Positions 1 through 64,000 of a stretch of 64,000 nt of DNA are shown in pieces. This stretch comes from Bacteroidota bacterium (GTDB lineage Bacteria; Bacteroidota; Bacteroidia; Bacteroidales; Prolixibacteraceae), in assembly GCA_023251435.1 (NCBI GenBank), contig JAHEYU010000014.1:33525-97524 (forward strand), given 5' to 3'. The position numbers were made by a program, and so were the translations under genes. The notes under the pieces are model-generated. The model saw only the letters and a program-made list of their open reading frames with translations. It had not been told where the DNA came from and made no database searches. Position 1 is the first letter of the stretch; every line of letters starts with the position of its first letter.

Positions 1-106
1 AACAATTCAGGAATCGATCGCTTTTGCCAATAAGGCCGCAGCTATTTCAGTTACAAGGATTGGGGCTCAATCATCGGTGCCATTCCGTAAAGAAATATTA
101 ACCTAA
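1..106 (+). CDS. rbsK: Ribokinase, C-terminal end (partial)
   Basis: Only the last 34 codons lie in the window (frame from base 2, TAA at 104-106), so the ORF track misses it. The tail reads ESIAFANKAAAISVTRIGAQ, which is the conserved C-terminal helix and strand of PfkB-family ribokinases, followed by the usual SxPxRxEI ending. Ribokinase phosphorylates D-ribose to ribose-5-phosphate in the cytoplasm. The gene stops 19 bases before the next start on the same strand, and the next genes encode an ADP-ribosylglycohydrolase, a nucleoside hydrolase and a sugar/nucleobase-type transporter. That context fits a role in using ribose released from nucleosides. The call rests on a short fragment and could be another PfkB sugar kinase. 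Confidence 0.8.
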   Translation, partial: TIQESIAFANKAAAISVTRIGAQSSVPFRKEILT

Positions 107-125
107 ACCACTAAATGCTATTACA

Positions 126-1691
126 ATGAAAACTAACTTATTCCTGCTTCTAATACTCGCTGCTTTTGCGGTAACTACTTCGTGCAACAAAAAACAATCC
201 TCAACGCCTGTCAAAACTAAGCTCACCACTGAAATACTGAAGGATAAAATCAAAGGTGGCTGGGCAGGTCAGGTGATTGGTTGTACTTTTGGTGGCCCAA
301 CTGAATTTCAATACAAAGGAACTATGATTCAGGATTATCAGCCGATTCCGTGGGACAATGATCGTTGTAAATGGTACTATGAAAACTCTCCCGGTTTGTA
401 TGATGATGTTTATATGGACCTGACTTTTGTAGATGTTTTCGAAAAAGAGGGACTTGATGCTCCGGCAAGCTCACATGCAAATGCCTTTGCCAATGCCGGA
501 TATATGCTTTGGCATGCGAATCAGGCCGCCAGATACAATATTCTGAATGGAATAACACCGCCGCAATCAGGTCACTGGCTGAATAATCCACATGCCGATG
601 ACATTGATTTCCAGATTGAAGCTGATTTTGCCGGATTAATGTCGCCTGGAATGGTCAACACTTCAACTGATATTTGCGATAAAGTTGGCCACATTATGAA
701 TTACGGCGATGGCTGGTATGGTGGCGTTTATGTAGCCGCCATGTACTCGCTGGCATTCGTTTCCAACGATGTAAATTACATTGTAACCGAAGCATTAAAA
801 TCGATTCCGCAGGAATCTGAATTTTACAAATGTATGAGTGATGTGATCGGCTGGAAAAAAGAGTTTCCTGATGACTGGAAAAGAAACTGGTTCGAGTGTG
901 AAAGGAAATGGTCGTCGGATATTGGTTGCCCGGATGGCGTTTTTAACAGTTTTAATATTGATGCGAAAATCAATGCGGCCTACATTGTTATTGGCTTATT
1001 GTATGGCGAAGGTGATTTTGGCAAAACAATGGAAATCAGCACACGGTGCGGTCAGGATTCGGACTGCAACCCGGCAAGCGCTGGCGGCATTTTGGGTACA
1101 ATGTTAGGTTACAGCGCCATTCCTGAATATTGGAGAGCGCCTGTTTATCCGGTTGAAGAAATGGACTTTAAATATACCACTATGTCGCTGAATGATGTTT
1201 ATGAATTGGGTTATAAACATGCAATAGCGGTTTTGGAAAAGAATGGGGCAGTAATAAATGGCGATGCTATTGAAATTCCATTTCAGGAAATTGTACCTGC
1301 AAAACTGGAAGTTTGTTTTGAAGGTCATTTTCCGATTGCGCGTAATCATGTAGGTAAACAACTGAATATTAATAATCAGGAATTTGAACTCGGGTTCGAA
1401 GGAAATGGATTTATCTTGAATGGTCAGGCGCAGAAACAAAATGGTCAGGAATTGGTAGACGGTATCCTGGAATTTGAAATGTATATTGATGGACAAAAAG
1501 TGGAACAAATAAAAATGCCCACTTCTTTTACAACCCGTAGGCATGAAGTAGTCTGGAAATACGATCTGCCAGAAGGAAAGCATCAGGTAAGACTGAAGTT
1601 GCTGAACCCACAGGAAGGCTATCAGATACGTGTTGATAATTTGCTGGTTTACAGTTCGGTAAAGCCTGAAAATGCCTGGAAAACAAACTAA
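126..1691 (+). CDS. ADP-ribosylglycohydrolase family lipoprotein
   Basis: A 521-residue exported protein. The N-terminus is a lipoprotein-type signal (hydrophobic stretch ending TTSCNKKQ, Cys about residue 20), so it is probably anchored in the periplasm or outer membrane. The ADP-ribosylglycohydrolase (DraG-like, Mg-dependent) fold starts at about residue 43 with GGWAGQVIGCTFGG. It includes a DDVYMDLTF acidic stretch and the late signature GQDSDCNPAS (about residue 305), whose Asp residues bind metal in this family. The last 130 residues look like a beta-rich accessory domain. Family members cleave ADP-ribose or N-glycosidic bonds, and several exported Bacteroidota paralogs have unknown substrates. 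Next to ribokinase and nucleoside hydrolase, a ribosyl-containing substrate is the likely guess. Confidence 0.85.
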   Translation: MKTNLFLLLILAAFAVTTSCNKKQSSTPVKTKLTTEILKDKIKGGWAGQVIGCTFGGPTEFQYKGTMIQDYQPIPWDNDRCKWYYENSPGLYDDVYMDLTFVDVFEKEGLDAPASSHANAFANAGYMLWHANQAARYNILNGITPPQSGHWLNNPHADDIDFQIEADFAGLMSPGMVNTSTDICDKVGHIMNYGDGWYGGVYVAAMYSLAFVSNDVNYIVTEALKSIPQESEFYKCMSDVIGWKKEFPDDWKRNWFECERKWSSDIGCPDGVFNSFNIDAKINAAYIVIGLLYGEGDFGKTMEISTRCGQDSDCNPASAGGILGTMLGYSAIPEYWRAPVYPVEEMDFKYTTMSLNDVYELGYKHAIAVLEKNGAVINGDAIEIPFQEIVPAKLEVCFEGHFPIARNHVGKQLNINNQEFELGFEGNGFILNGQAQKQNGQELVDGILEFEMYIDGQKVEQIKMPTSFTTRRHEVVWKYDLPEGKHQVRLKLLNPQEGYQIRVDNLLVYSSVKPENAWKTN

Positions 1692-1709
1692 CCTAAACTA
1701 ATTGAACCA

Positions 1710-2690
1710 ATGAAACGATCATTATTTATATTTCTTAATCTGTTGCTGATTTCAAGCTTCGTCTGGTCAACCCAGCCAGTTAAAATTATTTTCGATACCG
1801 ACATGGGGCCCGATTATGACGATGTGGGAGCGATTACTATTCTTCATGCGTTGGCAGCCAAAGGCGAATGCGAAATACTTGCAACGATGGTTAGTGACGG
1901 GTATCCATATATTGCGCCAACCATCGAAGTTTTTAACCGTTATTTTCAGAAACCAACTATTCCGATTGGCGTTCCCGGGCCGGATGCACCAAAGTTTTCC
2001 TGTCCCAATCATTGGAACGATTCGCTGGTTGTAAAATATCTGCCAAAATTAAAGACCAATGCCGATTATCCTTCAGCCACAGAAGTTTACCGTAAGGTTT
2101 TGGCTGCACAGAAAGACCAAAGTGTGGTGATCGTTACTGTAGGATTTCTTTCGAATCTGGAAACACTCTTGAAATCAGAACCTGATCAATACAGCAAGCT
2201 TTCAGGAAAAGACCTGGTGGCCAAGAAGGTGAAAAAATGGGTAGCTATGGCTGGTGGATTTCCTGAAGGAAACGAATTTAATGTGAATCAACATCCGAAA
2301 GCTTCAGAATATGTATTCCAAAACTGGCCTACTCCGATTCTTTTCAGCGGATTCGAAATCGGATGGAAAATCATGACCGGAAACAAAGTCGCTACTCAAG
2401 GCACGAAAGGCAGTCCGGTTCAATGGGCTTACGAATATTGTTTGTCGAACTACGAAAACAAAAAATCGGAAAACCGCAATTCGTGGGATCATACGGCAGT
2501 TTTGTGCGCAGTCCGTAATCCTGAAAACTACTTTTATGTGATCGGAAACGGAACTTTTGTATGCAATGCCAATGGCTCAAACTCGTGGAATGCCGATAAA
2601 AACTCGAATCATTCCTTTCTTGTTCACAAATATCCGTATCAGAAAATCGCAGATATACTGGACGATTTGATGCTTTACGAACCAAAATGA
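1710..2690 (+). CDS. Nucleoside hydrolase (IunH-like), exported
   Basis: A 326-residue protein with a signal peptide (MKRSLFIFLNLLLISSFVWS). Just after it comes the Ca-binding nucleoside hydrolase signature IFDTDMGPDYDDVGA. The family's VxVGFLSNLETLL motif and the late Asp (SWDHTAVL, about residue 263) are also present, so the active site looks intact. These enzymes hydrolyse the N-glycosidic bond of ribonucleosides to free base plus ribose. Export suggests periplasmic breakdown of nucleosides. The gene begins 19 bases after the ADP-ribosylglycohydrolase and is followed by a transporter gene, consistent with one salvage operon. Exact base preference cannot be read from the sequence. Confidence 0.9.
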   Translation: MKRSLFIFLNLLLISSFVWSTQPVKIIFDTDMGPDYDDVGAITILHALAAKGECEILATMVSDGYPYIAPTIEVFNRYFQKPTIPIGVPGPDAPKFSCPNHWNDSLVVKYLPKLKTNADYPSATEVYRKVLAAQKDQSVVIVTVGFLSNLETLLKSEPDQYSKLSGKDLVAKKVKKWVAMAGGFPEGNEFNVNQHPKASEYVFQNWPTPILFSGFEIGWKIMTGNKVATQGTKGSPVQWAYEYCLSNYENKKSENRNSWDHTAVLCAVRNPENYFYVIGNGTFVCNANGSNSWNADKNSNHSFLVHKYPYQKIADILDDLMLYEPK

Positions 2691-2694
2691 AAAA

Positions 2695-2756
2695 GCAAAT
2701 ATCCAATATTCAATAATGAATAACCAATATCCATTCAAAAATCAAAACCATCAACC
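2695..2756 (+). repeat. 7-nt periodic array (AATATCC-type)
   Basis: The gap between the nucleoside hydrolase and transporter genes is written almost entirely in degenerate 7-mers: AATATCC AATATTC AATAATG AATAACC AATATCC. It ends at the transporter start codon. It belongs to the same class of intergenic 7-nt arrays seen elsewhere in the window, with a different word. Confidence 0.6.
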
Positions 2757-3752
2757 ATGTATATCGTTAATTCCTATTTCCTCGCAGTTGTTCTTTGTTT
2801 TGTAACCATGTTGTGCTGGGGTTCGTGGGCCAATACCCAAAAATTGGCACAAAAATCATGGCGTTTTGAACTGTTTTATTGGGATTATGTGATCGGAATC
2901 CTGCTGATGTCGCTGCTTTTCTCGTTTACCTTGGGAAGCACAGGAGAACTTGGCCGTGGTTTTCTGGAAGATATTGGTCAGGCAGAAATGAGCAACATTG
3001 GCAATGCCTTGCTGGGTGGAATTATTTTTAACGCTGCCAATATTCTTATTGCAGCTGCCATTGCTATTGCAGGCATGTCGGTAGCTTTTCCGGTTGGAAT
3101 TGGCATCGCGCTGGTGTTGGGAGTTTTAGTTAATTATATGGCTAATCCGCAGGGAAATGCAATGTGGCTATTTGCCGGAGTAATTGTGATTACATTGGCA
3201 ATTTTGCTCGATGCCGTAGCTTATAAAAAGAAATCGGCACAATCGCAGAAAGTTCCGACTAAAGGAATTGTATTGTCGGTAGTTGGTGGTGTTATGATGG
3301 CTCTGTTCTATCGCTTTGTGGCCAGTTCGATGGTTACCAATTTCGAAACTCCCGAAGCAGGTTTATTGACTCCTTACACCGCAGTATTTATCTTTTCAGT
3401 CGGAATTTTGATCAGTAACTTCGTTTTCAATACCATCCTGATGAAAAAGCCTTTCGAAGGTACACCGGTAACCTATTCCCAATATTTTGCAGGAAGCCTG
3501 AAAGAACATTTTACCGGCATTCTTGGTGGAATGATCTGGTGTGTGGGTATGACCTTCAGTATAATTGCTGCCGGAAAAGCCGGGTTTGCCATTTCTTACG
3601 GATTGGGACAAGGCGCAACGCTGGTAGCAGCTTTGTGGGGAGTATTTATCTGGAAAGAATTTAAGGGGAGCAAAGGTACCACCGGATTGCTGGCAACCAT
3701 GTTTATTCTGTTTTTTGTAGGTATCGGAATGCTAATTTATGCGGGTTTGTAA
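2757..3752 (+). CDS. GRP/ureide-permease-like transporter (DMT superfamily)
   Basis: A 331-residue, very hydrophobic protein with about ten predicted transmembrane segments. The N-terminal helix carries CWGSWANTQKL, resembling the glucose/ribose uptake (GRP) and plant ureide permease branch of the drug/metabolite transporter superfamily. Later Gly-rich helices and a cytosolic loop (DAVAYKKKSAQSQK) fit that fold. It lies in the inner membrane. Following ribokinase, ADP-ribosylglycohydrolase and nucleoside hydrolase, it probably imports ribose or a nucleobase freed in the periplasm; substrate is inferred from context only. The start ATG directly follows the 7-nt array. Confidence 0.8.
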   Translation: MYIVNSYFLAVVLCFVTMLCWGSWANTQKLAQKSWRFELFYWDYVIGILLMSLLFSFTLGSTGELGRGFLEDIGQAEMSNIGNALLGGIIFNAANILIAAAIAIAGMSVAFPVGIGIALVLGVLVNYMANPQGNAMWLFAGVIVITLAILLDAVAYKKKSAQSQKVPTKGIVLSVVGGVMMALFYRFVASSMVTNFETPEAGLLTPYTAVFIFSVGILISNFVFNTILMKKPFEGTPVTYSQYFAGSLKEHFTGILGGMIWCVGMTFSIIAAGKAGFAISYGLGQGATLVAALWGVFIWKEFKGSKGTTGLLATMFILFFVGIGMLIYAGL

Positions 3753-3792
3753 TTTTTAAAATGCGATTATCAAATTTTTTGATTTTTGCTGA

Positions 3793-3824
3793 AAATCCAT
3801 GGTTTAAATGCTATGGATTTTTTT
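3793..3824 (+). terminator. Rho-independent terminator after the salvage operon
   Basis: An 8-bp perfect stem AAATCCAT/ATGGATTT with a 12-base loop is followed directly by a T-run. It lies 41 bases past the transporter stop codon. Confidence 0.7.
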
Positions 3825-3955
3825 GTTTTTTTCTGTTTCGATCATTCAGACGTATGGATTGATAGCTGAAACCCATTGTTCAGAAATCGGTGGTCTTTGC
3901 TTCTAGGTTTATTCTTTACATTGGTTTAAATTTGAATATTATAATCAATTTTATC

Positions 3956-4531
3956 ATGAATTCAGCCAAATCATTTAAGGAATACTACGAAACTTCATTT
4001 TTTGATGGAAGGGATAAGGAACAGGCCCAAAAACTGGCTGACGAGTTTTTTGAAAGCTTTATTCATGATACCACTCTTAAGATCGAATTGTTGGAAGGCT
4101 ATCTTTTAAAAGGAGATATTGATTTGTTTTACAGTACATTAACTGAATTGAAATTCCTCATTGAGTTTTCGGATAACCTAAATCGCTATTGGCATATAAT
4201 ACGAGGCTACTCTGGTGCATTGTCGAAACTGAAAGCAGAAATGACGGTTAAAGGAGCAAAAAAACTTCATGCTTATTACTTCAGTAAATATGGCGATCGC
4301 CGGTTTTTGCGTGATGAACATTGGTTCGAGAAGAAAAGATGGGAGTTTTTGGATGAAATGCAAAATATCTATTTTGAAGACGACCTACGTACTTTTTTTC
4401 AGAAATACGAACAAGTATTGTTGGAAAATATGAAAATCTATACCTCATTTATAATGATGTTCATTATAGATCTTGAAACATGGGAATTACCGCATATTTC
4501 AAGATCTCATGCCCTGAAATCCAATTGGTGA
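3956..4531 (+). CDS. Hypothetical protein, helical
   Basis: I do not recognise this family. The ORF track starts at 3890, but the ATG at 3956 (MNSAKSFKEYYETSF) is the better start because the upstream 22 codons look like translated intergenic sequence. That gives 191 residues, rich in Glu, Lys, Phe and Tyr, with a predicted all-helical character, no signal peptide and one hydrophobic stretch near the C-terminus (IYTSFIMMFIIDLETW). It stands alone between a terminator and a response regulator gene. A role in signalling with the downstream regulator is possible but unsupported. Confidence 0.6.
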   Translation: MNSAKSFKEYYETSFFDGRDKEQAQKLADEFFESFIHDTTLKIELLEGYLLKGDIDLFYSTLTELKFLIEFSDNLNRYWHIIRGYSGALSKLKAEMTVKGAKKLHAYYFSKYGDRRFLRDEHWFEKKRWEFLDEMQNIYFEDDLRTFFQKYEQVLLENMKIYTSFIMMFIIDLETWELPHISRSHALKSNW

Positions 4532-4606
4532 AACAGTTTTGGATTAACCCAAATTCATCTTTTTTTTCGCTATTTTCATAATTTTGAGAAACTGTATTCA
4601 TAATGT

Positions 4607-4628
4607 TTTGACATTATGCGTATATTTG
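4607..4628 (+). promoter_or_regulatory. Possible promoter of the response regulator gene
   Basis: TATATTTG at 4621-4628 fits the Bacteroidota -7 box TAnnTTTG about 60 bases before the start codon. The TTTTG at 4606-4610 is too close to be the usual -33 box, so the match is only partial. Confidence 0.35.
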
Positions 4629-4690
4629 CAGGCACTTCATTTCATCTTCAGATGACTGAAATCAATTATTATTGAACTAAACGAACAATA

Positions 4691-5080
4691 ATGCGCGATC
4701 TCAAAGAATTGAAAATACTTTTTGCTGAAGACAACCTGATCATTCAGCGGATTGCAGTTATTAACTTTGGTCAGTTGGGTATTCCTACTGATTTTGCTTC
4801 AAACGGAAAAGAGGCCGTTGAAATGTACCGGAATAAAAAGTATGATCTGATACTTATGGACATGCAGATGCCGGTAATGGATGGATTGGAAGCTACCCGC
4901 CAAATCAGGGCATTCGAGAAGGAAATAAATTCTGAAAATCGTGTTTACATTGTTGCTCTTACTGCCAATATTATTTCAGAAAAGAAGGACGAATGCCTGT
5001 TAGCCGGAATGGATGATTTTATGGAAAAACCATTTCAGGAACAGAAATTGCGTTCCTTGTTTTTAAAATCGTTTAGCTGA
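4691..5080 (+). CDS. Single-domain response regulator (CheY-like receiver)
   Basis: A 129-residue stand-alone receiver domain. The acidic pair is in LFAEDN near the N-terminus, the phosphoacceptor Asp is in LILMDMQMPVMDG (about residue 57), the conserved Thr is in ALTAN, and the switch Lys is in MEKPF. DMQMPVMDG is typical of receivers attached to or partnered with hybrid histidine kinases. No output domain follows, so it probably relays phosphate or acts through protein contacts. No cognate kinase gene lies next to it. Confidence 0.9.
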   Translation: MRDLKELKILFAEDNLIIQRIAVINFGQLGIPTDFASNGKEAVEMYRNKKYDLILMDMQMPVMDGLEATRQIRAFEKEINSENRVYIVALTANIISEKKDECLLAGMDDFMEKPFQEQKLRSLFLKSFS

Positions 5081-5109
5081 TCTGGCAATACTTTTCGATC
5101 GACCAGATC
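5079..5109 (+). terminator. Weak inverted repeat after the response regulator
   Basis: GATCTGG/CCAGATC, 7 bp with a 17-base spacer, overlaps the response regulator stop codon and is followed by a pyrimidine-rich stretch. It may be a weak terminator. The remaining gap to 5318 shows nothing else I can support. Confidence 0.3.
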
Positions 5110-5317
5110 TGGTTCCCTTCTTTTCTTTTAAATTGATTGATGCCCATTCAAAATAGGAATTGTTTATAACAGGTTGTTATCCAGCTTTGTGTGGTAATTT
5201 CTGGTCCAGACTATTTGTTAATGAATCTTATTATTTAGAACCTTATTAAATTTCGTATCGTGTTGTTTTACTGAACGATCGTTAATACTTTTACCCAAAA
5301 CAAAATATGTAGAACCT

Positions 5318-6532
5318 ATGAAACTATTATCTTTATCTGTAATTCTTTTTATATGCCTGTCGGTTGTGTCGAATGCACAGGAACCCACCTTATGGCGCGG
5401 AGCTAATTCTTCAGGTATTTATACAGTCGATAAACTTTTACCACAATGGCCGGCTGATGGGCCACAAATTATTTGGACGTTCGATAAGTTGGGACAGGGA
5501 TTTTCATCACCAGCATTTGCCAACAACAAAATCTACATCAATGGAATGATTGAAGGTCAGGCAGTATTGTTTGTTCTCGACATGAATGGCAAAGAACTTC
5601 AGCAATTTAAATACGGAAAAGAGTTCGATACAAGTTATCCCGGAACACGTTCCACGCCAACAATTGTGGGCGATTTGGCCTATTTGTTCACTGGTCACGG
5701 AAAAATTACTTGCCTGAATTTGGCTTCAGGCAAAGCAGTTTGGGAAAAAGATTGTTTGGTAAATTTTGATGGTACAAATATTACCTGGGGCTACACCGAA
5801 TCCTTACTTGTTGATGGCGATAAAGTTTTTGTTACTCCCGGAGGAAAGACCAACAACGTGATGGCATTGAACCGCATGACCGGCGAAACTATTTGGTCGT
5901 GTCCCGGCATGGGCGAATTGTCTGCATATTGTACTCCTCTTTTAATTAAACTTCCAAATCGTCAGTTGTTGGTTACTCACACATTTGGTAATGTTTTGGG
6001 CATCGATGCTACAACCGGAAAAATGCTTTGGAATTTTGGTCATCCCAATCAGTGGGCCGTTCATCCTAACACTCCGATTTATCATGATGGTGGATTGTTT
6101 GTTTTTAGCGGTTACGGACAGGGTGGCGAAAAACTTAAACTTAGCGCTGATGGAAGTTCAGTAACGAAGGAATGGGAAATTAAAAGTTTCGACAGTCGCC
6201 AGGGTGGGGCAGTTTTAATTGACGGTTTCATGTATGGATCGGGAGACAAAGATCGCAGCTGGCAATGTGTCGACTGGAAAACAGGTCAGCAAAAATATTC
6301 GTCAACAGAACTTGGAAAAGGGGTGACCATTGCCGCCAACAAAAAACTCATTGGTTATACCGAAAAAGGAGAGTTATTTATGGCTGATTCTACTCCCAAC
6401 GCATTTACTGTAATCAGCAAAACAAAAGTGGCAATTGGATCGGAGCAGCACTGGGCTCACCCGGTAATAAATAAGGGAATTCTGTATGTCCGTCATGGTA
6501 ATGTATTGATTGCCTATAAAATATCGGAATAG
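5318..6532 (+). CDS. PQQ-like beta-propeller protein, exported (paralog 1)
   Basis: A 404-residue protein with a cleavable signal peptide ending around SNAQ. The rest is a repeated-blade propeller of the PQQ_2/BamB-like type, with blade-ending motifs such as DATTGKMLWNF and MTGETIWSC. After the signal it has the WRGANSSGIY motif shared with the next two propellers. The family resemblance is to the fold only: I see no quinoprotein dehydrogenase active-site features such as a vicinal disulfide, so a bound PQQ should not be assumed. It is the first of three tandem paralogs of about 400 residues, interrupted by a hydrolase gene. Substrate is unknown; exported sugar- or polymer-handling roles are possible. 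Confidence 0.8.
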   Translation: MKLLSLSVILFICLSVVSNAQEPTLWRGANSSGIYTVDKLLPQWPADGPQIIWTFDKLGQGFSSPAFANNKIYINGMIEGQAVLFVLDMNGKELQQFKYGKEFDTSYPGTRSTPTIVGDLAYLFTGHGKITCLNLASGKAVWEKDCLVNFDGTNITWGYTESLLVDGDKVFVTPGGKTNNVMALNRMTGETIWSCPGMGELSAYCTPLLIKLPNRQLLVTHTFGNVLGIDATTGKMLWNFGHPNQWAVHPNTPIYHDGGLFVFSGYGQGGEKLKLSADGSSVTKEWEIKSFDSRQGGAVLIDGFMYGSGDKDRSWQCVDWKTGQQKYSSTELGKGVTIAANKKLIGYTEKGELFMADSTPNAFTVISKTKVAIGSEQHWAHPVINKGILYVRHGNVLIAYKISE

Positions 6533-6538
6533 ATAAAT

Positions 6539-7126
6539 ATGATGATTTCAAAAGAAGATAATCCCGCGCTGATTCTAATTGATATCCAAAAGGGTTTCGA
6601 TGACATAAATTATTGGGGTGGTGAAAGGAATAATCCTGAAGCTGAACAGAATGCCGGCAAATTGCTGGCATTTTGGCGAAAAATGGGATTGCCGGTCTTT
6701 CACGCGAAACATTGCTCTTCAAATCCAAATTCGAGACTTGCAGAAGGTCAGCAGGGCAATGAATTTCAGGACGTTGTGGCGCCAATTGACGGGGAAGTCA
6801 TCATCAAAAAAAATGTAAACAGTGCTTTTATCGGAACCGATCTGAAACAACAACTTGATGCAGCTCGCATTACAAAACTGGTTTTTGCCGGTTTAACAAC
6901 CGATCAATGCGTTTCCACGTCAGTTCGAATGGCTGGTAACTTTGGCTACGATACTTATGTGGTTGATGATGCTACTGCTACTTTTTGCAAAACAGGTACA
7001 AATGGTCAGCTATTTTCATCCGAGATTATTCATGAAACTGCTCTGGCAAGCTTAAATAATGAATTTGCTACTGTTATTAAAACCGAAACTCTTTTAAAAG
7101 CATTAAATATTCAGGATTTGAATTAA
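6539..7126 (+). CDS. Isochorismatase-family cysteine hydrolase
   Basis: A 195-residue cytoplasmic-type protein. The catalytic triad of the isochorismatase/nicotinamidase fold is visible: Asp in LILIDIQKGF (about residue 14-20), Lys in EVIIKKNVNSAF and the nucleophilic Cys in GLTTDQCVSTSVRMA. Family members hydrolyse isochorismate, nicotinamide, N-carbamoyl compounds or related amides; the substrate here cannot be told. It starts 7 bases after the first propeller gene and ends 31 bases before the second, so it is probably co-transcribed with them. Confidence 0.88.
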   Translation: MMISKEDNPALILIDIQKGFDDINYWGGERNNPEAEQNAGKLLAFWRKMGLPVFHAKHCSSNPNSRLAEGQQGNEFQDVVAPIDGEVIIKKNVNSAFIGTDLKQQLDAARITKLVFAGLTTDQCVSTSVRMAGNFGYDTYVVDDATATFCKTGTNGQLFSSEIIHETALASLNNEFATVIKTETLLKALNIQDLN

Positions 7127-7156
7127 AAAGGATTTTAAATAAACCAACTAAAATAT

Positions 7157-8395
7157 ATGAAACGAATACTCCTGTCGATTGCTTTCTTTTTGTTTGTTGT
7201 AATTGCTTTTGCTCAACCCATTCAGTGGAGAGGACTGCACCGCGACGGAAAATTTATGGATACTGGGTTATTGAAAAAATGGCCCGATGCCGGTCCCGAA
7301 TTACTGATGAAAGTGGAAGGAATTGGTAAAGGTTATTCGTCGGTTGTTGCTACCGATAAGTTTATTTTTGCCACCGGAATGATCGATACCCTCGATTATC
7401 TTTCGTGCATTACTCCTGATGGTCAGACCAAATGGAAAGTAGCTTATGGCCGTTCATGGGCAAAATCATTTCCGGATACCCGCAGCACTCCAACCATTGA
7501 AGATGACCGGGTTTACATTATCAGCGGAACCGGCGAGCTGGTTTGTTTAAATATAAATGACGGAGCAATCCGCTGGAAAGTGAATGTGGACAAAGATTAT
7601 AATTCTGAATGGCACATTTGGGGTGTTTCAGAATCGCCGCTGATTGTGGATGATAAAGTGATTTGTACTCCCGGCGGAGCCAAAACTTCGGTCGTCGCTT
7701 TCGATAAAATGACCGGAAAACCAGTCTGGCAAAGTGAAAGCGTGGGCGGGCCCCGTTCCTACGTTTCTCCAATAATTTATGAATACAAACAATTTAGATA
7801 TGTTCTGGCAGTAACCGGAACTCATTTGGTTGCTTTGGAACCCGCTTCAGGAAAAGTGGTATGGTCGTTCAAGTACTGGGATGGTGCCAAATGGGACCAG
7901 CCAGGTTTGATCTGGGCGAATACTCCAACATTTAAAGGACGTGATATCTTCCTTTCGATGGGTTACGATTACCGTAATGTTATGGTTGAAATGAGTGAAG
8001 ATGGAACTTCGGTAACCGAAAAATGGAGCAACATGACTTTGGATAACCACCATCATGGTTTGATTGAACTTGAAGGAAATATCTATGGCTCAAACTGGAT
8101 CAGCAATAGTAAAGGCAAATGGCTTTGTTTGGATTGGAATTCCGGAGAAACAAAATACGAAACAGAATGGCTGACCAAGGGAGCATTAATTTATGCCGAT
8201 GGACTTCTGTATATTCTGGAAGAAAAAGCAGGAACAGTGGCATTGGTGAAACCAAATACACAAAGTTTCGAGATAATAAGTTCATTTAAATTACAGGGTG
8301 GTTCCGGTCCATTCTGGGCACATCCTTTCATTGCCAATGGTAAATTGTATTTGCGTCACGGCGATGTTTTATTTGTTTACAACATTAAGGCATAA
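7157..8395 (+). CDS. PQQ-like beta-propeller protein, exported (paralog 2)
   Basis: A 412-residue protein with a signal peptide (MKRILLSIAFFLFVVIAFAQ) followed by the WRGLHRDGKFMDTG motif. The propeller blades have DKMTGKPVWQ-type ends, and the signature TRSTPTIED is shared with the flanking paralogs. Resemblance to its downstream neighbour is especially strong (KWLCLDWNSGETKYET matches WVSVDWNTGKTMYET), so the two arose by tandem duplication. It is exported to the periplasm or beyond. No enzymatic residues can be assigned. The fold suits either electron transfer, small-molecule binding or a scaffold role. Confidence 0.8.
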   Translation: MKRILLSIAFFLFVVIAFAQPIQWRGLHRDGKFMDTGLLKKWPDAGPELLMKVEGIGKGYSSVVATDKFIFATGMIDTLDYLSCITPDGQTKWKVAYGRSWAKSFPDTRSTPTIEDDRVYIISGTGELVCLNINDGAIRWKVNVDKDYNSEWHIWGVSESPLIVDDKVICTPGGAKTSVVAFDKMTGKPVWQSESVGGPRSYVSPIIYEYKQFRYVLAVTGTHLVALEPASGKVVWSFKYWDGAKWDQPGLIWANTPTFKGRDIFLSMGYDYRNVMVEMSEDGTSVTEKWSNMTLDNHHHGLIELEGNIYGSNWISNSKGKWLCLDWNSGETKYETEWLTKGALIYADGLLYILEEKAGTVALVKPNTQSFEIISSFKLQGGSGPFWAHPFIANGKLYLRHGDVLFVYNIKA

Positions 8396-8410
8396 TTTAT
8401 TCCTGAAAAG

Positions 8411-9655
8411 ATGACGAAAATTCTCACCTTTATTTTATTCACCTTTATTTTTTCCGGGAACTTGTTTGCACAGGACTTGGTGGAATGGCGTGGCCCAAAC
8501 CGCACTGGAATTTATCCTGATCAGAATCTGCTGAAAAGCTGGCCTGAAATTGGGCCTTCGCTTTTATTAGAACTGAATGATATCGGGAATGGCTATTCGT
8601 CGCCCGTAGTTTATAAAAATTCGATATACGTAACCGGAAGAAAAGATACTCTGGATGTAATTTCGGCTTACACTATGGATGGGGCGAAAAAGTGGGAAAC
8701 ACCCTACGGACGTGCCTGGCCGCGTACTTATCCCGAAACACGCTGCACGCCAACCATCGAAAATAACCGCATTTATCTTATTAGCGGCATGGGCGAAGTG
8801 GTTTGTGTCGAAGCTGCTTCAGGAAAAATATTGTGGTCGGTTGATGCCAACAAAATCTACAATGGCGAACCTCACCGGTGGGGAGTTGCTGAATCGCCCG
8901 CAGTTTCAGATAAAGCTGTATTTTATGTTACCGGTGGTGAAGAAACCTCCGTGGTTGCGTTCGATAAAACCAATGGCAAACTACTTTGGAAATCGAAAAG
9001 CCTTGGCGGAGCCCGTGCTTATGCGTCTTCGTTACTTATTGAAAAAGCTGGCATGCAACTATTGCTTGCACAGACCGCCAACGATTTGATTGGAATAAAC
9101 ATCGAAAACGGTGAAATTCTTTGGACTTACAACCTCATCCAGTATCACATTAATCAACAGGGAAAAGGTGGAAATACCAATACTCCTCTATTCTATAACA
9201 ATGAAATTTTCGTAACAAGCGGATACGATCATGCTGCGGTTTTGTTAGCTCTGGCTGATGACGGACGATCGGTTTCGTTAAAGTGGATCAATCATGATTT
9301 TGATAGTCACATGGGTGGCGCGGTCAAAATTGGCAACTATTTGTTTGGGTCGAACTGGAAGAACAACAGCAACGGCAATTGGGTCAGTGTCGATTGGAAC
9401 ACCGGAAAAACGATGTACGAAACCCTTTGGTTCAACAAAGGACCAATTATTTCGGCTGACGGAATGCTGTATTGCTACGAAGAGAAATCCGGAAATCTGG
9501 CATTGGTTAAGCCCAATCCGGAGAAATTCGAAATTATCAGTTCATTCAAAATCGAAAAAGGAACAGGTCCGCATTGGGCACATCCAGCCATTTTTGATGG
9601 AAAACTGTTTGTCCGTCACGGTGAAGTGTTGATGGTTTATGATCTGAAAAAGTAG
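8411..9655 (+). CDS. PQQ-like beta-propeller protein, exported (paralog 3)
   Basis: A 414-residue exported propeller, tandem duplicate of the preceding gene, starting 15 bases after it. It has a signal peptide ending near LFAQ, then WRGPNRTGIYPDQN, TRCTPTIENN, and blade ends such as DKTNGKLLWKS. The length and C-terminal ending (RHGEVLMVYDL) also match paralog 2. A conserved FWAHP/HWAHP stretch near the C-terminus in all three paralogs may mark a shared binding site. Function unknown. Confidence 0.8.
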   Translation: MTKILTFILFTFIFSGNLFAQDLVEWRGPNRTGIYPDQNLLKSWPEIGPSLLLELNDIGNGYSSPVVYKNSIYVTGRKDTLDVISAYTMDGAKKWETPYGRAWPRTYPETRCTPTIENNRIYLISGMGEVVCVEAASGKILWSVDANKIYNGEPHRWGVAESPAVSDKAVFYVTGGEETSVVAFDKTNGKLLWKSKSLGGARAYASSLLIEKAGMQLLLAQTANDLIGINIENGEILWTYNLIQYHINQQGKGGNTNTPLFYNNEIFVTSGYDHAAVLLALADDGRSVSLKWINHDFDSHMGGAVKIGNYLFGSNWKNNSNGNWVSVDWNTGKTMYETLWFNKGPIISADGMLYCYEEKSGNLALVKPNPEKFEIISSFKIEKGTGPHWAHPAIFDGKLFVRHGEVLMVYDLKK

Positions 9656-9673
9656 CAAATAAAATTGATCGAA

Positions 9674-9707
9674 GCGATATCCTTTGCCGTTCACTTCAGT
9701 GAACGGA
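9674..9707 (+). repeat. REP-like element, GCGATATCCTTTGCCGT frame
   Basis: The frame GCGATATCCTTTGCCGT is followed by a perfect 9-bp hairpin CCGTTCACT/AGTGAACGG (9687-9706). Two more copies with different stem sequences occur at 27680-27780. This copy sits 5 bases before the next start codon, where it could mask ribosome entry. Confidence 0.6.
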
Positions 9708-9711
9708 TAGG

Positions 9712-11154
9712 ATGAAAAATAAAAAAAGAAAAATCTTGGAAAAGAATATTAAATACATCCTGTGGTCGGTTATTGGTGTAATGCTGATCCTTTTTTTGTG
9801 GTGGCTTCTGAAAGACCCAACCAACCAGTTTGTTGAAAGCACTCCCGGAGAAGATAACAAAGGCACTGATTCAACGGTTGTGGATGTGGTGAATATTGGA
9901 GAGAAATTCGAGTCGTTCGGAACATCGACTTCCGGCTTAAAAGGAACCTGGACCCGTTTTCGCGGTGCCGATTTCGATAACATTGTGAAAAACTCACAGC
10001 CACTTAAAAACTCATGGTCGGGCGATCAACCTGAAATTTTGTGGTCGGTTGAATTGGGCGAAGGCCATGCCGGACCAGCCATTTACGAAGGAAAAGTTTA
10101 CCTGATGGATTACGATGAGGTCAAACGCGAAGATGCCCTGCGGTGTTTTTCGCTCGAAGATGGCAAGGAGCTTTGGAGACGTTCCTATAAATTGAGTGTC
10201 AAACGAAATCATGGAATGTCGCGCACGGTGCCTGCCGTAACTCCTGAATATGTATTGACGATTGGACCACGTTGCCACGTGATGTGTGTCAAACGCGAAA
10301 CCGGCGATTTGGTTTGGGGACTTGACATGGTTCAGCAATACCAGACCGAAGTGCCGCTTTGGTTTACAGGCCAATGCCCGATGATCGACGGAAATAAAGC
10401 GATTCTGGCTCCGGGTGGAACCTCAGTAATGGTTGCAGTGGATATGGCTACCGGAAAAGTATTGTGGGAAACGCCCAATCCGGGTGGAATTAAAATGTCG
10501 CATTCCTCCATTATGCCATGGACATTTAAAGGCAAAAAAATGTACGTCTATAGCGCGGTTGGAGCCGTTTTGGCTGTTTCAGCCGAAGGTGCCGACGAGG
10601 GCAAAATCCTATGGAAGTCAACAGCCTGGAATCATGCGGTGGTGGCTCCGGCTCCGGTTTGTTTTCCTGATGGAAAGGTATTTTTAACTGCCGGTTATGG
10701 TGCCGGAAGTATGATGATTCAGGTAACTCCTTCAGGAACAGAATATAAAGTAGATGTTTTAAAAGAATTCAGCCCGAAGGATGGAATGGCATGCGAGCAG
10801 CAGACTCCTGTTCTGTGGGATGGGCACATGTTTGCTATTCAACCCAAAGATGCCGGGCCGTTGCGCAACCAACTGGTTTGTGTTTCTCCGGACGATGTTA
10901 CGAAAGTGATCTGGACTTCAGGAAAAGACGGGCGTTTTGGCCTGGGACCATACCTGATTGCTGATAATAAAATGTATGTGCTAAGCGATGATGGAACGCT
11001 GACGATGATTAAACCTGACAGTAAAAAGTACGTTCAAATGGCGCAGAAAAAACTGTTCGACGGGCACGATGCCTGGGGACCGATGGCCATTGCCGACGGG
11101 CGATTGCTGTTGCGTGATGCGAAAACAATGTATTGTGTAAACATTAGCCAATAA
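9712..11154 (+). CDS. Membrane-anchored PQQ-like beta-propeller protein
   Basis: A 480-residue protein with a Lys-rich N-terminus followed by one transmembrane helix (YILWSVIGVMLILFLWWLL), so it is an inner-membrane-anchored periplasmic propeller. Blade motifs include SLEDGKELWRR, DMATGKVLWETP and a conserved ATAPGGTSVMVAVD-like stretch. It differs clearly from the three tandem paralogs upstream and is the first gene of a run continuing with an NHL-like protein and iron-sulfur proteins. It probably works with that redox set at the membrane surface. No PQQ ligands or haem motifs are seen. Confidence 0.78.
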   Translation: MKNKKRKILEKNIKYILWSVIGVMLILFLWWLLKDPTNQFVESTPGEDNKGTDSTVVDVVNIGEKFESFGTSTSGLKGTWTRFRGADFDNIVKNSQPLKNSWSGDQPEILWSVELGEGHAGPAIYEGKVYLMDYDEVKREDALRCFSLEDGKELWRRSYKLSVKRNHGMSRTVPAVTPEYVLTIGPRCHVMCVKRETGDLVWGLDMVQQYQTEVPLWFTGQCPMIDGNKAILAPGGTSVMVAVDMATGKVLWETPNPGGIKMSHSSIMPWTFKGKKMYVYSAVGAVLAVSAEGADEGKILWKSTAWNHAVVAPAPVCFPDGKVFLTAGYGAGSMMIQVTPSGTEYKVDVLKEFSPKDGMACEQQTPVLWDGHMFAIQPKDAGPLRNQLVCVSPDDVTKVIWTSGKDGRFGLGPYLIADNKMYVLSDDGTLTMIKPDSKKYVQMAQKKLFDGHDAWGPMAIADGRLLLRDAKTMYCVNISQ

Positions 11155-11158
11155 AACT

Positions 11159-12124
11159 ATGAACCGGAAACTGGTAAATATCGTATTGATCGTTCTTGCT
11201 GTCGCAATTGTGGTTGTTATTGGGAAGGATTTTATCGGGAAGAAAGCTGGGAAAAATATTGAAAATCCCTACGAATACAATATTGATGAATTTCGACAGG
11301 TGGATTCGACCCAGATTTTATATACTGAAACGCTGAATTTTCCGGTGAAAGTTCACGATTGGGGCGGAATAACCGTGTCCGATTCAATGATTATTGTGGC
11401 TACGACCAATGAGTTAATCAAGTTTAATTATTCCGGAAAAGAGATTTTGCGCAAATCGTTGATTGACACCGCCACCTGCATTACCATTGACGATAACCGC
11501 CAGATTTGGATCGGGATGCGCCATTATGTGGTGATGTACGACCTGAACGGAACGCTGGTGAAACGCTGGAATTCGTTTGGCGACCGGTCTGTAATTACCT
11601 CGCTGGCCGTTTCCGGAGAAAACGTGTATGTGGCCGATGCCGGAAACCGCATCGTTCATCAGTGCAATACCAACGGACAAATTCTTCGGAAAATAGGAGA
11701 GAAGAATGAGCAAAAGGGGATTTCCGGATTTGCTATTCCAAGCCCATATTTTGACGTAGCGATTGACGATGGCGGGTTTTTATGGGCGGCAAATACCGGA
11801 AAGCATACATTCGAGAATTACAATCCTGACGGTTCGCTGCGCACATCGTGGGGAATAACCAGTTTTAAAGTTGAAGGTTTCAGCGGTTGCTGCAATCCGG
11901 CGCATATTTCGATTTTGGATGATAATTCATTTATCACCAGCGAAAAGGGCATGCCGCGAATCAAGATATACGATCAGCACGGACAATTCACCGGTGTGGT
12001 CGCACCACCGGCGGCATTCGATGGTTCATTGGCACCCGATATTGCAGTGGACAAACAGCACCGGGTAATTGCCCTCGACTTTGAACGCCAGCAGGTACGT
12101 ATTTTTGAAAAGAAGCAAGAATAG
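11159..12124 (+). CDS. NHL-like beta-propeller protein, membrane-anchored
   Basis: A 321-residue protein beginning 5 bases after the previous gene. An uncleaved N-terminal helix (IVLIVLAVAIVVVIG) anchors it. The rest is a six-bladed NHL/SMP30-like propeller, with blades such as ENVYVADAGNRIVHQCNTNGQI and DGGFLWAANTGKHTFENYNPDG. An adjacent Cys pair in FSGCCNPAHI (about residue 243) is notable because such a pair could bind metal or form a disulfide. Tight spacing with the upstream propeller and downstream iron-sulfur genes argues for a shared complex. Confidence 0.75.
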   Translation: MNRKLVNIVLIVLAVAIVVVIGKDFIGKKAGKNIENPYEYNIDEFRQVDSTQILYTETLNFPVKVHDWGGITVSDSMIIVATTNELIKFNYSGKEILRKSLIDTATCITIDDNRQIWIGMRHYVVMYDLNGTLVKRWNSFGDRSVITSLAVSGENVYVADAGNRIVHQCNTNGQILRKIGEKNEQKGISGFAIPSPYFDVAIDDGGFLWAANTGKHTFENYNPDGSLRTSWGITSFKVEGFSGCCNPAHISILDDNSFITSEKGMPRIKIYDQHGQFTGVVAPPAAFDGSLAPDIAVDKQHRVIALDFERQQVRIFEKKQE

Positions 12125-12165
12125 AGGAAAAGGGAAATCGGAAACTTGTAACGTAATTGAATCTT

Positions 12166-12306
12166 ATAGCCCCATCGGGGCGAAATATTGGTAGCCCGAG
12201 GTGAAGCCCCCGGGAATTAAGAAGAAACGAAAACCCGTCCGCGTGACAATGTTGAAAATGGCGATTCCATATTTCGGACGCCTGCCTGCCGCAGGCAGGG
12301 AACAAC
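12166..12306 (+). repeat. Composite REP-like element, copy 1
   Basis: It begins with a short hairpin GCCCC/GGGGC (12169-12181), then TATTGGTAGCCCGAGGTGAAG, a CCCGGGAATTAAGA stretch, a CCGTCCGCG...TTTCGGACG inverted pair about 50 bases apart, and ends with a perfect hairpin CCTGCCTGC/GCAGGCAGG (12281-12299). Copies with the same frame lie at 13255 and 15357. It fills the gap between the NHL protein and the small Tat gene. Confidence 0.55.
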
Positions 12307-12333
12307 GTAAAACCTTGAAAAGAAAGATGAAAA

Positions 12334-12546
12334 ATGGAAAATAATACAAACAACCGCCGTGAATTTTTTAGAAAAGCAGCACAGCTCACTTTTCTGTCGG
12401 CCATGATTGGCGGAACAGCATATCTGCTGGCCGAAAACCGGGTTCAGTTGGAAGGTTGCGGCGATAATCAGTTTTGCAAAAGCTGTCAGAAAATAACGAC
12501 TTGTTCGTTAGATCAGGCAAAAAACTACAAGAAAAATGAGCGATAA
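12334..12546 (+). CDS. Small Cys-rich protein with Tat-type signal
   Basis: A 70-residue protein. The N-terminus NNRREFFRKAAQLTFLSAM is a twin-arginine signal followed by a hydrophobic stretch. The exported part is only about 40 residues and carries four Cys in CGDNQFCKSCQKITTC (C-x5-C-x2-C-x5-C), preserved in a region with few other features. Such a pattern could hold an iron-sulfur cluster, which would explain Tat export of a folded protein. Its end overlaps the start of the next Tat ferredoxin gene by 11 bases, implying translational coupling. I do not recognise a named family. Confidence 0.75.
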   Translation: MENNTNNRREFFRKAAQLTFLSAMIGGTAYLLAENRVQLEGCGDNQFCKSCQKITTCSLDQAKNYKKNER

Positions 12547-13129
12547 TAAAGAACCCAAAAGCATTGAGCGCCGTCGGTTTATCCGTAGCGGAATGCAAAT
12601 GGCACTGGCTGTTTCGCTTGGCGGGGTGGCTGGTATTTCGTTCCTGAAGGCGACTCCCAAAGATCTGGTTTGGCAGATCGATCCTTTCAAATGCGTGCAA
12701 TGCGGGCGCTGTGCCACCGAATGTGTCGTGACGCCTTCTGCGGTAAAATGTGTGCATGCCTATGCTTTATGTGGCTATTGTGATTTGTGTGGCGGATACC
12801 TGAAACCTGACGCGAATGCCCGTAGCACTGCTGCCGAGAACCAACTTTGCCCAACTGCCGCCATTAAACGTAAATTTATTGAAGAGCCCTATTACGAATA
12901 CGAAATCATTGAAGATCTGTGCATCGGTTGTGCCAAGTGTGTGGCCGGTTGTACTGCTTTCGGAAACGGATCGTTCCATTTGCAGATTCGACACAACCTG
13001 TGCAAAAACTGCAACGATTGCGCCATCGCACGTGTTTGTCCGGCAGAAGCTTTTGTGCGTGTTCCGGCTGATACGCCTTACCTAATTAAAGGTGATTTTA
13101 CGAAAGGCGGCAAAGGGAAAAAAGCATAG
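12536..13129 (+). CDS. Tat-exported polyferredoxin, NapG/MauM-like
   Basis: A 197-residue protein. It has a twin-arginine signal (ERRRFIRSGMQMALAVSLGG) followed by several [4Fe-4S] motifs: CVQCGRCATEC with a later Cys, CGYCDLCGG, CIGCAKCVAGC and CKNCNDCAIARVCP. This matches NapG/MauM-type periplasmic polyferredoxins, which pass electrons between a membrane NapH-type quinol oxidase and periplasmic partners. A NapH-like gene lies downstream at 14005, after an ORF6N insertion. The 11-base overlap with the small Cys-rich Tat gene suggests the two are made together. Confidence 0.85.
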   Translation: MSDNKEPKSIERRRFIRSGMQMALAVSLGGVAGISFLKATPKDLVWQIDPFKCVQCGRCATECVVTPSAVKCVHAYALCGYCDLCGGYLKPDANARSTAAENQLCPTAAIKRKFIEEPYYEYEIIEDLCIGCAKCVAGCTAFGNGSFHLQIRHNLCKNCNDCAIARVCPAEAFVRVPADTPYLIKGDFTKGGKGKKA

Positions 13130-13202
13130 AATAGTGGGCAGTCGCGGTCACAGTTTTCAGAAAATATGAGATTGTAATTTGTGACCTAAATGGCAAAAAA
13201 GG

Positions 13203-13247
13203 GAAACTTCGAGGTTGCAAATTGAAGCCTCAAATAGTGGAGGATAG
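13203..13247 (+). pseudogene. Relic of an ORF6N-domain gene
   Basis: Reading from 13203 gives ETSRLQIEASNSGG then a stop. This aligns with ETLRCNFSTSNNRGG in the intact ORF6N gene just downstream (13681-13725), and more closely with the LRxQIxTSxxGG core common in the family. It appears to be a remnant of an earlier copy in the same gap. Confidence 0.45.
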
Positions 13248-13254
13248 ACAAGAC

Positions 13255-13392
13255 ATTTTGAGACACTGAAAGTGTCAAATATGAATAACCGCAGGTGAAG
13301 CGAAGCAGAACCCGAGGATAAGATGAAGAGAACATTACCGTCCGAGCAGGAATGATCAACAGAGAAATATTCTGATTTCGGACGGAGTGTGA
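13255..13392 (+). repeat. Composite REP-like element, copy 2
   Basis: A small hairpin GACACTGAAAGTGTC (13260-13274) is followed by AACCGCAGGTGAAG, ACCCGAGGATAAGA, and a long-range inverted pair ACCGTCCGAG...TTTCGGACGG. It has the same order of parts as the elements at 12166 and 15357, with different hairpin words. Confidence 0.55.
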
Positions 13393-13499
13393 AAATCAAA
13401 TAGAAGAGATAGGTTATCACGATTTGTTATAAGCTTTAAGAAAAAAATATAGGAATTGAATTATTAGGGCGAATTTGTAAAATGCTAAGAACCGAATAA

Positions 13500-14018
13500 A
13501 TGCAACTCGAAAAAATTCAAACGAAGATCTATGAAATCCGTGGGCAAAAGGTCATGCTGGATTTTGATCTTTCCGAACTTTATGAGACTGAAACCAAATA
13601 TCTCAAAAGGGCGGTAAAAGCGAATATTAAAAGGTTTCCGCCTGATTTTATGTTTCAACTTAATAATCCTGAATGGGAAACTTTGAGGTGCAATTTTAGC
13701 ACCTCAAACAACAGAGGTGGAATTAGGTATATGCCTTATGCTTTTACAGAACAGGGAGTAGCTATGCTAAGTGGTGTCCTAAATTCAGAAAAAGCAATTG
13801 AAGTCAATATTTCAATTATGCGAGCCTTTGTTTTTATGCGGCAATTTGCCTTGACTCATAAAGACTTGACAGAAAAATTACAGGAGCTTGAAAATAAATA
13901 TGACCAACAATTTAAAGATGTGTACGATGCCATAAATTTCCTGCTCCATAAGGACAATCAGGAAAGCGAGCAAAAACAGCGCAAACGAATAGGTTATAAA
14001 AACGATGAGACTAATTAA
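13500..14018 (+). CDS. ORF6N (KilA-N-related) domain protein
   Basis: A 172-residue protein. The N-terminal 100 residues form the ORF6N DNA-binding domain, with the family's KIYEIRGQKVMLDFDLSELYETETKYLKRAVKAN start and the PYAFTEQGVAMLSGVL motif. A coiled-coil tail rich in Glu, Gln and Lys follows. ORF6N proteins are common in phages and mobile islands of Bacteroidota and probably bind DNA. Here it splits the NapG-like and NapH-like genes, and its last 14 bases overlap the NapH-like start, so it is likely a later insertion into the operon. A decayed relic of a second copy lies just upstream. Confidence 0.85.
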   Translation: MQLEKIQTKIYEIRGQKVMLDFDLSELYETETKYLKRAVKANIKRFPPDFMFQLNNPEWETLRCNFSTSNNRGGIRYMPYAFTEQGVAMLSGVLNSEKAIEVNISIMRAFVFMRQFALTHKDLTEKLQELENKYDQQFKDVYDAINFLLHKDNQESEQKQRKRIGYKNDETN

Positions 14019-15273
14019 ACGATACTTTTTACTGATTTCGATACTGCTTTTTACCGCAGTTCAATCAATTGCAGCCGATCCGCAACAGCGATTCCCGAAA
14101 CCGGAATTTGATACGGGCTACGTTCAGCCTGATACCAAAGCGCCATCAGCCCGAATGATTTTTCTGGAATATTTCGATGTACTGGTATTGTTGGTGGTAC
14201 TTTCGCTGGTTACCTGGTTTGTGTTGAAAAAGCGCTCCCGAAAAGGCGTTTTCTGGACATCAGTATTTTCTTTGTTGTACTTTGGTTTTTACCGCGAAGG
14301 TTGCATTTGTTCCATTGGAGCTATTCAGAATGTGGTTTTGGGAATTGTTGATCCCATGTATGCAATACCGCTAACTGCTTTGCTTTTCTTCTTGTTGCCA
14401 TTAATTTTTGCACTTTTCTTTGGACGTGTTTTTTGTGGAGGAGCTTGCCCCTTGGGAGCAATTCAGGATATTGTGGTTTTAAGACCCATCGAATTACCCA
14501 AATGGATTCAGAAAGTGTTGGGTTTGATTCCGTATTTGTACCTCGGATTAGCTGTTTTATACGTGGCCACCAAATCCGAATTTATCATCTGCCGTTACGA
14601 TCCGTTTGTCGGGTTATTCCGGTTCGAAGCACCGTTTAATATGCTGATTCTAGGGATTTTATTTCTGGCGGTTGGTGTTTTTGTTGCCCGACCATATTGT
14701 CGTTTCTTTTGTCCCTACGGAGTTTTACTGGGCTGGATGTCGAAATTTTCATCCAAGCACATGACCATTACGCCTTCGGCATGTATTCAGTGTAAATTGT
14801 GTGCAAATTCGTGTCCTTTTGGTGCCATCGACGAGCCCGTAGTTGAAACCGGAAAACGCCGCAGCAACGTGAATCGCCTGATGACTTATTTTGTGCTTCT
14901 TCCATTATGGGTCGGAATTGGCGGTTTTGCCGGATCGATGATGCATGTGCCGTTGTCCAGATTTAATCAGACTGTTTATTTGGCAGAGCAAATTGTGGAG
15001 CATCCTGAAGTAAAGAATGACGCTAAAAATATTGATGTCCGTACCTTTTTGGGTTCCGGAAAATCGACCGAACAATTGGTAGTTGAAGCGGATGCAATTC
15101 GCAACCAATTCTATTGGGGCGGTTGGATGCTGGGCGGTTTCATGGGATTGGTCATTGGTACCAGCCTGATCGGTTTATCGAAATTCAGGAAACGTGAAGA
15201 CTGGGAACCCAACAAAACCAATTGCTTAAGCTGTGCACGCTGCATGGATTATTGCCCAGTGAAGAAAGAATAA
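14005..15273 (+). CDS. Membrane polyferredoxin, NapH-like
   Basis: A 422-residue inner-membrane protein with about six transmembrane helices. The NapH/NosR-type Cys motifs lie near membrane segments: REGCICSIGAIQ, FCGGACPLGAIQ and CRFFCPYGVLLGW. Two [4Fe-4S] sites follow, CIQCKLCANSCP (about residue 255) and a C-terminal CLSCARCMDYCP. NapH-type proteins oxidise quinol and hand electrons to a NapG-type periplasmic ferredoxin. Such a partner is encoded upstream at 12536. It probably forms the membrane part of the redox module in this region. Predicted signal or first helix is at residues 5-22. Confidence 0.85.
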   Translation: MRLIKRYFLLISILLFTAVQSIAADPQQRFPKPEFDTGYVQPDTKAPSARMIFLEYFDVLVLLVVLSLVTWFVLKKRSRKGVFWTSVFSLLYFGFYREGCICSIGAIQNVVLGIVDPMYAIPLTALLFFLLPLIFALFFGRVFCGGACPLGAIQDIVVLRPIELPKWIQKVLGLIPYLYLGLAVLYVATKSEFIICRYDPFVGLFRFEAPFNMLILGILFLAVGVFVARPYCRFFCPYGVLLGWMSKFSSKHMTITPSACIQCKLCANSCPFGAIDEPVVETGKRRSNVNRLMTYFVLLPLWVGIGGFAGSMMHVPLSRFNQTVYLAEQIVEHPEVKNDAKNIDVRTFLGSGKSTEQLVVEADAIRNQFYWGGWMLGGFMGLVIGTSLIGLSKFRKREDWEPNKTNCLSCARCMDYCPVKKE

Positions 15274-15274
15274 A

Positions 15275-15311
15275 AGAGTTTAAAGTTTCAGGTTTCAAGT
15301 TCCAAGTTGAC
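15275..15311 (+). repeat. 7-nt periodic array (AAGTTTC-type)
   Basis: GAGTTTA AAGTTTC AGGTTTC AAGTTCC AAGTTGA follows the NapH-like stop codon directly. The same word family recurs at 47404 and 59783. Confidence 0.6.
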
Positions 15312-15356
15312 GTTTCTCGGAGATTTGAGAAATGTATGAAAGTTGAAATCAGGTAA

Positions 15357-15487
15357 ACCGCGTAGCGGTGAAAAGTATTGTAGCCCGGGATGGGGAGAAA
15401 CGGAATACCAGGGAATAAAGACAACCAGAAAGACCGTCCGCGGAAAAGCATTGATTCAAATAAATTTGATTTTCCGGACGGAATTGC
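15357..15487 (+). repeat. Composite REP-like element, copy 3
   Basis: A hairpin ACCGCGTAGCGGT is followed by TATTGTAGCCCGGGATGGGGAG, CAGGGAATAAAGA and the inverted pair ACCGTCCGCG...TTTTCCGGACGG. This is the third same-strand copy within 3.4 kb, again in a gap of the redox operon. Confidence 0.55.
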
Positions 15488-15546
15488 GTTAATGATGATT
15501 GAAAATGGCTTGAATATAAAATCTAATATCTGAATAATAAACTATA

Positions 15547-17391
15547 ATGAACATCTCAAAAAACGATAAAATTAAACTGGCACAACGCATTGCATGGATT
15601 GCTGCAGGCTTTGCCATAATTATGGCTGTGTTGCTGATTGCCAATTTTGTGCAGACCAGTCTGAACGACCCGATTGACAATAAAACAATTCCGGCGCTGG
15701 TCAAACGGCTAAGTCAAAGTCCTGGAGATGAGACCCTCAAAGCCGAAATTCGCGCCTTCGACCTGATGGCCCGGAAAGCCTATTTTACCAGCCAGTGGCA
15801 ACTGCGCACCGGAACTTACCTCATGTTTCTCGGGGTCATTATCTCCATACTGGCTATTCGCTTTGTATTGTCAGCCAAATCGAAACTGAACGAAATCGAC
15901 AGCGTTGAAAAAGTAAATGAATTGGACAAGGCGGTTGCTCAAAAATGGGTTATTTATGTTGGTTCGGGTTTGATTGTATTGGCGCTGGCCTCCGGATTTT
16001 TGTCTTCCAATTCGTTGAAAAAATACATGGTGGACGAAAATATAGTTGTTCAGGAAGAACAGCCTGCTGAAATAACTACTCCTGCCCAGGCTCAACAGGT
16101 TTCAGCTCCGGCCGATTCTGCCGCTTCTTCCGTAAATATTGCTGTTACAGAAAATCCGGTTGTTACTGATGTTCCTGCAGCCAATGCCGAAACTGCTACA
16201 GTTCCTGCAACTGCGCCAGCAGGTATCCCAACATTGACACAGTTAAAAGCCAATTACCCATTTTTCCGTGGCGCTGAAGGAATTGGAGTTGCATCACAAA
16301 AGAATACACCAACCGACTGGAACGGTGCTGGTGGAAAAAATGTAGTCTGGAAAGTAAAAGTGCCAAAGTCGGGTTACAGTTCGCCGATCATTTGGGGAAA
16401 TCAGTTGTTTGTTACTGGCGCCGATGCACAGGCCCGTATGGTTTATTGCTACGATAAAAACTCTGGAAAATTGATTTGGGAAGCGTCGGCTGACAATATT
16501 CAGGGCTCGCCGGCCAAAATGCCAAAAGTAACCGAAGATACCGGCTTGGCAGCTCCAACCATGGCAACTGATGGTCGCGCGGTGTTTGCCATTTTCGGAA
16601 CAGGAGATGTTATTGGTCTCGACATGAGCGGAAAACGTTTGTGGGCGCGCAACTTGGGCGTTCCCGATAATCACTACGGACATGGTTCGTCGCTGATCAT
16701 TTATAAAGACAAATTGCTGATTCAATACGATACCAACCGTTCAGGAAAATTAATGGCTTTGGATACACAAACCGGAACAACCGCCTGGGAAACCGCCCGC
16801 AGTTCAAAAATATCATGGTCTTCGCCTATTTTGGTCAATACAGGAAGTCGCACCGAAGTGATCCTGACCACCAACCCGAATGTGAATGGTTACGATCCTC
16901 AAACAGGGAAAGAACTTTGGAACATTGCCTGTCTTTCCGGAGAAGTTGGCCCATCAGCCGGATATGCCGACGGGATGGTGTTTGCTGCCAATGAATACGC
17001 GAAACTGGTCGGGATAAAAATAGGTGCAACTCCTGAAATTGTTTGGGAAGCCGATGAATATTTGCCTGAAGTTTCGAGCCCGCTGGCCGTAAACGGCTTG
17101 TTGTACATTGCCACCACTTACGGCGTTTTTGCCTGTCTGGATGCCAAAACCGGAGAGAAACACTGGGAACAGGAATATGGCGATGCTTTTTATTCGTCGC
17201 CAATTTATGCCGATGGGAAGGTTTACATCACCGATATGTCGGGCAAAACACACATTGTAAAAGCAACGAAAGAATACCAAAAGATAGGAACTCCTGAACT
17301 CGGAGAAAAATCGGTTTGTTCACCTGTATTTGCAGATGGAAAAGTGTATTTGAGAGGGATGAATAATTTGTATTGTTTGGGGGCGAAATAG
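15547..17391 (+). CDS. Membrane-anchored PQQ-like propeller with two N-terminal helices
   Basis: A 614-residue protein. Two membrane helices (about residues 17-36 and 81-100) bracket a periplasmic or cytosolic loop, and a third hydrophobic segment (WVIYVGSGLIVLALASGFL) follows. A low-complexity Ala/Pro/Val/Thr linker (about residues 165-225) then leads to a propeller beginning YPFFRGAEGIGV, with blade ends such as DTQTGTTAWETA and DAKTGEKHWEQEY. The design suggests a propeller held away from the membrane on a flexible stalk. It lies between the NapH-like and NuoEF-like genes, so it is probably part of the same electron-transfer module. Confidence 0.8.
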   Translation: MNISKNDKIKLAQRIAWIAAGFAIIMAVLLIANFVQTSLNDPIDNKTIPALVKRLSQSPGDETLKAEIRAFDLMARKAYFTSQWQLRTGTYLMFLGVIISILAIRFVLSAKSKLNEIDSVEKVNELDKAVAQKWVIYVGSGLIVLALASGFLSSNSLKKYMVDENIVVQEEQPAEITTPAQAQQVSAPADSAASSVNIAVTENPVVTDVPAANAETATVPATAPAGIPTLTQLKANYPFFRGAEGIGVASQKNTPTDWNGAGGKNVVWKVKVPKSGYSSPIIWGNQLFVTGADAQARMVYCYDKNSGKLIWEASADNIQGSPAKMPKVTEDTGLAAPTMATDGRAVFAIFGTGDVIGLDMSGKRLWARNLGVPDNHYGHGSSLIIYKDKLLIQYDTNRSGKLMALDTQTGTTAWETARSSKISWSSPILVNTGSRTEVILTTNPNVNGYDPQTGKELWNIACLSGEVGPSAGYADGMVFAANEYAKLVGIKIGATPEIVWEADEYLPEVSSPLAVNGLLYIATTYGVFACLDAKTGEKHWEQEYGDAFYSSPIYADGKVYITDMSGKTHIVKATKEYQKIGTPELGEKSVCSPVFADGKVYLRGMNNLYCLGAK

Positions 17392-17399
17392 AGAATTAA

Positions 17400-17475
17400 G
17401 ATTAACGATTACAGATTAACGATTTAGGAAGGAACATCGCAAATCCTTGATCGTTAATCGTTGATCGCAAATCAA
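17400..17475 (+). repeat. 7-nt periodic inverted array (GATTAAC-type)
   Basis: The forward arm GATTAAC GATTACA GATTAAC GATTTA (17400-17426) is followed after about 22 bases by the complementary arm GATCGTT AATCGTT GATCGCA AATC (17449-17475). The two can pair as an imperfect hairpin upstream of the NuoEF-like gene. Confidence 0.6.
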
Positions 17476-17514
17476 AATAAATTTGAAAATTATAACGTGA
17501 ACAACGAAACGAAC

Positions 17515-19854
17515 ATGCAACAAACGGTTGACGATATTATCGCTGAAAAAGGGGTGGAGGGAAAATCAGTCATTCCGATTTTGCAGGCGATTCAAAATAC
17601 CTACAATTACCTTCCGGAGGAAGCGCTGAAATACGTTTGCGAAAAAACGGAGATTACTCCCGAACAGATCGTCGGGGTGGCTTCATTTTATTCGCAGTTC
17701 AGGATGCAACCCGTTGGTGAGCACATTATTAAAGTGTGCGTCGGAACGGCTTGTCACGTCAAAGGTGCGGGTCAGGTTTATGATGCTTTCCGTCGTCATT
17801 TTAACCTTACCGGACACGAAGAAACCGATGCTTCACGAAAATATACCATCGAAAAAGTATCGTGCCTCGGGTGCTGTACCTTGGCGCCGGTGGTTCAGAT
17901 TGACGAAATAACTTATGGGCACGTTGCTTCCGATAAAGTTGGTAATGTGCTGGCTGATTTCGAGAAACATGCTGGAATTTCAGGAGCCAAAAAAGGCTTG
18001 TTCCGCAATGTGGACGGGCAGGAAATTCAGGGTGAAATCCGCATTGGACTGGGTTCGTGCTGTGTGGCTTCAGGAAGTGAAGATGTGAAAAAGGCGGTTG
18101 AAGAAACGATTGCCGATACAGGGATCAAAATCAGCCTGAAGAATGTGGGCTGTGTGGGAATGTGCCATCAGGTTCCGTTGGTTGAGGTGTTTCCGAAGAA
18201 TGAAAAATCAACGCTGTACGCCAAGGTGAAGCCCGAAGATATTGCCGGTATAATTGCCAATCATTTTAAACCTCAAAGCACGTTTGGAATGCTGAAAAGC
18301 AGCGTTTACAAGTTCTTCGAGAGTGTACAGACCGACACCGTTTGGGACGGCGTGAAACAATATTCGATAGATGCCCGCGAGAAGCAGGTAACCGATTTTC
18401 TGGATCGCCAGATTCCGATTGCGACGCAATACCGAGGAATTATCAATCCACTCGATATTGAGGAATACAAAGCGCACGAGGGTTTTGCCGCAATGAAAAC
18501 CTGTTTGTTTGATTTGAGTTCGAAGGAGATAATCGAAACCATCAGAGACAGCGGACTGCGGGGGCGGGGAGGGGCCGGTTTTCCAACAGGGACGAAATGG
18601 GATCTGGTTTCTCACAATCATTCGGATGTGAAATACCTGATTGTGAATGGCGACGAAGGCGATCCGGGCGCTTTTATGGACAGGATGCTGCTCGAATCGT
18701 ATCCATATCGCGTGATTGAAGGTGCTGTTATTGCGGCCAAAGCCGTTGGCGCCACACAGGGATTTCTCTACATTCGGGCCGAATATCCGCTGGCTGTGAA
18801 GCGCATCCGGCAGGCACTCATTTATTGCCGCGAAAAGAATTACCTCGGCGAAAACATCATGGGAAGTGGATTTTCATTCGACATGACTATTTATGAAGGA
18901 GCAGGCGCTTTTGTGTGCGGCGAAGAGTCGGCCATGATGGCTTCCATCGAAGGTGAACGCGGTTTTCCTCGTATCCGTCCACCATTTCCTGCGGTAAGCG
19001 GCTTGTGGAAACAACCCACGCTGATCAACAATACCGAGACTTTTGCACAGGTTTCGTACATCATTCGCGAAGGATCGGGCAAATTTGCCGGTATTGGTCG
19101 CGGAACCAGTAAAGGAACCAAGGTTTTTGCTTTGGCCGGGAAGGTCAACCGTGGCGGACTGATCGAAGTGCCGATGGGAATTACTGTTCGTCAGATCGTG
19201 GAAGAAATAGGCGGAGGCGTTCAGAATGGCAAAAAATTTAAAGCGGTACAGATTGGCGGCCCTTCCGGAGGTTGTGTTCCCGCTGAATTGTATGATACTC
19301 CGATTGATTACGAATCCTTGCTGCAAGTTGGGGCGATGATGGGTTCGGGCGGTTTGGTCGTTTTGGACGAAGACGATTGTATGGTGGACATTGCCCGCTA
19401 TTTTCTTTCATTTACCCAGAATGAATCCTGCGGAAAATGTACTTTCTGCCGTATAGGAACCAAACGAATGCTCGACATACTTACAAAAATTACCACCGGA
19501 AAAGGTACTTTGAAAGATCTGGACGAATTGGAATACCTGGCAAGCTGGACGAAAAAGGGAAGTTTGTGCGGGCTAGGAAAATCGGCTCCAAACCCAATTT
19601 TGTCAACTTTACGATATTTCAGGGAAGAATATATTGCACACATCAATGGCAAATGTCCGTCGGGTAAATGTCAAAGCCTGATTAAATACCAGATCAACGA
19701 TTTGTGCATCGGCTGTACCAAATGTGCGCAGAAATGCCCGACCGAAGCTATTCTGTTCAAGCCGCACGAAAAGCACGAAGTCATCACCGACCTCTGTATC
19801 AAATGCGATGCCTGCAAGCAGGTTTGCCCGGTTGATGCGGTGGAGATCGTGTAG
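17515..19854 (+). CDS. NuoE-NuoF fusion, Stn-type transhydrogenase subunits A+B
   Basis: I choose the ATG at 17515 (MQQTVDDIIAEKG) over the TTG at 17461, whose first codons come from the repeat array; a GTG at 17497 is also possible. The 779-residue product begins with a NuoE-type thioredoxin-like [2Fe-2S] domain (CVGTACHVKG, then SCLGCCTLAP). A second [2Fe-2S] thioredoxin-like segment follows (GSCCVASG, NVGCVGMCH). Then comes a full NuoF domain with LRGRGGAGFPTGTKW (FMN/NADH), NGDEGDPGAFMDR and ESCGKCTFCRIGTKR, and two C-terminal [4Fe-4S] motifs (CIGCTKCAQKCP, CIKCDACKQVCP). Cytoplasmic NAD(H) diaphorase. No complex I or hydrogenase genes are nearby. With the GltD-like gene downstream it fits the electron-bifurcating Stn transhydrogenase known from acetogens. 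Confidence 0.85.
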   Translation: MQQTVDDIIAEKGVEGKSVIPILQAIQNTYNYLPEEALKYVCEKTEITPEQIVGVASFYSQFRMQPVGEHIIKVCVGTACHVKGAGQVYDAFRRHFNLTGHEETDASRKYTIEKVSCLGCCTLAPVVQIDEITYGHVASDKVGNVLADFEKHAGISGAKKGLFRNVDGQEIQGEIRIGLGSCCVASGSEDVKKAVEETIADTGIKISLKNVGCVGMCHQVPLVEVFPKNEKSTLYAKVKPEDIAGIIANHFKPQSTFGMLKSSVYKFFESVQTDTVWDGVKQYSIDAREKQVTDFLDRQIPIATQYRGIINPLDIEEYKAHEGFAAMKTCLFDLSSKEIIETIRDSGLRGRGGAGFPTGTKWDLVSHNHSDVKYLIVNGDEGDPGAFMDRMLLESYPYRVIEGAVIAAKAVGATQGFLYIRAEYPLAVKRIRQALIYCREKNYLGENIMGSGFSFDMTIYEGAGAFVCGEESAMMASIEGERGFPRIRPPFPAVSGLWKQPTLINNTETFAQVSYIIREGSGKFAGIGRGTSKGTKVFALAGKVNRGGLIEVPMGITVRQIVEEIGGGVQNGKKFKAVQIGGPSGGCVPAELYDTPIDYESLLQVGAMMGSGGLVVLDEDDCMVDIARYFLSFTQNESCGKCTFCRIGTKRMLDILTKITTGKGTLKDLDELEYLASWTKKGSLCGLGKSAPNPILSTLRYFREEYIAHINGKCPSGKCQSLIKYQINDLCIGCTKCAQKCPTEAILFKPHEKHEVITDLCIKCDACKQVCPVDAVEIV

Positions 19855-19951
19855 AGTTGCGAGTTACGAGATGCGGGTTACGGGTTGCGGGTTGTCGGTC
19901 GCTGAAGTGAGTTACGGGATTCGAGTTGCGAGTTTCGGGTTGACGGTTGCG
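19855..19951 (+). repeat. 7-nt periodic array (GTTGCGG-type), left flank of four-helix-bundle element
   Basis: A long array GTTGCGA GTTACGA GATGCGG GTTACGG GTTGCGG and further variants starts immediately after the stop codon of the NuoEF-like gene. Its complement appears at 20035-20084, 20471-20498 and 20540-20578, around the four-helix-bundle gene. Confidence 0.65.
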
Positions 19952-20034
19952 AAGATTGGAGTTTAAATTTGCTAACAAATATGTAATGAGGAAATTGCTG
20001 AAGTTTTTGAGGAGAATTGAGAAAACTGATTTTT

Positions 20035-20084
20035 ACTCGTAACTTGAAACTCACAACTCGTAACAAATAAAAATAACACGTAAC
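20035..20084 (+). repeat. 7-nt periodic array, complementary arm
   Basis: ACTCGTA ACTTGAA ACTCACA ACTCGTA AC, then CACGTAACAATTTTA. It is the reverse-complement sense of the array at 19855 and ends just before the start of the four-helix-bundle gene. Confidence 0.6.
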
Positions 20085-20095
20085 AATTTTAAAAT

Positions 20096-20467
20096 ATGAA
20101 CAGCTACAAAGAACTTGACATCTACAAATTGGCATACAGATTGGCAATAGAAGTTCATAAAATGACAATGACATTGCCAAAATTTGAGCTCTATGAACAA
20201 GGAAGTCAGGTTCGAAGATCATCAAAAAGCATTAAAGATAATATAGCTGAAGGCTTTGGCAGAAGAAGGTATAAAGATGAATTTGTTCGGTTTCTGGTTT
20301 TTGCGCATTCTTCATGTGATGAAGCAATTTCACAATTGACGATGATCAATGAAATCTATTTTGAAAATAAAGAATTAAACAGTTTACTTGAGGATTATGA
20401 AGTTTTGGGTGCTAAAATCAATAAATTTATCCAATACGTTGAAGAAAATTGGAAATCAACTCGCTAA
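20096..20467 (+). CDS. Four-helix-bundle protein, 23S rRNA intervening-sequence family
   Basis: A 123-residue protein of the family first noted in intervening sequences of 23S rRNA genes (TIGR02436/S23). Family marks are the N-terminal SYKELDIYKLAYRLAIEVHKMT, the central QVRRSSKSIKDNIAEGFGRR and the four-helix pattern, similar in fold to the Avd accessory protein of diversity-generating retroelements. Function of the family is unsettled; RNA or DNA binding is suspected. Here it is not in an rRNA gene but between the two Stn-like genes, embedded in 7-nt arrays on both sides. It is AT-richer than its neighbours, which suggests that the gene plus arrays arrived as a unit. Confidence 0.88.
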   Translation: MNSYKELDIYKLAYRLAIEVHKMTMTLPKFELYEQGSQVRRSSKSIKDNIAEGFGRRRYKDEFVRFLVFAHSSCDEAISQLTMINEIYFENKELNSLLEDYEVLGAKINKFIQYVEENWKSTR

Positions 20468-20470
20468 TAA

Positions 20471-20578
20471 GCTGTAACCCGCAACCCGTAACAATTTTGA
20501 ATATAATATGATGGAAATAAATGAGATGCTTGTAGATAGCCTTAACCCGCAACTTGTAACCCGCAACTCGTAACAATT
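20471..20578 (+). repeat. 7-nt periodic arrays, right flank of four-helix-bundle element
   Basis: Two stretches, TGTAACC CGCAACC CGTAAC at 20471-20491 and AACCCGC AACTTGT AACCCGC AACTCGT AAC at 20543-20573, each run into CAATTT or CAATTC. They are in the complementary sense to the left array at 19855, giving the whole segment imperfect terminal inverted repeats. The second ends 5 bases before the next start codon. Confidence 0.6.
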
Positions 20579-20583
20579 CAGGA

Positions 20584-22146
20584 ATGATAAAATTAACTAT
20601 AGATAATCACTCCGTTGAAGTTCCTGCCGGCACTTCAGTATGGCAGGCTGCCAAATCTGTTGGCATCGAAATTCCGACGATGTGCTATTTGGGAGGAACA
20701 GAGCATTTCACCTCGTGCATGATTTGCCTGGTGAAAGATGCTAAAAACGGACGATTTTTTGCTTCGTGTTCTACACCTGCTTTCGAAGGACAGCATATCA
20801 TCACCAACGATGAGGAAACCATCGAATCGCGGAAAGCTGCGCTCGAACTGTTGTTGAGCGAACATGTAGGCGACTGCGAAGCGCCTTGCCAGTTGGTTTG
20901 TCCGGCGCACATGAATATCCCACTGATGAACCGGCTGATTGCTAAAGGCGATTTTGCCAAAGCGTTGGAAGTGGTGAAACGCGACATTGCTTTGCCTTCC
21001 ATTCTGGGGCATATTTGTCCGGCTCCGTGTGAGGCGGGCTGTCGCCGCAAACAGGTGGACGAAGCGGTTTCAATTTGTTTACTGAAACGGTATGTGGGCG
21101 ACGAAGATTTAAAAACAGAAAAGCCATATCAGCCGCAATTGGCCGACCTTTCAGGCAAAAAGGTAGCCATTATTGGTGCTGGATCTGCGGGATTGGCCGC
21201 TGCTTATTATTTGCAGATTAAAGGTCATCAGGCGGTGATTTTTGAAATGAACAGCAAAGCTGGCGGCGAATTGCTTCAGATCGATCAGGAAATATTACCT
21301 TCGGAAGTTGTTGAACAGGAAGTGGCTCAAATTGTGGCAACCGGAGTTCAAATCCGATTGAATGAAACAATTAATGACAGCCGTTTTGCTGAATTACAAA
21401 GCGAGTTTGACGCTGTTGTTGTGGCTCACGGAACAATTCCTGAAGGAAGTTCTGCATACGGACTAAAAGCCACCAAGGCTGGAATTATTGCTGATAAATC
21501 CAGTTACCAGACTTCGATTCCAAAAGTTTTTGCTGTTGGGAATACACTTCGGGCTTCCAAACTGGCCGTGCGTTCGGTTGGACAAGGGAAGGAGGTAGCC
21601 ACTGTTATCGATAATTATTTCAAAACTGCTGAAGTTTCAGGATATTCGGAGCGGTTTAATTCCAAATTCGGACGATTGGCTGAGGCTGAGTTTATTCAGT
21701 ATAAAAAAGATTCTGAAACTGCACCGCGTCAAAAAGCTGATCAGACTGGTTTTACCCGCGAAGCTGCTATTCGCGAAGCCAAACGTTGTATGCACTGCGA
21801 TTGCCGCAACCCGGAGTCGTGTGTGTTGCGCGAATTGTCTGATCGGTACCAGGCTGTGCAGAAACGATTCCAGAGCGAGGAACGCTGGAATGTGGAGAAA
21901 TTCATTCACCGCGAAGGCATTGTTTACGAACCCAACAAGTGCATTAAATGTGGCATTTGTGTGCGCTTAACCCGCCAGCATCAGGAAGAATTTGGCTTTA
22001 CTTTTATTGGTCGCGGCTTCGATGTGAAAGTGGGCGTTCCGTTCAACGAAAGCGTTCAAAAAGGATTGGAGAAAACCGCTGTAATTGTTGCAAAAGCTTG
22101 TCCAACGGGAGCATTGGCGATGTTTAATATTGAAGAGCAAATCTAA
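20584..22146 (+). CDS. [2Fe-2S]-GltD-like flavoprotein, Stn-type transhydrogenase subunit C
   Basis: A 520-residue protein with three parts. Residues 1-95 are a NuoG/HydA-type [2Fe-2S] ferredoxin domain (C-x10-C-x2-C in MCYLGGTEHFTSCMIC, then SCST). Residues 95-180 have the GltD/NfnB N-terminal cluster motifs (CQLVCPAHMN and CPAPCEAGC). Then a FAD/NAD(P) oxidoreductase domain (VAIIGAGSAGLAAAYYL, FAVGNTLRASKLAVRSVGQG) and a C-terminal Cys-rich region (CMHCDCRNPESC, CIKCGICVRLTRQH, ACPTGAL). This matches the NfnB-like flavoprotein of Stn-type electron-bifurcating transhydrogenases and pairs with the NuoEF fusion upstream. Predicted role: moving electrons among NADH, NADPH and ferredoxin. The typical second Rossmann domain seems shortened. 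Confidence 0.82.
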   Translation: MIKLTIDNHSVEVPAGTSVWQAAKSVGIEIPTMCYLGGTEHFTSCMICLVKDAKNGRFFASCSTPAFEGQHIITNDEETIESRKAALELLLSEHVGDCEAPCQLVCPAHMNIPLMNRLIAKGDFAKALEVVKRDIALPSILGHICPAPCEAGCRRKQVDEAVSICLLKRYVGDEDLKTEKPYQPQLADLSGKKVAIIGAGSAGLAAAYYLQIKGHQAVIFEMNSKAGGELLQIDQEILPSEVVEQEVAQIVATGVQIRLNETINDSRFAELQSEFDAVVVAHGTIPEGSSAYGLKATKAGIIADKSSYQTSIPKVFAVGNTLRASKLAVRSVGQGKEVATVIDNYFKTAEVSGYSERFNSKFGRLAEAEFIQYKKDSETAPRQKADQTGFTREAAIREAKRCMHCDCRNPESCVLRELSDRYQAVQKRFQSEERWNVEKFIHREGIVYEPNKCIKCGICVRLTRQHQEEFGFTFIGRGFDVKVGVPFNESVQKGLEKTAVIVAKACPTGALAMFNIEEQI

Positions 22147-22167
22147 AACAACTAAAAAAAACCTGCT

Positions 22168-23127
22168 ATGAAAATCTTTTTTTTAAGTATTATTTGTGTT
22201 TTGAGCATATCGTTTTCTGCTGAAGCGAAAATAAAAGTGCTTATTGTTGATGGTCAGAACAACCACGAAGTATGGCCAAAATCGACCATCATGATGAAAC
22301 AATATCTGGAAGAAACAGGTTTGTTTACAGTTGATATTAAACGAACTAAGTTTACATGGAAAGCTGAACGTGAAAAAGCCTATCTTCCGCTGGCTGGTGT
22401 GGGTGAAACACAGGATTTAAAGGAACCAAAAACTGATCCTGATTTTATTCTTTCGTTCAAAAAATATGATGTGGTAATTTCAAATTTTGGGTGGAGAGCT
22501 GCCGATTGGCCTGAAGCCACCCAAATGGCTCTGGAAAAATACATGAAAAAAGGCGGTGGTTTTGTATCGGTTCATGCGGCCGATAATTCATTTCCCAACT
22601 GGCTTGAATACAACAAAATGATTGGTCTTGGCGGATGGGGTGACCGAAACGAGAAAAATGGCCCTTATGTGTATTATACCAACGAAGGCGAATTGGTTCG
22701 CGATCCTTCACCGGGCAACGCGGGAGCACATGGCCCGCAACATTTGATCCCGATCACAGTTCGTGTAGCCGACCATCCAATTACGAAGGGCATGCCCAAA
22801 GTTTGGATGACCGCCAAGGACGAATGTTACGCCAAATTGCGGGGTCCGGGCGAGAACATGATCGTTTTGGCTACAGGTAAAGATATGTCGGGAAAGGCGC
22901 CAACTGACAGGCACGAACCCATCCTAATGGTTTTAACTTATGGAAAAGGACGAATTTTTCATACCACGCTCGGTCACGACGATTATTCCTGCGAAGGTGT
23001 AGGTTTTATCACCTCTTTTGTGCGCGGAGTACAATGGGCTGCATCTGGTAAGGTAACAATCCCAATTCCTGATGATTTTCCTACTGCAGAAGAATCACCA
23101 AGTCGGAAGTTTGAGTTGAAGAAATAA
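22168..23127 (+). CDS. ThuA-domain protein, exported
   Basis: A 319-residue protein with a signal peptide ending about SAEAK. The ThuA domain (class I glutamine amidotransferase-like fold) starts at IKVLIVDGQNNHEVWP and includes GGGFVSVHAADNSF, AHGPQHLIPITV, DHPITKGMPKVW and the C-terminal GKGRIFHTTLGHDDYS. ThuA proteins are tied to trehalose/3-keto-sugar use, though their chemistry is poorly defined. It begins 22 bases after the StnC-like gene, so it could be read through from that operon. A sugar-related role is inference from the family. Confidence 0.88.
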   Translation: MKIFFLSIICVLSISFSAEAKIKVLIVDGQNNHEVWPKSTIMMKQYLEETGLFTVDIKRTKFTWKAEREKAYLPLAGVGETQDLKEPKTDPDFILSFKKYDVVISNFGWRAADWPEATQMALEKYMKKGGGFVSVHAADNSFPNWLEYNKMIGLGGWGDRNEKNGPYVYYTNEGELVRDPSPGNAGAHGPQHLIPITVRVADHPITKGMPKVWMTAKDECYAKLRGPGENMIVLATGKDMSGKAPTDRHEPILMVLTYGKGRIFHTTLGHDDYSCEGVGFITSFVRGVQWAASGKVTIPIPDDFPTAEESPSRKFELKK

Positions 23128-23168
23128 ATGGAGTTGAACAGAGTTTTCCTGCAATTTGAATAATTGCA

Positions 23169-23206
23169 AAGATGCCCGACATCCAGAATAGGGAGTTGGG
23201 CATCTT
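23169..23206 (+). terminator. Inverted repeat after the ThuA gene
   Basis: AAGATGCCCGAC/GTTGGGCATCTT pairs over 12 positions counting one G-U, with a 14-base loop. There is no T-run after it, so it may be a processing or attenuated terminator rather than a classical one. Confidence 0.45.
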
Positions 23207-23393
23207 GGTCTAAAAAAGAAAATAACAAACTTAATATATTGTAATATAAATAATTAGAGTTGAAAGATAGCACTATCTGGAATTGGAAATATTAAGAATG
23301 GTAGGGCAAATGTTGAAAAGCAATTTCTGAATAAATAGAATAATGTATTGTATGCCTTTTCAATTATTGTTAATTTAGGAGAAAATTTAAAAA

Positions 23394-24152
23394 ATGAAAA
23401 GAATTTTTACAGGTCTTGGTTTGATCTTAAGCATAATTTCGTTTGCTCAAATAAATACTTCAATTGAGCAAAAAATAGATAGCCTAAAAAAAGTTAATCT
23501 TGAATATACTTCCCTAATTGAATTAAATAATCAAATGATCTTTAAACTTAATGAAGACTTGTTTTTATTAAAAAATCCAATAGATACTGCTATAGTCAAA
23601 GTAATAAAGGCAGTTGAATCTGTATTTGTTAGAGACGAGCCTTGGCTACTAAGTAAAATTACTTCTACAATTCCAGTTGGAGATGAAATTATGATTGTTG
23701 GATTCAAATCAGAATTTTTTATTATAAAATATAAGGAAAGATTGGGATTTGTACATCCTTATAATATTCAAATGGATGATGAATTATCAAAAATAAAAGA
23801 ATACTATTCGATTAAAGAAAAGAGGGAAGATCAACTATTGCAAGCTAAAAGGATGGTTGAAGAAACGAAGGAGAGAGAAATTCATCTGGAAAATGAAAAG
23901 AAAAATCAAACTGAAAAATCAAAAAAATTAAAAGAAGAATTGACAAAAAAGTACGGTTCCATTGTAGCACAGAAAATTATGTCTGGAAAAATTTGGATTG
24001 GAATGACAAGTGAAATGGCTCTGGATAGCTGGGGAGAACCAAAGGATATTAATAGAACTGTGACGAATTATGGAACAAATGAGCAGTGGGTTTATTCAGA
24101 TAAGAATTTCTTGTATTTTGAAAATGGAAAATTAACTGCTTGGCAGGATTAG
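23394..24152 (+). CDS. Hypothetical exported protein with SH3-like and SmpA-like segments
   Basis: A 252-residue protein, clearly AT-richer than its neighbours. A signal peptide (residues 1-17, ending FAQ) is followed by a short coiled-coil. Then an SH3-like stretch VESVFVRDEPWLLSKITSTIP...GFVHPYN (about residues 73-130), a charged coiled-coil (130-190) and a C-terminal segment GMTSEMALDSWGEPKDINRTV...WVYSDKNFLYFENGKL. The last part resembles SmpA/OmlA-like folds that recognise peptides. I do not know a named family. Base composition and the orphan position suggest later acquisition. Confidence 0.65.
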   Translation: MKRIFTGLGLILSIISFAQINTSIEQKIDSLKKVNLEYTSLIELNNQMIFKLNEDLFLLKNPIDTAIVKVIKAVESVFVRDEPWLLSKITSTIPVGDEIMIVGFKSEFFIIKYKERLGFVHPYNIQMDDELSKIKEYYSIKEKREDQLLQAKRMVEETKEREIHLENEKKNQTEKSKKLKEELTKKYGSIVAQKIMSGKIWIGMTSEMALDSWGEPKDINRTVTNYGTNEQWVYSDKNFLYFENGKLTAWQD

Positions 24153-24233
24153 TGGCATGATCCATGTTGAAAGTATAGTAATATCAAAAAGTCATTTAGA
24201 GTTGAATTATTTGTTTGAAGTAAAAAAAAGGAT

Positions 24234-25340
24234 ATGAAAACGACGATATCACTATTAATTATAAGCGCTATTCAGATAATTTCAGTTTCAGCCCAATCTT
24301 CCTGGCCCATCTTTCGCGGAAACCAGCAGCTTTCGGGTGCGATTTCTGCCAGTCTTCCGGAGAAACCTAAACTGTTGTCCTCGTTTCTAACGGGCGATGA
24401 CATTAAAGCTTCACCAGTTATTTCAGGGCAAACGATTTTCTGCGGATCGACCGACGGAACGATGTATGCTGTTGGGTTCGACGGAAAACTGAAATGGAAA
24501 TTCGACTCCGGAAATGCCATTGAAGCGCCGGCTTTACTGCTGGATGGTTCGGTTGTATTTGGTTCCCTCGATGGCCTGTTTTTCAGGCTAGACGAAAAGA
24601 CCGGAAAGCAAATCTGGAAATACAAGACAGATAACCAGATTATGGGCTCGGCCAACTGGCTGAAAATTGGTAGTCAATATCGGCTGGTGGTTGGCAGTTA
24701 CGATTATAACCTGCATGCGGTGGGTTTTGCAAAAGGCGACAGCATCTGGCAATACGAATCGGATAATTACATTAACGGAGCGCCTGGAATTTATGGTAAA
24801 AACGCGGTATTTGGCGGTTGCGACGGATTTGTGCATTTGGTGAACATCGAAACCGGAAAAGTGTTTAAAAAGATCAAGTTGGAAACCTACGTTGCTTCGT
24901 CGCCGGTTATTGACGGCAAGTTTGCTTACGTGGGCGATTACGAAGGCAAATTCTTTAGCATCGATTTGGAAGCTGGTAAAATCGCATGGATGTACGATGA
25001 TAAAGAGAAAAATCTGCCCTTCATCGCGTCTCCCGCTATAAGCGGTAATTTCATTGTTATCGGGAATCAGGATAAATTCATTTATTGTTTCGATAAAAGC
25101 ACAGGAAAAGTGGTTTGGAAAGTAAAAACCAGCAACCGCGTAGAATCGTCGTCAGTAATTGCCTCCGGAAAAGTAATTACAGGAACCATGGACGGAATGC
25201 TTTATATTCATGACCTGAAAACTGGCGCTGAAATGTGGAAATACGAATTGGGCAGTCCGATCATTGGAAATCCGGCAGTCGTTTCAGGAAAGATTGTGGT
25301 GGGTGCTGGCGACGGACGGATTTATATTTTTGGCAGCTAG
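24234..25340 (+). CDS. PQQ-like beta-propeller protein, exported (BamB-like blades)
   Basis: A 368-residue exported propeller with a signal peptide ending SVSAQ, then SSWPIFRGNQQLSGA. The blades are unusually regular, each about 40 residues with a G-K-x-x-W-K-x ending (DEKTGKQIWKYKT, DLEAGKIAWMYDD, DKSTGKVVWKVKT, DLKTGAEMWKYEL). It is the most BamB-like of the six propellers here but stands away from any outer-membrane assembly genes. It may belong with the redox cluster. The stop codon overlaps a 7-nt periodic inverted array that ends in a T-run. Confidence 0.8.
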   Translation: MKTTISLLIISAIQIISVSAQSSWPIFRGNQQLSGAISASLPEKPKLLSSFLTGDDIKASPVISGQTIFCGSTDGTMYAVGFDGKLKWKFDSGNAIEAPALLLDGSVVFGSLDGLFFRLDEKTGKQIWKYKTDNQIMGSANWLKIGSQYRLVVGSYDYNLHAVGFAKGDSIWQYESDNYINGAPGIYGKNAVFGGCDGFVHLVNIETGKVFKKIKLETYVASSPVIDGKFAYVGDYEGKFFSIDLEAGKIAWMYDDKEKNLPFIASPAISGNFIVIGNQDKFIYCFDKSTGKVVWKVKTSNRVESSSVIASGKVITGTMDGMLYIHDLKTGAEMWKYELGSPIIGNPAVVSGKIVVGAGDGRIYIFGS

Positions 25341-25405
25341 CAACTAGCCGCTAGCTCCTGGCTTTTTTGCCAGTTGCCAGTTGCCGGAAGCCAGCAGCTT
25401 TTTTT
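25332..25405 (+). terminator. 7-nt periodic inverted array acting as terminator (AGCTAGC-type)
   Basis: The forward arm AGCTAGC AACTAGC CGCTAGC TCCTGGC runs from inside the propeller stop codon. A TTTTT loop follows, then the complementary arm GCCAGTT GCCAGTT GCCGGAA GCCAGCAGC, and then T7. The arms pair imperfectly (about 19 of 31), but the layout is that of a Rho-independent terminator built from 7-mers. Confidence 0.6.
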
Positions 25406-25433
25406 GCAGATGTAATTCAATCATTCTTACGAT

Positions 25434-26720
25434 ATGAAAATCGCACAAATTATTCCGGGTTCGGGCGGTAGTTTCTACTGTGGAAACTGCATGCGCGACA
25501 GCAAATTTGTAAGGGCTTTAAAGGATTTGGGGCACGATACCATCAAGGTTCCTTTGTATCTCCCTATTTTCGACGATGCCCACGATCTGGACGAAGTTCC
25601 GGTTTTTTATGGCGCAGTTAACCTTTATCTCAAGCAGCAATTCCCGATTTTCAGGCACATGCCTGCGTTTATTGAACACGCACTCGACTCAAAAAGTGTG
25701 CTGGAAATGGCTGCCCGAAAGGCCGGTTCAACCCGCGCGAAAGGTCTGGAAGGCATGACCATTTCGATGTTGCTTGGAGAAGACGGAAATCAAAAAGAGG
25801 AGCTTGAACGTTTGGTAGATTGGCTGGCTGATGAGGCCAAACCCGATGTGGTTCACCTCTCGAATGCACTGCTGCTGGGGTTGGCTCATCGGATTAAACA
25901 GCGGATGAACATCACGGTGATTTGCTCACTTCAGGATGAAGATGTGTGGGTGGACGCCATGGAAGATCACTTTCGCAAAGAAGTCTGGGATTTAATGAGC
26001 GAACGCGGAAAAGATGTGGATGTTTTTATTCCGGTCAGCAATTATTTTGCTTCGGAAATACATCAGCGCATGACAATTTCTGAAAGTAAAATGCAAACCG
26101 TTCATCTGGGTGTTGATACGGCAGATTATTCGCCAAAACCGATTGCAGAAAAGGGGCTAATGATTGGTTACCTTTCGCGGATGTGCGACGAAAACGGACT
26201 GGCAGTTTTGGTTGATGCTTTTATTTTACTTCGGAAAGATCCGAAGTATTCGGCAGTTCAGCTTAAAATTACCGGAGGAAAAACCGGTGACGACCTGCAA
26301 TTCATTAAAGAGCAAAAACGAAAACTGGCCAAAGCAAAACTTGAAGTCGATGTATTTTGGGTCGATGAATTTGAAGGTGAAGAACGCCAAAAATTCTTCG
26401 ATTCGGTTCGCCTGATCTCGGTTCCGGTGTTGAATGGCGAAGCTTTCGGCTTGTACATGCTCGAAGCTATGGCTTCCGGAATTCCAATGGTTCAACCCGC
26501 TTTGGGTGCTTTCCCCGAAGTGATTGAAACCAGCGGCGGCGGAGTTGTTTACGGCGAAAATAAACCGGAATTATTGGCGAAAGCCCTTGGTGAACTCATT
26601 TTCGATGATGCCCGACTTCAGGAATTAAGCGCTTCCGGAATTGCCGGTGTAAAAGCTCATTTCGATATTCATGCACAAGCCAAAAAGATGGTTGCGGTTT
26701 ATGAAAGTGTTCTGAGCTAG
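25434..26720 (+). CDS. Glycosyltransferase family 4
   Basis: A 428-residue GT-B glycosyltransferase. The N-terminal domain starts with the nucleotide-sugar enzyme pattern AQIIPGSGGSFYCGNCMRD. The C-terminal domain shows GYLSRMCDENGLAVLVDAF, KITGG, and the donor-binding EAFGLYMLEAMASGIPMVQPALGAFPEVIE. It would transfer a sugar from an activated donor at the cytoplasmic face. No polysaccharide locus surrounds it, so the acceptor is unknown. The Cys-rich CGNCMRD start is shared by a subset of GT4 proteins of unknown function. Confidence 0.85.
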   Translation: MKIAQIIPGSGGSFYCGNCMRDSKFVRALKDLGHDTIKVPLYLPIFDDAHDLDEVPVFYGAVNLYLKQQFPIFRHMPAFIEHALDSKSVLEMAARKAGSTRAKGLEGMTISMLLGEDGNQKEELERLVDWLADEAKPDVVHLSNALLLGLAHRIKQRMNITVICSLQDEDVWVDAMEDHFRKEVWDLMSERGKDVDVFIPVSNYFASEIHQRMTISESKMQTVHLGVDTADYSPKPIAEKGLMIGYLSRMCDENGLAVLVDAFILLRKDPKYSAVQLKITGGKTGDDLQFIKEQKRKLAKAKLEVDVFWVDEFEGEERQKFFDSVRLISVPVLNGEAFGLYMLEAMASGIPMVQPALGAFPEVIETSGGGVVYGENKPELLAKALGELIFDDARLQELSASGIAGVKAHFDIHAQAKKMVAVYESVLS

Positions 26721-26809
26721 ACTTGGTGATTATTATTCGGTAGTTTATCCCCTTTCGGAAAAAAGTTTTATAGCTGGAATATTAATACCTTCATTTTACA
26801 CAACTCGCT

Positions 26810-27388
26810 ATGAATGAATTGAAATCCTTGTTCGATGGTGATGTATTTACCTACGTAATTCTTCCTTTACTTATTTTTCTTTCCCGTATAACCGATGTAA
26901 GTATCGGAACCATTCGCATTGTGATGGTTGCCAAAGGGCAAAAAATGATTGCTCCGATTCTCGGATTCTTTGAAGTACTCATCTGGCTGATTGCCATCAG
27001 CAAAATAATGCAGAACCTCGACAATTGGGTGTGTTATGTGGCTTACGGAGCAGGCTTTGCCACCGGAAATTACATCGGAATGATCATCGAGGAAAAACTT
27101 GCAATGGGCATCATTCAGCTTCAGATTATTACCCGTGTGGATGCGCATAAACTGATTGAAAAACTAAAAGCCGACGGTTACGGAATTACCCATCAGGAAG
27201 CCCACGGTGCCGTTGAAGATGTTTCGATTATCTATTCCATCGTAAAACGAAACGAGTTGCCTCACATTGTTGATATTATCCGTACCTACAATCCCAACGC
27301 GTTTTACTCCATTGCCGATGTCAAATTTGTAAACAAAGGCCTGTATTCGCAGGTAAATCCGATGCAGTACTGGCGAAAGGGGAAATAA
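26810..27388 (+). CDS. DUF2179/DUF5698 membrane protein (UPF0316)
   Basis: A 192-residue protein. Three transmembrane helices at the N-terminus (TYVILPLLIFLSRITDVSIGTIRIVMVAKG, then FFEVLIWLIAISKIM, then YVAYGAGFATGNYIGM) form the DUF5698 part. A cytoplasmic DUF2179 ferredoxin-like domain follows from about residue 105 (QIITRVDAHKLIEKLKADGYGITHQEAHG). DUF2179 domains probably bind a small ligand. Function unknown; the gene is conserved alone in many bacteria. Confidence 0.85.
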   Translation: MNELKSLFDGDVFTYVILPLLIFLSRITDVSIGTIRIVMVAKGQKMIAPILGFFEVLIWLIAISKIMQNLDNWVCYVAYGAGFATGNYIGMIIEEKLAMGIIQLQIITRVDAHKLIEKLKADGYGITHQEAHGAVEDVSIIYSIVKRNELPHIVDIIRTYNPNAFYSIADVKFVNKGLYSQVNPMQYWRKGK

Positions 27389-27890
27389 GTCTCAGTGTTC
27401 GGTCTCAGTAGGCAAGTTTCGTAATTCAGTATTGAAGTCAACACTTTTTAAGCAGCAGAGTTGCGAAATATTTGTAGTCAGTCGCAATTTAGTAATGAAG
27501 GTATATTATTGATTGTCAATCTAATTTTCTATTTTAATACTTTCCATTCGTTCAAATTCCCTGACATTTACAATTCTTCTTTTATGTAACTACATTTTTG
27601 AAGACCAATTCTTCTCCGTCCGAAAAGAGGGTTTTCCTTGAAAAAAGATTTCGTGCGGACGGTTTTCATTATCGCCTTTATGTCCGTTGCCTAAAGGCAA
27701 ACGGCAAAGGATATCGCTACAAATAATCAGTTTCGTTGATTAGAGCATTATCCTTTGCCGTCACATTCATGTGACGGACAGCAATCTCCACCAACATGTC
27801 AAGAGTGCCGTAGGTACGAAACATTCCGATTTCAATGTTCATCTTTTCCTTCAACTGTTTTAATTTGATTCATGTTGTATAATATACAAA
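27389..27890. other. Intergenic region with REP-like elements
   Basis: This 500-base gap has no supported gene. Its first 200 bases are AT-rich and unremarkable. From about 27600 it holds a partial reverse copy of the composite element (CGTCCGAAAAG...GTGCGGACGG) and then two GCGATATCCTTTGCCGT-type REP units facing each other. Confidence 0.5.
27680..27780. repeat. Pair of facing REP-like units
   Basis: One unit lies on the minus strand (ACGGCAAAGGATATCGC ending at 27717, stem TTGCCT/AGGCAA) and one on the plus strand (TATCCTTTGCCG from 27749, stem CCGTCACAT/ATGTGACGG at 27758-27777). The same frame occurs at 9674. The facing pair resembles the BIME arrangement of enterobacterial REPs. Confidence 0.55.
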
Positions 27891-27892
27891 GC

Positions 27893-27958
27893 GACTATAT
27901 TCTTAGTCAATAAAGACATCGAAATATTTGCGTGACTAATTTTATAGTCATACATTTG
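27893..27958 (+). promoter_or_regulatory. BlaI-type operators overlapping a Bacteroidota promoter
   Basis: Two inverted repeats share the half-site GACTA/TAGTC with a 6-base spacer: GACTATATTCTTAGTC (27893-27908) and TGACTAATTTTATAGTCA (27933-27950). Their centres are 41 bases apart, about four helical turns. The second lies between a TTTG -33 box (27927-27930) and a TACATTTG -7 box (27951-27958; 20-base spacer), so binding would block the promoter. The size and symmetry fit BlaI/MecI operators. This is expected to be autoregulation by the repressor encoded next. Confidence 0.75.
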
Positions 27959-27982
27959 TCATGAAGGATTGACAAAAATAAA

Positions 27983-28357
27983 ATGACAATTATGCAACTT
28001 ACAAAAGCTGAAGAACAGGTAATGCAACATTTGTGGGAAATGGGCGAAGGACTGGTTAAAGACATCCGCGACCGCTTCGACGAGCCAAAGCCCGTACGCA
28101 ACACGGTTTCCACCGTACTGCGAATCCTCGAAAAAAAGGAAATTGTTGCGCACCGTACCTATGGAAACGTGCATGTTTATTATCCTTTGGTTACCAAAGA
28201 GGAATATTCGAAAACACAGCTTTTTGGCTTAATGAAAAGCTACTTCAATAACTCGTTTCCGGCATTGGCTTCGTTCTTTGTCCGCGAAAAAGACCTGACC
28301 ATTCAGGATTTGGAACAATTGATGGAAGAAACCCGGAAAGAACTGTCGAAAGACTAA
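27983..28357 (+). CDS. BlaI/MecI/CopY-family repressor
   Basis: A 124-residue winged-helix repressor: LTKAEEQVMQHLWEMGEGLVKDI, then the recognition region RNTVSTVLRILEKKEIV, and a C-terminal dimerisation helix bundle. In this family a partner M56 metalloprotease senses a signal and cleaves or inactivates the repressor. Such a protein is encoded 10 bases downstream. The start could also be the ATG at 27992. The promoter directly upstream carries two matching operators. Confidence 0.9.
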   Translation: MTIMQLTKAEEQVMQHLWEMGEGLVKDIRDRFDEPKPVRNTVSTVLRILEKKEIVAHRTYGNVHVYYPLVTKEEYSKTQLFGLMKSYFNNSFPALASFFVREKDLTIQDLEQLMEETRKELSKD

Positions 28358-28367
28358 AACCAAAAAC

Positions 28368-31238
28368 ATGGAAGCATTGGCAACTTATTTGATTAAATCG
28401 TCAGTTTGGCTGACTGGTTTTGCTTTGGTTTACGCGCTGTTTCTCCGCAACGAGCGGTTCTTTGTTTTGAACCGCATCTACCTTGTTTCCGGGATTTTGA
28501 TCTCAATCATTTTTCCGTTTTTCACGTGGCATTACACGGTTTTATTGCCTGTTGTTCCTACTACTGAAGTTTTCGAACTACAGGTTCAGGGAATCGCGGA
28601 AGTGAGCGAACCGTTTCCATTTCAAAATGCGTTGCTATTGTCTTTTTATATTTCAGGAATTATTTACCTGACATTCAGAATTCTACGTCAAACACTTCCT
28701 GTTTTCCGGATTATCCGAAAATCAGAAACACAACACTTTAGCTCGGCAAAACTGATCCGTACTGCTGAATACCCCGCTTCGTTTTCATTTTTCTCGTTCG
28801 TATTTGTCAATCCTTCAATCGACGAAATCGAAACGAATGAAATTGTGAACCACGAACTGGAGCACATCAGGCAACAGCACTGGATTGATTTACTGCTATT
28901 TGAAGTCCTTCGCACGGTGCAATGGTTTAATCCTGCCATTTGGCTTTACGGCCATCTGATCAGGCAAAACCACGAATACCTGGCCGACGAGCGGGCGCTG
29001 CAGCGCAGTTCTAATCCAGCGATTTACCGTGCGGCTTTGCTGAACCAAATGTTCGGCGGACCGGTGATTTCACTGGCCAATTCGTTCAATTATTCACTCA
29101 ACAAAAAACGATTTAACATGATGAAACAAACCATAAGTTCACCAATCAGAAAACTAAAATTTTTATTGGTTTTGCCTCTCATAGCAGGTGTTTTCTATGC
29201 CTTTGCTGCTCCTGAATACAGGTTCGAAAATGCGACTGAAAATCAAGGCACTGAAAAGCCACTTTACTTTATTTCGAAGGAGAAAATTGATATTTCATTC
29301 ACCACACAGCTTCAAAAAAGCGATTTAGAAGCCATCAAGTCAGAATTAGCCAAAGTGGAATTACAGATTGATTATACCTCATTGGATTTTTCGGAAAATG
29401 GGAATTTAAAACAAATATCAGCTTCTGTAAAACGTTCAAGCGGAAGTGTCACTTTTACATCAGGAAACTTAACACCAACAAATTATCCAACATTTAAACT
29501 GGAGGCTGATGGAAGTTTCGGTATTTATTTTCAAAAAGCTGTAACGGGCAAAGTTATTGATGAAAACGGAAAACCACTGAAAGGTGCATCAGTTATTATT
29601 TCCGGCACAACCAGTGGAACTATAACCGATGCTAACGGTAATTTTAAATTAATATTCACCGACAACTTGCCAATTGTAATTTCGTATGTCGGCTTTGAAA
29701 GCCAAAAGGTACAACCCGATTTTGAAAAGGAGATGCTGATTACCATGAAGGGCGCAATCGTTTCGATTAAATTGGACGATCAGACTTCTGAAACCAGGAA
29801 AAAGGAACAAATTGATTTAAATAAATCGAATGTTCTGGTTATTATCGATGGAAAAGAATCGACAAAAGCAGAAATGGAGAAAATTAATCCGGACAAAATT
29901 GCGAGCATTGATGTTCTGAAAGACAAAGCTTCGGCTGAAAAATATGGAGAAAAAGGGAAAGATGGGGTGATTTTAATTAAGCTTAAAACAGATGATCAAT
30001 CTACTGCATCTCAAACCGTCAAAGTTCAGACAAATTCGCCATTGAAGTTTGGAAATACAGACGGCACAGGAAATCAGCCAATAATTGTAATTGATGGAAT
30101 AGTTTCTCCGGACACTAAAATGGAAGATATTAATCCGGAAACTATCCATTCGGTGAATGTATTAAAAGGTGAATCGACCGTTGCTAAATATGGAGAAAAA
30201 GGGAAAAATGGAGTTATTGAAATTACAACGAAAAAAGCAAGTGATGTCTTTTTCATTGTGGAAGAAATGCCGGAGTTTCCGGGAGGTCAGGAAGCCCTTC
30301 GTGCTTTTATAAAAGCTACAATGCAATATCCGGCAATTGCTAAAGTAAACGGGATTCAGGGAAAGGTATTCGTTAATTTCGTAGTTGCAAAAGATGGATG
30401 GGTGACCGATACAAAAATCATGAGAGGAGTTGATCCGTCGCTCGACAAAGAAGCATTGCGTATTGTGAATAATCTGCCTAAATGGAAACCCGGGAAGCAG
30501 CATGGTGAAGCTGTCAGAGTTTCTTATACAGTACCGGTCAATTTTCAACTTCAGGAGGGAAATACAAACAATGACAACCTTGCAGGCAGCGGCAACCCCG
30601 CCAAACCAACATTTACCATGGTGGAAGAAATGCCCCAATTCCCCGGCGGAGTCGAAGCTTTGAAAACCTACGTTGCGGCTTCAATGAAATATCCGGTCAT
30701 TGCCCTTGAGAATGGCATCCACGGACAAGTATTTGTGAAGTTTGTGGTCGATAAAACCGGGAATATCACCAATGCCAGGATATCTCGCGGTGTTGATCCA
30801 TCACTCGACAAGGAAGCTTTACGAATTGTAAATTCTTTGCCAAAATGGAAACCCGGCAAACAGAATGGCGAAGCAGTTGATGTGGCTTACGAAATGCCTG
30901 TAAATTTTATAATGCCTGCTGATTATCGTCCTATAAGTAGAGAAAAACTGAGAGCTACTGCCAATTCATACACAAAAAACAATAAAACATTAAAATTAAG
31001 TATTGTTCCAAATCCAACAAGTGACGATGCGAGAATTACATTAGATTGTTCAGTATCATCAAACAAGCTGGAAATAAGTGTTTATGACAGTTCTGGAAAA
31101 TTAATCAAGAATGCATCTAGAAATGGTTCGACTTTTTCACTATCGATTAACAAGCTTTCACCTGGAATCTATCTTGTGGTCGGCATAGACAGCGAAAATC
31201 AATTAAAGGTAACGAGTCAACTTGTAGTAAACCAATGA
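28368..31238 (+). CDS. M56 (BlaR1-like) metallopeptidase fused to carboxypeptidase-regulatory, two TonB and T9SS-sorting domains
   Basis: A 956-residue mosaic. The N-terminal 270 residues are an M56 membrane protease with four hydrophobic segments and the zinc motif HELEH (about residue 162), followed by HEYLADERAL. A CarboxypepD_reg-like domain follows (about 388-460, VTGKVIDENGKPLKGASVIISG). Then come two plug-like repeats (VLVIIDGKESTKAEMEKINPDKIASIDVLK and IIVIDGIVSPDTKMEDINPETIHSVNVLK), two TonB C-terminal domains (about 628-728 and 748-850, both with EEMPxFPGG and PSLDKEALRIVN) and a T9SS type A tail (PNPTSDDARITL...SPGIYLV). It should receive a signal at the inner membrane and act on the BlaI repressor. 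Having a T9SS tail on an inner-membrane sensor is odd. Confidence 0.85.
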   Translation: MEALATYLIKSSVWLTGFALVYALFLRNERFFVLNRIYLVSGILISIIFPFFTWHYTVLLPVVPTTEVFELQVQGIAEVSEPFPFQNALLLSFYISGIIYLTFRILRQTLPVFRIIRKSETQHFSSAKLIRTAEYPASFSFFSFVFVNPSIDEIETNEIVNHELEHIRQQHWIDLLLFEVLRTVQWFNPAIWLYGHLIRQNHEYLADERALQRSSNPAIYRAALLNQMFGGPVISLANSFNYSLNKKRFNMMKQTISSPIRKLKFLLVLPLIAGVFYAFAAPEYRFENATENQGTEKPLYFISKEKIDISFTTQLQKSDLEAIKSELAKVELQIDYTSLDFSENGNLKQISASVKRSSGSVTFTSGNLTPTNYPTFKLEADGSFGIYFQKAVTGKVIDENGKPLKGASVIISGTTSGTITDANGNFKLIFTDNLPIVISYVGFESQKVQPDFEKEMLITMKGAIVSIKLDDQTSETRKKEQIDLNKSNVLVIIDGKESTKAEMEKINPDKIASIDVLKDKASAEKYGEKGKDGVILIKLKTDDQSTASQTVKVQTNSPLKFGNTDGTGNQPIIVIDGIVSPDTKMEDINPETIHSVNVLKGESTVAKYGEKGKNGVIEITTKKASDVFFIVEEMPEFPGGQEALRAFIKATMQYPAIAKVNGIQGKVFVNFVVAKDGWVTDTKIMRGVDPSLDKEALRIVNNLPKWKPGKQHGEAVRVSYTVPVNFQLQEGNTNNDNLAGSGNPAKPTFTMVEEMPQFPGGVEALKTYVAASMKYPVIALENGIHGQVFVKFVVDKTGNITNARISRGVDPSLDKEALRIVNSLPKWKPGKQNGEAVDVAYEMPVNFIMPADYRPISREKLRATANSYTKNNKTLKLSIVPNPTSDDARITLDCSVSSNKLEISVYDSSGKLIKNASRNGSTFSLSINKLSPGIYLVVGIDSENQLKVTSQLVVNQ

Positions 31239-31260
31239 TATAATGAATGAAAAACTTATA

Positions 31261-31304
31261 CAAGTAACAAGGCGATCATCTTTCAACGATCGCCTTGTTA
31301 CTTG
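31261..31304. terminator. rnpB-type terminator hairpin, copy T1
   Basis: A perfect 17-bp stem CAAGTAACAAGGCGATC/GATCGCCTTGTTACTTG with loop ATCTTTCAAC. The core stem from AACAAGGCGATC and the whole loop are identical to copies at 34799 and 35789. It is symmetric enough to stop transcription in both directions. It lies 22 bases past the M56 stop. Confidence 0.8.
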
Positions 31305-31313
31305 TAATAAAAC

Positions 31314-31345
31314 GCAACCCTGTAAGCCGGGTTTGGTACCTGCTG
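31314..31345 (-). pseudogene. Relic of the rnpB 3' end
   Basis: GCAACCCTGTAAGCCGGGTT matches the 3' terminus of the intact RNase P RNA gene at 35840 (GCAAACCTGTAAGCCGGGTT) at 19 of 20 bases. It sits at the same distance from its terminator hairpin as the real one. Beyond 31334 the match fades. It marks a duplicated rnpB 3' end. Confidence 0.7.
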
Positions 31346-31499
31346 ATTGGCCGACCTCTCCTTTTTAGTTTTTCGTTGTATTTATTGGTTTTTGCTTATC
31401 CTGTGCAGTTTATCCTACCGAATATGCATCTTGTCAGTTTATTATTTTAAATTGGATGCCCAAAGGTTTACTTTGACGAAACCTTTAAACAACCCGATT

Positions 31500-33779
31500 A
31501 TGAAACGAATTATTATACTGCTGCTGGTGGTGTCTTGTTTCCGATTCTCTTATGGAGAAGAGTTGACCACCGAACAAAAACAATTGGCTCTGGATTTTAT
31601 CCATGAAAATATGCTGAATCATGAGAATATGCCAATTGTTTTTCATGATGATATCGTCATCAATCTATTAGGGAAAGTTGTCAGGGAAGATTCAATTGAC
31701 ATTCAAAACATTATACACAACATTCAAAAAGCGATTCCTAATCAGAAAATAGTATTGTCGAACAATTCCGGCAATTTGAAAATTTGGATTAACGATTCAA
31801 CTGGAGGTTTTATCTCCAAAGGGACAAATTCAGGTGGAATTAGTATTGCCAAGGTGCATATTCAAATACCTGACAGCTATTCCCGCGACGAACGCAAACG
31901 ATTGATTTATTACGATTTACTTAGGAGTGGATTAGTTTTTTACCCCAAGCCACTAAAGAAAGATTCTCAAATCCGCGGCTGTGTATTTGCTGAGAATGAT
32001 TTCAATTCCATCACATTCTCTCCATTTGATTTGTTTATTCTTGAAAAGATTTATTCTCCAGATTTTTATATTCAACTGGCTAGGAACTTATCGCCCGAAT
32101 TACAACTTACAGCATGGAATTCAATTCGGACTAAATTTATGCATGAAACGAAAAAGCCCATTATTTACAGAACAGACATTGCAATAAAATTGGATGGAGT
32201 TGTGAGTTCAGCAGATTCAGCCTGCATGAATAAACTAATTGATGAACTTGAGCTGATCATTCCAACCCGAAAGATATTTCTGACAAAGGAAAACGCAAAT
32301 GTTGTTTTTAAGCTTTTGCCATCAGTTTCAGGTAGAGTCTCAAATTCAACCAATTTTGGAACTTCAATTATATCAAAGGATTTCCAGTTCCATTTATCTC
32401 CGGATTTTACGGAAGAAGCAAGACGAAGAACATTGTATTTCTACCTGTATAAAGCGTTAGTCGATTTTCCTTCTGCGAAATTCGAGAGTACAGGTGTTCC
32501 TGGTTGTGTTTTTGATGAAGAGAATCCGGACTTAATAAAAATCCAGCCTCTGGATGCTTTTATTTTAGGAAAGCTATATTCTGATGATTTTCAGGACCAG
32601 TTTAAGAAGCAATACCTCCAGCAATTTTCGTATCGGGAATATCTGGTTTTCATGTATCACAATGAGTTAAACTTGTTTTTTCAATTCCTTGGATTACTTT
32701 TCTCAATAATCCTTTTTACTGCTTTGATACTCAAAGGTGTATTTAAAGATCATCAATGGAACTGGATCGCGTTTAATAAACAGGGTATGTTTTTGATTCT
32801 GTTAGCTATTTTATACCCTTTCTGTATCAGTTTGTCTGATTTGGAATTCGCTATAAATGATTATGCTCCAATCATAGATGAAGTTCTGAGCTTGTTTCTA
32901 GTCGTAAACCTGATCTATCTGGCTGAAAGAATGATTCTGAAAGATCGTAATTTGGGAGGATCAAAGATCATTGTTATTTTCCTTACAACATTAATATTAA
33001 TGGTGGTTGTATCAATAATGTTTGGTTTAAAAGCTAATCCTTTGGGATATTTTGGTTTTTTTCCAATATCTGATTCACTCTTCCCTCGTATACTTGTTGC
33101 TTCACTTGCCCGATTTCTCTATGTATTTTTAAACGACCGGTATAAAAGCATCATCAATCAAAAGGATGTGGAGTTGGCGCAAATGGGTGAATTTCAAAAG
33201 CAAGCCGAACTCCAATCCCTTCGGGCTAAAATCAACCCGCACTTTTTATACAATGCGCTGAATTCGATTGCAAGTTTGGCCACTACCGATGCCCGTAAAA
33301 CAGAACAAATGGCATTGGCGCTGTCCGATTTTTTCAAATACGCCATCAACCGCGAACAGAAGCAGTTAAACACGCTTTCCGAAGAACTGAACGCCACCCG
33401 CACCTACCTCGAAATCGAAAAAGTACGCTTTGGCGACCGACTGAGTTTTGAGATCGACTGCCCCGAGGAGTTGCTGAATATCCAGATTCCGCAATTGTTG
33501 ATTCAGCCTTTGGTAGAGAATGCCATCAAACACGGTTTGTCGCAAATCACCGAAAACGGGCTAATCGGTATCTTGGTTTGTAAAGAAGACAACCTGCTAA
33601 AAATCCGCGTGTACGACAATGGTCCGGCTTTTCCGGATGGACCGCTCACCGGCTTTGGCATTCAAAATACACAGGAAAGGATTGCCCTGCTTTACGGTAC
33701 AAAAGCGACCATAAACTGGCAGAACGGGGTGGAGAAGTTTGTGGAGTTGTGCCTGCCAATTGGGAATGAACCGGTTTAA
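31500..33779 (+). CDS. LytS/YpdA-type sensor histidine kinase
   Basis: I take the ATG at 31500 (MKRIIILLLVVSCFRFSYGEE, a signal peptide) rather than the track start at 31347, which translates the rnpB relic. The 759-residue protein has a large periplasmic region of two similar halves (each with a SGxxS/GxSI segment and a PGCVF- or RGCVF-type motif), then about six membrane helices (residues 405-570). The His_kinase domain follows: QSLRAKINPHFLYNALNSI with the phosphoacceptor His, then the HATPase region LLIQPLVENAIKHGLSQ and DNGPAFPDG. It pairs with the LytTR regulator at 34007. The ligand is unknown. Confidence 0.88.
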   Translation: MKRIIILLLVVSCFRFSYGEELTTEQKQLALDFIHENMLNHENMPIVFHDDIVINLLGKVVREDSIDIQNIIHNIQKAIPNQKIVLSNNSGNLKIWINDSTGGFISKGTNSGGISIAKVHIQIPDSYSRDERKRLIYYDLLRSGLVFYPKPLKKDSQIRGCVFAENDFNSITFSPFDLFILEKIYSPDFYIQLARNLSPELQLTAWNSIRTKFMHETKKPIIYRTDIAIKLDGVVSSADSACMNKLIDELELIIPTRKIFLTKENANVVFKLLPSVSGRVSNSTNFGTSIISKDFQFHLSPDFTEEARRRTLYFYLYKALVDFPSAKFESTGVPGCVFDEENPDLIKIQPLDAFILGKLYSDDFQDQFKKQYLQQFSYREYLVFMYHNELNLFFQFLGLLFSIILFTALILKGVFKDHQWNWIAFNKQGMFLILLAILYPFCISLSDLEFAINDYAPIIDEVLSLFLVVNLIYLAERMILKDRNLGGSKIIVIFLTTLILMVVVSIMFGLKANPLGYFGFFPISDSLFPRILVASLARFLYVFLNDRYKSIINQKDVELAQMGEFQKQAELQSLRAKINPHFLYNALNSIASLATTDARKTEQMALALSDFFKYAINREQKQLNTLSEELNATRTYLEIEKVRFGDRLSFEIDCPEELLNIQIPQLLIQPLVENAIKHGLSQITENGLIGILVCKEDNLLKIRVYDNGPAFPDGPLTGFGIQNTQERIALLYGTKATINWQNGVEKFVELCLPIGNEPV

Positions 33780-33782
33780 AAA

Positions 33783-33920
33783 ATGTGAATCAAATAACAA
33801 TTTCCCGTAGGGAAAACAGCTCGGTAGAAAGATTGAATTATATCTCGGGTATTGTCCCGGACGGGACAAAAGACTGGGTTAACGCATTTTTTCTACCGAC
33901 CTTAGGTTCCTAACGGAACC
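33783..33920. repeat. REP-like palindromic elements between kinase and regulator
   Basis: Small palindromes TTTCCCGTAGGGAAA (33800-33814), GTCCCGGACGGGAC (33857-33870) and GGTTCCTAACGGAACC (33905-33920) occur with GGTAGAAA and TTTCTACC pieces between them. This is the type of mosaic left by REP elements mobilised by tyrosine-type transposases in Bacteroidota; no such transposase is in the window. Confidence 0.5.
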
Positions 33921-34006
33921 AGTTTTCTATTGCTTGATGAATTGATTAATTTATGAAATTATTGTACTCAAATTGACTATTTTACACAACCGAAAAACAA
34001 AAACAA

Positions 34007-34780
34007 ATGACCTTTTCTCCCTCCAAATACCGCACCCTGATTGCCGATGACGAGCAACCCGCCCGCGACCGGCTGAAAAAACTACTGACCGAACATGCCG
34101 ACCAGATCGAACTGATTGGTGAAGCGCAAAACGGCTTGGAATGCCGCGAAATGATCGACCGGTTGAAACCCGATTTGGTCTTTCTCGACATTCAGATGCC
34201 CGGGCTCACTGGGTTTGAAGTGTTACAGCAAACCAGCCATTCGCCGGTGGTGATTTTCTGCACTGCTTACGACGAGTTTGCCTTGCAGGCTTTCGAAACC
34301 AACAGCATCGACTACATTGTAAAACCTGTAAAAGCCGAGCGAATCCAAAAGTCAATTGAAAAGCTTGATTCGCTGAAACGCCATTCGGACAAGCAGGAGT
34401 TGTTACGCATCATCGAAAGTTATATCAGTCAGACACCGAAGAAGGAAATCACCAGCATTCCGGTCAAACTGGGCGACCGGATGCTTTTTGTGAAAATTGA
34501 AGATGTCACGTATTTTTCGGCAGAAGAAAAGTACGTGACCATTCACACCCGAGACGGAAAAACCTACCTTAGCGATTTACCACTGAAAAGTCTGGAAGAA
34601 AAGCTGGGCGACGGATTTCTGCGCATTCACCGGTCGCTGCTGGTCAATGTCCGTCGCATCCGCGAGATCAACAAACATTTCAATGGCTGTTTCATCGTTA
34701 AAATCGACGACCTTGCCCAAACAAAACTGCAATCGGGTCGTGGTTATGGTGAGCAGGTAAAAAGGTTGATGGAGATTTAA
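34007..34780 (+). CDS. LytTR-family response regulator
   Basis: A 257-residue two-domain regulator. The receiver (1-120) has IADDEQPARDRL, the phosphoacceptor Asp in LVFLDIQMPGLTG, and Lys in YIVKPV. The LytTR DNA-binding domain (about 150-257) shows VKIEDVTYFSAEEKYVTIHT and FLRIHRSLLVNVRRIREI. It follows the LytS-type kinase after a 228-base gap filled with REP-like sequence. Targets are unknown; LytTR operators were not identified. Confidence 0.92.
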   Translation: MTFSPSKYRTLIADDEQPARDRLKKLLTEHADQIELIGEAQNGLECREMIDRLKPDLVFLDIQMPGLTGFEVLQQTSHSPVVIFCTAYDEFALQAFETNSIDYIVKPVKAERIQKSIEKLDSLKRHSDKQELLRIIESYISQTPKKEITSIPVKLGDRMLFVKIEDVTYFSAEEKYVTIHTRDGKTYLSDLPLKSLEEKLGDGFLRIHRSLLVNVRRIREINKHFNGCFIVKIDDLAQTKLQSGRGYGEQVKRLMEI

Positions 34781-34798
34781 TGCGGATTGCTGAAAAAT

Positions 34799-34842
34799 AA
34801 AACAAGGCGATCATCTTTCAACGATCGCCTTGTTTTTTGTAT
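34799..34842 (+). terminator. rnpB-type terminator hairpin, copy T2
   Basis: AACAAGGCGATC, loop ATCTTTCAAC, GATCGCCTTGTT then TTTTG. The stem core and loop are identical to T1 and T3, and the trailing TGTATAAAACGCA also resembles T1. It ends the LytTR gene. Confidence 0.8.
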
Positions 34843-34884
34843 AAAACGCAGAACTCACGTCGAAAGAAAATCGGATTTTTGAAT

Positions 34885-34930
34885 TTTGATAACGGAATTT
34901 ATTCGTACATTTGAGCGAACAAATTCCGTT
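34885..34930 (+). promoter_or_regulatory. Toxin-antitoxin promoter and operator
   Basis: TTTG (34885-34888) and TACATTTG (34906-34913) fit the Bacteroidota promoter with a 17-base spacer. A perfect 10-bp inverted repeat AACGGAATTT (34891-34900)/AAATTCCGTT (34921-34930) brackets the -7 box and likely start site. It is the expected place for binding by the Xre-type antitoxin. Confidence 0.7.
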
Positions 34931-34935
34931 TTATT

Positions 34936-35322
34936 ATGAGAGCACTTGAAATTTCAGATAAAGATTTTTTGACCGGAGCAAGAAATGGAATCCAAAAATC
35001 GATGCTTTTGACTATTGCAAAAGAATCTGGATTGACATTGAAGGAACTTAGCTCGTATCTAAGGATTTCGACACGATCTATTCAGGAAAAAGAATCTTCG
35101 CAATTAATAGCGCCAGGCCCTTCAGAACGTGCTTTGTATATAGCAAAGCTATTTCGATCGGGCATTGAAATTTTTGGTAGTCGCGATAAATTCCGCAACT
35201 GGTTAAATTCAGAAAATCAGGTCATGGGGGGTGAAAAGCCTTCTTCTTTCCTCGATACATTTTCAGGAATTCAGTTAGTCCTGGATGAATTGAACGCAAT
35301 TGAATACGGATTCTCTGCCTAA
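34936..35322 (+). CDS. Xre/ParS-type antitoxin of a RES toxin system
   Basis: A 128-residue protein. The N-terminal half has a Xre-like helix-turn-helix (IAKESGLTLKELSSYLRISTRSIQEKE). The C-terminal half is the ParS/DUF2384 toxin-binding part (RALYIAKLFRSGIEIFGSRDKFRNWLNSENQVMGGEKPSSFLDTFSGIQLVLDELNAIEYG). This matches antitoxins that neutralise RES-domain NAD-degrading toxins. The stop overlaps the toxin start (TAATG), so translation is coupled. Confidence 0.93.
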   Translation: MRALEISDKDFLTGARNGIQKSMLLTIAKESGLTLKELSSYLRISTRSIQEKESSQLIAPGPSERALYIAKLFRSGIEIFGSRDKFRNWLNSENQVMGGEKPSSFLDTFSGIQLVLDELNAIEYGFSA

Positions 35323-35789
35323 TGTTTGTTTACCGAATCACTAAAAAAGAACATTCTGCCCTGGATGGGAGAGGTGGATTGTATGGCCCCGGAAGGTGGC
35401 ATGAAAAGGGAAATCTGGTTATTTACACCTCCGAACATGCCTCCCTCGCAGCGTGGGAAAAGATTGTACATGTGGCAAGCTTTGAGAATCTTCCAAGCGA
35501 TCTTTTGCTGGTAAAAATAGAAATACCCGACGGAATACAAATTCAAACGGTTCCACAAAAGATATTGACCAAAGGATGGGATGGTTACCCTTTTGCCAAT
35601 GAAACAGTTAATTATGGCACATCCTTTTTGCAAAAAAAAGAATACCTTGCCTTAAAAGTTCCATCAGTTATTATACCCGATGAGTTCAATGTCATTCTAA
35701 ATCCTCTTCACCAGGATATACATGTGTGTAAAGTCATCAATACAACGCAGTTTGTTTTTGACTCTCGGATTATTAAAGATCATTCGTAA
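35322..35789 (+). CDS. RES-domain toxin
   Basis: A 155-residue RES-domain protein: FVYRITKKEHSALDGRGGLYGPGRWHEKGNLVIYTSEHASLAAWEKIVH, with the Arg, Gly-rich RW and YTSEHASLAAWE motifs of the family, and a C-terminal NVILNPLHQDI stretch. Characterised RES toxins deplete NAD+ and halt growth. It is directly coupled to its antitoxin. The stop codon runs into terminator copy T3. Confidence 0.93.
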   Translation: MFVYRITKKEHSALDGRGGLYGPGRWHEKGNLVIYTSEHASLAAWEKIVHVASFENLPSDLLLVKIEIPDGIQIQTVPQKILTKGWDGYPFANETVNYGTSFLQKKEYLALKVPSVIIPDEFNVILNPLHQDIHVCKVINTTQFVFDSRIIKDHS

Positions 35790-35832
35790 AAACAAGGCGA
35801 TCATCTTTCAACGATCGCCTTGTTTTTTGTAT
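35789..35832. terminator. rnpB-type terminator hairpin, copy T3 (the rnpB terminator)
   Basis: The same AACAAGGCGATC/GATCGCCTTGTT stem and loop as T1 and T2, lying 8-10 bases past the rnpB 3' end. On the minus strand it ends rnpB with the run TTTTTACG; on the plus strand it ends the RES toxin gene with TTTTTTG. It is shared by two convergent genes. Confidence 0.85.
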
Positions 35833-35839
35833 TAAAAAA

Positions 35840-36237
35840 GCAAACCTGTAAGCCGGGTTCTGTGTCCTCCCCAATTGCTCGGGAAAAATCTCTATCATTT
35901 ATCTACCCGGGTAATCACTTACCCGATCCAGCAGCCTACCCCTCACGACTTCCGAAGAATCAAAACGGGCCGTTCTGTATTCCGGCGTACCGGAAAATCG
36001 TGATATATTTGGCTTTGCAACCCATCAGAGGTACGGCTGGCGATGTTGCCACCGCCACCGGTGAGCTTTTACCTCGCCTTTTCACCCGTTCCCGGTCGTG
36101 ACACGTCAAAACCGGGTGGTCATTTTCTGTTACCAACCTGCAAGCTTTCGCCCGCCTTCCTGTTAAGAAGCATGGTGCCCTGTGTTGCCCGGACTTTCCT
36201 TCTCCCGATCACTCGGGAGGCGATAGAGCGGTCTGCG
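35840..36237 (-). ncRNA. rnpB: RNase P RNA (M1 RNA), class A
   Basis: On the minus strand I read GAAGGAAAGTCCGGGCAACA (the conserved P4 5' strand), GGCGAGGTAAAAGCTCACC, GGGGTAGGCTGCTGGATC and the 3' terminus CACAGAACCCGGCTTACAGG. The ends are set by the P1 stem: GCAGACC near 36236 pairs with GGTTTGC at 35846-35840, with one G-U. Length about 398 nt is normal for the bacterial type. It is the catalytic RNA that matures tRNA 5' ends. Confidence 0.93.
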
Positions 36238-36256
36238 CGGCAAAGATCACAAAAAT

Positions 36257-36324
36257 GTTGCGAGTTGCAAGTTCCGGGTTGCGAGTTTTTCAAAACCCGT
36301 AACCTGCATCCTGTAACCCGCAAC
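36257..36324. repeat. 7-nt periodic hairpin upstream of rnpB (GTTGCGA-type)
   Basis: The forward arm GTTGCGA GTTGCAA GTTCCGG GTTGCGA GTTTT (36257-36289) is followed by a 2-4 base loop and the complementary arm AACCCGT AACCTGC ATCCTGT AACCCGC AAC. The arms pair at about 25 of 33 positions. It fills nearly the whole space between the Smr gene end and the rnpB 5' end. Confidence 0.7.
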
Positions 36325-36328
36325 AATT

Positions 36329-37372
36329 TTACGCATTCCGCAGAATCACCATCGTAGCGCCGTAGCCATATTCCTTAAAACTGGCATCCTGAAAATAGTA
36401 TTTTTTGTATTTGGAGCTGAGTTCCTTGCGAAGTTCCTGCTTGAGGGTTCCGTTACCAATGCCGTGAATAAATACAATCCGACGGGTTCCGTTCGTGATG
36501 GCAGTTTCGAGTTCGTTGCGGAACCGTCCCATCTGAACTTCGAGCATCTCGTGATTCGACAATCCGCGGGTATCTTCCAGCAATTCGTGAATATGCAAAT
36601 CAACTTCTACTAAATCTGGTGAAGACGCTTTTTTTACAACCACTTTGGGCTCGTCTTTCTCAATTGCGATTTGCGAAAGGTCGGTTTCAGTAAGTTTTGC
36701 TACTTCGGCTTCCAAATCAGGACCCAGCAATGGGAACACAATGGCATTCTGCGTAAAAAACCGTGTCTTCTCATAACTGTTCTGGCGATAAAATTTCACC
36801 GGATTCAGGCGTAAACTCTTCATAACCGGAGCTTCCAGCTTCGAAGATTCTTCCATGAAAAACACCATCTGAAACTGAAATTCGGGTAACTCGTTCAGAT
36901 CGAAACGGCTGAAACTTTCCAGGTATCGTTTGCTGTTCGGATTCATTTTCCCCGATTCAACACTTTTGTACCGTTTATCTTTCAGGTGACTGTAATTATA
37001 AAGTACAAAATTGTTGCTGTCGTTCACCATGTAAACCTTCAGTTCGCCCTCCACCGGATTGTTCGAATCCTGCGGTACAAAAGCCATGTAGCAATTGGGG
37101 GTATCTTTTCCTGAAATATATTTAGGTTCCGCTTTTGGCAACTCTATTTTTAAGGGCGCTTCCTCCTTTTTTTCGTTGGCCCGTAATTTGGCATGACGTT
37201 TTTCCGAATTCATCGAATTAGCATCATCCAAAACAACCAGTTCGCTTATCAGCACCGGAACTTCAAATCCATCGTAATCTTCAACGCTAACCATTGTTTT
37301 GTTGATCACCGACTTAACAACTCCGCCGCCCACAGCGTTCAGAAATTTAACCTTGTCTCCAGCTTTTATCAT
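36329..37372 (-). CDS. DUF2027/Smr-domain protein
   Basis: A 347-residue minus-strand protein. The N-terminal part (MIKAGDKVKFLNAVGGGVVKSVI) is a small beta-barrel followed by the DUF2027 beta region. The C-terminal 85 residues are a Smr domain with VDLHIHELLED and the nuclease-like IVFIHGIGNGTLKQEL loop, including DLH and HGxGxG. Smr domains act as DNA or RNA endonucleases; in Bacteroidota this fusion is conserved but not characterised. TAATTTTG (minus strand, 37396-37389) could be its -7 box, giving a very short leader. Confidence 0.88.
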   Translation of the reverse strand: MIKAGDKVKFLNAVGGGVVKSVINKTMVSVEDYDGFEVPVLISELVVLDDANSMNSEKRHAKLRANEKKEEAPLKIELPKAEPKYISGKDTPNCYMAFVPQDSNNPVEGELKVYMVNDSNNFVLYNYSHLKDKRYKSVESGKMNPNSKRYLESFSRFDLNELPEFQFQMVFFMEESSKLEAPVMKSLRLNPVKFYRQNSYEKTRFFTQNAIVFPLLGPDLEAEVAKLTETDLSQIAIEKDEPKVVVKKASSPDLVEVDLHIHELLEDTRGLSNHEMLEVQMGRFRNELETAITNGTRRIVFIHGIGNGTLKQELRKELSSKYKKYYFQDASFKEYGYGATMVILRNA

Positions 37373-37434
37373 TTTTCTAAATTTTGTACAAAATTACGAT
37401 AATTGATACAAGACACAAGATATTAGAGAAGTTC

Positions 37435-37520
37435 GACCCCAGCCGGGGTCGAAGAAGTTTGGTTATCTGTTCGTTTTCTATAAATATGTTATCCCTCTGG
37501 GATAATAACATTTTCTCTGT
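37435..37520. repeat. Palindromic repeats between Smr and queA
   Basis: TTCGACCCCAGCCGGGGTCGAA (37430-37451) is a near-perfect palindrome, and TATCCCTCTGGGATA (37490-37504) is a smaller one. They resemble the REP-like mosaic at 33783. Confidence 0.45.
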
Positions 37521-37579
37521 GAAACTCCATTTTTTTCTCCTTTTCCCTCTGTGGTAAAACTGTTTTCAAAATGATTCTG

Positions 37580-37587
37580 TATTTTTG
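37580..37587 (+). promoter_or_regulatory. -7 box of the queA gene
   Basis: TATTTTTG matches TAnnTTTG and lies 13 bases before the ATG at 37600. It overlaps the TTG used by the ORF track as the start (37585), which makes that start impossible and supports 37600. Confidence 0.5.
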
Positions 37588-37599
37588 GCGGCTCAATCT

Positions 37600-38844
37600 A
37601 TGGAAAACAAAAACAAACTACCGGAACAGGTAACAGGCATCTCCATCAGCGATTATGCCTACCATTTGCCTGATGATAAAATTGCCAGATATCCGCTGGC
37701 CGAACGCGACCTGTCGAAACTGCTGGTTTGGAAAAACGGGCACATTCAGGATGCGCAATTTCGCAATCTGCCGGATCACCTGCCTGCAAATAGTTTGCTG
37801 GTTTTCAACAATACCAAAGTCATTCGGGCAAGGCTTCATTTCCTGAAAGAAACCGGGGCCAAAATCGAAATATTCTGTTTGGATCCGCACGAACCTGCTG
37901 ATTACCAAATATCTTTTCAAACTACCCAATCGTGCGTTTGGAAATGTATGATTGGCAACCAGAAAAAGTGGAAAGGCGAAAAGCTCCGAAAAATTATCAG
38001 GATTGATAATACCGAAATTGAATTGTGCGCCGAACAAACTGATCCGGAGAAAAATAAAAGTCTGATCAGATTTAGCTGGAACAATTCAGGTTTCGAGTTT
38101 TCAAGAATTATAGAACATGCCGGATCGCTGCCCATTCCGCCCTACCTGAACCGCGAAACAGAACAAAGCGATCTGGAACGATATCAAACCGTGTATTCGA
38201 AAATTAAAGGTTCGGTAGCCGCACCCACAGCCGGATTGCATTTTACTGAAAAGGTTTTCATCCATTTGAAAAACGATGGGCACGAACTTGCCGAACTAAC
38301 ACTGCATGTTGGCGCAGGTACTTTTCAGCCGGTAAAAAGCGAAACGATTTCGGGCCACGAAATGCATTCAGAACATTTTTACATCCGGCGCGATTTTCTA
38401 AACCGGCTTATCCAGCACTCCGGAAAAACAATTGCAGTTGGAACAACTTCAGTACGAACACTTGAAAGCCTTTACTGGCTGGGAATTCAGGTATGTAAAG
38501 ATCCGGAAATCAGCATTGGAGATTTAAAAGTTTCGCAATGGGAAGCTTATCAGAACGAAGAAAATATACTTCAGGCTAAAGACGTATTAAAGGCGCTGAT
38601 TGGATTGCTCGACCGGGAACAAACCGATATTCTATCGGCTTCGACACAAATAATAATAGCTCCGGGATATTGTTTCAGGATTGCCGATGGACTGATTACC
38701 AATTTCCATCAGCCGCAAAGCACCCTTCTGCTGCTCATTTCGGCATATTTGGGTGATGATTGGCGAACCATTTACGAACATGCACTTGCAAACAATTACC
38801 GGTTCTTAAGTTATGGCGACAGTAATCTGTACCTAAAGTACTAA
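37600..38844 (+). CDS. queA: S-adenosylmethionine:tRNA ribosyltransferase-isomerase
   Basis: A 414-residue protein using the ATG at 37600 (MENKNKLPEQ). Family marks are ISDYAYHLPDDKIARYPLAERDLSKLLV, LVFNNTKVIRARL, the GSVAAPTAGLHFTEKVF motif, LHVGAGTFQPVKSE and SEHFYI, plus the C-terminal NFHQPQSTLLLLISAYLGD. QueA transfers and isomerises the ribosyl group of SAM onto preQ1 at the tRNA wobble position, forming epoxyqueuosine. The early and late motifs are all present. It is slightly longer than classical QueA (about 350 residues), as is usual in Bacteroidota. Confidence 0.93.
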   Translation: MENKNKLPEQVTGISISDYAYHLPDDKIARYPLAERDLSKLLVWKNGHIQDAQFRNLPDHLPANSLLVFNNTKVIRARLHFLKETGAKIEIFCLDPHEPADYQISFQTTQSCVWKCMIGNQKKWKGEKLRKIIRIDNTEIELCAEQTDPEKNKSLIRFSWNNSGFEFSRIIEHAGSLPIPPYLNRETEQSDLERYQTVYSKIKGSVAAPTAGLHFTEKVFIHLKNDGHELAELTLHVGAGTFQPVKSETISGHEMHSEHFYIRRDFLNRLIQHSGKTIAVGTTSVRTLESLYWLGIQVCKDPEISIGDLKVSQWEAYQNEENILQAKDVLKALIGLLDREQTDILSASTQIIIAPGYCFRIADGLITNFHQPQSTLLLLISAYLGDDWRTIYEHALANNYRFLSYGDSNLYLKY

Positions 38845-38956
38845 TTGGCTATTGACAAAAATCAACCGGTTAAAGCCTCATTATTAATTTTGAAAAGCTA
38901 TTTTTGTTGCCTTACCAGAAAAAGTTGGTAAACGATTTTAACTAAACTGTCAGCCT

Positions 38957-39316
38957 GTGTTTCTATTTGGAATTTTATCGAGTCCGCTGCCTTATCTGCT
39001 GATTGCCGTATTTTATTTTTTCGGCTTCGCTACAGGTATGTTCTCTGGTAATGCCGATAGCGAAACAAGCGAACAGATTCAGGTTAAGAACATTCAGGTT
39101 GAACCACAGGAAAAAACTGTTGAAACCGCCGAATCTACTTTTATATACCACGATTACAACCATCAAAAAAAGATAACCGACAGCACAGTTCTTTCGATGT
39201 GGCCTTCGGCTTTTAGCCAAAAGGAAAAGCTAATCTACATGGTTCACAACATCAAAGTGCATCATTCACCTACTTCCGAAACCAATTTCAGCCGTCCTCC
39301 GCCTTCGTGTAGCTAA
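38957..39316 (+). CDS. Hypothetical membrane-anchored protein
   Basis: A 119-residue protein starting with GTG at 38957. A hydrophobic helix (LPYLLIAVFYFFGFATGMF) is followed by a polar extracytoplasmic tail. The tail has IYHDYNHQKKI and ends with a PPSCS-type C-terminus. I do not recognise a family. An internal ATG at 39037 would remove the helix, so the GTG start is preferred. It sits just ahead of the hem cluster with no clear link to it. Confidence 0.55.
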   Translation: MFLFGILSSPLPYLLIAVFYFFGFATGMFSGNADSETSEQIQVKNIQVEPQEKTVETAESTFIYHDYNHQKKITDSTVLSMWPSAFSQKEKLIYMVHNIKVHHSPTSETNFSRPPPSCS

Positions 39317-39437
39317 TACCCCATTCAAACACTTTCCTGTAAAAAGGAACAGACTTTTTATAAACTTAAAGCAATTAAGTCTGTTTAATGGTGTGCCTTA
39401 ATGAATTTAGATTAGCTATACTGATAAAGATTTTACT

Positions 39438-40691
39438 ATGATTGGCCTGATAGGAATTAGCTATAAAACGGCATTGGTTGAAGTCCGCGAGAAATTTTCA
39501 TTTACAAAAGAAGAAATTATCCCATTTTCGGAGATGCTGCAACAGCAGACAGAAATCTCTGACATGGTATTGATTTCGACCTGTAACCGGACAGAAATTT
39601 ACTTTTCGCAGGATATTCACGACCACCAGACTGCCTTCGAACTCGTTTATGAAGTGATTAAAAAATTCAAGCAGGTAAACGACCATTGCTGGCACTACTT
39701 TTACCACCGGTCGAATGCCGGGGCTGTAAGGCATTTATTTGAAGTTGTTTCGGGGCTCGACTCACTGATCATTGGCGAAGATCAGATTATCGGCCAGGTA
39801 AAAGAAGCTTACCTTAACTGTACCGAAGCTGCACTAACAGATGCAGTACTGATGCGCCTTTTCCAAAAATCTTTCGAGGCCGGCAAGCGTGTACGCAGCG
39901 AAACCGGAATAAAGTTGGGAATTACCTCCGTAAGCAGTGCTGCAGTCGAAATGTGCTCGTGTTTGCTTAATGGAGTTAAAGATAAAAGCGTTTTGCTGAT
40001 CGGGACCGGAGAAACCGGCAATCTGGCATTGCAAAACATTGTAAAAAAAGGCGTTGGCAAAGTAACAGTCACTAACCGTACTTACGAAAAAGCAGAAAAA
40101 ACAGCGGCCAAATACAAGGCAGAAGTTCTAGCCTTCGATCAGTATGAAAACTCCCTGGACCAATGCGATATTGTGATGGTTGCTACAGCATCGCCCAAAC
40201 CGCTGATAACAAAAGAAATGGTAATGCGATCGATGGAGGCAAGATCTAACAGGCAGCAAATTTATGTTGACTTATCAGTTCCCCGAAATATCGAAAAAGA
40301 GGTAGCAGAACTCGAAAATGTAAGCGTACTCGGAGTTGACGACCTTCAGGAAATCGTAAACCAAACTGCCGAAAAGAAAAAAGAAAGCGCTGCAAAAGCT
40401 GAAGTCATTATCGACGAGGTAGTGTCTGATTACACCGAATGGCTTGCAAGCCGGTCGTTGCGCCCTGCAATAAATACAATAACTACTAATCTTCAGGCTA
40501 TTAACGACGAAGAATTATCGACTTACCGAAAATTAAGTAATCCTGAAATGCAGGAAATTGTGGATGATTACGCCAAACACCTAACCCAGCGGTACACCCG
40601 ATTACTGATCAAAAACCTGAAAGATTTGACAGATAACGGAAAAAACATCGATTCGTTAAAAACCATCAATGATTTATTTAAATTCGTGTAA
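39438..40691 (+). CDS. hemA: Glutamyl-tRNA reductase
   Basis: A 417-residue enzyme, first step of the C5 tetrapyrrole pathway: it reduces glutamyl-tRNA to glutamate-1-semialdehyde with NADPH. Motifs seen are the catalytic Cys in LISTCNRTEIYFS (about residue 50), GLDSLIIGEDQIIGQVK, the Rossmann motif VLLIGTGETGNLALQNI and YVDLSVPRNIEKEV. The C-terminal dimerisation helices follow. It is the first gene of a long heme run and is probably the controlled step of the pathway. Confidence 0.96.
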   Translation: MIGLIGISYKTALVEVREKFSFTKEEIIPFSEMLQQQTEISDMVLISTCNRTEIYFSQDIHDHQTAFELVYEVIKKFKQVNDHCWHYFYHRSNAGAVRHLFEVVSGLDSLIIGEDQIIGQVKEAYLNCTEAALTDAVLMRLFQKSFEAGKRVRSETGIKLGITSVSSAAVEMCSCLLNGVKDKSVLLIGTGETGNLALQNIVKKGVGKVTVTNRTYEKAEKTAAKYKAEVLAFDQYENSLDQCDIVMVATASPKPLITKEMVMRSMEARSNRQQIYVDLSVPRNIEKEVAELENVSVLGVDDLQEIVNQTAEKKKESAAKAEVIIDEVVSDYTEWLASRSLRPAINTITTNLQAINDEELSTYRKLSNPEMQEIVDDYAKHLTQRYTRLLIKNLKDLTDNGKNIDSLKTINDLFKFV

Positions 40692-40737
40692 TTTATTTTG
40701 CCAGCAAACCCGCTTGGTTTACTCTTGATTAATCTCA

Positions 40738-41676
40738 ATGAAAAATAACATAAGAATTGGAACACGTGGCAGTCAACTGGCACTCTATCAGGCAAAAAAG
40801 GTTAAAGCTACGCTCGAAAACCTATTCCCTGAACTTCAGGTTGAACTGAAAATAATAAAAACAAAAGGTGACAAAATTCTCGATGTTGCGCTCTCAAAAA
40901 TCGGCGACAAGGGATTATTCACCAAAGAAATCGAGAATGAACTGCTCGACGGATCGGTTGATCTGGCAGTTCACAGTCTGAAAGACCTTCCCACCACACT
41001 TCCCGAAGGACTAAAATTAGGAGCAGTACTCGAGCGTGGCGAATTTCGCGACGCATTGGTTAGTAAAAACGGAAAAAAATTATCGGAACTCTGTGCGGGC
41101 GATGTGATTGCAACTTCCAGTTTGCGGCGCCAGGCCGGACTGATGAAAATGAACAATCAGATCATCATCAAAGATATTCGCGGAAACGTTAATTCCCGGC
41201 TGCAAAAGATGGAAGATGGTTATTGCGATGCAATGATCATGGCCGCTGCAGGTCTGCAACGTCTCGAACTCGAACATTACATCACCGAAATAATTGATCC
41301 CGAAATAATTGTACCAGCCGTAAGTCAGGGCGCCATCGCCATCGAAATCCGGATGAACGATCCGGAGGTAGAACTTCTGATGCAAAAAATCAATCACACC
41401 GAAACATGGAATGCGGTCACTGCCGAACGGGCTTTTCTGGCTCATCTGCAGGGCGGATGCCAGGTTCCGCTTGGTTGTTTCTCGAAAGTTGAAAACAGCA
41501 CATTAACCCTGAAGGGATTTGTTGCATCGGTTGACGGAAGCCGGTTTATTAATGAAACCATTTCAGGAGAAATAAGTGAAGGAGCTGCATTGGGCGTGCA
41601 AATGGCCGAGATGATGCTCGAAAAAGGAGCACTCGAAATTCTGAGCCAGATTAAATCAACAAAACCAACAAATTAA
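40738..41676 (+). CDS. hemC: Hydroxymethylbilane synthase (porphobilinogen deaminase)
   Basis: A 312-residue cytoplasmic enzyme that joins four porphobilinogens into hydroxymethylbilane. Motifs are IGTRGSQLALYQA, VHSLKDLPTTLPEGL, VIATSSLRRQA and the cofactor-binding Cys in LQGGCQVPLG, which carries the dipyrromethane. It lies 47 bases past hemA and 5 bases before hemD. Confidence 0.96.
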   Translation: MKNNIRIGTRGSQLALYQAKKVKATLENLFPELQVELKIIKTKGDKILDVALSKIGDKGLFTKEIENELLDGSVDLAVHSLKDLPTTLPEGLKLGAVLERGEFRDALVSKNGKKLSELCAGDVIATSSLRRQAGLMKMNNQIIIKDIRGNVNSRLQKMEDGYCDAMIMAAAGLQRLELEHYITEIIDPEIIVPAVSQGAIAIEIRMNDPEVELLMQKINHTETWNAVTAERAFLAHLQGGCQVPLGCFSKVENSTLTLKGFVASVDGSRFINETISGEISEGAALGVQMAEMMLEKGALEILSQIKSTKPTN

Positions 41677-41681
41677 ATCAA

Positions 41682-42467
41682 ATGAGCAAATTACTTGAAA
41701 ATAAGGTGTTCATTTCGACCCGCCCGGCCGGACAATCAGCTGAACTTGAAAGTCTTTTATCAGACGAGTCAGCCAAACTGATTTCAATGCCTACCATTGA
41801 AATTCGGCCACTTCCGCTTGACGAATTCTCGTGGTTACAGCTTAAAAATCTCGAATCGTTTAACTGGATTGTATTTACCAGTCCGAATGGCCTCCGGTTT
41901 TTCTTCGACCGGCTGTTCGATCTTCAAAACCATTACGGCCTTCCGGAACAATTAAAAATTGGCGTGGTTGGTAAAAAAACTGCCGCTCATCTGGAATGTT
42001 ACGGTACTTCAGCCGAATTCATCAATTTGGGTAACACGGCCGAAGAATTTGCAGCCGACTTTATCAATCGTGTTGCCACTGGCGAGCGGGTTCTTTTTCC
42101 TATTGGCAATCTGGCGCGGTCGGTTATCGAAGACAGAATTTCGAAAAAAGCGGTTTGCACACGGGTGCTGTTTTACGAAACCGTGATGCCTTCAGAAATC
42201 AGTGACGAAGCGATTTCGCTCATTATTAGCAATCAATACGATATGATTATACTGACCAGTCCATCGGGTTGCAGCAACCTTCTTCATCTGGTTTCAGGAA
42301 AAATGGATACCGCCACCCTTCGGTTGGTTTGCATCGGGCAAACAACAGCTGCCGAAGTTATCAGGAGCGGACTCGAACCGCTTATTACTGCAGGCATGGC
42401 TAATTCGCAAGGGATTACGTCGGCCATTATCAATTATTTTCAAAAGAAACAACTTATAACCAACTAA
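41682..42467 (+). CDS. hemD: Uroporphyrinogen-III synthase
   Basis: A 261-residue protein of the HemD fold: two domains linked by a flexible hinge, with [18 protein letters not shown] at the start, the [17 protein letters not shown] segment and the late [17 protein letters not shown]. It cyclises hydroxymethylbilane to uroporphyrinogen III with ring D inversion. HemD sequences diverge widely, so position between hemC and hemB is important support. It ends 2 bases before hemB. Confidence 0.92.
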
Positions 42468-42469
42468 CT

Positions 42470-43438
42470 ATGTCATTTCCAATAACAAGACTAAGACGGT
42501 TAAGGCACACCCCCGTTTTACGCAATCTCGTACGCGAAACAATGCTCACACGCGATGACCTGATCATGCCACTTTTTGTTTGCCCCGGAACCAATGTTCG
42601 GATTCCAATTTCATCCATGCCTGGTAATTTCAATCTTTCGGTTGATTTACTGGTTGAAGAATGCCGTCGTTTATACGGACTTGGGATTCAGGCGGTGCTG
42701 CTTTTTGGTATTCCTGAACACAAAGATGAACACGGACTGGTGGCCTGCGAACACAACGGAATTGTACAACAGGCTGTACGTGCAATAAAAACCGCTTTGC
42801 CTGATTTATATGTAATTGCCGATATCTGCAATTGCGAGTACACGGTACACGGACATTGCGGAACCATTGTTGATGGTGACGTTCACAACGACCTCACTTT
42901 GGTAACTCTTGCCAAACAATCAGTTTCGCTGGCACAGGAAGGTGTTGATATGGTTGCACCAAGCGACATGATGGACGGACGGGTCGGAGCTATTCGTCAG
43001 GCACTCGACGAAAATGGCTTTTATAATCTTCCGATCATGGCATATTCCGCCAAATATGCATCAGCCTTTTACGGGCCATTCCGCGAAGCTGCCAACAGCG
43101 CCCCGCAATTTGGCAACCGGGCAACTTACCAGATGGATCCGGCCAATTCGAACGAAGCTTTACGCGAAGTAGCGCTCGACATTGAAGAAGGTGCCGATAT
43201 TGTAATGGTGAAACCGGCTTTAAGTTATCTGGATATCATTCAGCGGGTTAAAACCAACTTTAATATCCCGATTGCTGCCTACAACGTAAGTGGCGAATAT
43301 GCGATGGTAAAAGCCGCTGCAGCCAACGGCTGGATTGACGAAAAACGAATGGTTCGCGAAATCCTGACTTCGATTAAACGTGCCGGATCGGATATCATTA
43401 TTACTTATCACGCACAGGAAATTATTAAAGAACTGTAA
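42470..43438 (+). CDS. hemB: Porphobilinogen synthase (ALA dehydratase)
   Basis: A 322-residue enzyme condensing two 5-aminolevulinates. Active-site features are [18 protein letters not shown] and [12 protein letters not shown], which hold the two Lys residues, and [14 protein letters not shown] with fewer Cys ligands than the zinc enzymes, suggesting a mainly magnesium-type site. Further marks are [20 protein letters not shown] and the C-terminal [12 protein letters not shown]. Confidence 0.96.
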
Positions 43439-43499
43439 AGGCAGAGAGCAGGGAGCAAGGGGTAATGAAAAGTCGCAGTGGTCTGTCCCAGTTGGAAAA

Positions 43500-43541
43500 A
43501 TACTCGCAACCTAGAACTCGCATCCTGTAACTCGAAACAAA
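43500..43541 (+). repeat. 7-nt periodic array between hemB and hemL
   Basis: ACTCGCA ACCTAGA ACTCGCA TCCTGTA ACTCGAA AC, complementary sense only; the matching forward arm is not obvious here. It ends 11 bases before hemL. Confidence 0.55.
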
Positions 43542-43551
43542 AAAATATATC

Positions 43552-44850
43552 ATGAAAAACTACACCCAAAGCATAGCTGCTTTTCAGGAAGCACAAAAAC
43601 ATATTCCCGGTGGAGTAAATTCACCGGTACGTTCATTTAAAAGCGTTGACGGAGATCCTCTTTTCATTGCCAGCGCCAAAGGTGCCAAAGTTTTCGACAT
43701 CGACGGTCACGAATACATCGACTATGTTGGTTCGTGGGGACCTATGATTTTGGGACATGCACATCCCGATGTAATCATGGCCATCCAGAAAACAGCGGCA
43801 AAGGGAACCAGTTTTGGTGCGCCTACCCTGCTCGAAACTGAAATGGCGCTTCAAATAAAAAAGATGGTTCCTTCCGTGGAAAGCATCCGAATGGTAAACT
43901 CCGGAACCGAGGCAACGATGAGTGCTTTGCGTTTGGCCCGTGGTTATACCGGCCGGGACCTGGTTATTAAATTCGAAGGCTGTTACCACGGACACAACGA
44001 CAGCTTTCTGATCAAAGCCGGATCGGGAGCATTAACATTGGGAACGCCTAATTCTCCCGGCGTAACTTCCGGAACAGCTAAGGATACGTTAACAGCAGGC
44101 TACAATGATCTGGAGTCAGTTAAAGAATTATTTATCCGTTATCCGGAACAAATTGCGGCTTTGATACTTGAACCAGTTACCGGAAACATGGGTGTGGTAA
44201 TTCCTGAACCTGAATTTATTCAGGGAATCCGTGACCTTTGTACCCAATACGGAACCGTACTGATTTTCGATGAAGTAATGACCGGGTTCCGTTTATCGAA
44301 AGGCGGGGTGCAACAAATACTGGGTATCACTCCTGATTTGACTTGCTTCGGAAAAATTATCGGTGGCGGTTTACCTGTTGGCGCTTATGGCGGCAGGCAG
44401 GAAATCATGGACAAACTAGCCCCCAAAGGTCCGGTTTACCAAGCCGGAACACTCTCTGGAAATCCGCTAGCTATGGCCGCTGGGTTAACAGCATTAAAAA
44501 TTCTGGACGAAACGGATGGTTTTTACGACATGCTCGAAGATAAATCGGCCCGCTTAGGCGATGGGATTAAAAAATGTCTGGCCGATCTGAATTTTCCGGG
44601 CGTGGTAAACCGTGTAGGTTCCATGTTTACGCTTTTTTTTACTGAAGAAGATCGTGTAAATTCGTTTGCCGATGCATGCCGATGCAACACCGCAACATAC
44701 GCCAAATTCTTCAAAATGGCTTTGGAAAGTGGTATTTACCTGGCACCATCGCAATTTGAGGCTGGATTTATGTCGGCTGCACACACTGCTAAAAAAATCG
44801 ACAAAACGATTGAAGCAACATACGAAGCATTGAAGGTGCTGAAAGCATAG
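43552..44850 (+). CDS. hemL: Glutamate-1-semialdehyde 2,1-aminomutase
   Basis: A 432-residue PLP enzyme that turns glutamate-1-semialdehyde into 5-aminolevulinate. Motifs are [49 protein letters not shown] and the PLP Lys in [17 protein letters not shown]. The presence of hemA and hemL confirms the C5 route, not ALA synthase. Confidence 0.96.
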
Positions 44851-44883
44851 TCAGTTGGCAATCGAAGCAATCAGTAAATGTAA

Positions 44884-44933
44884 GAGTTGCGGGATACGAG
44901 TTGCGGAAAACGCGCAACCCGTAACCCGAAACT
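44884..44933. repeat. 7-nt periodic hairpin after hemL (GTTGCGG-type)
   Basis: GAGTTGC GGGATAC GAGTTGC GG, an AAAA loop, then CGCGCAACCCGTAACCCGAAACT. The arms pair at about 19 of 22 positions. It lies in the gap before the unknown exported protein. Confidence 0.65.
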
Positions 44934-45037
44934 ATAATACTTTTCAATTCTGGCAGATTTTTTGAAGTAGCATTGGAGCTGATAAGAATTACACCATGTA
45001 ATTTCAGCAAAACAGGAAACAATTAATACTTACGATC

Positions 45038-46339
45038 ATGAAAACAAAAATTGTAATCTTAGTTTTGGCTTTAAGCACAAGCTTCTTCTCTGTACAGGCA
45101 CAAAGGCGGGTAGTTACTGCCCGTGCAACCAACTACGACATTAGCGACAATCTGGATTTGGATGCAGTGGCTTCTATTTTCGGTGATTCAGAAAATCTGG
45201 AAGACTTCGAACGCAGACTGAACGATCCTGAAAACCGGATTTCAAATCTCGACTTGAATCAGGATGGTTACATCGACTATTTAAGGGTTCTTGAAAATTC
45301 ATCCGACCGCAATTCCCTGGTGGTTGTTCAGGCAGTTTTAGATGAAGATATTTATCAGGACGTAGCTACCATCGAAATTGAAAGGCTCTCTAACAACAAT
45401 CACCGAATACAGATTGTAGGCGACTCCTACATTTATGGTTCAAATTACATTATAGAACCGGTATATGTTCGTACTCCATTGATTTTCTCTTTCTTTTGGG
45501 GACCACGTTACATCACCTACCATTCGCCATATTACTGGGGTTATTATCCTACCTATTTCCATTATTACAGACCATATTCTCCATTCAAATATCATAGGCA
45601 TATATATGGTCATATTAACAGTTATAATACCTATCACCGGTCAACTTCGCGAAATATCCATTTTTCAGGAGATAATTACAATCGCATCAGACGTAGCGAT
45701 TATGCATCGAGGTATCCAAACCGTACTTTTGAAAGCCGGAATCAAGGAGTAAAAAACAGGTACGAACTTGACCAGCGCAGACCAACCAATCAGGTGAGCC
45801 GTCAGCGAAACAATGATGTAAATCGTTCAAACGACCGCCAGAGCCAATACAGCAGGCAATCGAATACAGGTAGAACTGAACGCCAAAGAGATGTGAATGA
45901 AACCAGACGCCAGGTTAATGTGGAAAAATCCGGGCAAACACCGCAAAGAGAATATAACCGTAATTCTGACAGAAGAAAGTCTGAAAATAGCAACCAAATA
46001 CTGCAGCAGAACCAGAACAGGAATGATTCCTACGACAGTCGTCCTGCTCCTGCACCTCGTCAGGTAACGGCTCCTGAAAGATCAACAAAACGGGTTGAAG
46101 CACCCAGAAGTAATCCTGAATCGAGAGAGAAATCAGTATCAAGTCCAGCTTCTTCAAGGTCAGAGCAAAGGGTTGAATCTCCTCAAAGAAATACAGCACC
46201 GAGAGAAAAATCAGGTTCAATTGAGCAAAACAGGAGCAGATCGAATGTTGAGGTAAAACAGAGTTCACGCGGCGTTCAACAATCTGAACCACGAAAAAAT
46301 GATGAGAAAAAGGAAAGCGAAAACAACAGAAGAAGATAA
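45038..46339 (+). CDS. Exported protein with EF-hand-like motif and long low-complexity tail
   Basis: A 433-residue protein with a signal peptide ending VQAQ. The folded part is about 45-150, with an EF-hand-like DLNQDGYIDYLRV (about residue 70) and a following beta-rich stretch. A Tyr/His/Pro-rich segment follows (YYWGYYPTYFHYYRPYSPFKYHRH), and the last 230 residues are low complexity, rich in Arg, Gln, Asn and Ser. I do not recognise a named family; similar secreted proteins occur in Bacteroidota. It interrupts the hem run, and no heme-related motif such as CxxCH is visible. Confidence 0.7.
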   Translation: MKTKIVILVLALSTSFFSVQAQRRVVTARATNYDISDNLDLDAVASIFGDSENLEDFERRLNDPENRISNLDLNQDGYIDYLRVLENSSDRNSLVVVQAVLDEDIYQDVATIEIERLSNNNHRIQIVGDSYIYGSNYIIEPVYVRTPLIFSFFWGPRYITYHSPYYWGYYPTYFHYYRPYSPFKYHRHIYGHINSYNTYHRSTSRNIHFSGDNYNRIRRSDYASRYPNRTFESRNQGVKNRYELDQRRPTNQVSRQRNNDVNRSNDRQSQYSRQSNTGRTERQRDVNETRRQVNVEKSGQTPQREYNRNSDRRKSENSNQILQQNQNRNDSYDSRPAPAPRQVTAPERSTKRVEAPRSNPESREKSVSSPASSRSEQRVESPQRNTAPREKSGSIEQNRSRSNVEVKQSSRGVQQSEPRKNDEKKESENNRRR

Positions 46340-46367
46340 ATAATACTAAAATTTAAATCTATATATT

Positions 46368-47402
46368 TTGACTACAAATTCTATTCTACTTCAAACACTC
46401 CGTGGAGAACAAACCGAACGGCCACCTGTTTGGTTTATGCGTCAGGCGGGCAGAGTGTTGCCTTCGTACATGAAGATCAAAGAAAATTATACCTTCTGGC
46501 AAATGATGCAGAATCCGGAAGTAGCGGCCAAAGTGACGCTGCTTCCAATTGATGATCTGGGTGTGGATGCCGGAATCCTTTTCTCTGATATTTTGGTTAT
46601 TCCTCATGCGCTGGGCATGGGATTGGAATTTAACGACAGTGGCCCGGTTTTCGATCAACCACTGGCCTATCGCGAGAATCCGCTGGCCGGACTTCAAGCC
46701 GATCCAACTAAGTTGAATTATATTTATGAGGTAATCGACGAAATTATCCGGACAAAAAAAGAGGAAACACCGCTAATTGGATTTTGTGGTGCCCCGTTGA
46801 CTGTTTTACTTTTTATGCTTCAGGGTTTGGGCCGGAAGGGTGATTTTCCGGAAGCGATCAAATTTATATACCAGAACAAGGAAACAACCAAAAAGCTGAT
46901 CGAAGTTGTAACCGATCTTTCGATTGTTTATGCACAGGGTCAGATTAAACATGGAGTGGATGTTTTCCAACTGTTCGACACCCACGCCGGGCTTATTCCT
47001 ATAGATTTATATCAGGAATTGTTTATGCCATCGATCCGTAAAATAGGTGCTGCCGTGCGCGAAAAAGGCATTCCGTTTATCTTCTTCCCCAAAGGATTGG
47101 GTGTTGGAATTAAGGACATAACTCCGGAAGATTGCGATTACCTGAGCATCGACTGGCAGATTCCGATTGAGACTGCCCGAAAAATGGTCGATTCGAAAAT
47201 CGGATTACAGGGAAATATTGATCCCAGATTGTTATATGCCAGTCAGCCCGAAATTGAAAAAGCATTGCAGCCTTATATTGAATTTGGCAAGAATAACCAA
47301 AACTGGATATTCAACCTTGGACATGGATTTATGCCTGGAATTTCGTTCGAGAACGCTAGATACCTAGCCGATTGGGTGAAACGAACTGATTGGAAACGTT
47401 AG
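46368..47402 (+). CDS. hemE: Uroporphyrinogen decarboxylase
   Basis: A 344-residue enzyme that removes four acetate carboxyls from uroporphyrinogen III to give coproporphyrinogen III. It starts with TTG at 46368, and the signature PPVWFMRQAGRVLPSYM follows at about residue 20, so an upstream ATG is not needed. Other marks are GFCGAPLTVLLFML, QLFDTHAGLI and LGHGFMPGISFENARYL. Confidence 0.95.
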   Translation: MTTNSILLQTLRGEQTERPPVWFMRQAGRVLPSYMKIKENYTFWQMMQNPEVAAKVTLLPIDDLGVDAGILFSDILVIPHALGMGLEFNDSGPVFDQPLAYRENPLAGLQADPTKLNYIYEVIDEIIRTKKEETPLIGFCGAPLTVLLFMLQGLGRKGDFPEAIKFIYQNKETTKKLIEVVTDLSIVYAQGQIKHGVDVFQLFDTHAGLIPIDLYQELFMPSIRKIGAAVREKGIPFIFFPKGLGVGIKDITPEDCDYLSIDWQIPIETARKMVDSKIGLQGNIDPRLLYASQPEIEKALQPYIEFGKNNQNWIFNLGHGFMPGISFENARYLADWVKRTDWKR

Positions 47403-47403
47403 G

Positions 47404-47480
47404 AAAGGTTCCAAGTTTCAGGTTCCAAGTTCCAAGTTATGCCGAACTCAAAGTTTATGACTTGGAATTTGGAACTTTTA
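47404..47480. repeat. 7-nt periodic hairpin after hemE (AAGTTCC-type)
   Basis: GGTTCC AAGTTTC AGGTTCC AAGTTCC AAGTTAT (47407-47440), then the complementary ACTTGGA ATTTGGA ACTTTT (47459-47479). Over the best 21 positions 18 pair. It begins at the hemE stop codon. Confidence 0.65.
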
Positions 47481-47601
47481 AATTAAACACAGAATAAAAT
47501 GAACCCCGAAAGGTCAACCTGCCGAGCGAAACAGGGGTTCAACGTTAAAATAAAACAGATTATCGGACAAGTCTAAAGAATCAGGAAAATGCTGAAAAGA
47601 G

Positions 47602-47637
47602 CTCAACTTGGAACTTTGAACTTGAAACTTTAAACTC
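47602..47637 (+). repeat. 7-nt periodic array before hemN
   Basis: CTCAACTTGGAACTTTGAACTTGAAACTTTAAACTC, complementary sense to the array at 47404, with the same words. It ends 7 bases before hemN. Together the two arrays bracket the 243-base hemE-hemN gap. Confidence 0.6.
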
Positions 47638-47644
47638 TATCGCT

Positions 47645-49021
47645 ATGATCAACCGCGAATTACTCGAAAAATACAATCATCCGGTTCCCCGGTACACCAG
47701 CTATCCTCCAGCCAATTTCTTTACTGAAGAGTTTGGCCCTGCCGATTATCTAAAAGCCATAGATGACTCGAATCAGTGGAACCCGCAAAACATCTCTATC
47801 TACATTCACATTCCGTTTTGCCTGAAAATGTGTTTTTTCTGCGGATGTAATTCGTACGCATTACGTCAGGCTGAAGTAGTTGAAGCATACCACAAAGCTT
47901 TGATTCAGGAAATTAAGATGATAACTGCGAGATTGGATAAAAACCGTAAGGTTTCGCAAATTCACTATGGAGGTGGAACTCCAAACGCCATTCCGGTTGA
48001 GTACCTTCAGGAAATTAATGAATTGTTGTTTTCAACATTCGAGTTTATTCCCGAACCTGAAATCGCCATTGAAGTCAATCCGGCTTACCTTACTTATGAG
48101 CAGATGACCGGACTAAAGAAAGCAGGATTCAACCGGTTTAGCCTCGGAATTCAGGATTTCAACAATGAAGTGTTGGATGCTGTAAACCGCGACAAATCAG
48201 CTCTTCCGGTAAAAGATATTATTGCTTTTCTGAAACAGGATTCGCCAGGCATGGCTGTAAATCTTGATTTTATATACGGCTTGCCAAAGCAAACAGCCGC
48301 CAACTTCTCGGAAACCATCCTGAAAGCCATCGAGTTGAGACCCGACCGGCTAGTAACTTTCTCGTACGCACACGTGCCTTGGGTGAGCAAAATCCAGAAA
48401 AAACTGGAGAAGGAAGGACTTCCGGCACCCGACGAAAAAATAAAAATGTACGAAGCTGCCTATTCGCTGATGACCAAAAACGGTTACGAAGCTATCGGGA
48501 TGGACCATTATGCCAATGCAGCTGACGAATTAACCGTGGCTCGCCAGAATAAACAATTGCACCGCAATTTTCAGGGCTATTGTACTCGACGCACTACCGG
48601 ACAAGTTTATGCTTTCGGAGTCACAGGTATCAGTCAGTTGGAAGGTGTTTACGCACAAAATACCAAGTCGATTGACGAATACATCGCCAAAATAAATCAG
48701 GGCGAACTAACTACCATCAAAGGTTATACACTATCCAAACAGCAGGTTGTTGTTCGTGAAGTGATTACAGAACTGATGTGTAATGAACAAATCGTTTGGA
48801 GCCATTTGGGCGAAATCCTTGGCATGACTTCCGAAGAAGTAAAAGCCCATACGGTTTACAATCCGGAGCTACTTCGGCAATTTGAAACAGATAGAATTAT
48901 CACTCTGTCCGATGAAAAAATACAAATTACGCCTGATGGTCAATTGTTTATCCGCAATGTAGCTGCTTCGTTCGATCCGCTCATTCAAGCCGGACAAACG
49001 AACTTTTCAAAACCAGTTTAA
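47645..49021 (+). CDS. hemN: Oxygen-independent coproporphyrinogen III dehydrogenase
   Basis: A 458-residue radical-SAM enzyme. The cluster motif is C-x3-C-x2-C in YIHIPFCLKMCFFCGCNSYA, with the extra Cys typical of true HemN rather than HemW. QIHYGGGTPNAIP, RFSLGIQDFNNEVLDAVNR and the DFIYGLPKQT stretch also fit. It converts coproporphyrinogen III to protoporphyrinogen IX without oxygen. Because hemF is also present nearby, the organism can probably make heme with or without oxygen. Confidence 0.94.
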   Translation: MINRELLEKYNHPVPRYTSYPPANFFTEEFGPADYLKAIDDSNQWNPQNISIYIHIPFCLKMCFFCGCNSYALRQAEVVEAYHKALIQEIKMITARLDKNRKVSQIHYGGGTPNAIPVEYLQEINELLFSTFEFIPEPEIAIEVNPAYLTYEQMTGLKKAGFNRFSLGIQDFNNEVLDAVNRDKSALPVKDIIAFLKQDSPGMAVNLDFIYGLPKQTAANFSETILKAIELRPDRLVTFSYAHVPWVSKIQKKLEKEGLPAPDEKIKMYEAAYSLMTKNGYEAIGMDHYANAADELTVARQNKQLHRNFQGYCTRRTTGQVYAFGVTGISQLEGVYAQNTKSIDEYIAKINQGELTTIKGYTLSKQQVVVREVITELMCNEQIVWSHLGEILGMTSEEVKAHTVYNPELLRQFETDRIITLSDEKIQITPDGQLFIRNVAASFDPLIQAGQTNFSKPV

Positions 49022-49062
49022 TCATTTACGATTGACCCATTTACGATTTACAATTTTTCAAA
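49022..49062 (+). repeat. 7-nt periodic array between hemN and hemG
   Basis: ATTTACG ATTGACC CATTTACG ATTTACA ATT. The word is close to the GATTAAC type at 17400. Confidence 0.5.
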
Positions 49063-49072
49063 CTAAATAATC

Positions 49073-50458
49073 ATGGCCGAATCCCACAAACCCGAAATCG
49101 TAATTATTGGCGCTGGTCTTACTGGCCTCACGATGGGTTTTTACCTCAAAAAAGCAGGTGTAAACTTCAAGATCGTCGATAAATCGGCCAAAACTGGAGG
49201 CGTGATTCAAACAATCAGCGAAAAGGGGTTTGTATATGAAACCGGCCCAAATACAGGTGTTGTTTCAAGTCCTGAAATGGCTGAACTGTTTGAGGACCTG
49301 GCCGGAAAATGTGAACTCGAAATAGCCGATCCGAGCGCAAAACGGCGACTGATCTGGAAAGATAACCAGTGGCATGCACTTCCTTCCGGACTTTGGTCAG
49401 CCATTACGACCCCTCTTTTTACATGGGGCGATAAGTTCAGGATTTTGGGCGAACCCTGGCGCAAAAAAGGAACCGACCCTAACGAGAAATTGGCAGAACT
49501 GGTTAAACGCCGTCTGGGAAGAAGCTTCCTCGATTATGCCATCGATCCGTTTATTTCCGGAATTTACGCCGGAAACCCGAACGAGTTGGTTACCCGATAT
49601 GCACTACCCAAGCTTTGGAAACTGGAGCAAGATTATGGGAGCTTCATTAAAGGTGCCATCAAAAAAGCCAAACTTCCGAAGGACGAGCGCGATAAAAAAG
49701 CGACCAAAGAGGTATTTTCGGCCAAAGGCGGACTGGGCAGATTGATTGATGCGCTCACCGAATCCATTGGTTCTGAAAACATTCTGTTATCGGCTGAAAC
49801 CATGGTAAAACCTATTTCAGGCGGATTTCAACTTCAGATCACAACCCCGGAACAATTGATTTCGGTAGAAACACCGCATTTAATTACTACCTGTGGAGGA
49901 TACGCACTTCCTAAATTATTACCGTTTCTGGATGAGGAGGAAGTTGCACCATTCAATGAACTGAAATATGCTGCCGTCACCCAGGTCCTCCTGGGATTCG
50001 ATAAATGGAAAGGCATATCATTAAAGGCATTTGGCGGATTAGTTCCCGGAAAAGAAAACAAAAATATTCTTGGTGTGTTATTTACCTCGTCGTTCTTTGA
50101 AGGCCGCGCCCCAAAAGGAGGAGCACTACTTTCGGTTTTTATGGGAGGCACCAAACGCCCTGATATAGCCGAGATGGACAATTATGAGATTGAGTCGCTG
50201 ATAAACAAGGATCTTCCCCGAATGATGAGCAACCGGTCGTTAAATCCAGACATGCTCCGCATTCTGCGCTACCCGAAAGCGATTCCGCAATACACCGAAA
50301 GTAGTGGAAAACGCTTTGACATGATTGAACTGCTTCAGCAAAAATACCCCGGACTGATTTTGGCCGGAAATATTCGCGATGGCATTGGGATGTCCGACCG
50401 GGTGAAACAGGGGCGCACGATTGCCGAAGAGCTGATTGGGAAAATTCAGAGTCATTAA
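49073..50458 (+). CDS. hemG: Protoporphyrinogen oxidase, HemY-type flavoprotein
   Basis: A 461-residue FAD enzyme: dinucleotide motif VIIGAGLTGLTMGFYLKKAG, then GGVIQTISEKGFVYETGPNT, and a C-terminal FAD motif ILAGNIRDGIGMSDRVKQGR. It oxidises protoporphyrinogen IX to protoporphyrin IX. Although often called hemG in Bacteroidota annotations, the fold is of the HemY family, not the flavodoxin-like enterobacterial HemG. Confidence 0.92.
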   Translation: MAESHKPEIVIIGAGLTGLTMGFYLKKAGVNFKIVDKSAKTGGVIQTISEKGFVYETGPNTGVVSSPEMAELFEDLAGKCELEIADPSAKRRLIWKDNQWHALPSGLWSAITTPLFTWGDKFRILGEPWRKKGTDPNEKLAELVKRRLGRSFLDYAIDPFISGIYAGNPNELVTRYALPKLWKLEQDYGSFIKGAIKKAKLPKDERDKKATKEVFSAKGGLGRLIDALTESIGSENILLSAETMVKPISGGFQLQITTPEQLISVETPHLITTCGGYALPKLLPFLDEEEVAPFNELKYAAVTQVLLGFDKWKGISLKAFGGLVPGKENKNILGVLFTSSFFEGRAPKGGALLSVFMGGTKRPDIAEMDNYEIESLINKDLPRMMSNRSLNPDMLRILRYPKAIPQYTESSGKRFDMIELLQQKYPGLILAGNIRDGIGMSDRVKQGRTIAEELIGKIQSH

Positions 50459-50551
50459 ATTGTCATTTGTGGTTATTAATTGACATTCAATTGTTACCTC
50501 GGGCTACTAATAACAATTGAATGACGCGCAGCTAATGACAACAAATGACCA
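50455..50551. repeat. Long inverted repeat between hemG and hemF
   Basis: GTCATTTGT, GGTTATTAATTGACATTC and AATTGTTA in the left arm match TAACAATTGAATGAC and AATGACAACAAATGACC in the right arm, with CCTCGGGC at the tip. The inner 15 bases pair at 14 positions. It fills the gap up to about 25 bases before hemF and resembles the 7-nt hairpins. Confidence 0.6.
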
Positions 50552-50575
50552 GATAATAACCAAAACACCACAACT

Positions 50576-51463
50576 GTGAACGTATCGAAAACTGCCGCTA
50601 TTTACAAAAACATTCAAAAAACAATTTGCCGCACACTGGAAGAAGCCGATGGAACCGGCAAATTCACTGAAGACGCTTGGGAAAAAGAGATAGGCTCGGG
50701 CCTTACCTGTGTGATGCAAAACGGCTCAATCATCGAAAAAGCCGGTGTTAATTTTTCGCATGTCCGGGGCAGTTTTAACGAAAACATGGCCAAACTATTG
50801 GGAGAGAATGCAAGTTCATTTGCAGCAACAGGTATTTCGTCCATTCTTCACTCCGGAAATCCATTTGTACCAACCATTCACATGAACGTACGGCATTTCA
50901 GCCTCGACAACGGTTCTTCGTGGTTTGGTGGCGGAATCGACCTCACTCCAACTTACATTAATCTGGAAGAAGCACGCTGGTTTCATCAAATCCTGAAAGA
51001 CATTTGCGACAAATACGATACGTCATTTTATCCGGAATGGAAAACCTGGGCTGATGACTATTTCTACCTCGCCCACCGGCACGAAACCCGCGGTATTGGT
51101 GGAATTTTCTTCGACCGCATTCAAACTGCCAATGAAGCTGATTTGGAGAAAATGCTAAATCTGACCTGCGATTTGTTAAGAATTTACCCGGTTATTTACA
51201 GCCAATTGATGAAAAATAACGGACATCAGCCGTTTACTGAAGCTCAGAAAAGATGGCAGAAAATTCGTCGTGGTCGTTACGTGGAGTTCAACCTGATACA
51301 CGACCGCGGCACCAAATTTGGATTGGAATCCGACGGCAACATCGAATCCATTCTGGTTAGTTTACCTGCTGAAGTGGAATGGGTGTATCAATACCAACCA
51401 GAAACCGGAAGCCCCGAAGCACAAACTCAGGAGCTGCTAAAAAAGGGGATCGAGTGGGTGTAA
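50576..51463 (+). CDS. hemF: Oxygen-dependent coproporphyrinogen III oxidase
   Basis: A 295-residue enzyme starting with GTG at 50576 (MNVSKTAAIYKNIQ). Family marks are FSHVRGSF, the PTIHMNVRHF region, SSWFGGGIDLTPTYI, RHETRGIGGIFFDRI and RRGRYVEFNLIHDRGTKFGLESDGNIESILVSLP. It uses O2 to convert coproporphyrinogen III to protoporphyrinogen IX, alongside the anaerobic HemN. It closes the hem cluster. Confidence 0.95.
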   Translation: MNVSKTAAIYKNIQKTICRTLEEADGTGKFTEDAWEKEIGSGLTCVMQNGSIIEKAGVNFSHVRGSFNENMAKLLGENASSFAATGISSILHSGNPFVPTIHMNVRHFSLDNGSSWFGGGIDLTPTYINLEEARWFHQILKDICDKYDTSFYPEWKTWADDYFYLAHRHETRGIGGIFFDRIQTANEADLEKMLNLTCDLLRIYPVIYSQLMKNNGHQPFTEAQKRWQKIRRGRYVEFNLIHDRGTKFGLESDGNIESILVSLPAEVEWVYQYQPETGSPEAQTQELLKKGIEWV

Positions 51464-51499
51464 AAAGGTTGATAAGCATAATTTCTATCAAATAAGTTG

Positions 51500-51527
51500 T
51501 ATCTTCGGAAATTCTAATTTTCGAAGA
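51500..51527 (+). promoter_or_regulatory. Inverted repeat at the methyltransferase promoter
   Basis: TCTTCGGAAATT (51502-51513)/AATTTTCGAAGA (51516-51527) pairs at 11 of 12 positions with a 2-base centre. It overlaps TATCTTCG (51500-51507), a near-match to the TAnnTTTG -7 box, 9 bases before the start codon. It could be an operator for the downstream system or a 5' hairpin near the ribosome site. Confidence 0.5.
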
Positions 51528-51535
51528 GCAACACC

Positions 51536-54247
51536 ATGAACCTAACCCAGATAGAAGCCAACCTTCAGCAAATCATCAGCAATTTCAATAAAGACACTTT
51601 CATTTACGATCTACTTTTAGCTTATGGTCAGCCCAAAGCATCGATTACCCGGTTACAACAGGGCGGATTAAATCTTTCGAAAGCAGAAGGTGAAATTGCA
51701 TGGAAAAAGAAACTGTTTTTCAAGGCCGTTGAAAATGAAGATTTGCACGCACTGATTGACACCGTTAAAACTGAAGGAAAATCTTTAAAACACGATCCCC
51801 GGTTTATTGTGGTTACCGATTTTGAAACGCTGTTGGCCATCGACTGCAAGACTTCTGATAGCTTAGATATTCCAATCCTTGAAATTGCCCGGCATTTCGA
51901 TTTCTTTTTGCCTTTGGCCGGAATGGAAAAAGCCCAACAGCAATTCGAGAATCCGGCAGATGTGAAAGCCGCCGAACGAATGGCTAAGTTGTACGATGAA
52001 ATAAAAAAAGACAACCCGACCGACACCCCCGAAAAAGTACACAACCTGAATGTATTCCTTTCACGCCTGTTGTTTTGCTTTTTTGCTGAAGATACCGGCA
52101 TCTTTGAAAAAAGCCAGTTTACCCACGCCATCAGTAGCCACACGCAGCAGGACGGCAGCGATTTACAGCAATATCTGGATAAATTGTTCGATGTGCTGAA
52201 TACGGATCGCCGTGGTGGTGGTGCGGAATTACCTGCCTATCTCGATGCCTTCCCCTATGTGAATGGTGGTTTGTTCAGAACCCAACATCAGGCGCCGGTT
52301 TTTACGCGCCGGAGCCGCCAAGTGGCGATTGAAAGCGGCGAATTGCAATGGAAAGATATTAATCCCGATATTTTCGGATCCATGATTCAGGCCGTTATTA
52401 CGCCCGAACATCGTGGAGGTTTGGGAATGCACTATACGAGTGTACCCAACATTATGAAAGTAATTGAACCACTTTTTCTGAACGATTTATACGAAGAATT
52501 TGAAGCAGCAAAAGGCAACATTAAAAAGCTGAATACTTTGTTGCAACGCATTTGGAAAATCAAGTTGTTCGACCCGGCTTGTGGAAGCGGAAACTTCCTG
52601 ATTATTGCCTACAAAGAATTGCGCCGTTTGGAAATGAAGATTTTTAAAGAAATCGACCTCGCCAATAAATTCCATTCCAACCAGTTTTCTGGCATTTCGC
52701 TGGCCAATTTCTACGGAATTGAGCTCGACGACTTTGCACACGAAGTGGCCACACTTTCGCTTTGGTTGGCCGAACACCAAATGAACCGCGAGTTCTTTGC
52801 CGCCTTTGGCCGCACCAAACCAGCTTTGCCATTGAAAGAAACCGGAAACATTGTACATGGTAACGCCTGCCGTGTTGATTGGGAACAGGTTTGCCCACAG
52901 AAAGAGGGTGATGAGATTTATATCATGGGGAATCCACCGTATTTAGGTGCACACTTACAAACAAAACAACAACGGGCAGAAATATCGAAAATTTTTAATG
53001 GAATTAGCGGATGTGGCAAGCTTGATTATATTACGGGTTGGTTTAAACTTTGTGCTAACTTTATTAGAAACTCAACTCATCAAGGAGCATTCGTTTCTAC
53101 TAACTCGATTGTGCAAGGTGAGCAAGTTGGGATTCTTTGGCCGCAAATTTTTGACTTGAATATCCAGTTTTCATTTGCACATACATCTTTCTTATGGTCC
53201 AATAGTGCAAAAGGCAAAGCAGCTGTATATTGTGTCATAATAGGGCTCAGAAGAACCAATAACTCAAAAGCTTTTTTGTTTTCAAATGACCGTAAAATTC
53301 AGGTAAACAATATTAGCCCTTATTTAACTGACAATAATAATTTAATCATTGATAGTAGGAGCAATTCAATATCCAATCTTCCCAAAATGGTTAGAGGTAA
53401 TAGTCCATTTGATGGAGGTAATCTTATTCTTTCTCATAAAGAAAAGGAGGAATTAATCATACAAGTAAATGAGTCAAAACCTTTAATTAAAAGACTTCTT
53501 GGAGCTGCTGAATTAATGCAAAGTGATTATAGGTGGTGTCTTTGGCTAAAAGATTCCGATCAGAACATAATGAATAATGCCATTATAAGTAAAAGAATCA
53601 CAAATACAAAAGAAATGAGATTAGCGAGCAGTGATAAAGGAACTAGAGATTTGGCAAAGCGATCACATCAATTTCGTGATTTGAATGAAACTAAAAATTG
53701 CTCTGTAATAATTCCTAGAGTTGGCTCCTCCAGAAGAGAGTATTTGCCTTGTGGATATGCAAATGAAGATTTCATAATTGTTGATTCTGCACAAGTATTA
53801 TATGACTCAAAACCCTTTATGTTTGGTATTTTATCATCAAAAATTCATTTAGTTTGGGTTAGATCAGTTTCTGGCTATTTAAAAATGGATTTTAGATATT
53901 CATCTCAACTTAGTTATAACACCTTTCCATTTCCACCCATTTCCGAATCTCAAAAGCAGGAACTTGAAAACCATGTTTACCGCATTTTGGAAGAACGCGA
54001 AAAGCACAGCGAAAAAACCTTAGCACAACTTTACGACCCAGATAAAATGCCTGCCGGTTTACGCGAAGCCCACCGCCAAAACGATTTGGCTGTAGAGCGT
54101 TGTTACCGCAGCCGCCCTTTCGAAAGCGACGAAGAACGCCTGGAATACCTGTTTAAACAGTATGAGCAAATGATTGAGGAAGAAAAAAACCGAGGAACAT
54201 TATTTGCCGGAGAACCCAAAACCAAAAAGAAAAGAAAAAAAGATTAG
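51536..54247 (+). CDS. Class I SAM-dependent N6-adenine DNA methyltransferase, MmeI/Eco57I-like
   Basis: A 903-residue protein. The N-terminal 330 residues form the helical/nuclease-like region of MmeI-type proteins; I see no convincing PD-(D/E)xK set there, so it may be methylase only. The methylase core has motif I LFDPACGSGNFLIIAYKELRRLE (about 342-362) and motif IV MGNPPYLGAHLQ (about 463-472), typical of gamma-type N6-adenine enzymes. Residues 480-800 should be the target-recognition domain and are encoded by distinctly AT-rich DNA compared with both ends. The C-terminal 100 residues return to normal composition. It opens a four-gene operon with RhuM, helicase and GIY-YIG genes, so it probably marks self DNA. 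Confidence 0.88.
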   Translation: MNLTQIEANLQQIISNFNKDTFIYDLLLAYGQPKASITRLQQGGLNLSKAEGEIAWKKKLFFKAVENEDLHALIDTVKTEGKSLKHDPRFIVVTDFETLLAIDCKTSDSLDIPILEIARHFDFFLPLAGMEKAQQQFENPADVKAAERMAKLYDEIKKDNPTDTPEKVHNLNVFLSRLLFCFFAEDTGIFEKSQFTHAISSHTQQDGSDLQQYLDKLFDVLNTDRRGGGAELPAYLDAFPYVNGGLFRTQHQAPVFTRRSRQVAIESGELQWKDINPDIFGSMIQAVITPEHRGGLGMHYTSVPNIMKVIEPLFLNDLYEEFEAAKGNIKKLNTLLQRIWKIKLFDPACGSGNFLIIAYKELRRLEMKIFKEIDLANKFHSNQFSGISLANFYGIELDDFAHEVATLSLWLAEHQMNREFFAAFGRTKPALPLKETGNIVHGNACRVDWEQVCPQKEGDEIYIMGNPPYLGAHLQTKQQRAEISKIFNGISGCGKLDYITGWFKLCANFIRNSTHQGAFVSTNSIVQGEQVGILWPQIFDLNIQFSFAHTSFLWSNSAKGKAAVYCVIIGLRRTNNSKAFLFSNDRKIQVNNISPYLTDNNNLIIDSRSNSISNLPKMVRGNSPFDGGNLILSHKEKEELIIQVNESKPLIKRLLGAAELMQSDYRWCLWLKDSDQNIMNNAIISKRITNTKEMRLASSDKGTRDLAKRSHQFRDLNETKNCSVIIPRVGSSRREYLPCGYANEDFIIVDSAQVLYDSKPFMFGILSSKIHLVWVRSVSGYLKMDFRYSSQLSYNTFPFPPISESQKQELENHVYRILEEREKHSEKTLAQLYDPDKMPAGLREAHRQNDLAVERCYRSRPFESDEERLEYLFKQYEQMIEEEKNRGTLFAGEPKTKKKRKKD

Positions 54248-54251
54248 CATC

Positions 54252-55259
54252 ATGGAACAAGAAAACAACTCTCGTAACATCATTATTTACAATACTCCTG
54301 ATGGCAAAGCTTCAGTTTCACTTTTTGCCAAAGATGGTAGGATATGGATGAATCAAAACCAGATCGCCGAACTTTTTGACACCTCGGTTCCAAATATCAG
54401 TATGCACATCTCCAACATACTGAAAGAAGGAGAATTAGCGCAAGATTCAGTTATTAAGAATTACTTAACAACTGCCGCTGATGGGAAAGATTACAATGTA
54501 ACTTTTTATTCTCTCGACATGATTTTGGCTATTGGTTTTCGGGTAAGAAGCAACCGGGGTACTCAATTCAGGATATGGGCAAACCGAAACCTGAAAGAGT
54601 ACATGATCAAAGGTTTTGTGATGGACGATGAGCGGTTGAAAAATCCAGATGGCCGCCCCGATTATTTCGATGAGTTGTTGGAACGCATACGCGATATACG
54701 AGCCTCCGAAAAAAGATTCTACCAAAAAGTGCGCGACCTGTTTTCGCTTAGCAGCGACTACGACAGCTCCGATAAAGCCACACAAATGTTTTTTGCCGAA
54801 ACTCAAAATAAATTGCTTTATGCAGTTACTGGTAAAACTGCAGCCGAAATCATCGTTTCGCGAGCGAATGCAAATGAACAGAACATGGCGTTAACATCAT
54901 GGAAAGGCTCCATTGTTCGCAAGCAAGATATCTTTATTGCCAAAAACTACCTTTCAGCTGATGAAATTGACACACTAAATCGTCTGGTTGTAATCTTTTT
55001 GGAAAGTGCAGAATTACGGGCTAAAAACCGGATGGATATCCCTATGTCGTTCTGGAAAGCAAATGTGGACCGTATTCTTGAATCTAATGACCAAAAAATT
55101 CTTAATGGATTGGGAGCGATTAGCAATTCCCAAATGGAACAGAAGGTTACTGAGATTTATACCCTGTTCGAAGCCAAACGAAAGGAATTTGAATCCATCG
55201 AAGCCGATCGGCAGGATTTGGAAGATTTAGAAAAACAAGTGAAAAATAGAGAAAAATAG
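54252..55259 (+). CDS. RhuM-family protein
   Basis: The track start at 54174 lies inside the methyltransferase gene; the ATG at 54252 (MEQENNSRNIIIYNTPDGK) is 4 bases past the methylase stop. The 335-residue product has the RhuM N-terminal domain: VSLFAKDGRIWMNQNQIAELFDTSVPNISMHISNI, a winged-helix-like DNA-binding part, and FYSLDMILAIGFRVRSNRGTQFRIWANRNLKEYMIKG. A helical C-terminus ends in a coiled-coil (IEADRQDLEDLEKQVKNREK). RhuM proteins were first linked to Salmonella virulence but are widespread beside restriction systems; their activity is unknown. Here it may regulate or assist the flanking defence genes. Confidence 0.88.
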   Translation: MEQENNSRNIIIYNTPDGKASVSLFAKDGRIWMNQNQIAELFDTSVPNISMHISNILKEGELAQDSVIKNYLTTAADGKDYNVTFYSLDMILAIGFRVRSNRGTQFRIWANRNLKEYMIKGFVMDDERLKNPDGRPDYFDELLERIRDIRASEKRFYQKVRDLFSLSSDYDSSDKATQMFFAETQNKLLYAVTGKTAAEIIVSRANANEQNMALTSWKGSIVRKQDIFIAKNYLSADEIDTLNRLVVIFLESAELRAKNRMDIPMSFWKANVDRILESNDQKILNGLGAISNSQMEQKVTEIYTLFEAKRKEFESIEADRQDLEDLEKQVKNREK

Positions 55260-55266
55260 AGAAAAA

Positions 55267-55291
55267 GCAATATGCAAAAAATGCATATTGC
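55267..55291 (-). terminator. Perfect 10-bp hairpin between RhuM and helicase genes
   Basis: GCAATATGCA/TGCATATTGC with an AAAAA loop. On the minus strand it is followed by TTTTTC, which is terminator-like; on the plus strand it is followed by A's, so it should not stop the operon. It may instead be a regulator site or stop antisense transcription. Confidence 0.4.
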
Positions 55292-55309
55292 AAAAAAAAT
55301 CAAATAACC

Positions 55310-57244
55310 ATGCCCGATTTAGTTCATGTAACCTACGCCCAAACCGGGCAAAGCTCAAAAATCAATCCGTTGGGAATGCGCGAAATGCAGGAAAAAGCTT
55401 ATCATGCCCGCGATGCTCAATACCTTCTGTTGAAAGCTCCGCCAGCTTCAGGAAAATCAAGAGCATTGATGTTTATTGCTTTAGACAAACTGGTGCATCA
55501 GGGTTTGAAAAAAGTAATTGTTGCCGTTCCTGAAAAATCAATTGGTGGTTCATTTGCTAAAACCAATTTAAAAGACTTCGGTTTTTTTGCCGATTGGGTG
55601 CCAAACGATCATTACAATCTTTGCACTCCGGGCATGGATGGAAGTAAAAGCAAAGTTCAGGCATTTAAAAATTTCCTTTCCAATGGCGAATCAATTTTGA
55701 TTTGTACCCATGCCACGCTTCGCTTTGCTTATGAAGAACTGGAGGATTCCAGTTTCAACAATATTCTTTTGGCAATAGACGAATTTCACCATGTTTCAGC
55801 CGATGGCGACAGTCGTTTGGGTGAGTTGTTGCGCTCAATCATGGCAAAGTCAAGCGCGCATATCGTTGCAATGACAGGTTCATACTTTCGTGGCGACAGC
55901 GTTCCCGTTCTTTTGCCCGATGACGAAGCCCGTTTCACCAAAGTAACATACAACTATTATGAGCAGCTAAACGGTTACACCTATTTAAAATCATTGGGTA
56001 TTGGCTATCATTTTTATCAGGGCAGATACACTTCGGCCATTCTCGAAATTTTAGACACCGATAAAAAAACAATACTTCATATACCCAACGTAAATTCTGG
56101 CGAATCAACAAAAGATAAATATCAGGAAGTTGACACCATTTTAGATTCAATTGGTGATGTCACCAGTGTTGATTCAGAAACCGGCGTTATTATTGTAAAA
56201 CGTCATTCGGATGGCAAATTATTGAAAGTTGCAGATTTAGTGAATGACACTCTGAAAGACCGGGATAAAATTCAAAGCTATCTGCGCGAAATTAAGTCTG
56301 TTGATGCTATAGACCTGATTATTGCATTAAATACGGCAAAAGAAGGTTTTGACTGGCCATTTTGCGAACACGCCTTAACGGTTGGTTATCGTGGCTCATT
56401 AACGGAAATCATTCAAATTATTGGTCGTTGTACCCGCGACAGCAATAACAAAACACATGCGCAATTTACCAATCTGATTGCCCAACCCGATGCTGCCGAC
56501 GATTTGGTAAAACTATCGGTAAATAACATGTTAAAAGCTATCACAGCCTCATTACTGATGGAACAGGTATTAGCGCCTAATTTCAAATTCAAAACCAAAC
56601 TATCAGACGATGATAAAGCAGAACCAGGCGAAATAAAAATAAGAGGTTTTAAAATGCCTTCATCCAAACGGGTAAAAGACATCATTGAATCTGACCTGAA
56701 CGATTTAAAAGCCACTATTCTTCAGGATGATACCATGCTGAAAGCAATGCCAGGGAATGTCGATCCTGAAGTAATAAACAAAATACTAATCCCAAAAATC
56801 ATCCAGATTAAATATCCTGATTTGTCGGATACCGAAGTGGAAGAAATCCGCCAGCATGTTGTTCTGGATTCAGTTGTAAAATACGGAGAAATCAAGGAGA
56901 TTGGCGATAAAAGGTTTATCCGTATGGCCGATCAGTTTATAAATATCGACGATCTGCACATTGATTTGATCGACCGTATAAATCCATTCCAGAAAGCATT
57001 CGAAATTTTATCGAAGTCGGTAACTACCAAAGTTTTAAAAGTGATTCAGGATGTTATTGAGGCGACCAGAATACAAATGACTTTGGAAGAAGCTTTGTTG
57101 CTTTGGCCGAAAATAAACGACTTTGTAAAAACATTCAGGAAAGAACCGAGCCTGCATTCAAACGACCCGTTGGAAAGACGAATGGCAGAAGGTATTATTT
57201 TTTTGAAGGAACAAAAACGGAAAGCACAAAATGGACAAGGATAA
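55310..57244 (+). CDS. DEAD/DEAH-box helicase of a restriction-like system
   Basis: A 644-residue SF2 helicase. Motif I is KAPPASGKSRAL (residues 42-52), motif II is LAIDEFHH (about 155), motif III is AMTGSYF (about 190), and motif VI is IQIIGRCTRDS (about 367-377). The helicase core ends around 400 and a family-specific C-terminal region of 240 residues follows. It resembles the translocase of type III restriction (Res) or related defence helicases. It lacks a recognisable nuclease domain, and a separate GIY-YIG nuclease gene overlaps its 3' end by 14 bases. Confidence 0.87.
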   Translation: MPDLVHVTYAQTGQSSKINPLGMREMQEKAYHARDAQYLLLKAPPASGKSRALMFIALDKLVHQGLKKVIVAVPEKSIGGSFAKTNLKDFGFFADWVPNDHYNLCTPGMDGSKSKVQAFKNFLSNGESILICTHATLRFAYEELEDSSFNNILLAIDEFHHVSADGDSRLGELLRSIMAKSSAHIVAMTGSYFRGDSVPVLLPDDEARFTKVTYNYYEQLNGYTYLKSLGIGYHFYQGRYTSAILEILDTDKKTILHIPNVNSGESTKDKYQEVDTILDSIGDVTSVDSETGVIIVKRHSDGKLLKVADLVNDTLKDRDKIQSYLREIKSVDAIDLIIALNTAKEGFDWPFCEHALTVGYRGSLTEIIQIIGRCTRDSNNKTHAQFTNLIAQPDAADDLVKLSVNNMLKAITASLLMEQVLAPNFKFKTKLSDDDKAEPGEIKIRGFKMPSSKRVKDIIESDLNDLKATILQDDTMLKAMPGNVDPEVINKILIPKIIQIKYPDLSDTEVEEIRQHVVLDSVVKYGEIKEIGDKRFIRMADQFINIDDLHIDLIDRINPFQKAFEILSKSVTTKVLKVIQDVIEATRIQMTLEEALLLWPKINDFVKTFRKEPSLHSNDPLERRMAEGIIFLKEQKRKAQNGQG

Positions 57245-58427
57245 AAAGCTTCAGGAAATATTCGGAAACGACCCGTTGGGTTTATTGAATATTAAACCCT
57301 CTCATTCTCCGGCACAGAATCAAGATGGAAGACTTGTTGCTTCATTTCTGGCAATTAACGATTTCTTTGAAAAAAACAACCGCGAACCCGAACAGGGTGG
57401 AGGCATACAGGAACATCAATTGTATTCAAGGCTAAAGTCAATTCGGGAGAATCCGGTTAAAATCGAGATGCTTTTGAAATACGATACTTATGGCTTATTA
57501 AACTATCAGCAAAAAGAAATCAATTCATTGGATGACATTCTGAATGATGATATTTTGGGCTTGTTAAGTGATGATTCGGAAGGACTTTTTGATCTGAAAC
57601 ACATCACAAAACAAGATGATAGAGCCAGTGCCGATTTTGTGGCCAGACGTAAACCATGCAAAGACTTCGACAAATACGAATCACTTTTCAAAGATGTTCA
57701 GAAAGACCTTTCAGCCGGAAAAAGAAAGCTGATCGAATTTAAATTGGGTAATTTAAGGGAAGGTGCATTTTATGTCCACAACGGTATTTTATTCTTAATT
57801 GAAAAGATAGAGCTTACTCAAAAAGAACATTACAAAGAAGATGGCACCCGGGTTAGAGAAGACGGACGGACACGTTGTATTTTTGAAAATGGCACCGAAT
57901 CAAACATGCTAAAACGTTCAGTTGAAAAAATTCTTTATGCAAACGGTCAGGTAGTTTCAGAAAATGCAGACAAGGTAAACGAAAGCTTCCTTGAAAAATT
58001 TGGCAACATTACCGACGAAGATCAGGAAGCCGGATTTATCTACATTTTAAAATCAAAAAGCGAGAAGAAGGAAATCAGGGAAATTCATCATCTTTATAAA
58101 ATCGGTTACTCCAAAACAACAGTAGAAGACCGGATTAAAAATGCCTTTCAGGAACCAACCTATTTAATGGCAGACGTTCGAATTGTGATGGCATACAAAT
58201 GTTACAACATGAATCCTCAGAAATTGGAACAATTGCTTCATAACTTTTTCGGAAACTCCTGTTTAAATATCGACATCTTTGATAAAAACGGAAACCGTCA
58301 CACTCCAAGAGAATGGTTTATTGCTCCGCTTGATATTATTGAACAAGTCATTCAGTTCATCATTTCCGGAGAAATTGTGAAATACAAATACGATTCGGTG
58401 AATGAAGAAATTGATGTAAGATTATAA
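57231..58427 (+). CDS. GIY-YIG (T5orf172-type) nuclease
   Basis: A 398-residue protein whose start overlaps the helicase stop by 14 bases. The C-terminal third is a GIY-YIG nuclease of the T5orf172 kind: AGFIYILKSKSEKK (about 267), then HLYKIGYSKTTVEDRIKNAF with the catalytic-type Arg, and the Glu in PQKLEQLLHNFFG. The N-terminal 150 residues repeat a short NDPLGLLN/YDTYGLLN/DDILGLLS motif, so they may be a protein-binding array. It probably cuts the foreign DNA in this four-gene system. Confidence 0.85.
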   Translation: MDKDKKLQEIFGNDPLGLLNIKPSHSPAQNQDGRLVASFLAINDFFEKNNREPEQGGGIQEHQLYSRLKSIRENPVKIEMLLKYDTYGLLNYQQKEINSLDDILNDDILGLLSDDSEGLFDLKHITKQDDRASADFVARRKPCKDFDKYESLFKDVQKDLSAGKRKLIEFKLGNLREGAFYVHNGILFLIEKIELTQKEHYKEDGTRVREDGRTRCIFENGTESNMLKRSVEKILYANGQVVSENADKVNESFLEKFGNITDEDQEAGFIYILKSKSEKKEIREIHHLYKIGYSKTTVEDRIKNAFQEPTYLMADVRIVMAYKCYNMNPQKLEQLLHNFFGNSCLNIDIFDKNGNRHTPREWFIAPLDIIEQVIQFIISGEIVKYKYDSVNEEIDVRL

Positions 58428-58455
58428 TCCAAACAGATTTATATCCAGGCTATTC

Positions 58456-59778
58456 CTAGCCCAACCTTATTCTCAGAATCCTTTTTGTTTCTAAAGTGAT
58501 TTTAAACCTATCGTCCAACCGTTTTCCGAAAATCCACACCAACTGATTGCCACTGGCCAGAATCCATGCATTTTCTTTCTCCGGAATGGAGTATTTCTCA
58601 TCGATAAAGAAATCGCTTAGTTTTTTTAGTCCGGCCATGCCAAGAGGCTGAAAATACTCTCCTTCCTGCCAATGCCTGATAATCAGCGGAAAAATGAGTT
58701 TATCCAGATCAAGATCAACCAAATTCGGGTTTGTTGAAAACCTGAAATTAGTCGTCCGATCCAGTTTTTCAAGCGAAAAATGAAGCGGAGTAGTCATTTT
58801 GGTGCAATCTTCTTCAATGTAAAAAATGCGCTCCTGTTTTGTCCTGAAGGGAGAAATCAGCAGATATTCACGGTCTTTTACCAGGCGGTAATCTTCGGAA
58901 AAGAATTTACGGCCCGATTCCTTGTTTAGTGAATCAATAATGTCGTCAATCTGTTCAGCCTGAAATCCAAATTCTCGGATCAGCTCAAACAAAATAGTTC
59001 GCAACGGATTCAGGTTTTGTAGTTTCTCAATGTGAATCATTACACCCTGTTCGTCTTCAGAATAAACCATTGCTTTAATTTCGCTCATCCGCTGCTGAAA
59101 TAGCTGCCCCGTTTCGTGCAGGTTTCCAATGGTTTTCAATGCATTTCTCCTGAAGGCAGGATTCACCTGTTCGAGCAAGGGTAATATTTCCCGACGAATC
59201 AGGTTGCGTTTGTATATGGTTTCAAGATTTGTTGAATCGGTTCTGTAAGCGATTGACATTCGCTGGCAATATTCAAGAATTTCAGCCCTGTTGGTAAACA
59301 ACATCGGGCGTATAATTTTTCCTGATTTGGGCTGGATACCGCTCAATCCCTTAATTCCGCTGCCTCTGGAAAGATTGATCAGGAAAGTTTCGATTACATC
59401 GTCCTGATGATGCGCTGTGGCCAGAGAATCGTAACCATGCCTTTCGAGCAACTCATCGAACCATTCGTAACGCAAATCGCGGGCGGCCATTTCAATCGAA
59501 ATACCTTCGAGTTTAGAATATTCTTCGGTACTGAATTTTTTGGAATGAAAAGCCAGATTGTGCTGATCGCAATAATCTGAAACAAAGTGCTCGTCTCCAT
59601 CCGATTCATTTCCGCGCAACCCAAAATTGCAATGGGCAACCGCCACCGAAAAACCCGCATTGGCAAACAAATGCAACATCAGCATCGAATCGGCGCCGCC
59701 ACTAACCGCCAGCAGCACAACCTGCGACGAGTGAAACAGCTTTTCGCTGTGAATATATTTCAGAAATTGCTCGACCAT
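58456..59778 (-). CDS. tilS: tRNA(Ile)-lysidine synthase
   Basis: A 440-residue minus-strand enzyme. The N-terminal PP-loop ATPase shows VVLLAVSGGADSMLMLHLF, then CNFGLRGNESDGDEHFV, TAHHQDDVIETFLINLSRGSGIKGLSGI and RTDSTN. A C-terminal TilS substrate-binding domain follows. It converts the C34 of tRNA-Ile(CAU) to lysidine, an essential step for reading AUA. It converges with the GIY-YIG gene, 28 bases apart. Confidence 0.94.
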   Translation of the reverse strand: MVEQFLKYIHSEKLFHSSQVVLLAVSGGADSMLMLHLFANAGFSVAVAHCNFGLRGNESDGDEHFVSDYCDQHNLAFHSKKFSTEEYSKLEGISIEMAARDLRYEWFDELLERHGYDSLATAHHQDDVIETFLINLSRGSGIKGLSGIQPKSGKIIRPMLFTNRAEILEYCQRMSIAYRTDSTNLETIYKRNLIRREILPLLEQVNPAFRRNALKTIGNLHETGQLFQQRMSEIKAMVYSEDEQGVMIHIEKLQNLNPLRTILFELIREFGFQAEQIDDIIDSLNKESGRKFFSEDYRLVKDREYLLISPFRTKQERIFYIEEDCTKMTTPLHFSLEKLDRTTNFRFSTNPNLVDLDLDKLIFPLIIRHWQEGEYFQPLGMAGLKKLSDFFIDEKYSIPEKENAWILASGNQLVWIFGKRLDDRFKITLETKRILRIRLG

Positions 59779-59782
59779 TTCA

Positions 59783-59820
59783 CAAAGTTCCAGGTTTCAA
59801 GTTTAAAGTTCAAGGTTTAT
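59783..59820 (+). repeat. 7-nt periodic array (AAGTTTC-type) upstream of tilS
   Basis: AAGTTCC AGGTTTC AAGTTTA AAGTTCA AGGTTTA. It is the same word family as at 15275 and 47404 and lies directly ahead of the tilS start. Confidence 0.6.
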
Positions 59821-59957
59821 CTGCTGTATATCAATAGCATCCGTTTTGAAAAGCATTGCAAGTAACCAATAAATCAAAATTTAACAGACAAGATTATTTT
59901 TCAACCAGTAGGCCAAACTCCCTTCCCTCATTGGGGAAGGGTTGGGGATGGGGCTTT

Positions 59958-61184
59958 TCACGTTTTCGCTACCAATTCAGCAATCCGCACAATTACCTCA
60001 ACTGCTTTTTGCATCGACTGTACGGGTACAAATTCGAATGGGCCATGAAAATTGTGCCCTCCGGCAAAAATATTGGGGCAGGGCAAACCTTTCCACGAAA
60101 GCTGCGCACCGTCGGTTCCGCCGCGAATGGCTTTTATTTTTGGGGTAACGCCAACGTCTATCATTGCCTGTTCGGCCAGATCGACAATGTATTTCACCGG
60201 CTCAACCTTTTGTTTCATGTTGTAATACTGATCGGCCATTTCAAGCGAAACAGTTCCTTGTCCGTAACGAAGATTGACCAATCCGCAAACTTCCGTCATC
60301 AGTTTTTTCTTCGCTTCGAATTTAGCAAGATCGTGATCGCGGATAATAAATTCCAGTTTGGTAAGCGAAACATCACCTTCAAACGAAGTGAGGTGAAAAA
60401 AGCCCTCAAAACCTGTAGTGTATTCTGGTCGTTGTTCCGGCGGAAGCATTTGTATGATTTGCATGGCCACCAGTGCCGAATTGATCATGGTATTTTTAGC
60501 ATAACCGGGGTGTACACTCCGGCCTTTCACCGAAATTTTCGCACTGGCTGCATTGAAATTTTCGTATTCGAGTTCTCCTATTTCCCCACCATCAAGCGTA
60601 TAGGCAAAGTCGGCACCAAATTTCTCAACATCGAAGTATTGGGTTCCATGCCCCACTTCTTCATCAGGCGTAAAGCAAATACGGATTTTGCCGTGTTTAA
60701 TTTCAGGATGATTGACTAAAAAATCCATTGCCGTTACAATTTCTGCAATTCCTGCTTTATCGTCGGCACCCAACAATGTTTCACCATCGGTAGTAATCAA
60801 GTCCTGACCAACATATTTCATCAATTCAGGAAAATCGCGTGGACTTAAAACAATGTTGTCTTCAGTATTCAGGACCAAATCCTGACCCTGATAATTTCTG
60901 ACCAACTGCGGATTTACGTTTTCCCCCGAAAAATCGGGACTGGTATCAACGTGCGAAACAAAACCGATTACCGGAACCTGATGATCAACATTGGATGGCA
61001 GCGTGGCTGTAACATATCCAAACTCGTCGCGTGTAACTTCGGTTAAACCAATTTCACACAATTCCTTGGCCAGCAAATCAGCAAATGCCAGTTGGCGATC
61101 GGTACTCGGGAATGTTTCACTATCCGGATCGGAGGTGGTGTAAATCTTCGAATATCTTAAAAATCTTTCTAAAACCTGTTCCAT
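59958..61184 (-). CDS. pepT: Peptidase T
   Basis: A minus-strand tripeptidase of about 408 residues. I choose the ATG at 61184 ([14 protein letters not shown]) because the track start at 61199 adds codons from the array. The two-metal M20 site is visible: [35 protein letters not shown] and [17 protein letters not shown]. It hydrolyses tripeptides from the N-terminus in the cytoplasm. Confidence 0.93.
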
Positions 61185-61193
61185 AATTTTTCC

Positions 61194-61232
61194 ATTCATT
61201 CATTCAAAATTCATCATTCAAAATTTCTTAAA
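61194..61232 (+). repeat. 7-nt periodic array before pepT
   Basis: ATTCATT CATTCAA AATTCAT CATTCAA AATTT. It spans the short gap between pepT and the next minus-strand gene and covers the last codons of that gene. Confidence 0.5.
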
Positions 61233-61917
61233 CGTCGTCGGAATTAAATTTAAAGCCCAGTCGTTTGCCTGTCTGAATCCGGGAATGATTGATTTCCATC
61301 TGCATCTGTTCAACGGTTGCGATCTTTACCTGGTCGTAAGGTGGAACCAGCAAATCAAAATCAATGGCATATTTTATAGCAGTTTCAATAATATCTTTCA
61401 GGTATTCCTTGGTTAATTCATCAATTCCGAAATCCTTCACAACTTCACTCGTTTGCCTTTTACCTTCAACAAAAAAATGGTTCTCACGGTTTACAAAAAT
61501 GCGTGCAATCAGGTATCCCAAATCCTGGAATCGGTTGTATTTAAAGGAGTCGGCCAAAAAATTATAAATACTAAACACCCCGCAATAGGAATTCAGCGGA
61601 TTGGCTTTGATGTAATCCAGTTTCCAGATCGGATGTTCGCGGTTAAAAACAAACACGTTGGTGTGCATGCTAAAAATCAGCAAATCGCCCCCAATTCTGA
61701 ATTCGGCTTCAAAAGGCCCTTTTTCCTGAAATTGCGGCAAAATGCTATCAGCAACTTTATCCGCCAAAACCGCACGATATTCTGCTTCCAATTCCCGCAA
61801 TACATCCTTAAGTAATGCAAACATCCTGATGGAGTTCTTATAAACTTCCTGTTTGAGGTTTGTTTTTATGACCAGACCATCCAATTGGCTGGCGCTATTG
61901 TTTTCAGCAGTATCCAT
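61228..61917 (-). CDS. Conserved hypothetical protein
   Basis: A 229-residue minus-strand protein of a type seen often in Bacteroidota but with no function I know. It has a helical N-terminus (KQEVYKNSIRMFALLKDVLRELEAEYRAVL), a mixed core with GDLLIFSMHTNVFVFNREHPIWKLDYI, and a helical C-terminus. It has no signal peptide or catalytic motif that I can name. It lies between proS and pepT. Confidence 0.75.
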   Translation of the reverse strand: MDTAENNSASQLDGLVIKTNLKQEVYKNSIRMFALLKDVLRELEAEYRAVLADKVADSILPQFQEKGPFEAEFRIGGDLLIFSMHTNVFVFNREHPIWKLDYIKANPLNSYCGVFSIYNFLADSFKYNRFQDLGYLIARIFVNRENHFFVEGKRQTSEVVKDFGIDELTKEYLKDIIETAIKYAIDFDLLVPPYDQVKIATVEQMQMEINHSRIQTGKRLGFKFNSDDV

Positions 61918-62025
61918 AGTCGAAGTGTTAAATTTTTCATCCGAATATAATGTTTTTATTAAGGCCGGATGGAATTCGCTTCTGAATTATTCATCCATTT
62001 TTGAGTTTATTGAATACGCTCATTT

Positions 62026-62071
62026 ATAAAACAATAAAAGCAGCCAAATTTGGCTGCTTTTATTGTTTTAT
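62026..62071. terminator. Perfect 46-base palindromic terminator
   Basis: Two 23-base arms around the centre AAATTT, with GC-rich core GCAGCC/GGCTGC and flanking AT-rich ATAAAACAATAAAA / TTTTATTGTTTTAT. The symmetrical T-runs would make it work in both directions; it ends proS (minus). Confidence 0.75.
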
Positions 62072-62083
62072 GATTTCGCCAGT

Positions 62084-63559
62084 TTAATAAGCCAAGGCAA
62101 AAATAACCCGGCCTTTCGATGGTTTTCCTGAATAGATACAAGTTCCATCTTCAGGAACCTGATCAAACGGGATGCAACGAATGGTGGCTTTGGTTTCATC
62201 CTTTATGGCCTGTTCAGTTTCAGGAGTTCCGTCCCAATGAGCCATAATAAACCCGCCTTTATTTTGGAGTACATCTTTAAACTCTTCATAAGTTTCAACC
62301 GGAGTAGTCATTGCGGTGCGGTAATCACGCGCTTTGTTAAAAATATTTTCCTGAATATCATTCAGTAATTGCTGAATATACAACTCAATATTATCTATTG
62401 GAACAACTTGTTTCTCCAGGGTATCGCGGCGGGCAACTTCTACCGTGCCGTTTTCGAGGTCGCGCGGTCCCATAGCAATGCGAACCGGAACGCCTTTCAA
62501 CTCGTATTCAGCAAATTTCCAGCCTGGTTTTTTGTTGTCGTTGTTGTCGTATTTAACCGAAACTCCCAATGCCCTTAATTTTGAAACAATGATATCCACT
62601 TTTTCAGAAATAGCGGCAAGTTGTTCCATCTGTTTGTATATTGGAACTATAACCACCTGAAATGGTGCAAGTTTCGGAGGTAATACCAATCCGTTATCGT
62701 CAGAATGAGCCATGATCAAAGCGCCCATCAGTCGGGTCGAAACTCCCCATGAGGAACCCCATACAAATTCTTCGTGACCTTCTTTGGTTGCGAACCGAAC
62801 ATCAAAAGCTTTGGCAAAATTTTGCCCAAGATAATGCGAAGTTCCTGACTGCAGTGCTTTTCCGTCCTGCATTAAAGCTTCGATCGTGTAAGTTTCGAGT
62901 GCACCGGCAAAGCGTTCGTTGGCCGATTTTGCTCCTTTAATAACCGGAAGCGCCATGAATTTTTCGGCAAAAGTCGCGTACACATTTACCATTTGTTCGG
63001 TTTCGGCCATCGCTTCCTGACTGGTTGCATGCGCGGTGTGACCTTCCTGCCATAAAAATTCTGTTGTGCGTAAAAACAGTCGTGTCCGCATTTCCCAGCG
63101 AACCACATTGGCCCACTGATTGACAAGAATAGGCAAATCGCGGTATGATTGAATCCAGTTTTTATAGGTGCTCCAAATAATGGTTTCTGAAGTTGGCCTA
63201 ACGATTAATTCTTCTTCCAGTTTCGCATTCGGATCAACGATAATTCCTTTCCCATCCGGATCATTCATCAAACGATAGTGGGTAACTACTGCACATTCTT
63301 TGGCAAAACCTTCCACATGGCTGGCTTCTTTGCTGAAAAACGATTTCGGTATAAACAATGGGAAATATGCGTTCGAATGACCAGTCTCTTTAAACATGCG
63401 GTCTAACTCTGCCTGCATTTTTTCCCAGATTGCATAACCATAAGGTTTAATTACCATGCAGCCTCTAACAGCCGAATTCTCGGCAAGATCAGCCTTAACA
63501 ACCAGATCGTTGTACCATTGTGAATAATTTTCGCTTCGGGGAGTCAATTCTTTTGCCAT
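62084..63559 (-). CDS. proS: Prolyl-tRNA synthetase, archaeal/eukaryotic-like type
   Basis: A 491-residue minus-strand class II synthetase. Motif 2 is [27 protein letters not shown] and motif 3 is in the [31 protein letters not shown] region. It lacks the bacterial insertion domain and has the C-terminal zinc-like extension typical of the shorter archaeal-type ProRS, as is usual in Bacteroidota. It charges tRNA-Pro. Confidence 0.94.
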
Positions 63560-63640
63560 TTCTTTACTTTTGGTATGGTATTTGAGTTTTTCGTACTAGT
63601 TTTATAGGCTACAAAGAAAGTAAATTTATCAATCATTATA

Positions 63641-63649
63641 AAGGAGGGT
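63641..63649 (+). promoter_or_regulatory. Strong Shine-Dalgarno site
   Basis: AAGGAGGG lies 5-6 bases before the ATG at 63655. Such a site is unusual beside the other genes here, which mostly lack one. Confidence 0.65.
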
Positions 63650-63654
63650 GTGCT

Positions 63655-64000
63655 ATGAAAACCAAACTTCCATTCATCGCAGTTGTTGCAATATTAGTCA
63701 GTGCATGTACCACGGGAACATACATGGCTAAAACATACGATGATGATATCTATTTCTCTCCCGCAGATGTACCACCCGTTACATTAAATCAGGATAATTC
63801 ACAAACAGGTAAAAGGGTTGAAGGTAATGAAAGAATAGTGATGAGCCAGGCGGGAAAAAATACCGATGGTTCCTTGACCCAGAACAACTACATTTATCAG
63901 CCTGACGAACAGACGCAAAACTCAGACTATCAGGCTTATGACATGGATCAGCAAGAGCTGGTGGGTTCTGATACAACAGTTTATTACAATGACGACGATG
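63655..64000 (+). CDS. Lipoprotein, partial (runs off the window)
   Basis: Not in the ORF track because it has no stop in the window. Translation from 63655 gives MKTKLPFIAVVAILVSACTTGTYMAKTYDDDIYFSP, a lipoprotein signal with Cys at residue 18. The visible mature part, about 97 residues, is polar and rich in Asp, Gln, Asn and Tyr (ENERIVMSQ-like and YQAYDMDQQELVG stretches), with no domain I know. It is divergent from proS. Confidence 0.75.
   Translation, partial: MKTKLPFIAVVAILVSACTTGTYMAKTYDDDIYFSPADVPPVTLNQDNSQTGKRVEGNERIVMSQAGKNTDGSLTQNNYIYQPDEQTQNSDYQAYDMDQQELVGSDTTVYYNDDD

Follow-up and report, generated by a model that had tools for sequence, protein, structure and literature searches.

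The STRR heptamers of cyanobacteria are intergenic tandem arrays of 7-nt units, and we know of no agent for the intergenic heptamer arrays of Bacteroidota, cyanobacteria and xanthomonads. To our knowledge, S23 proteins, whose structures have been solved since 2006, have no known function. The two meet at the locus described here.

The closest described system is the intervening sequence (IVS) of 23S rRNA in Leptospira and Coxiella (PMC4990558), a transcribed unit in which a small ORF of the S23 family is enclosed by terminal inverted repeats. In Coxiella, tandem GACAGAT heptamers stand before the S23 ORF in numbers that vary among strains, and RNase III cuts at the start of these heptamers (PMC4990558). 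The S23 relative 2GSC is a homopentameric ring (PMC4990558). In REP/REPIN-RAYT systems (PMC3116915, PMC8266576), dispersed intergenic hairpins outnumber the gene flanked by such hairpins, and the gene-less copies are the presumed non-autonomous relatives. Intergenic 7-nt tandem arrays have been described as heptameric repeats of Xanthomonas and Nostoc (PMC4692102) and as TAACTGA repeats (PMC4679880); in these two papers we found no mention of S23, and neither puts forward a gene that would act on the repeats. Avd of diversity-generating retroelements (DGRs; 4DWL, 8UB7) is a four-helix bundle of similar size to S23. Searches of a collection of open-access papers, without preprints, uncovered no link of S23 genes with inverted heptamer arrays.

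Anatomy of the unit between two operon genes

The gap at positions 19855–20583 of the window, by which we mean the whole 64,000-nt stretch of DNA that was analyzed, is 729 nt long and holds an S23 gene flanked by inverted arrays with a 7-nt period (Table 1). A GTTGCGG-type array at the stop codon, complementary arms and the S23 gene are all located where the initial annotation had placed them. The outer 5′ array opens immediately past the TAG stop of the upstream gene and can pair with both 3′ arms, over 17 nt with 100% complementarity in the case of 20476–20492 and over 31 nt with 90% complementarity between 19863–19893 and 20544–20574, which bears out the proposal that the outer arms form imperfect terminal inverted repeats. 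The last arm had been described as ending 5 bases before the next start, whereas it ends 9 nt before the ATG. Against dinucleotide shuffles, the arm pairing at this locus reached z = 14.7. The inner AAC-type array is followed by a degenerate copy at 20075–20086, and S23 is the sole gene inside the unit.

Table 1 Features of the S23 unit, its neighboring genes and a gene-less relative in the window
Feature	Position	Strand	Remarks
Upstream operon gene	17461–19854	+	NuoE + NuoF-like + ferredoxin
Outer 5′ heptamer array	19855–19902	+	GTTGCGA GTTACGA GATGCGG GTTACGG GTTGCGG GTTGTCG GTC
Second 5′ array copy	19909–19954	+	48-nt higher-order repeat of the first array
Inner AAC-type inverted array	20035–20064	+	5′ of the S23 start
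S23 / 23S-IVP four-helix-bundle gene	20096–20467	+	123 aa
3′ arm 1	20476–20492	+	AACCCGCAACCCGTAAC
3′ arm 2	20544–20574	+	AACCCGCAACTTGTAACCCGCAACTCGTAAC; AACCCGC-type
Downstream operon gene	20584–22146	+	ATG at 20584; Fer2 + GltD-like oxidoreductase
Gene-less relative, GTTCCAA-type	47403–47644	+	Fills the whole gap between two ORFs

The locus thus shares with the rRNA IVSs the protein family, a small ORF between complementary termini and the character of a transcribed unit, and with that of Coxiella also the tandem heptamers beside the ORF. It differs in that it lies between two protein genes instead of within 23S rRNA, in that its arms are multi-unit heptamer arrays, and in that many copies and units occur per genome; moreover, its S23 gene is under purifying selection, whereas that of Coxiella is decaying. 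Compared to the REP/RAYT systems, it has no Y1 (HUH) transposase, its arms are short-period arrays, and the sequence of the unit is specific to each S23 lineage. We consider it probable that the window segment represents a single copy of a mobile unit that is widespread and comprises only an S23 gene flanked by a pair of inverted arrays with a mostly 7-nt period. A gene with an ORF6N domain (PF10543) was also observed at 13500–14018 of the window, 5′ of the operon.

Arrays beside S23 genes and their placement in operons

The genome from which the window originates contains seven PF05635 genes, all of which have arms with z > 5. Their repeat units differ (GTTTAAA, GGGGCAT, GTTGCGG, GTCATT, GTTGT, ATTTACA, and AATATCC), and the GTCATT and GTTGT units are spaced 11 and 9 nt apart, respectively. 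Because certain sites have spacings of 8, 9 or 11 nt, a period fixed at exactly 7 was relaxed. The seven genes lie between operon genes, for example hisC–hisB and cysD–cysN (names derived from recognizable sequence and not from a family search).

Arm scores of at least 14 were reached by 71% of the 95 S23 genes in a genus set of 31 genomes (the own genome and 30 relatives, with copies that are not independent) whereas the share was 1.8% among 278 control genes, which were drawn from twenty 20-kb stretches picked at random in one complete relative, G012 (Fisher p = 8e-45; ORF starts set by a simple rule). The median score of the 95 own-arm pairs was 16.0, compared to 8.5 when flanks were crossed between different loci. 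Shuffles, crossed flanks, and control genes exclude chance or AT-rich repeats as the source of the arms. Arms are also not a general trait of small genes, since only 6.5% of the small control genes scored at least 12, and the high-scoring control genes examined were two Y1 transposases and one GxxExxY PDDEXK protein. About 20–30% of the S23 genes had no detectable arms inside 250 nt, and a strict detector of 7-nt arrays found them at 28 of the 95 genes. Strict co-evolution of the two arms holds at most sites and fails at the Nuo site, where arms pair no better with their own partner than with a crossed one. Two Y1_Tnp (RAYT-like) genes of G012 (L195:16940-17389 and L179:10191-10649) were seen to be flanked by other inverted repeats.

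The enrichment extends beyond the genus. In a wide set of 80 S23 loci from named genomes, mostly MAGs and picked by similarity to one subfamily, members of the Planctomycetota, Bacillota, Acidobacteriota, Chloroflexota, Omnitrophota, Patescibacteria, Nitrospirota, and Proteobacteria were included, and 64% of the 76 scored loci had arms of at least 14 (2.2% for crossed flanks). Self-matching in this set was 0.52 at lag 7 and 0.49 at lag 14, compared to 0.25–0.31 at other lags. The strict detector recorded a 7-nt array in the flank of 37/80 wide-set S23 genes, 5/286 control genes, and 0/30 GxxExxY genes. The initial annotation had predicted that S23 genes would be enriched beside arrays, and this was confirmed within the genus and across phyla. 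In the wide set (L229–L308), the 5′ arm showed a strand asymmetry: G outnumbered C at 44 loci, and C outnumbered G at two.

Both neighbors were co-directional for 87 of the 95 S23 genes of the genus (92%), compared to 49.6% of the control genes. The 5′ arm started at a median of 4 nt past the upstream stop codon (67 genus and 34 wide units), and the unit therefore fills the gap between cistrons almost exactly. All 14 intergenic arrays examined in the own genome (14/14) have the same polarity, reading GTT when they follow a stop and AAC when they precede a start. At L149, hisC of the own genome reads into the 5′ array, gains ~10 extra residues, and has its stop within the repeats. The unit may have no promoter of its own and be expressed by read-through, in which case only co-directional intercistronic copies would persist.

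Empty sites, related units at unrelated sites and gene-less hairpins

Two units of different genomes, one located after alr (L047 in G009) and the other in an ABC operon (L066 in G011), were 92% identical in their DNA over 529 bp, a stretch that reaches from one array to the other; the homology ended at the arrays, and the neighboring genes were unrelated. Within single genomes, L046 and L047 were 88% identical over 532 bp, and L021 and L089 were 77% identical over 514 bp. At non-orthologous sites, same-sense arms were common to 43% of the S23 pairs with at least 55% identity and to 0% of those below 40%.

Site histories were traced in 23 genomes of the same genus. Between hisC and hisB, two genomes had a gap of only 1 nt and a third had one of 5 nt; the gap contained a gene-less 92-nt hairpin in two genomes and elsewhere held S23 units with two array types. 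The 3′ end of alr was without insert in G000 (the own genome) and G002. Depending on the genome, the ABC1–ABC2 site harbored an S23 or a GxxExxY gene, a hairpin without a gene, or just a short gap. At the Nuo site, seven genomes had full units and one a decayed S23 gene (L116), while the rest contained array remnants or other repeats. The initial annotation had made the mobile reading depend on an enrichment of S23 genes beside arrays and on empty sites in close relatives; because both were found, the reading as a mobile unit stands. The movement we infer from these comparisons of sequences, and the same applies to its mechanism. The window unit contains no gene for a transposase, a recombinase or any further enzyme that is known, and inspection of alr and hisC–hisB revealed no clear target-site duplication; the unit is thus not a classical insertion sequence, which is defined by a transposase and target-site duplication. 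Carriage by phages was rejected, as a search among 50,697 phage records yielded no match.

In a working model, the S23 protein would recognize the array cognate to it, at the level of either DNA or RNA; such recognition might keep the two arms alike and let the unit, or arrays alone, be copied into further gaps. Candidate chemistries would be recombination or template switching between arrays, or the action of a nuclease or reverse transcriptase in trans. Gene-less hairpins could then be non-autonomous copies or remnants. Such copies are frequent: the pattern GTTNCRRx3 had 72 matches in the own genome, compared to 0 for the pattern read backwards, and these correspond to about 52 loci by hand count, with S23 at the window locus only. 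Among those loci of this type that were examined, some had an inverted partner and many were single arrays. The gene-less relative in the window (Table 1) has arms at 47408–47438 and 47605–47635 that are 87% complementary over 31 nt. The same unit type does exist in gene-less form, both at other loci and at the same site in relatives, as the initial annotation had assumed for the hairpins elsewhere, but the non-autonomous relatives it saw in them may also be decayed remnants, since a decayed S23 gene occurs at L116. Other gene-less arrays or hairpins were noted in ORF gaps of the window at 2691–2756, 15274–15311, 25332–25399, 43439–43551, and 59783–59819.

The ratio of about 51 gene-less window-type arrays to one S23 copy would also be expected if another system spread the arrays and S23 merely settled in array-rich gaps without acting on them. 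That other hairpin repeats and GxxExxY genes occupy the same kind of gap, GxxExxY even the same site, fits such a passenger role as well. However, the sequence of the unit tracks the S23 subfamily at non-orthologous sites, and S23 genes are accompanied by the 7-nt periodicity across many phyla whereas the GxxExxY arms lack that period, which makes a mere passenger role decidedly unlikely.

GxxExxY genes (PDDEXK_3, PF13366) resemble the S23 units of the same genus in their inverted-arm anatomy, with arms of at least 12 in 26/29 and co-directional neighbors in 28/28 cases, and differ from them in that the protein is unrelated to S23 and the arms are without a 7-nt period. At L184:4884-5294 and L199–L228, such genes were observed in operon gaps with CACAGAG/CTCTGTG-like arms, and sometimes GxxExxY sits at the site that S23 occupies in a relative (ABC1–ABC2; L330, L341, L343). 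Several further dispersed hairpins were noted in operon gaps of the genus (L099–L101, L107, L128–L144, L331–L345), for example GAGACGCAC...GTGCGTCTC and CCGTCA...GGCAAAGAATA, and these occupy positions where relatives hold S23 units.

Protein, selection and the RNA or DNA level

Profile searches assigned the window protein to PF05635 (E = 4.5e-26, 91.6 bits, cut-off 33.8 bits) and TIGR02436 (E = 2.8e-28, 98.3 bits, cut-off 24 bits). Its AF2 model (pLDDT 93.6) has four predicted helices and is most similar in fold to 2GSC (TM 0.84), with 2RLD also matched; a sequence search retrieved these two structures only, and both entries have five chains. The net charge is 0 for the window protein and has a median of +1 among S23 proteins. 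At the Nuo site, which is the site of the window unit, dN/dS was 0.041 for S23 and 0.034 for the upstream gene nuoF, with a median dS near 1, and at the Cys site it was 0.062 for S23 and 0.016 for cysD. Because these ratios are low, the S23 protein is, judged by its substitution pattern, functional and retained by purifying selection at these two sites. That such constraint persists where the site is fixed and dS is about 1 speaks for a role in the host and less for pure selfishness.

A host role could consist in regulation, with S23 as an autogenous regulator that binds the mRNA arrays and sets the expression of the downstream cistron; the unit would be essentially immobile and the arrays would be operators. 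A dN/dS as low as that of nuoF, the fact that the Nuo and Cys sites have kept the gene over a long time, the arms that abut the stop codon and come near the next start, the fixed GTT polarity, and the predicted RNA fold of the unit (z = −4.46 against 20 shuffles) are all consistent with this explanation. Nevertheless, we regard it as unlikely, given that the same unit recurs at unrelated sites of one genome and in many different operons, that one and the same site can also be empty, lack the gene, or hold another cargo, and that the mismatches in the arms have no excess of G.U pairs.

On the transcribed strand, G.U and A.C mismatches numbered 58 and 77 in the genus set and 54 and 72 in the wide set. 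Selection for an RNA stem, which was sought as a wobble bias, is thus not apparent, and the counts weigh against the RNA-stem reading, although a fast turnover of the arrays may hide such selection. This result bears equally on an IVS acting at the RNA level, where the stem would be cut by RNase III and retro-insertion aided by a reverse transcriptase, with S23 in an Avd-like role. The occurrence of the S23 family in rRNA IVSs, the Coxiella IVS with its heptamers at the RNase III cut (PMC4990558), the predicted stem, and the co-directional placement would agree with such a scenario, and so would a fold resembling DGR Avd (TM about 0.65). But G.U is not favored over A.C among the mismatches, no reverse transcriptase was present among the immediate neighbors of the window S23 gene, and the Avd match is weak; an RNA-level IVS therefore appears very improbable. 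The fold shared with Avd, which the initial annotation had cited, was recovered with TM values of 0.62–0.67 to Avd subunits of DGR ribonucleoproteins, yet at E-values of 0.28 and above, which are not significant. Its proposal of an IVS-like mobile unit in a protein operon holds as far as mobility is concerned, with the same unit at unrelated sites, while the mismatch test lends the RNA stem no support. Rfam had no match in the window between 12000 and 30000.

Returning to the mobile unit, 7-nt arrays were also found at 4/4 S23 genes on cyanobacterial plasmids, inverted in two cases and including GGGAACA-type arrays, and S23 genes with such arrays are carried by plasmids of Nostoc, Calothrix, and Anabaena. 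We tentatively raise the possibility that S23 units form a general, transposase-less class of mobile units in many phyla, in which a ring-forming four-helix protein recognizes an array of free sequence and a period of ~7. The rRNA IVSs, the cyanobacterial STRRs, and the G-rich heptamers of Xanthomonas might then belong to the same system, and GxxExxY nucleases might drive a parallel one. The coupling of S23 to arrays in many phyla offers one testable hypothesis, recognition of the array by the protein, for two puzzles, and the units provide a link from rRNA intervening sequences to ordinary operons.

One of the four cyanobacterial plasmid genes, on pANA02 of Anabaena sp. 90 (L356:1137-1914), is located in a type I-D CRISPR operon, where cas6 and cas4 are its neighbors; the 363-nt gap upstream of this S23 gene carries a long heptamer array of the AGGTGAC/AGGGAAC type.
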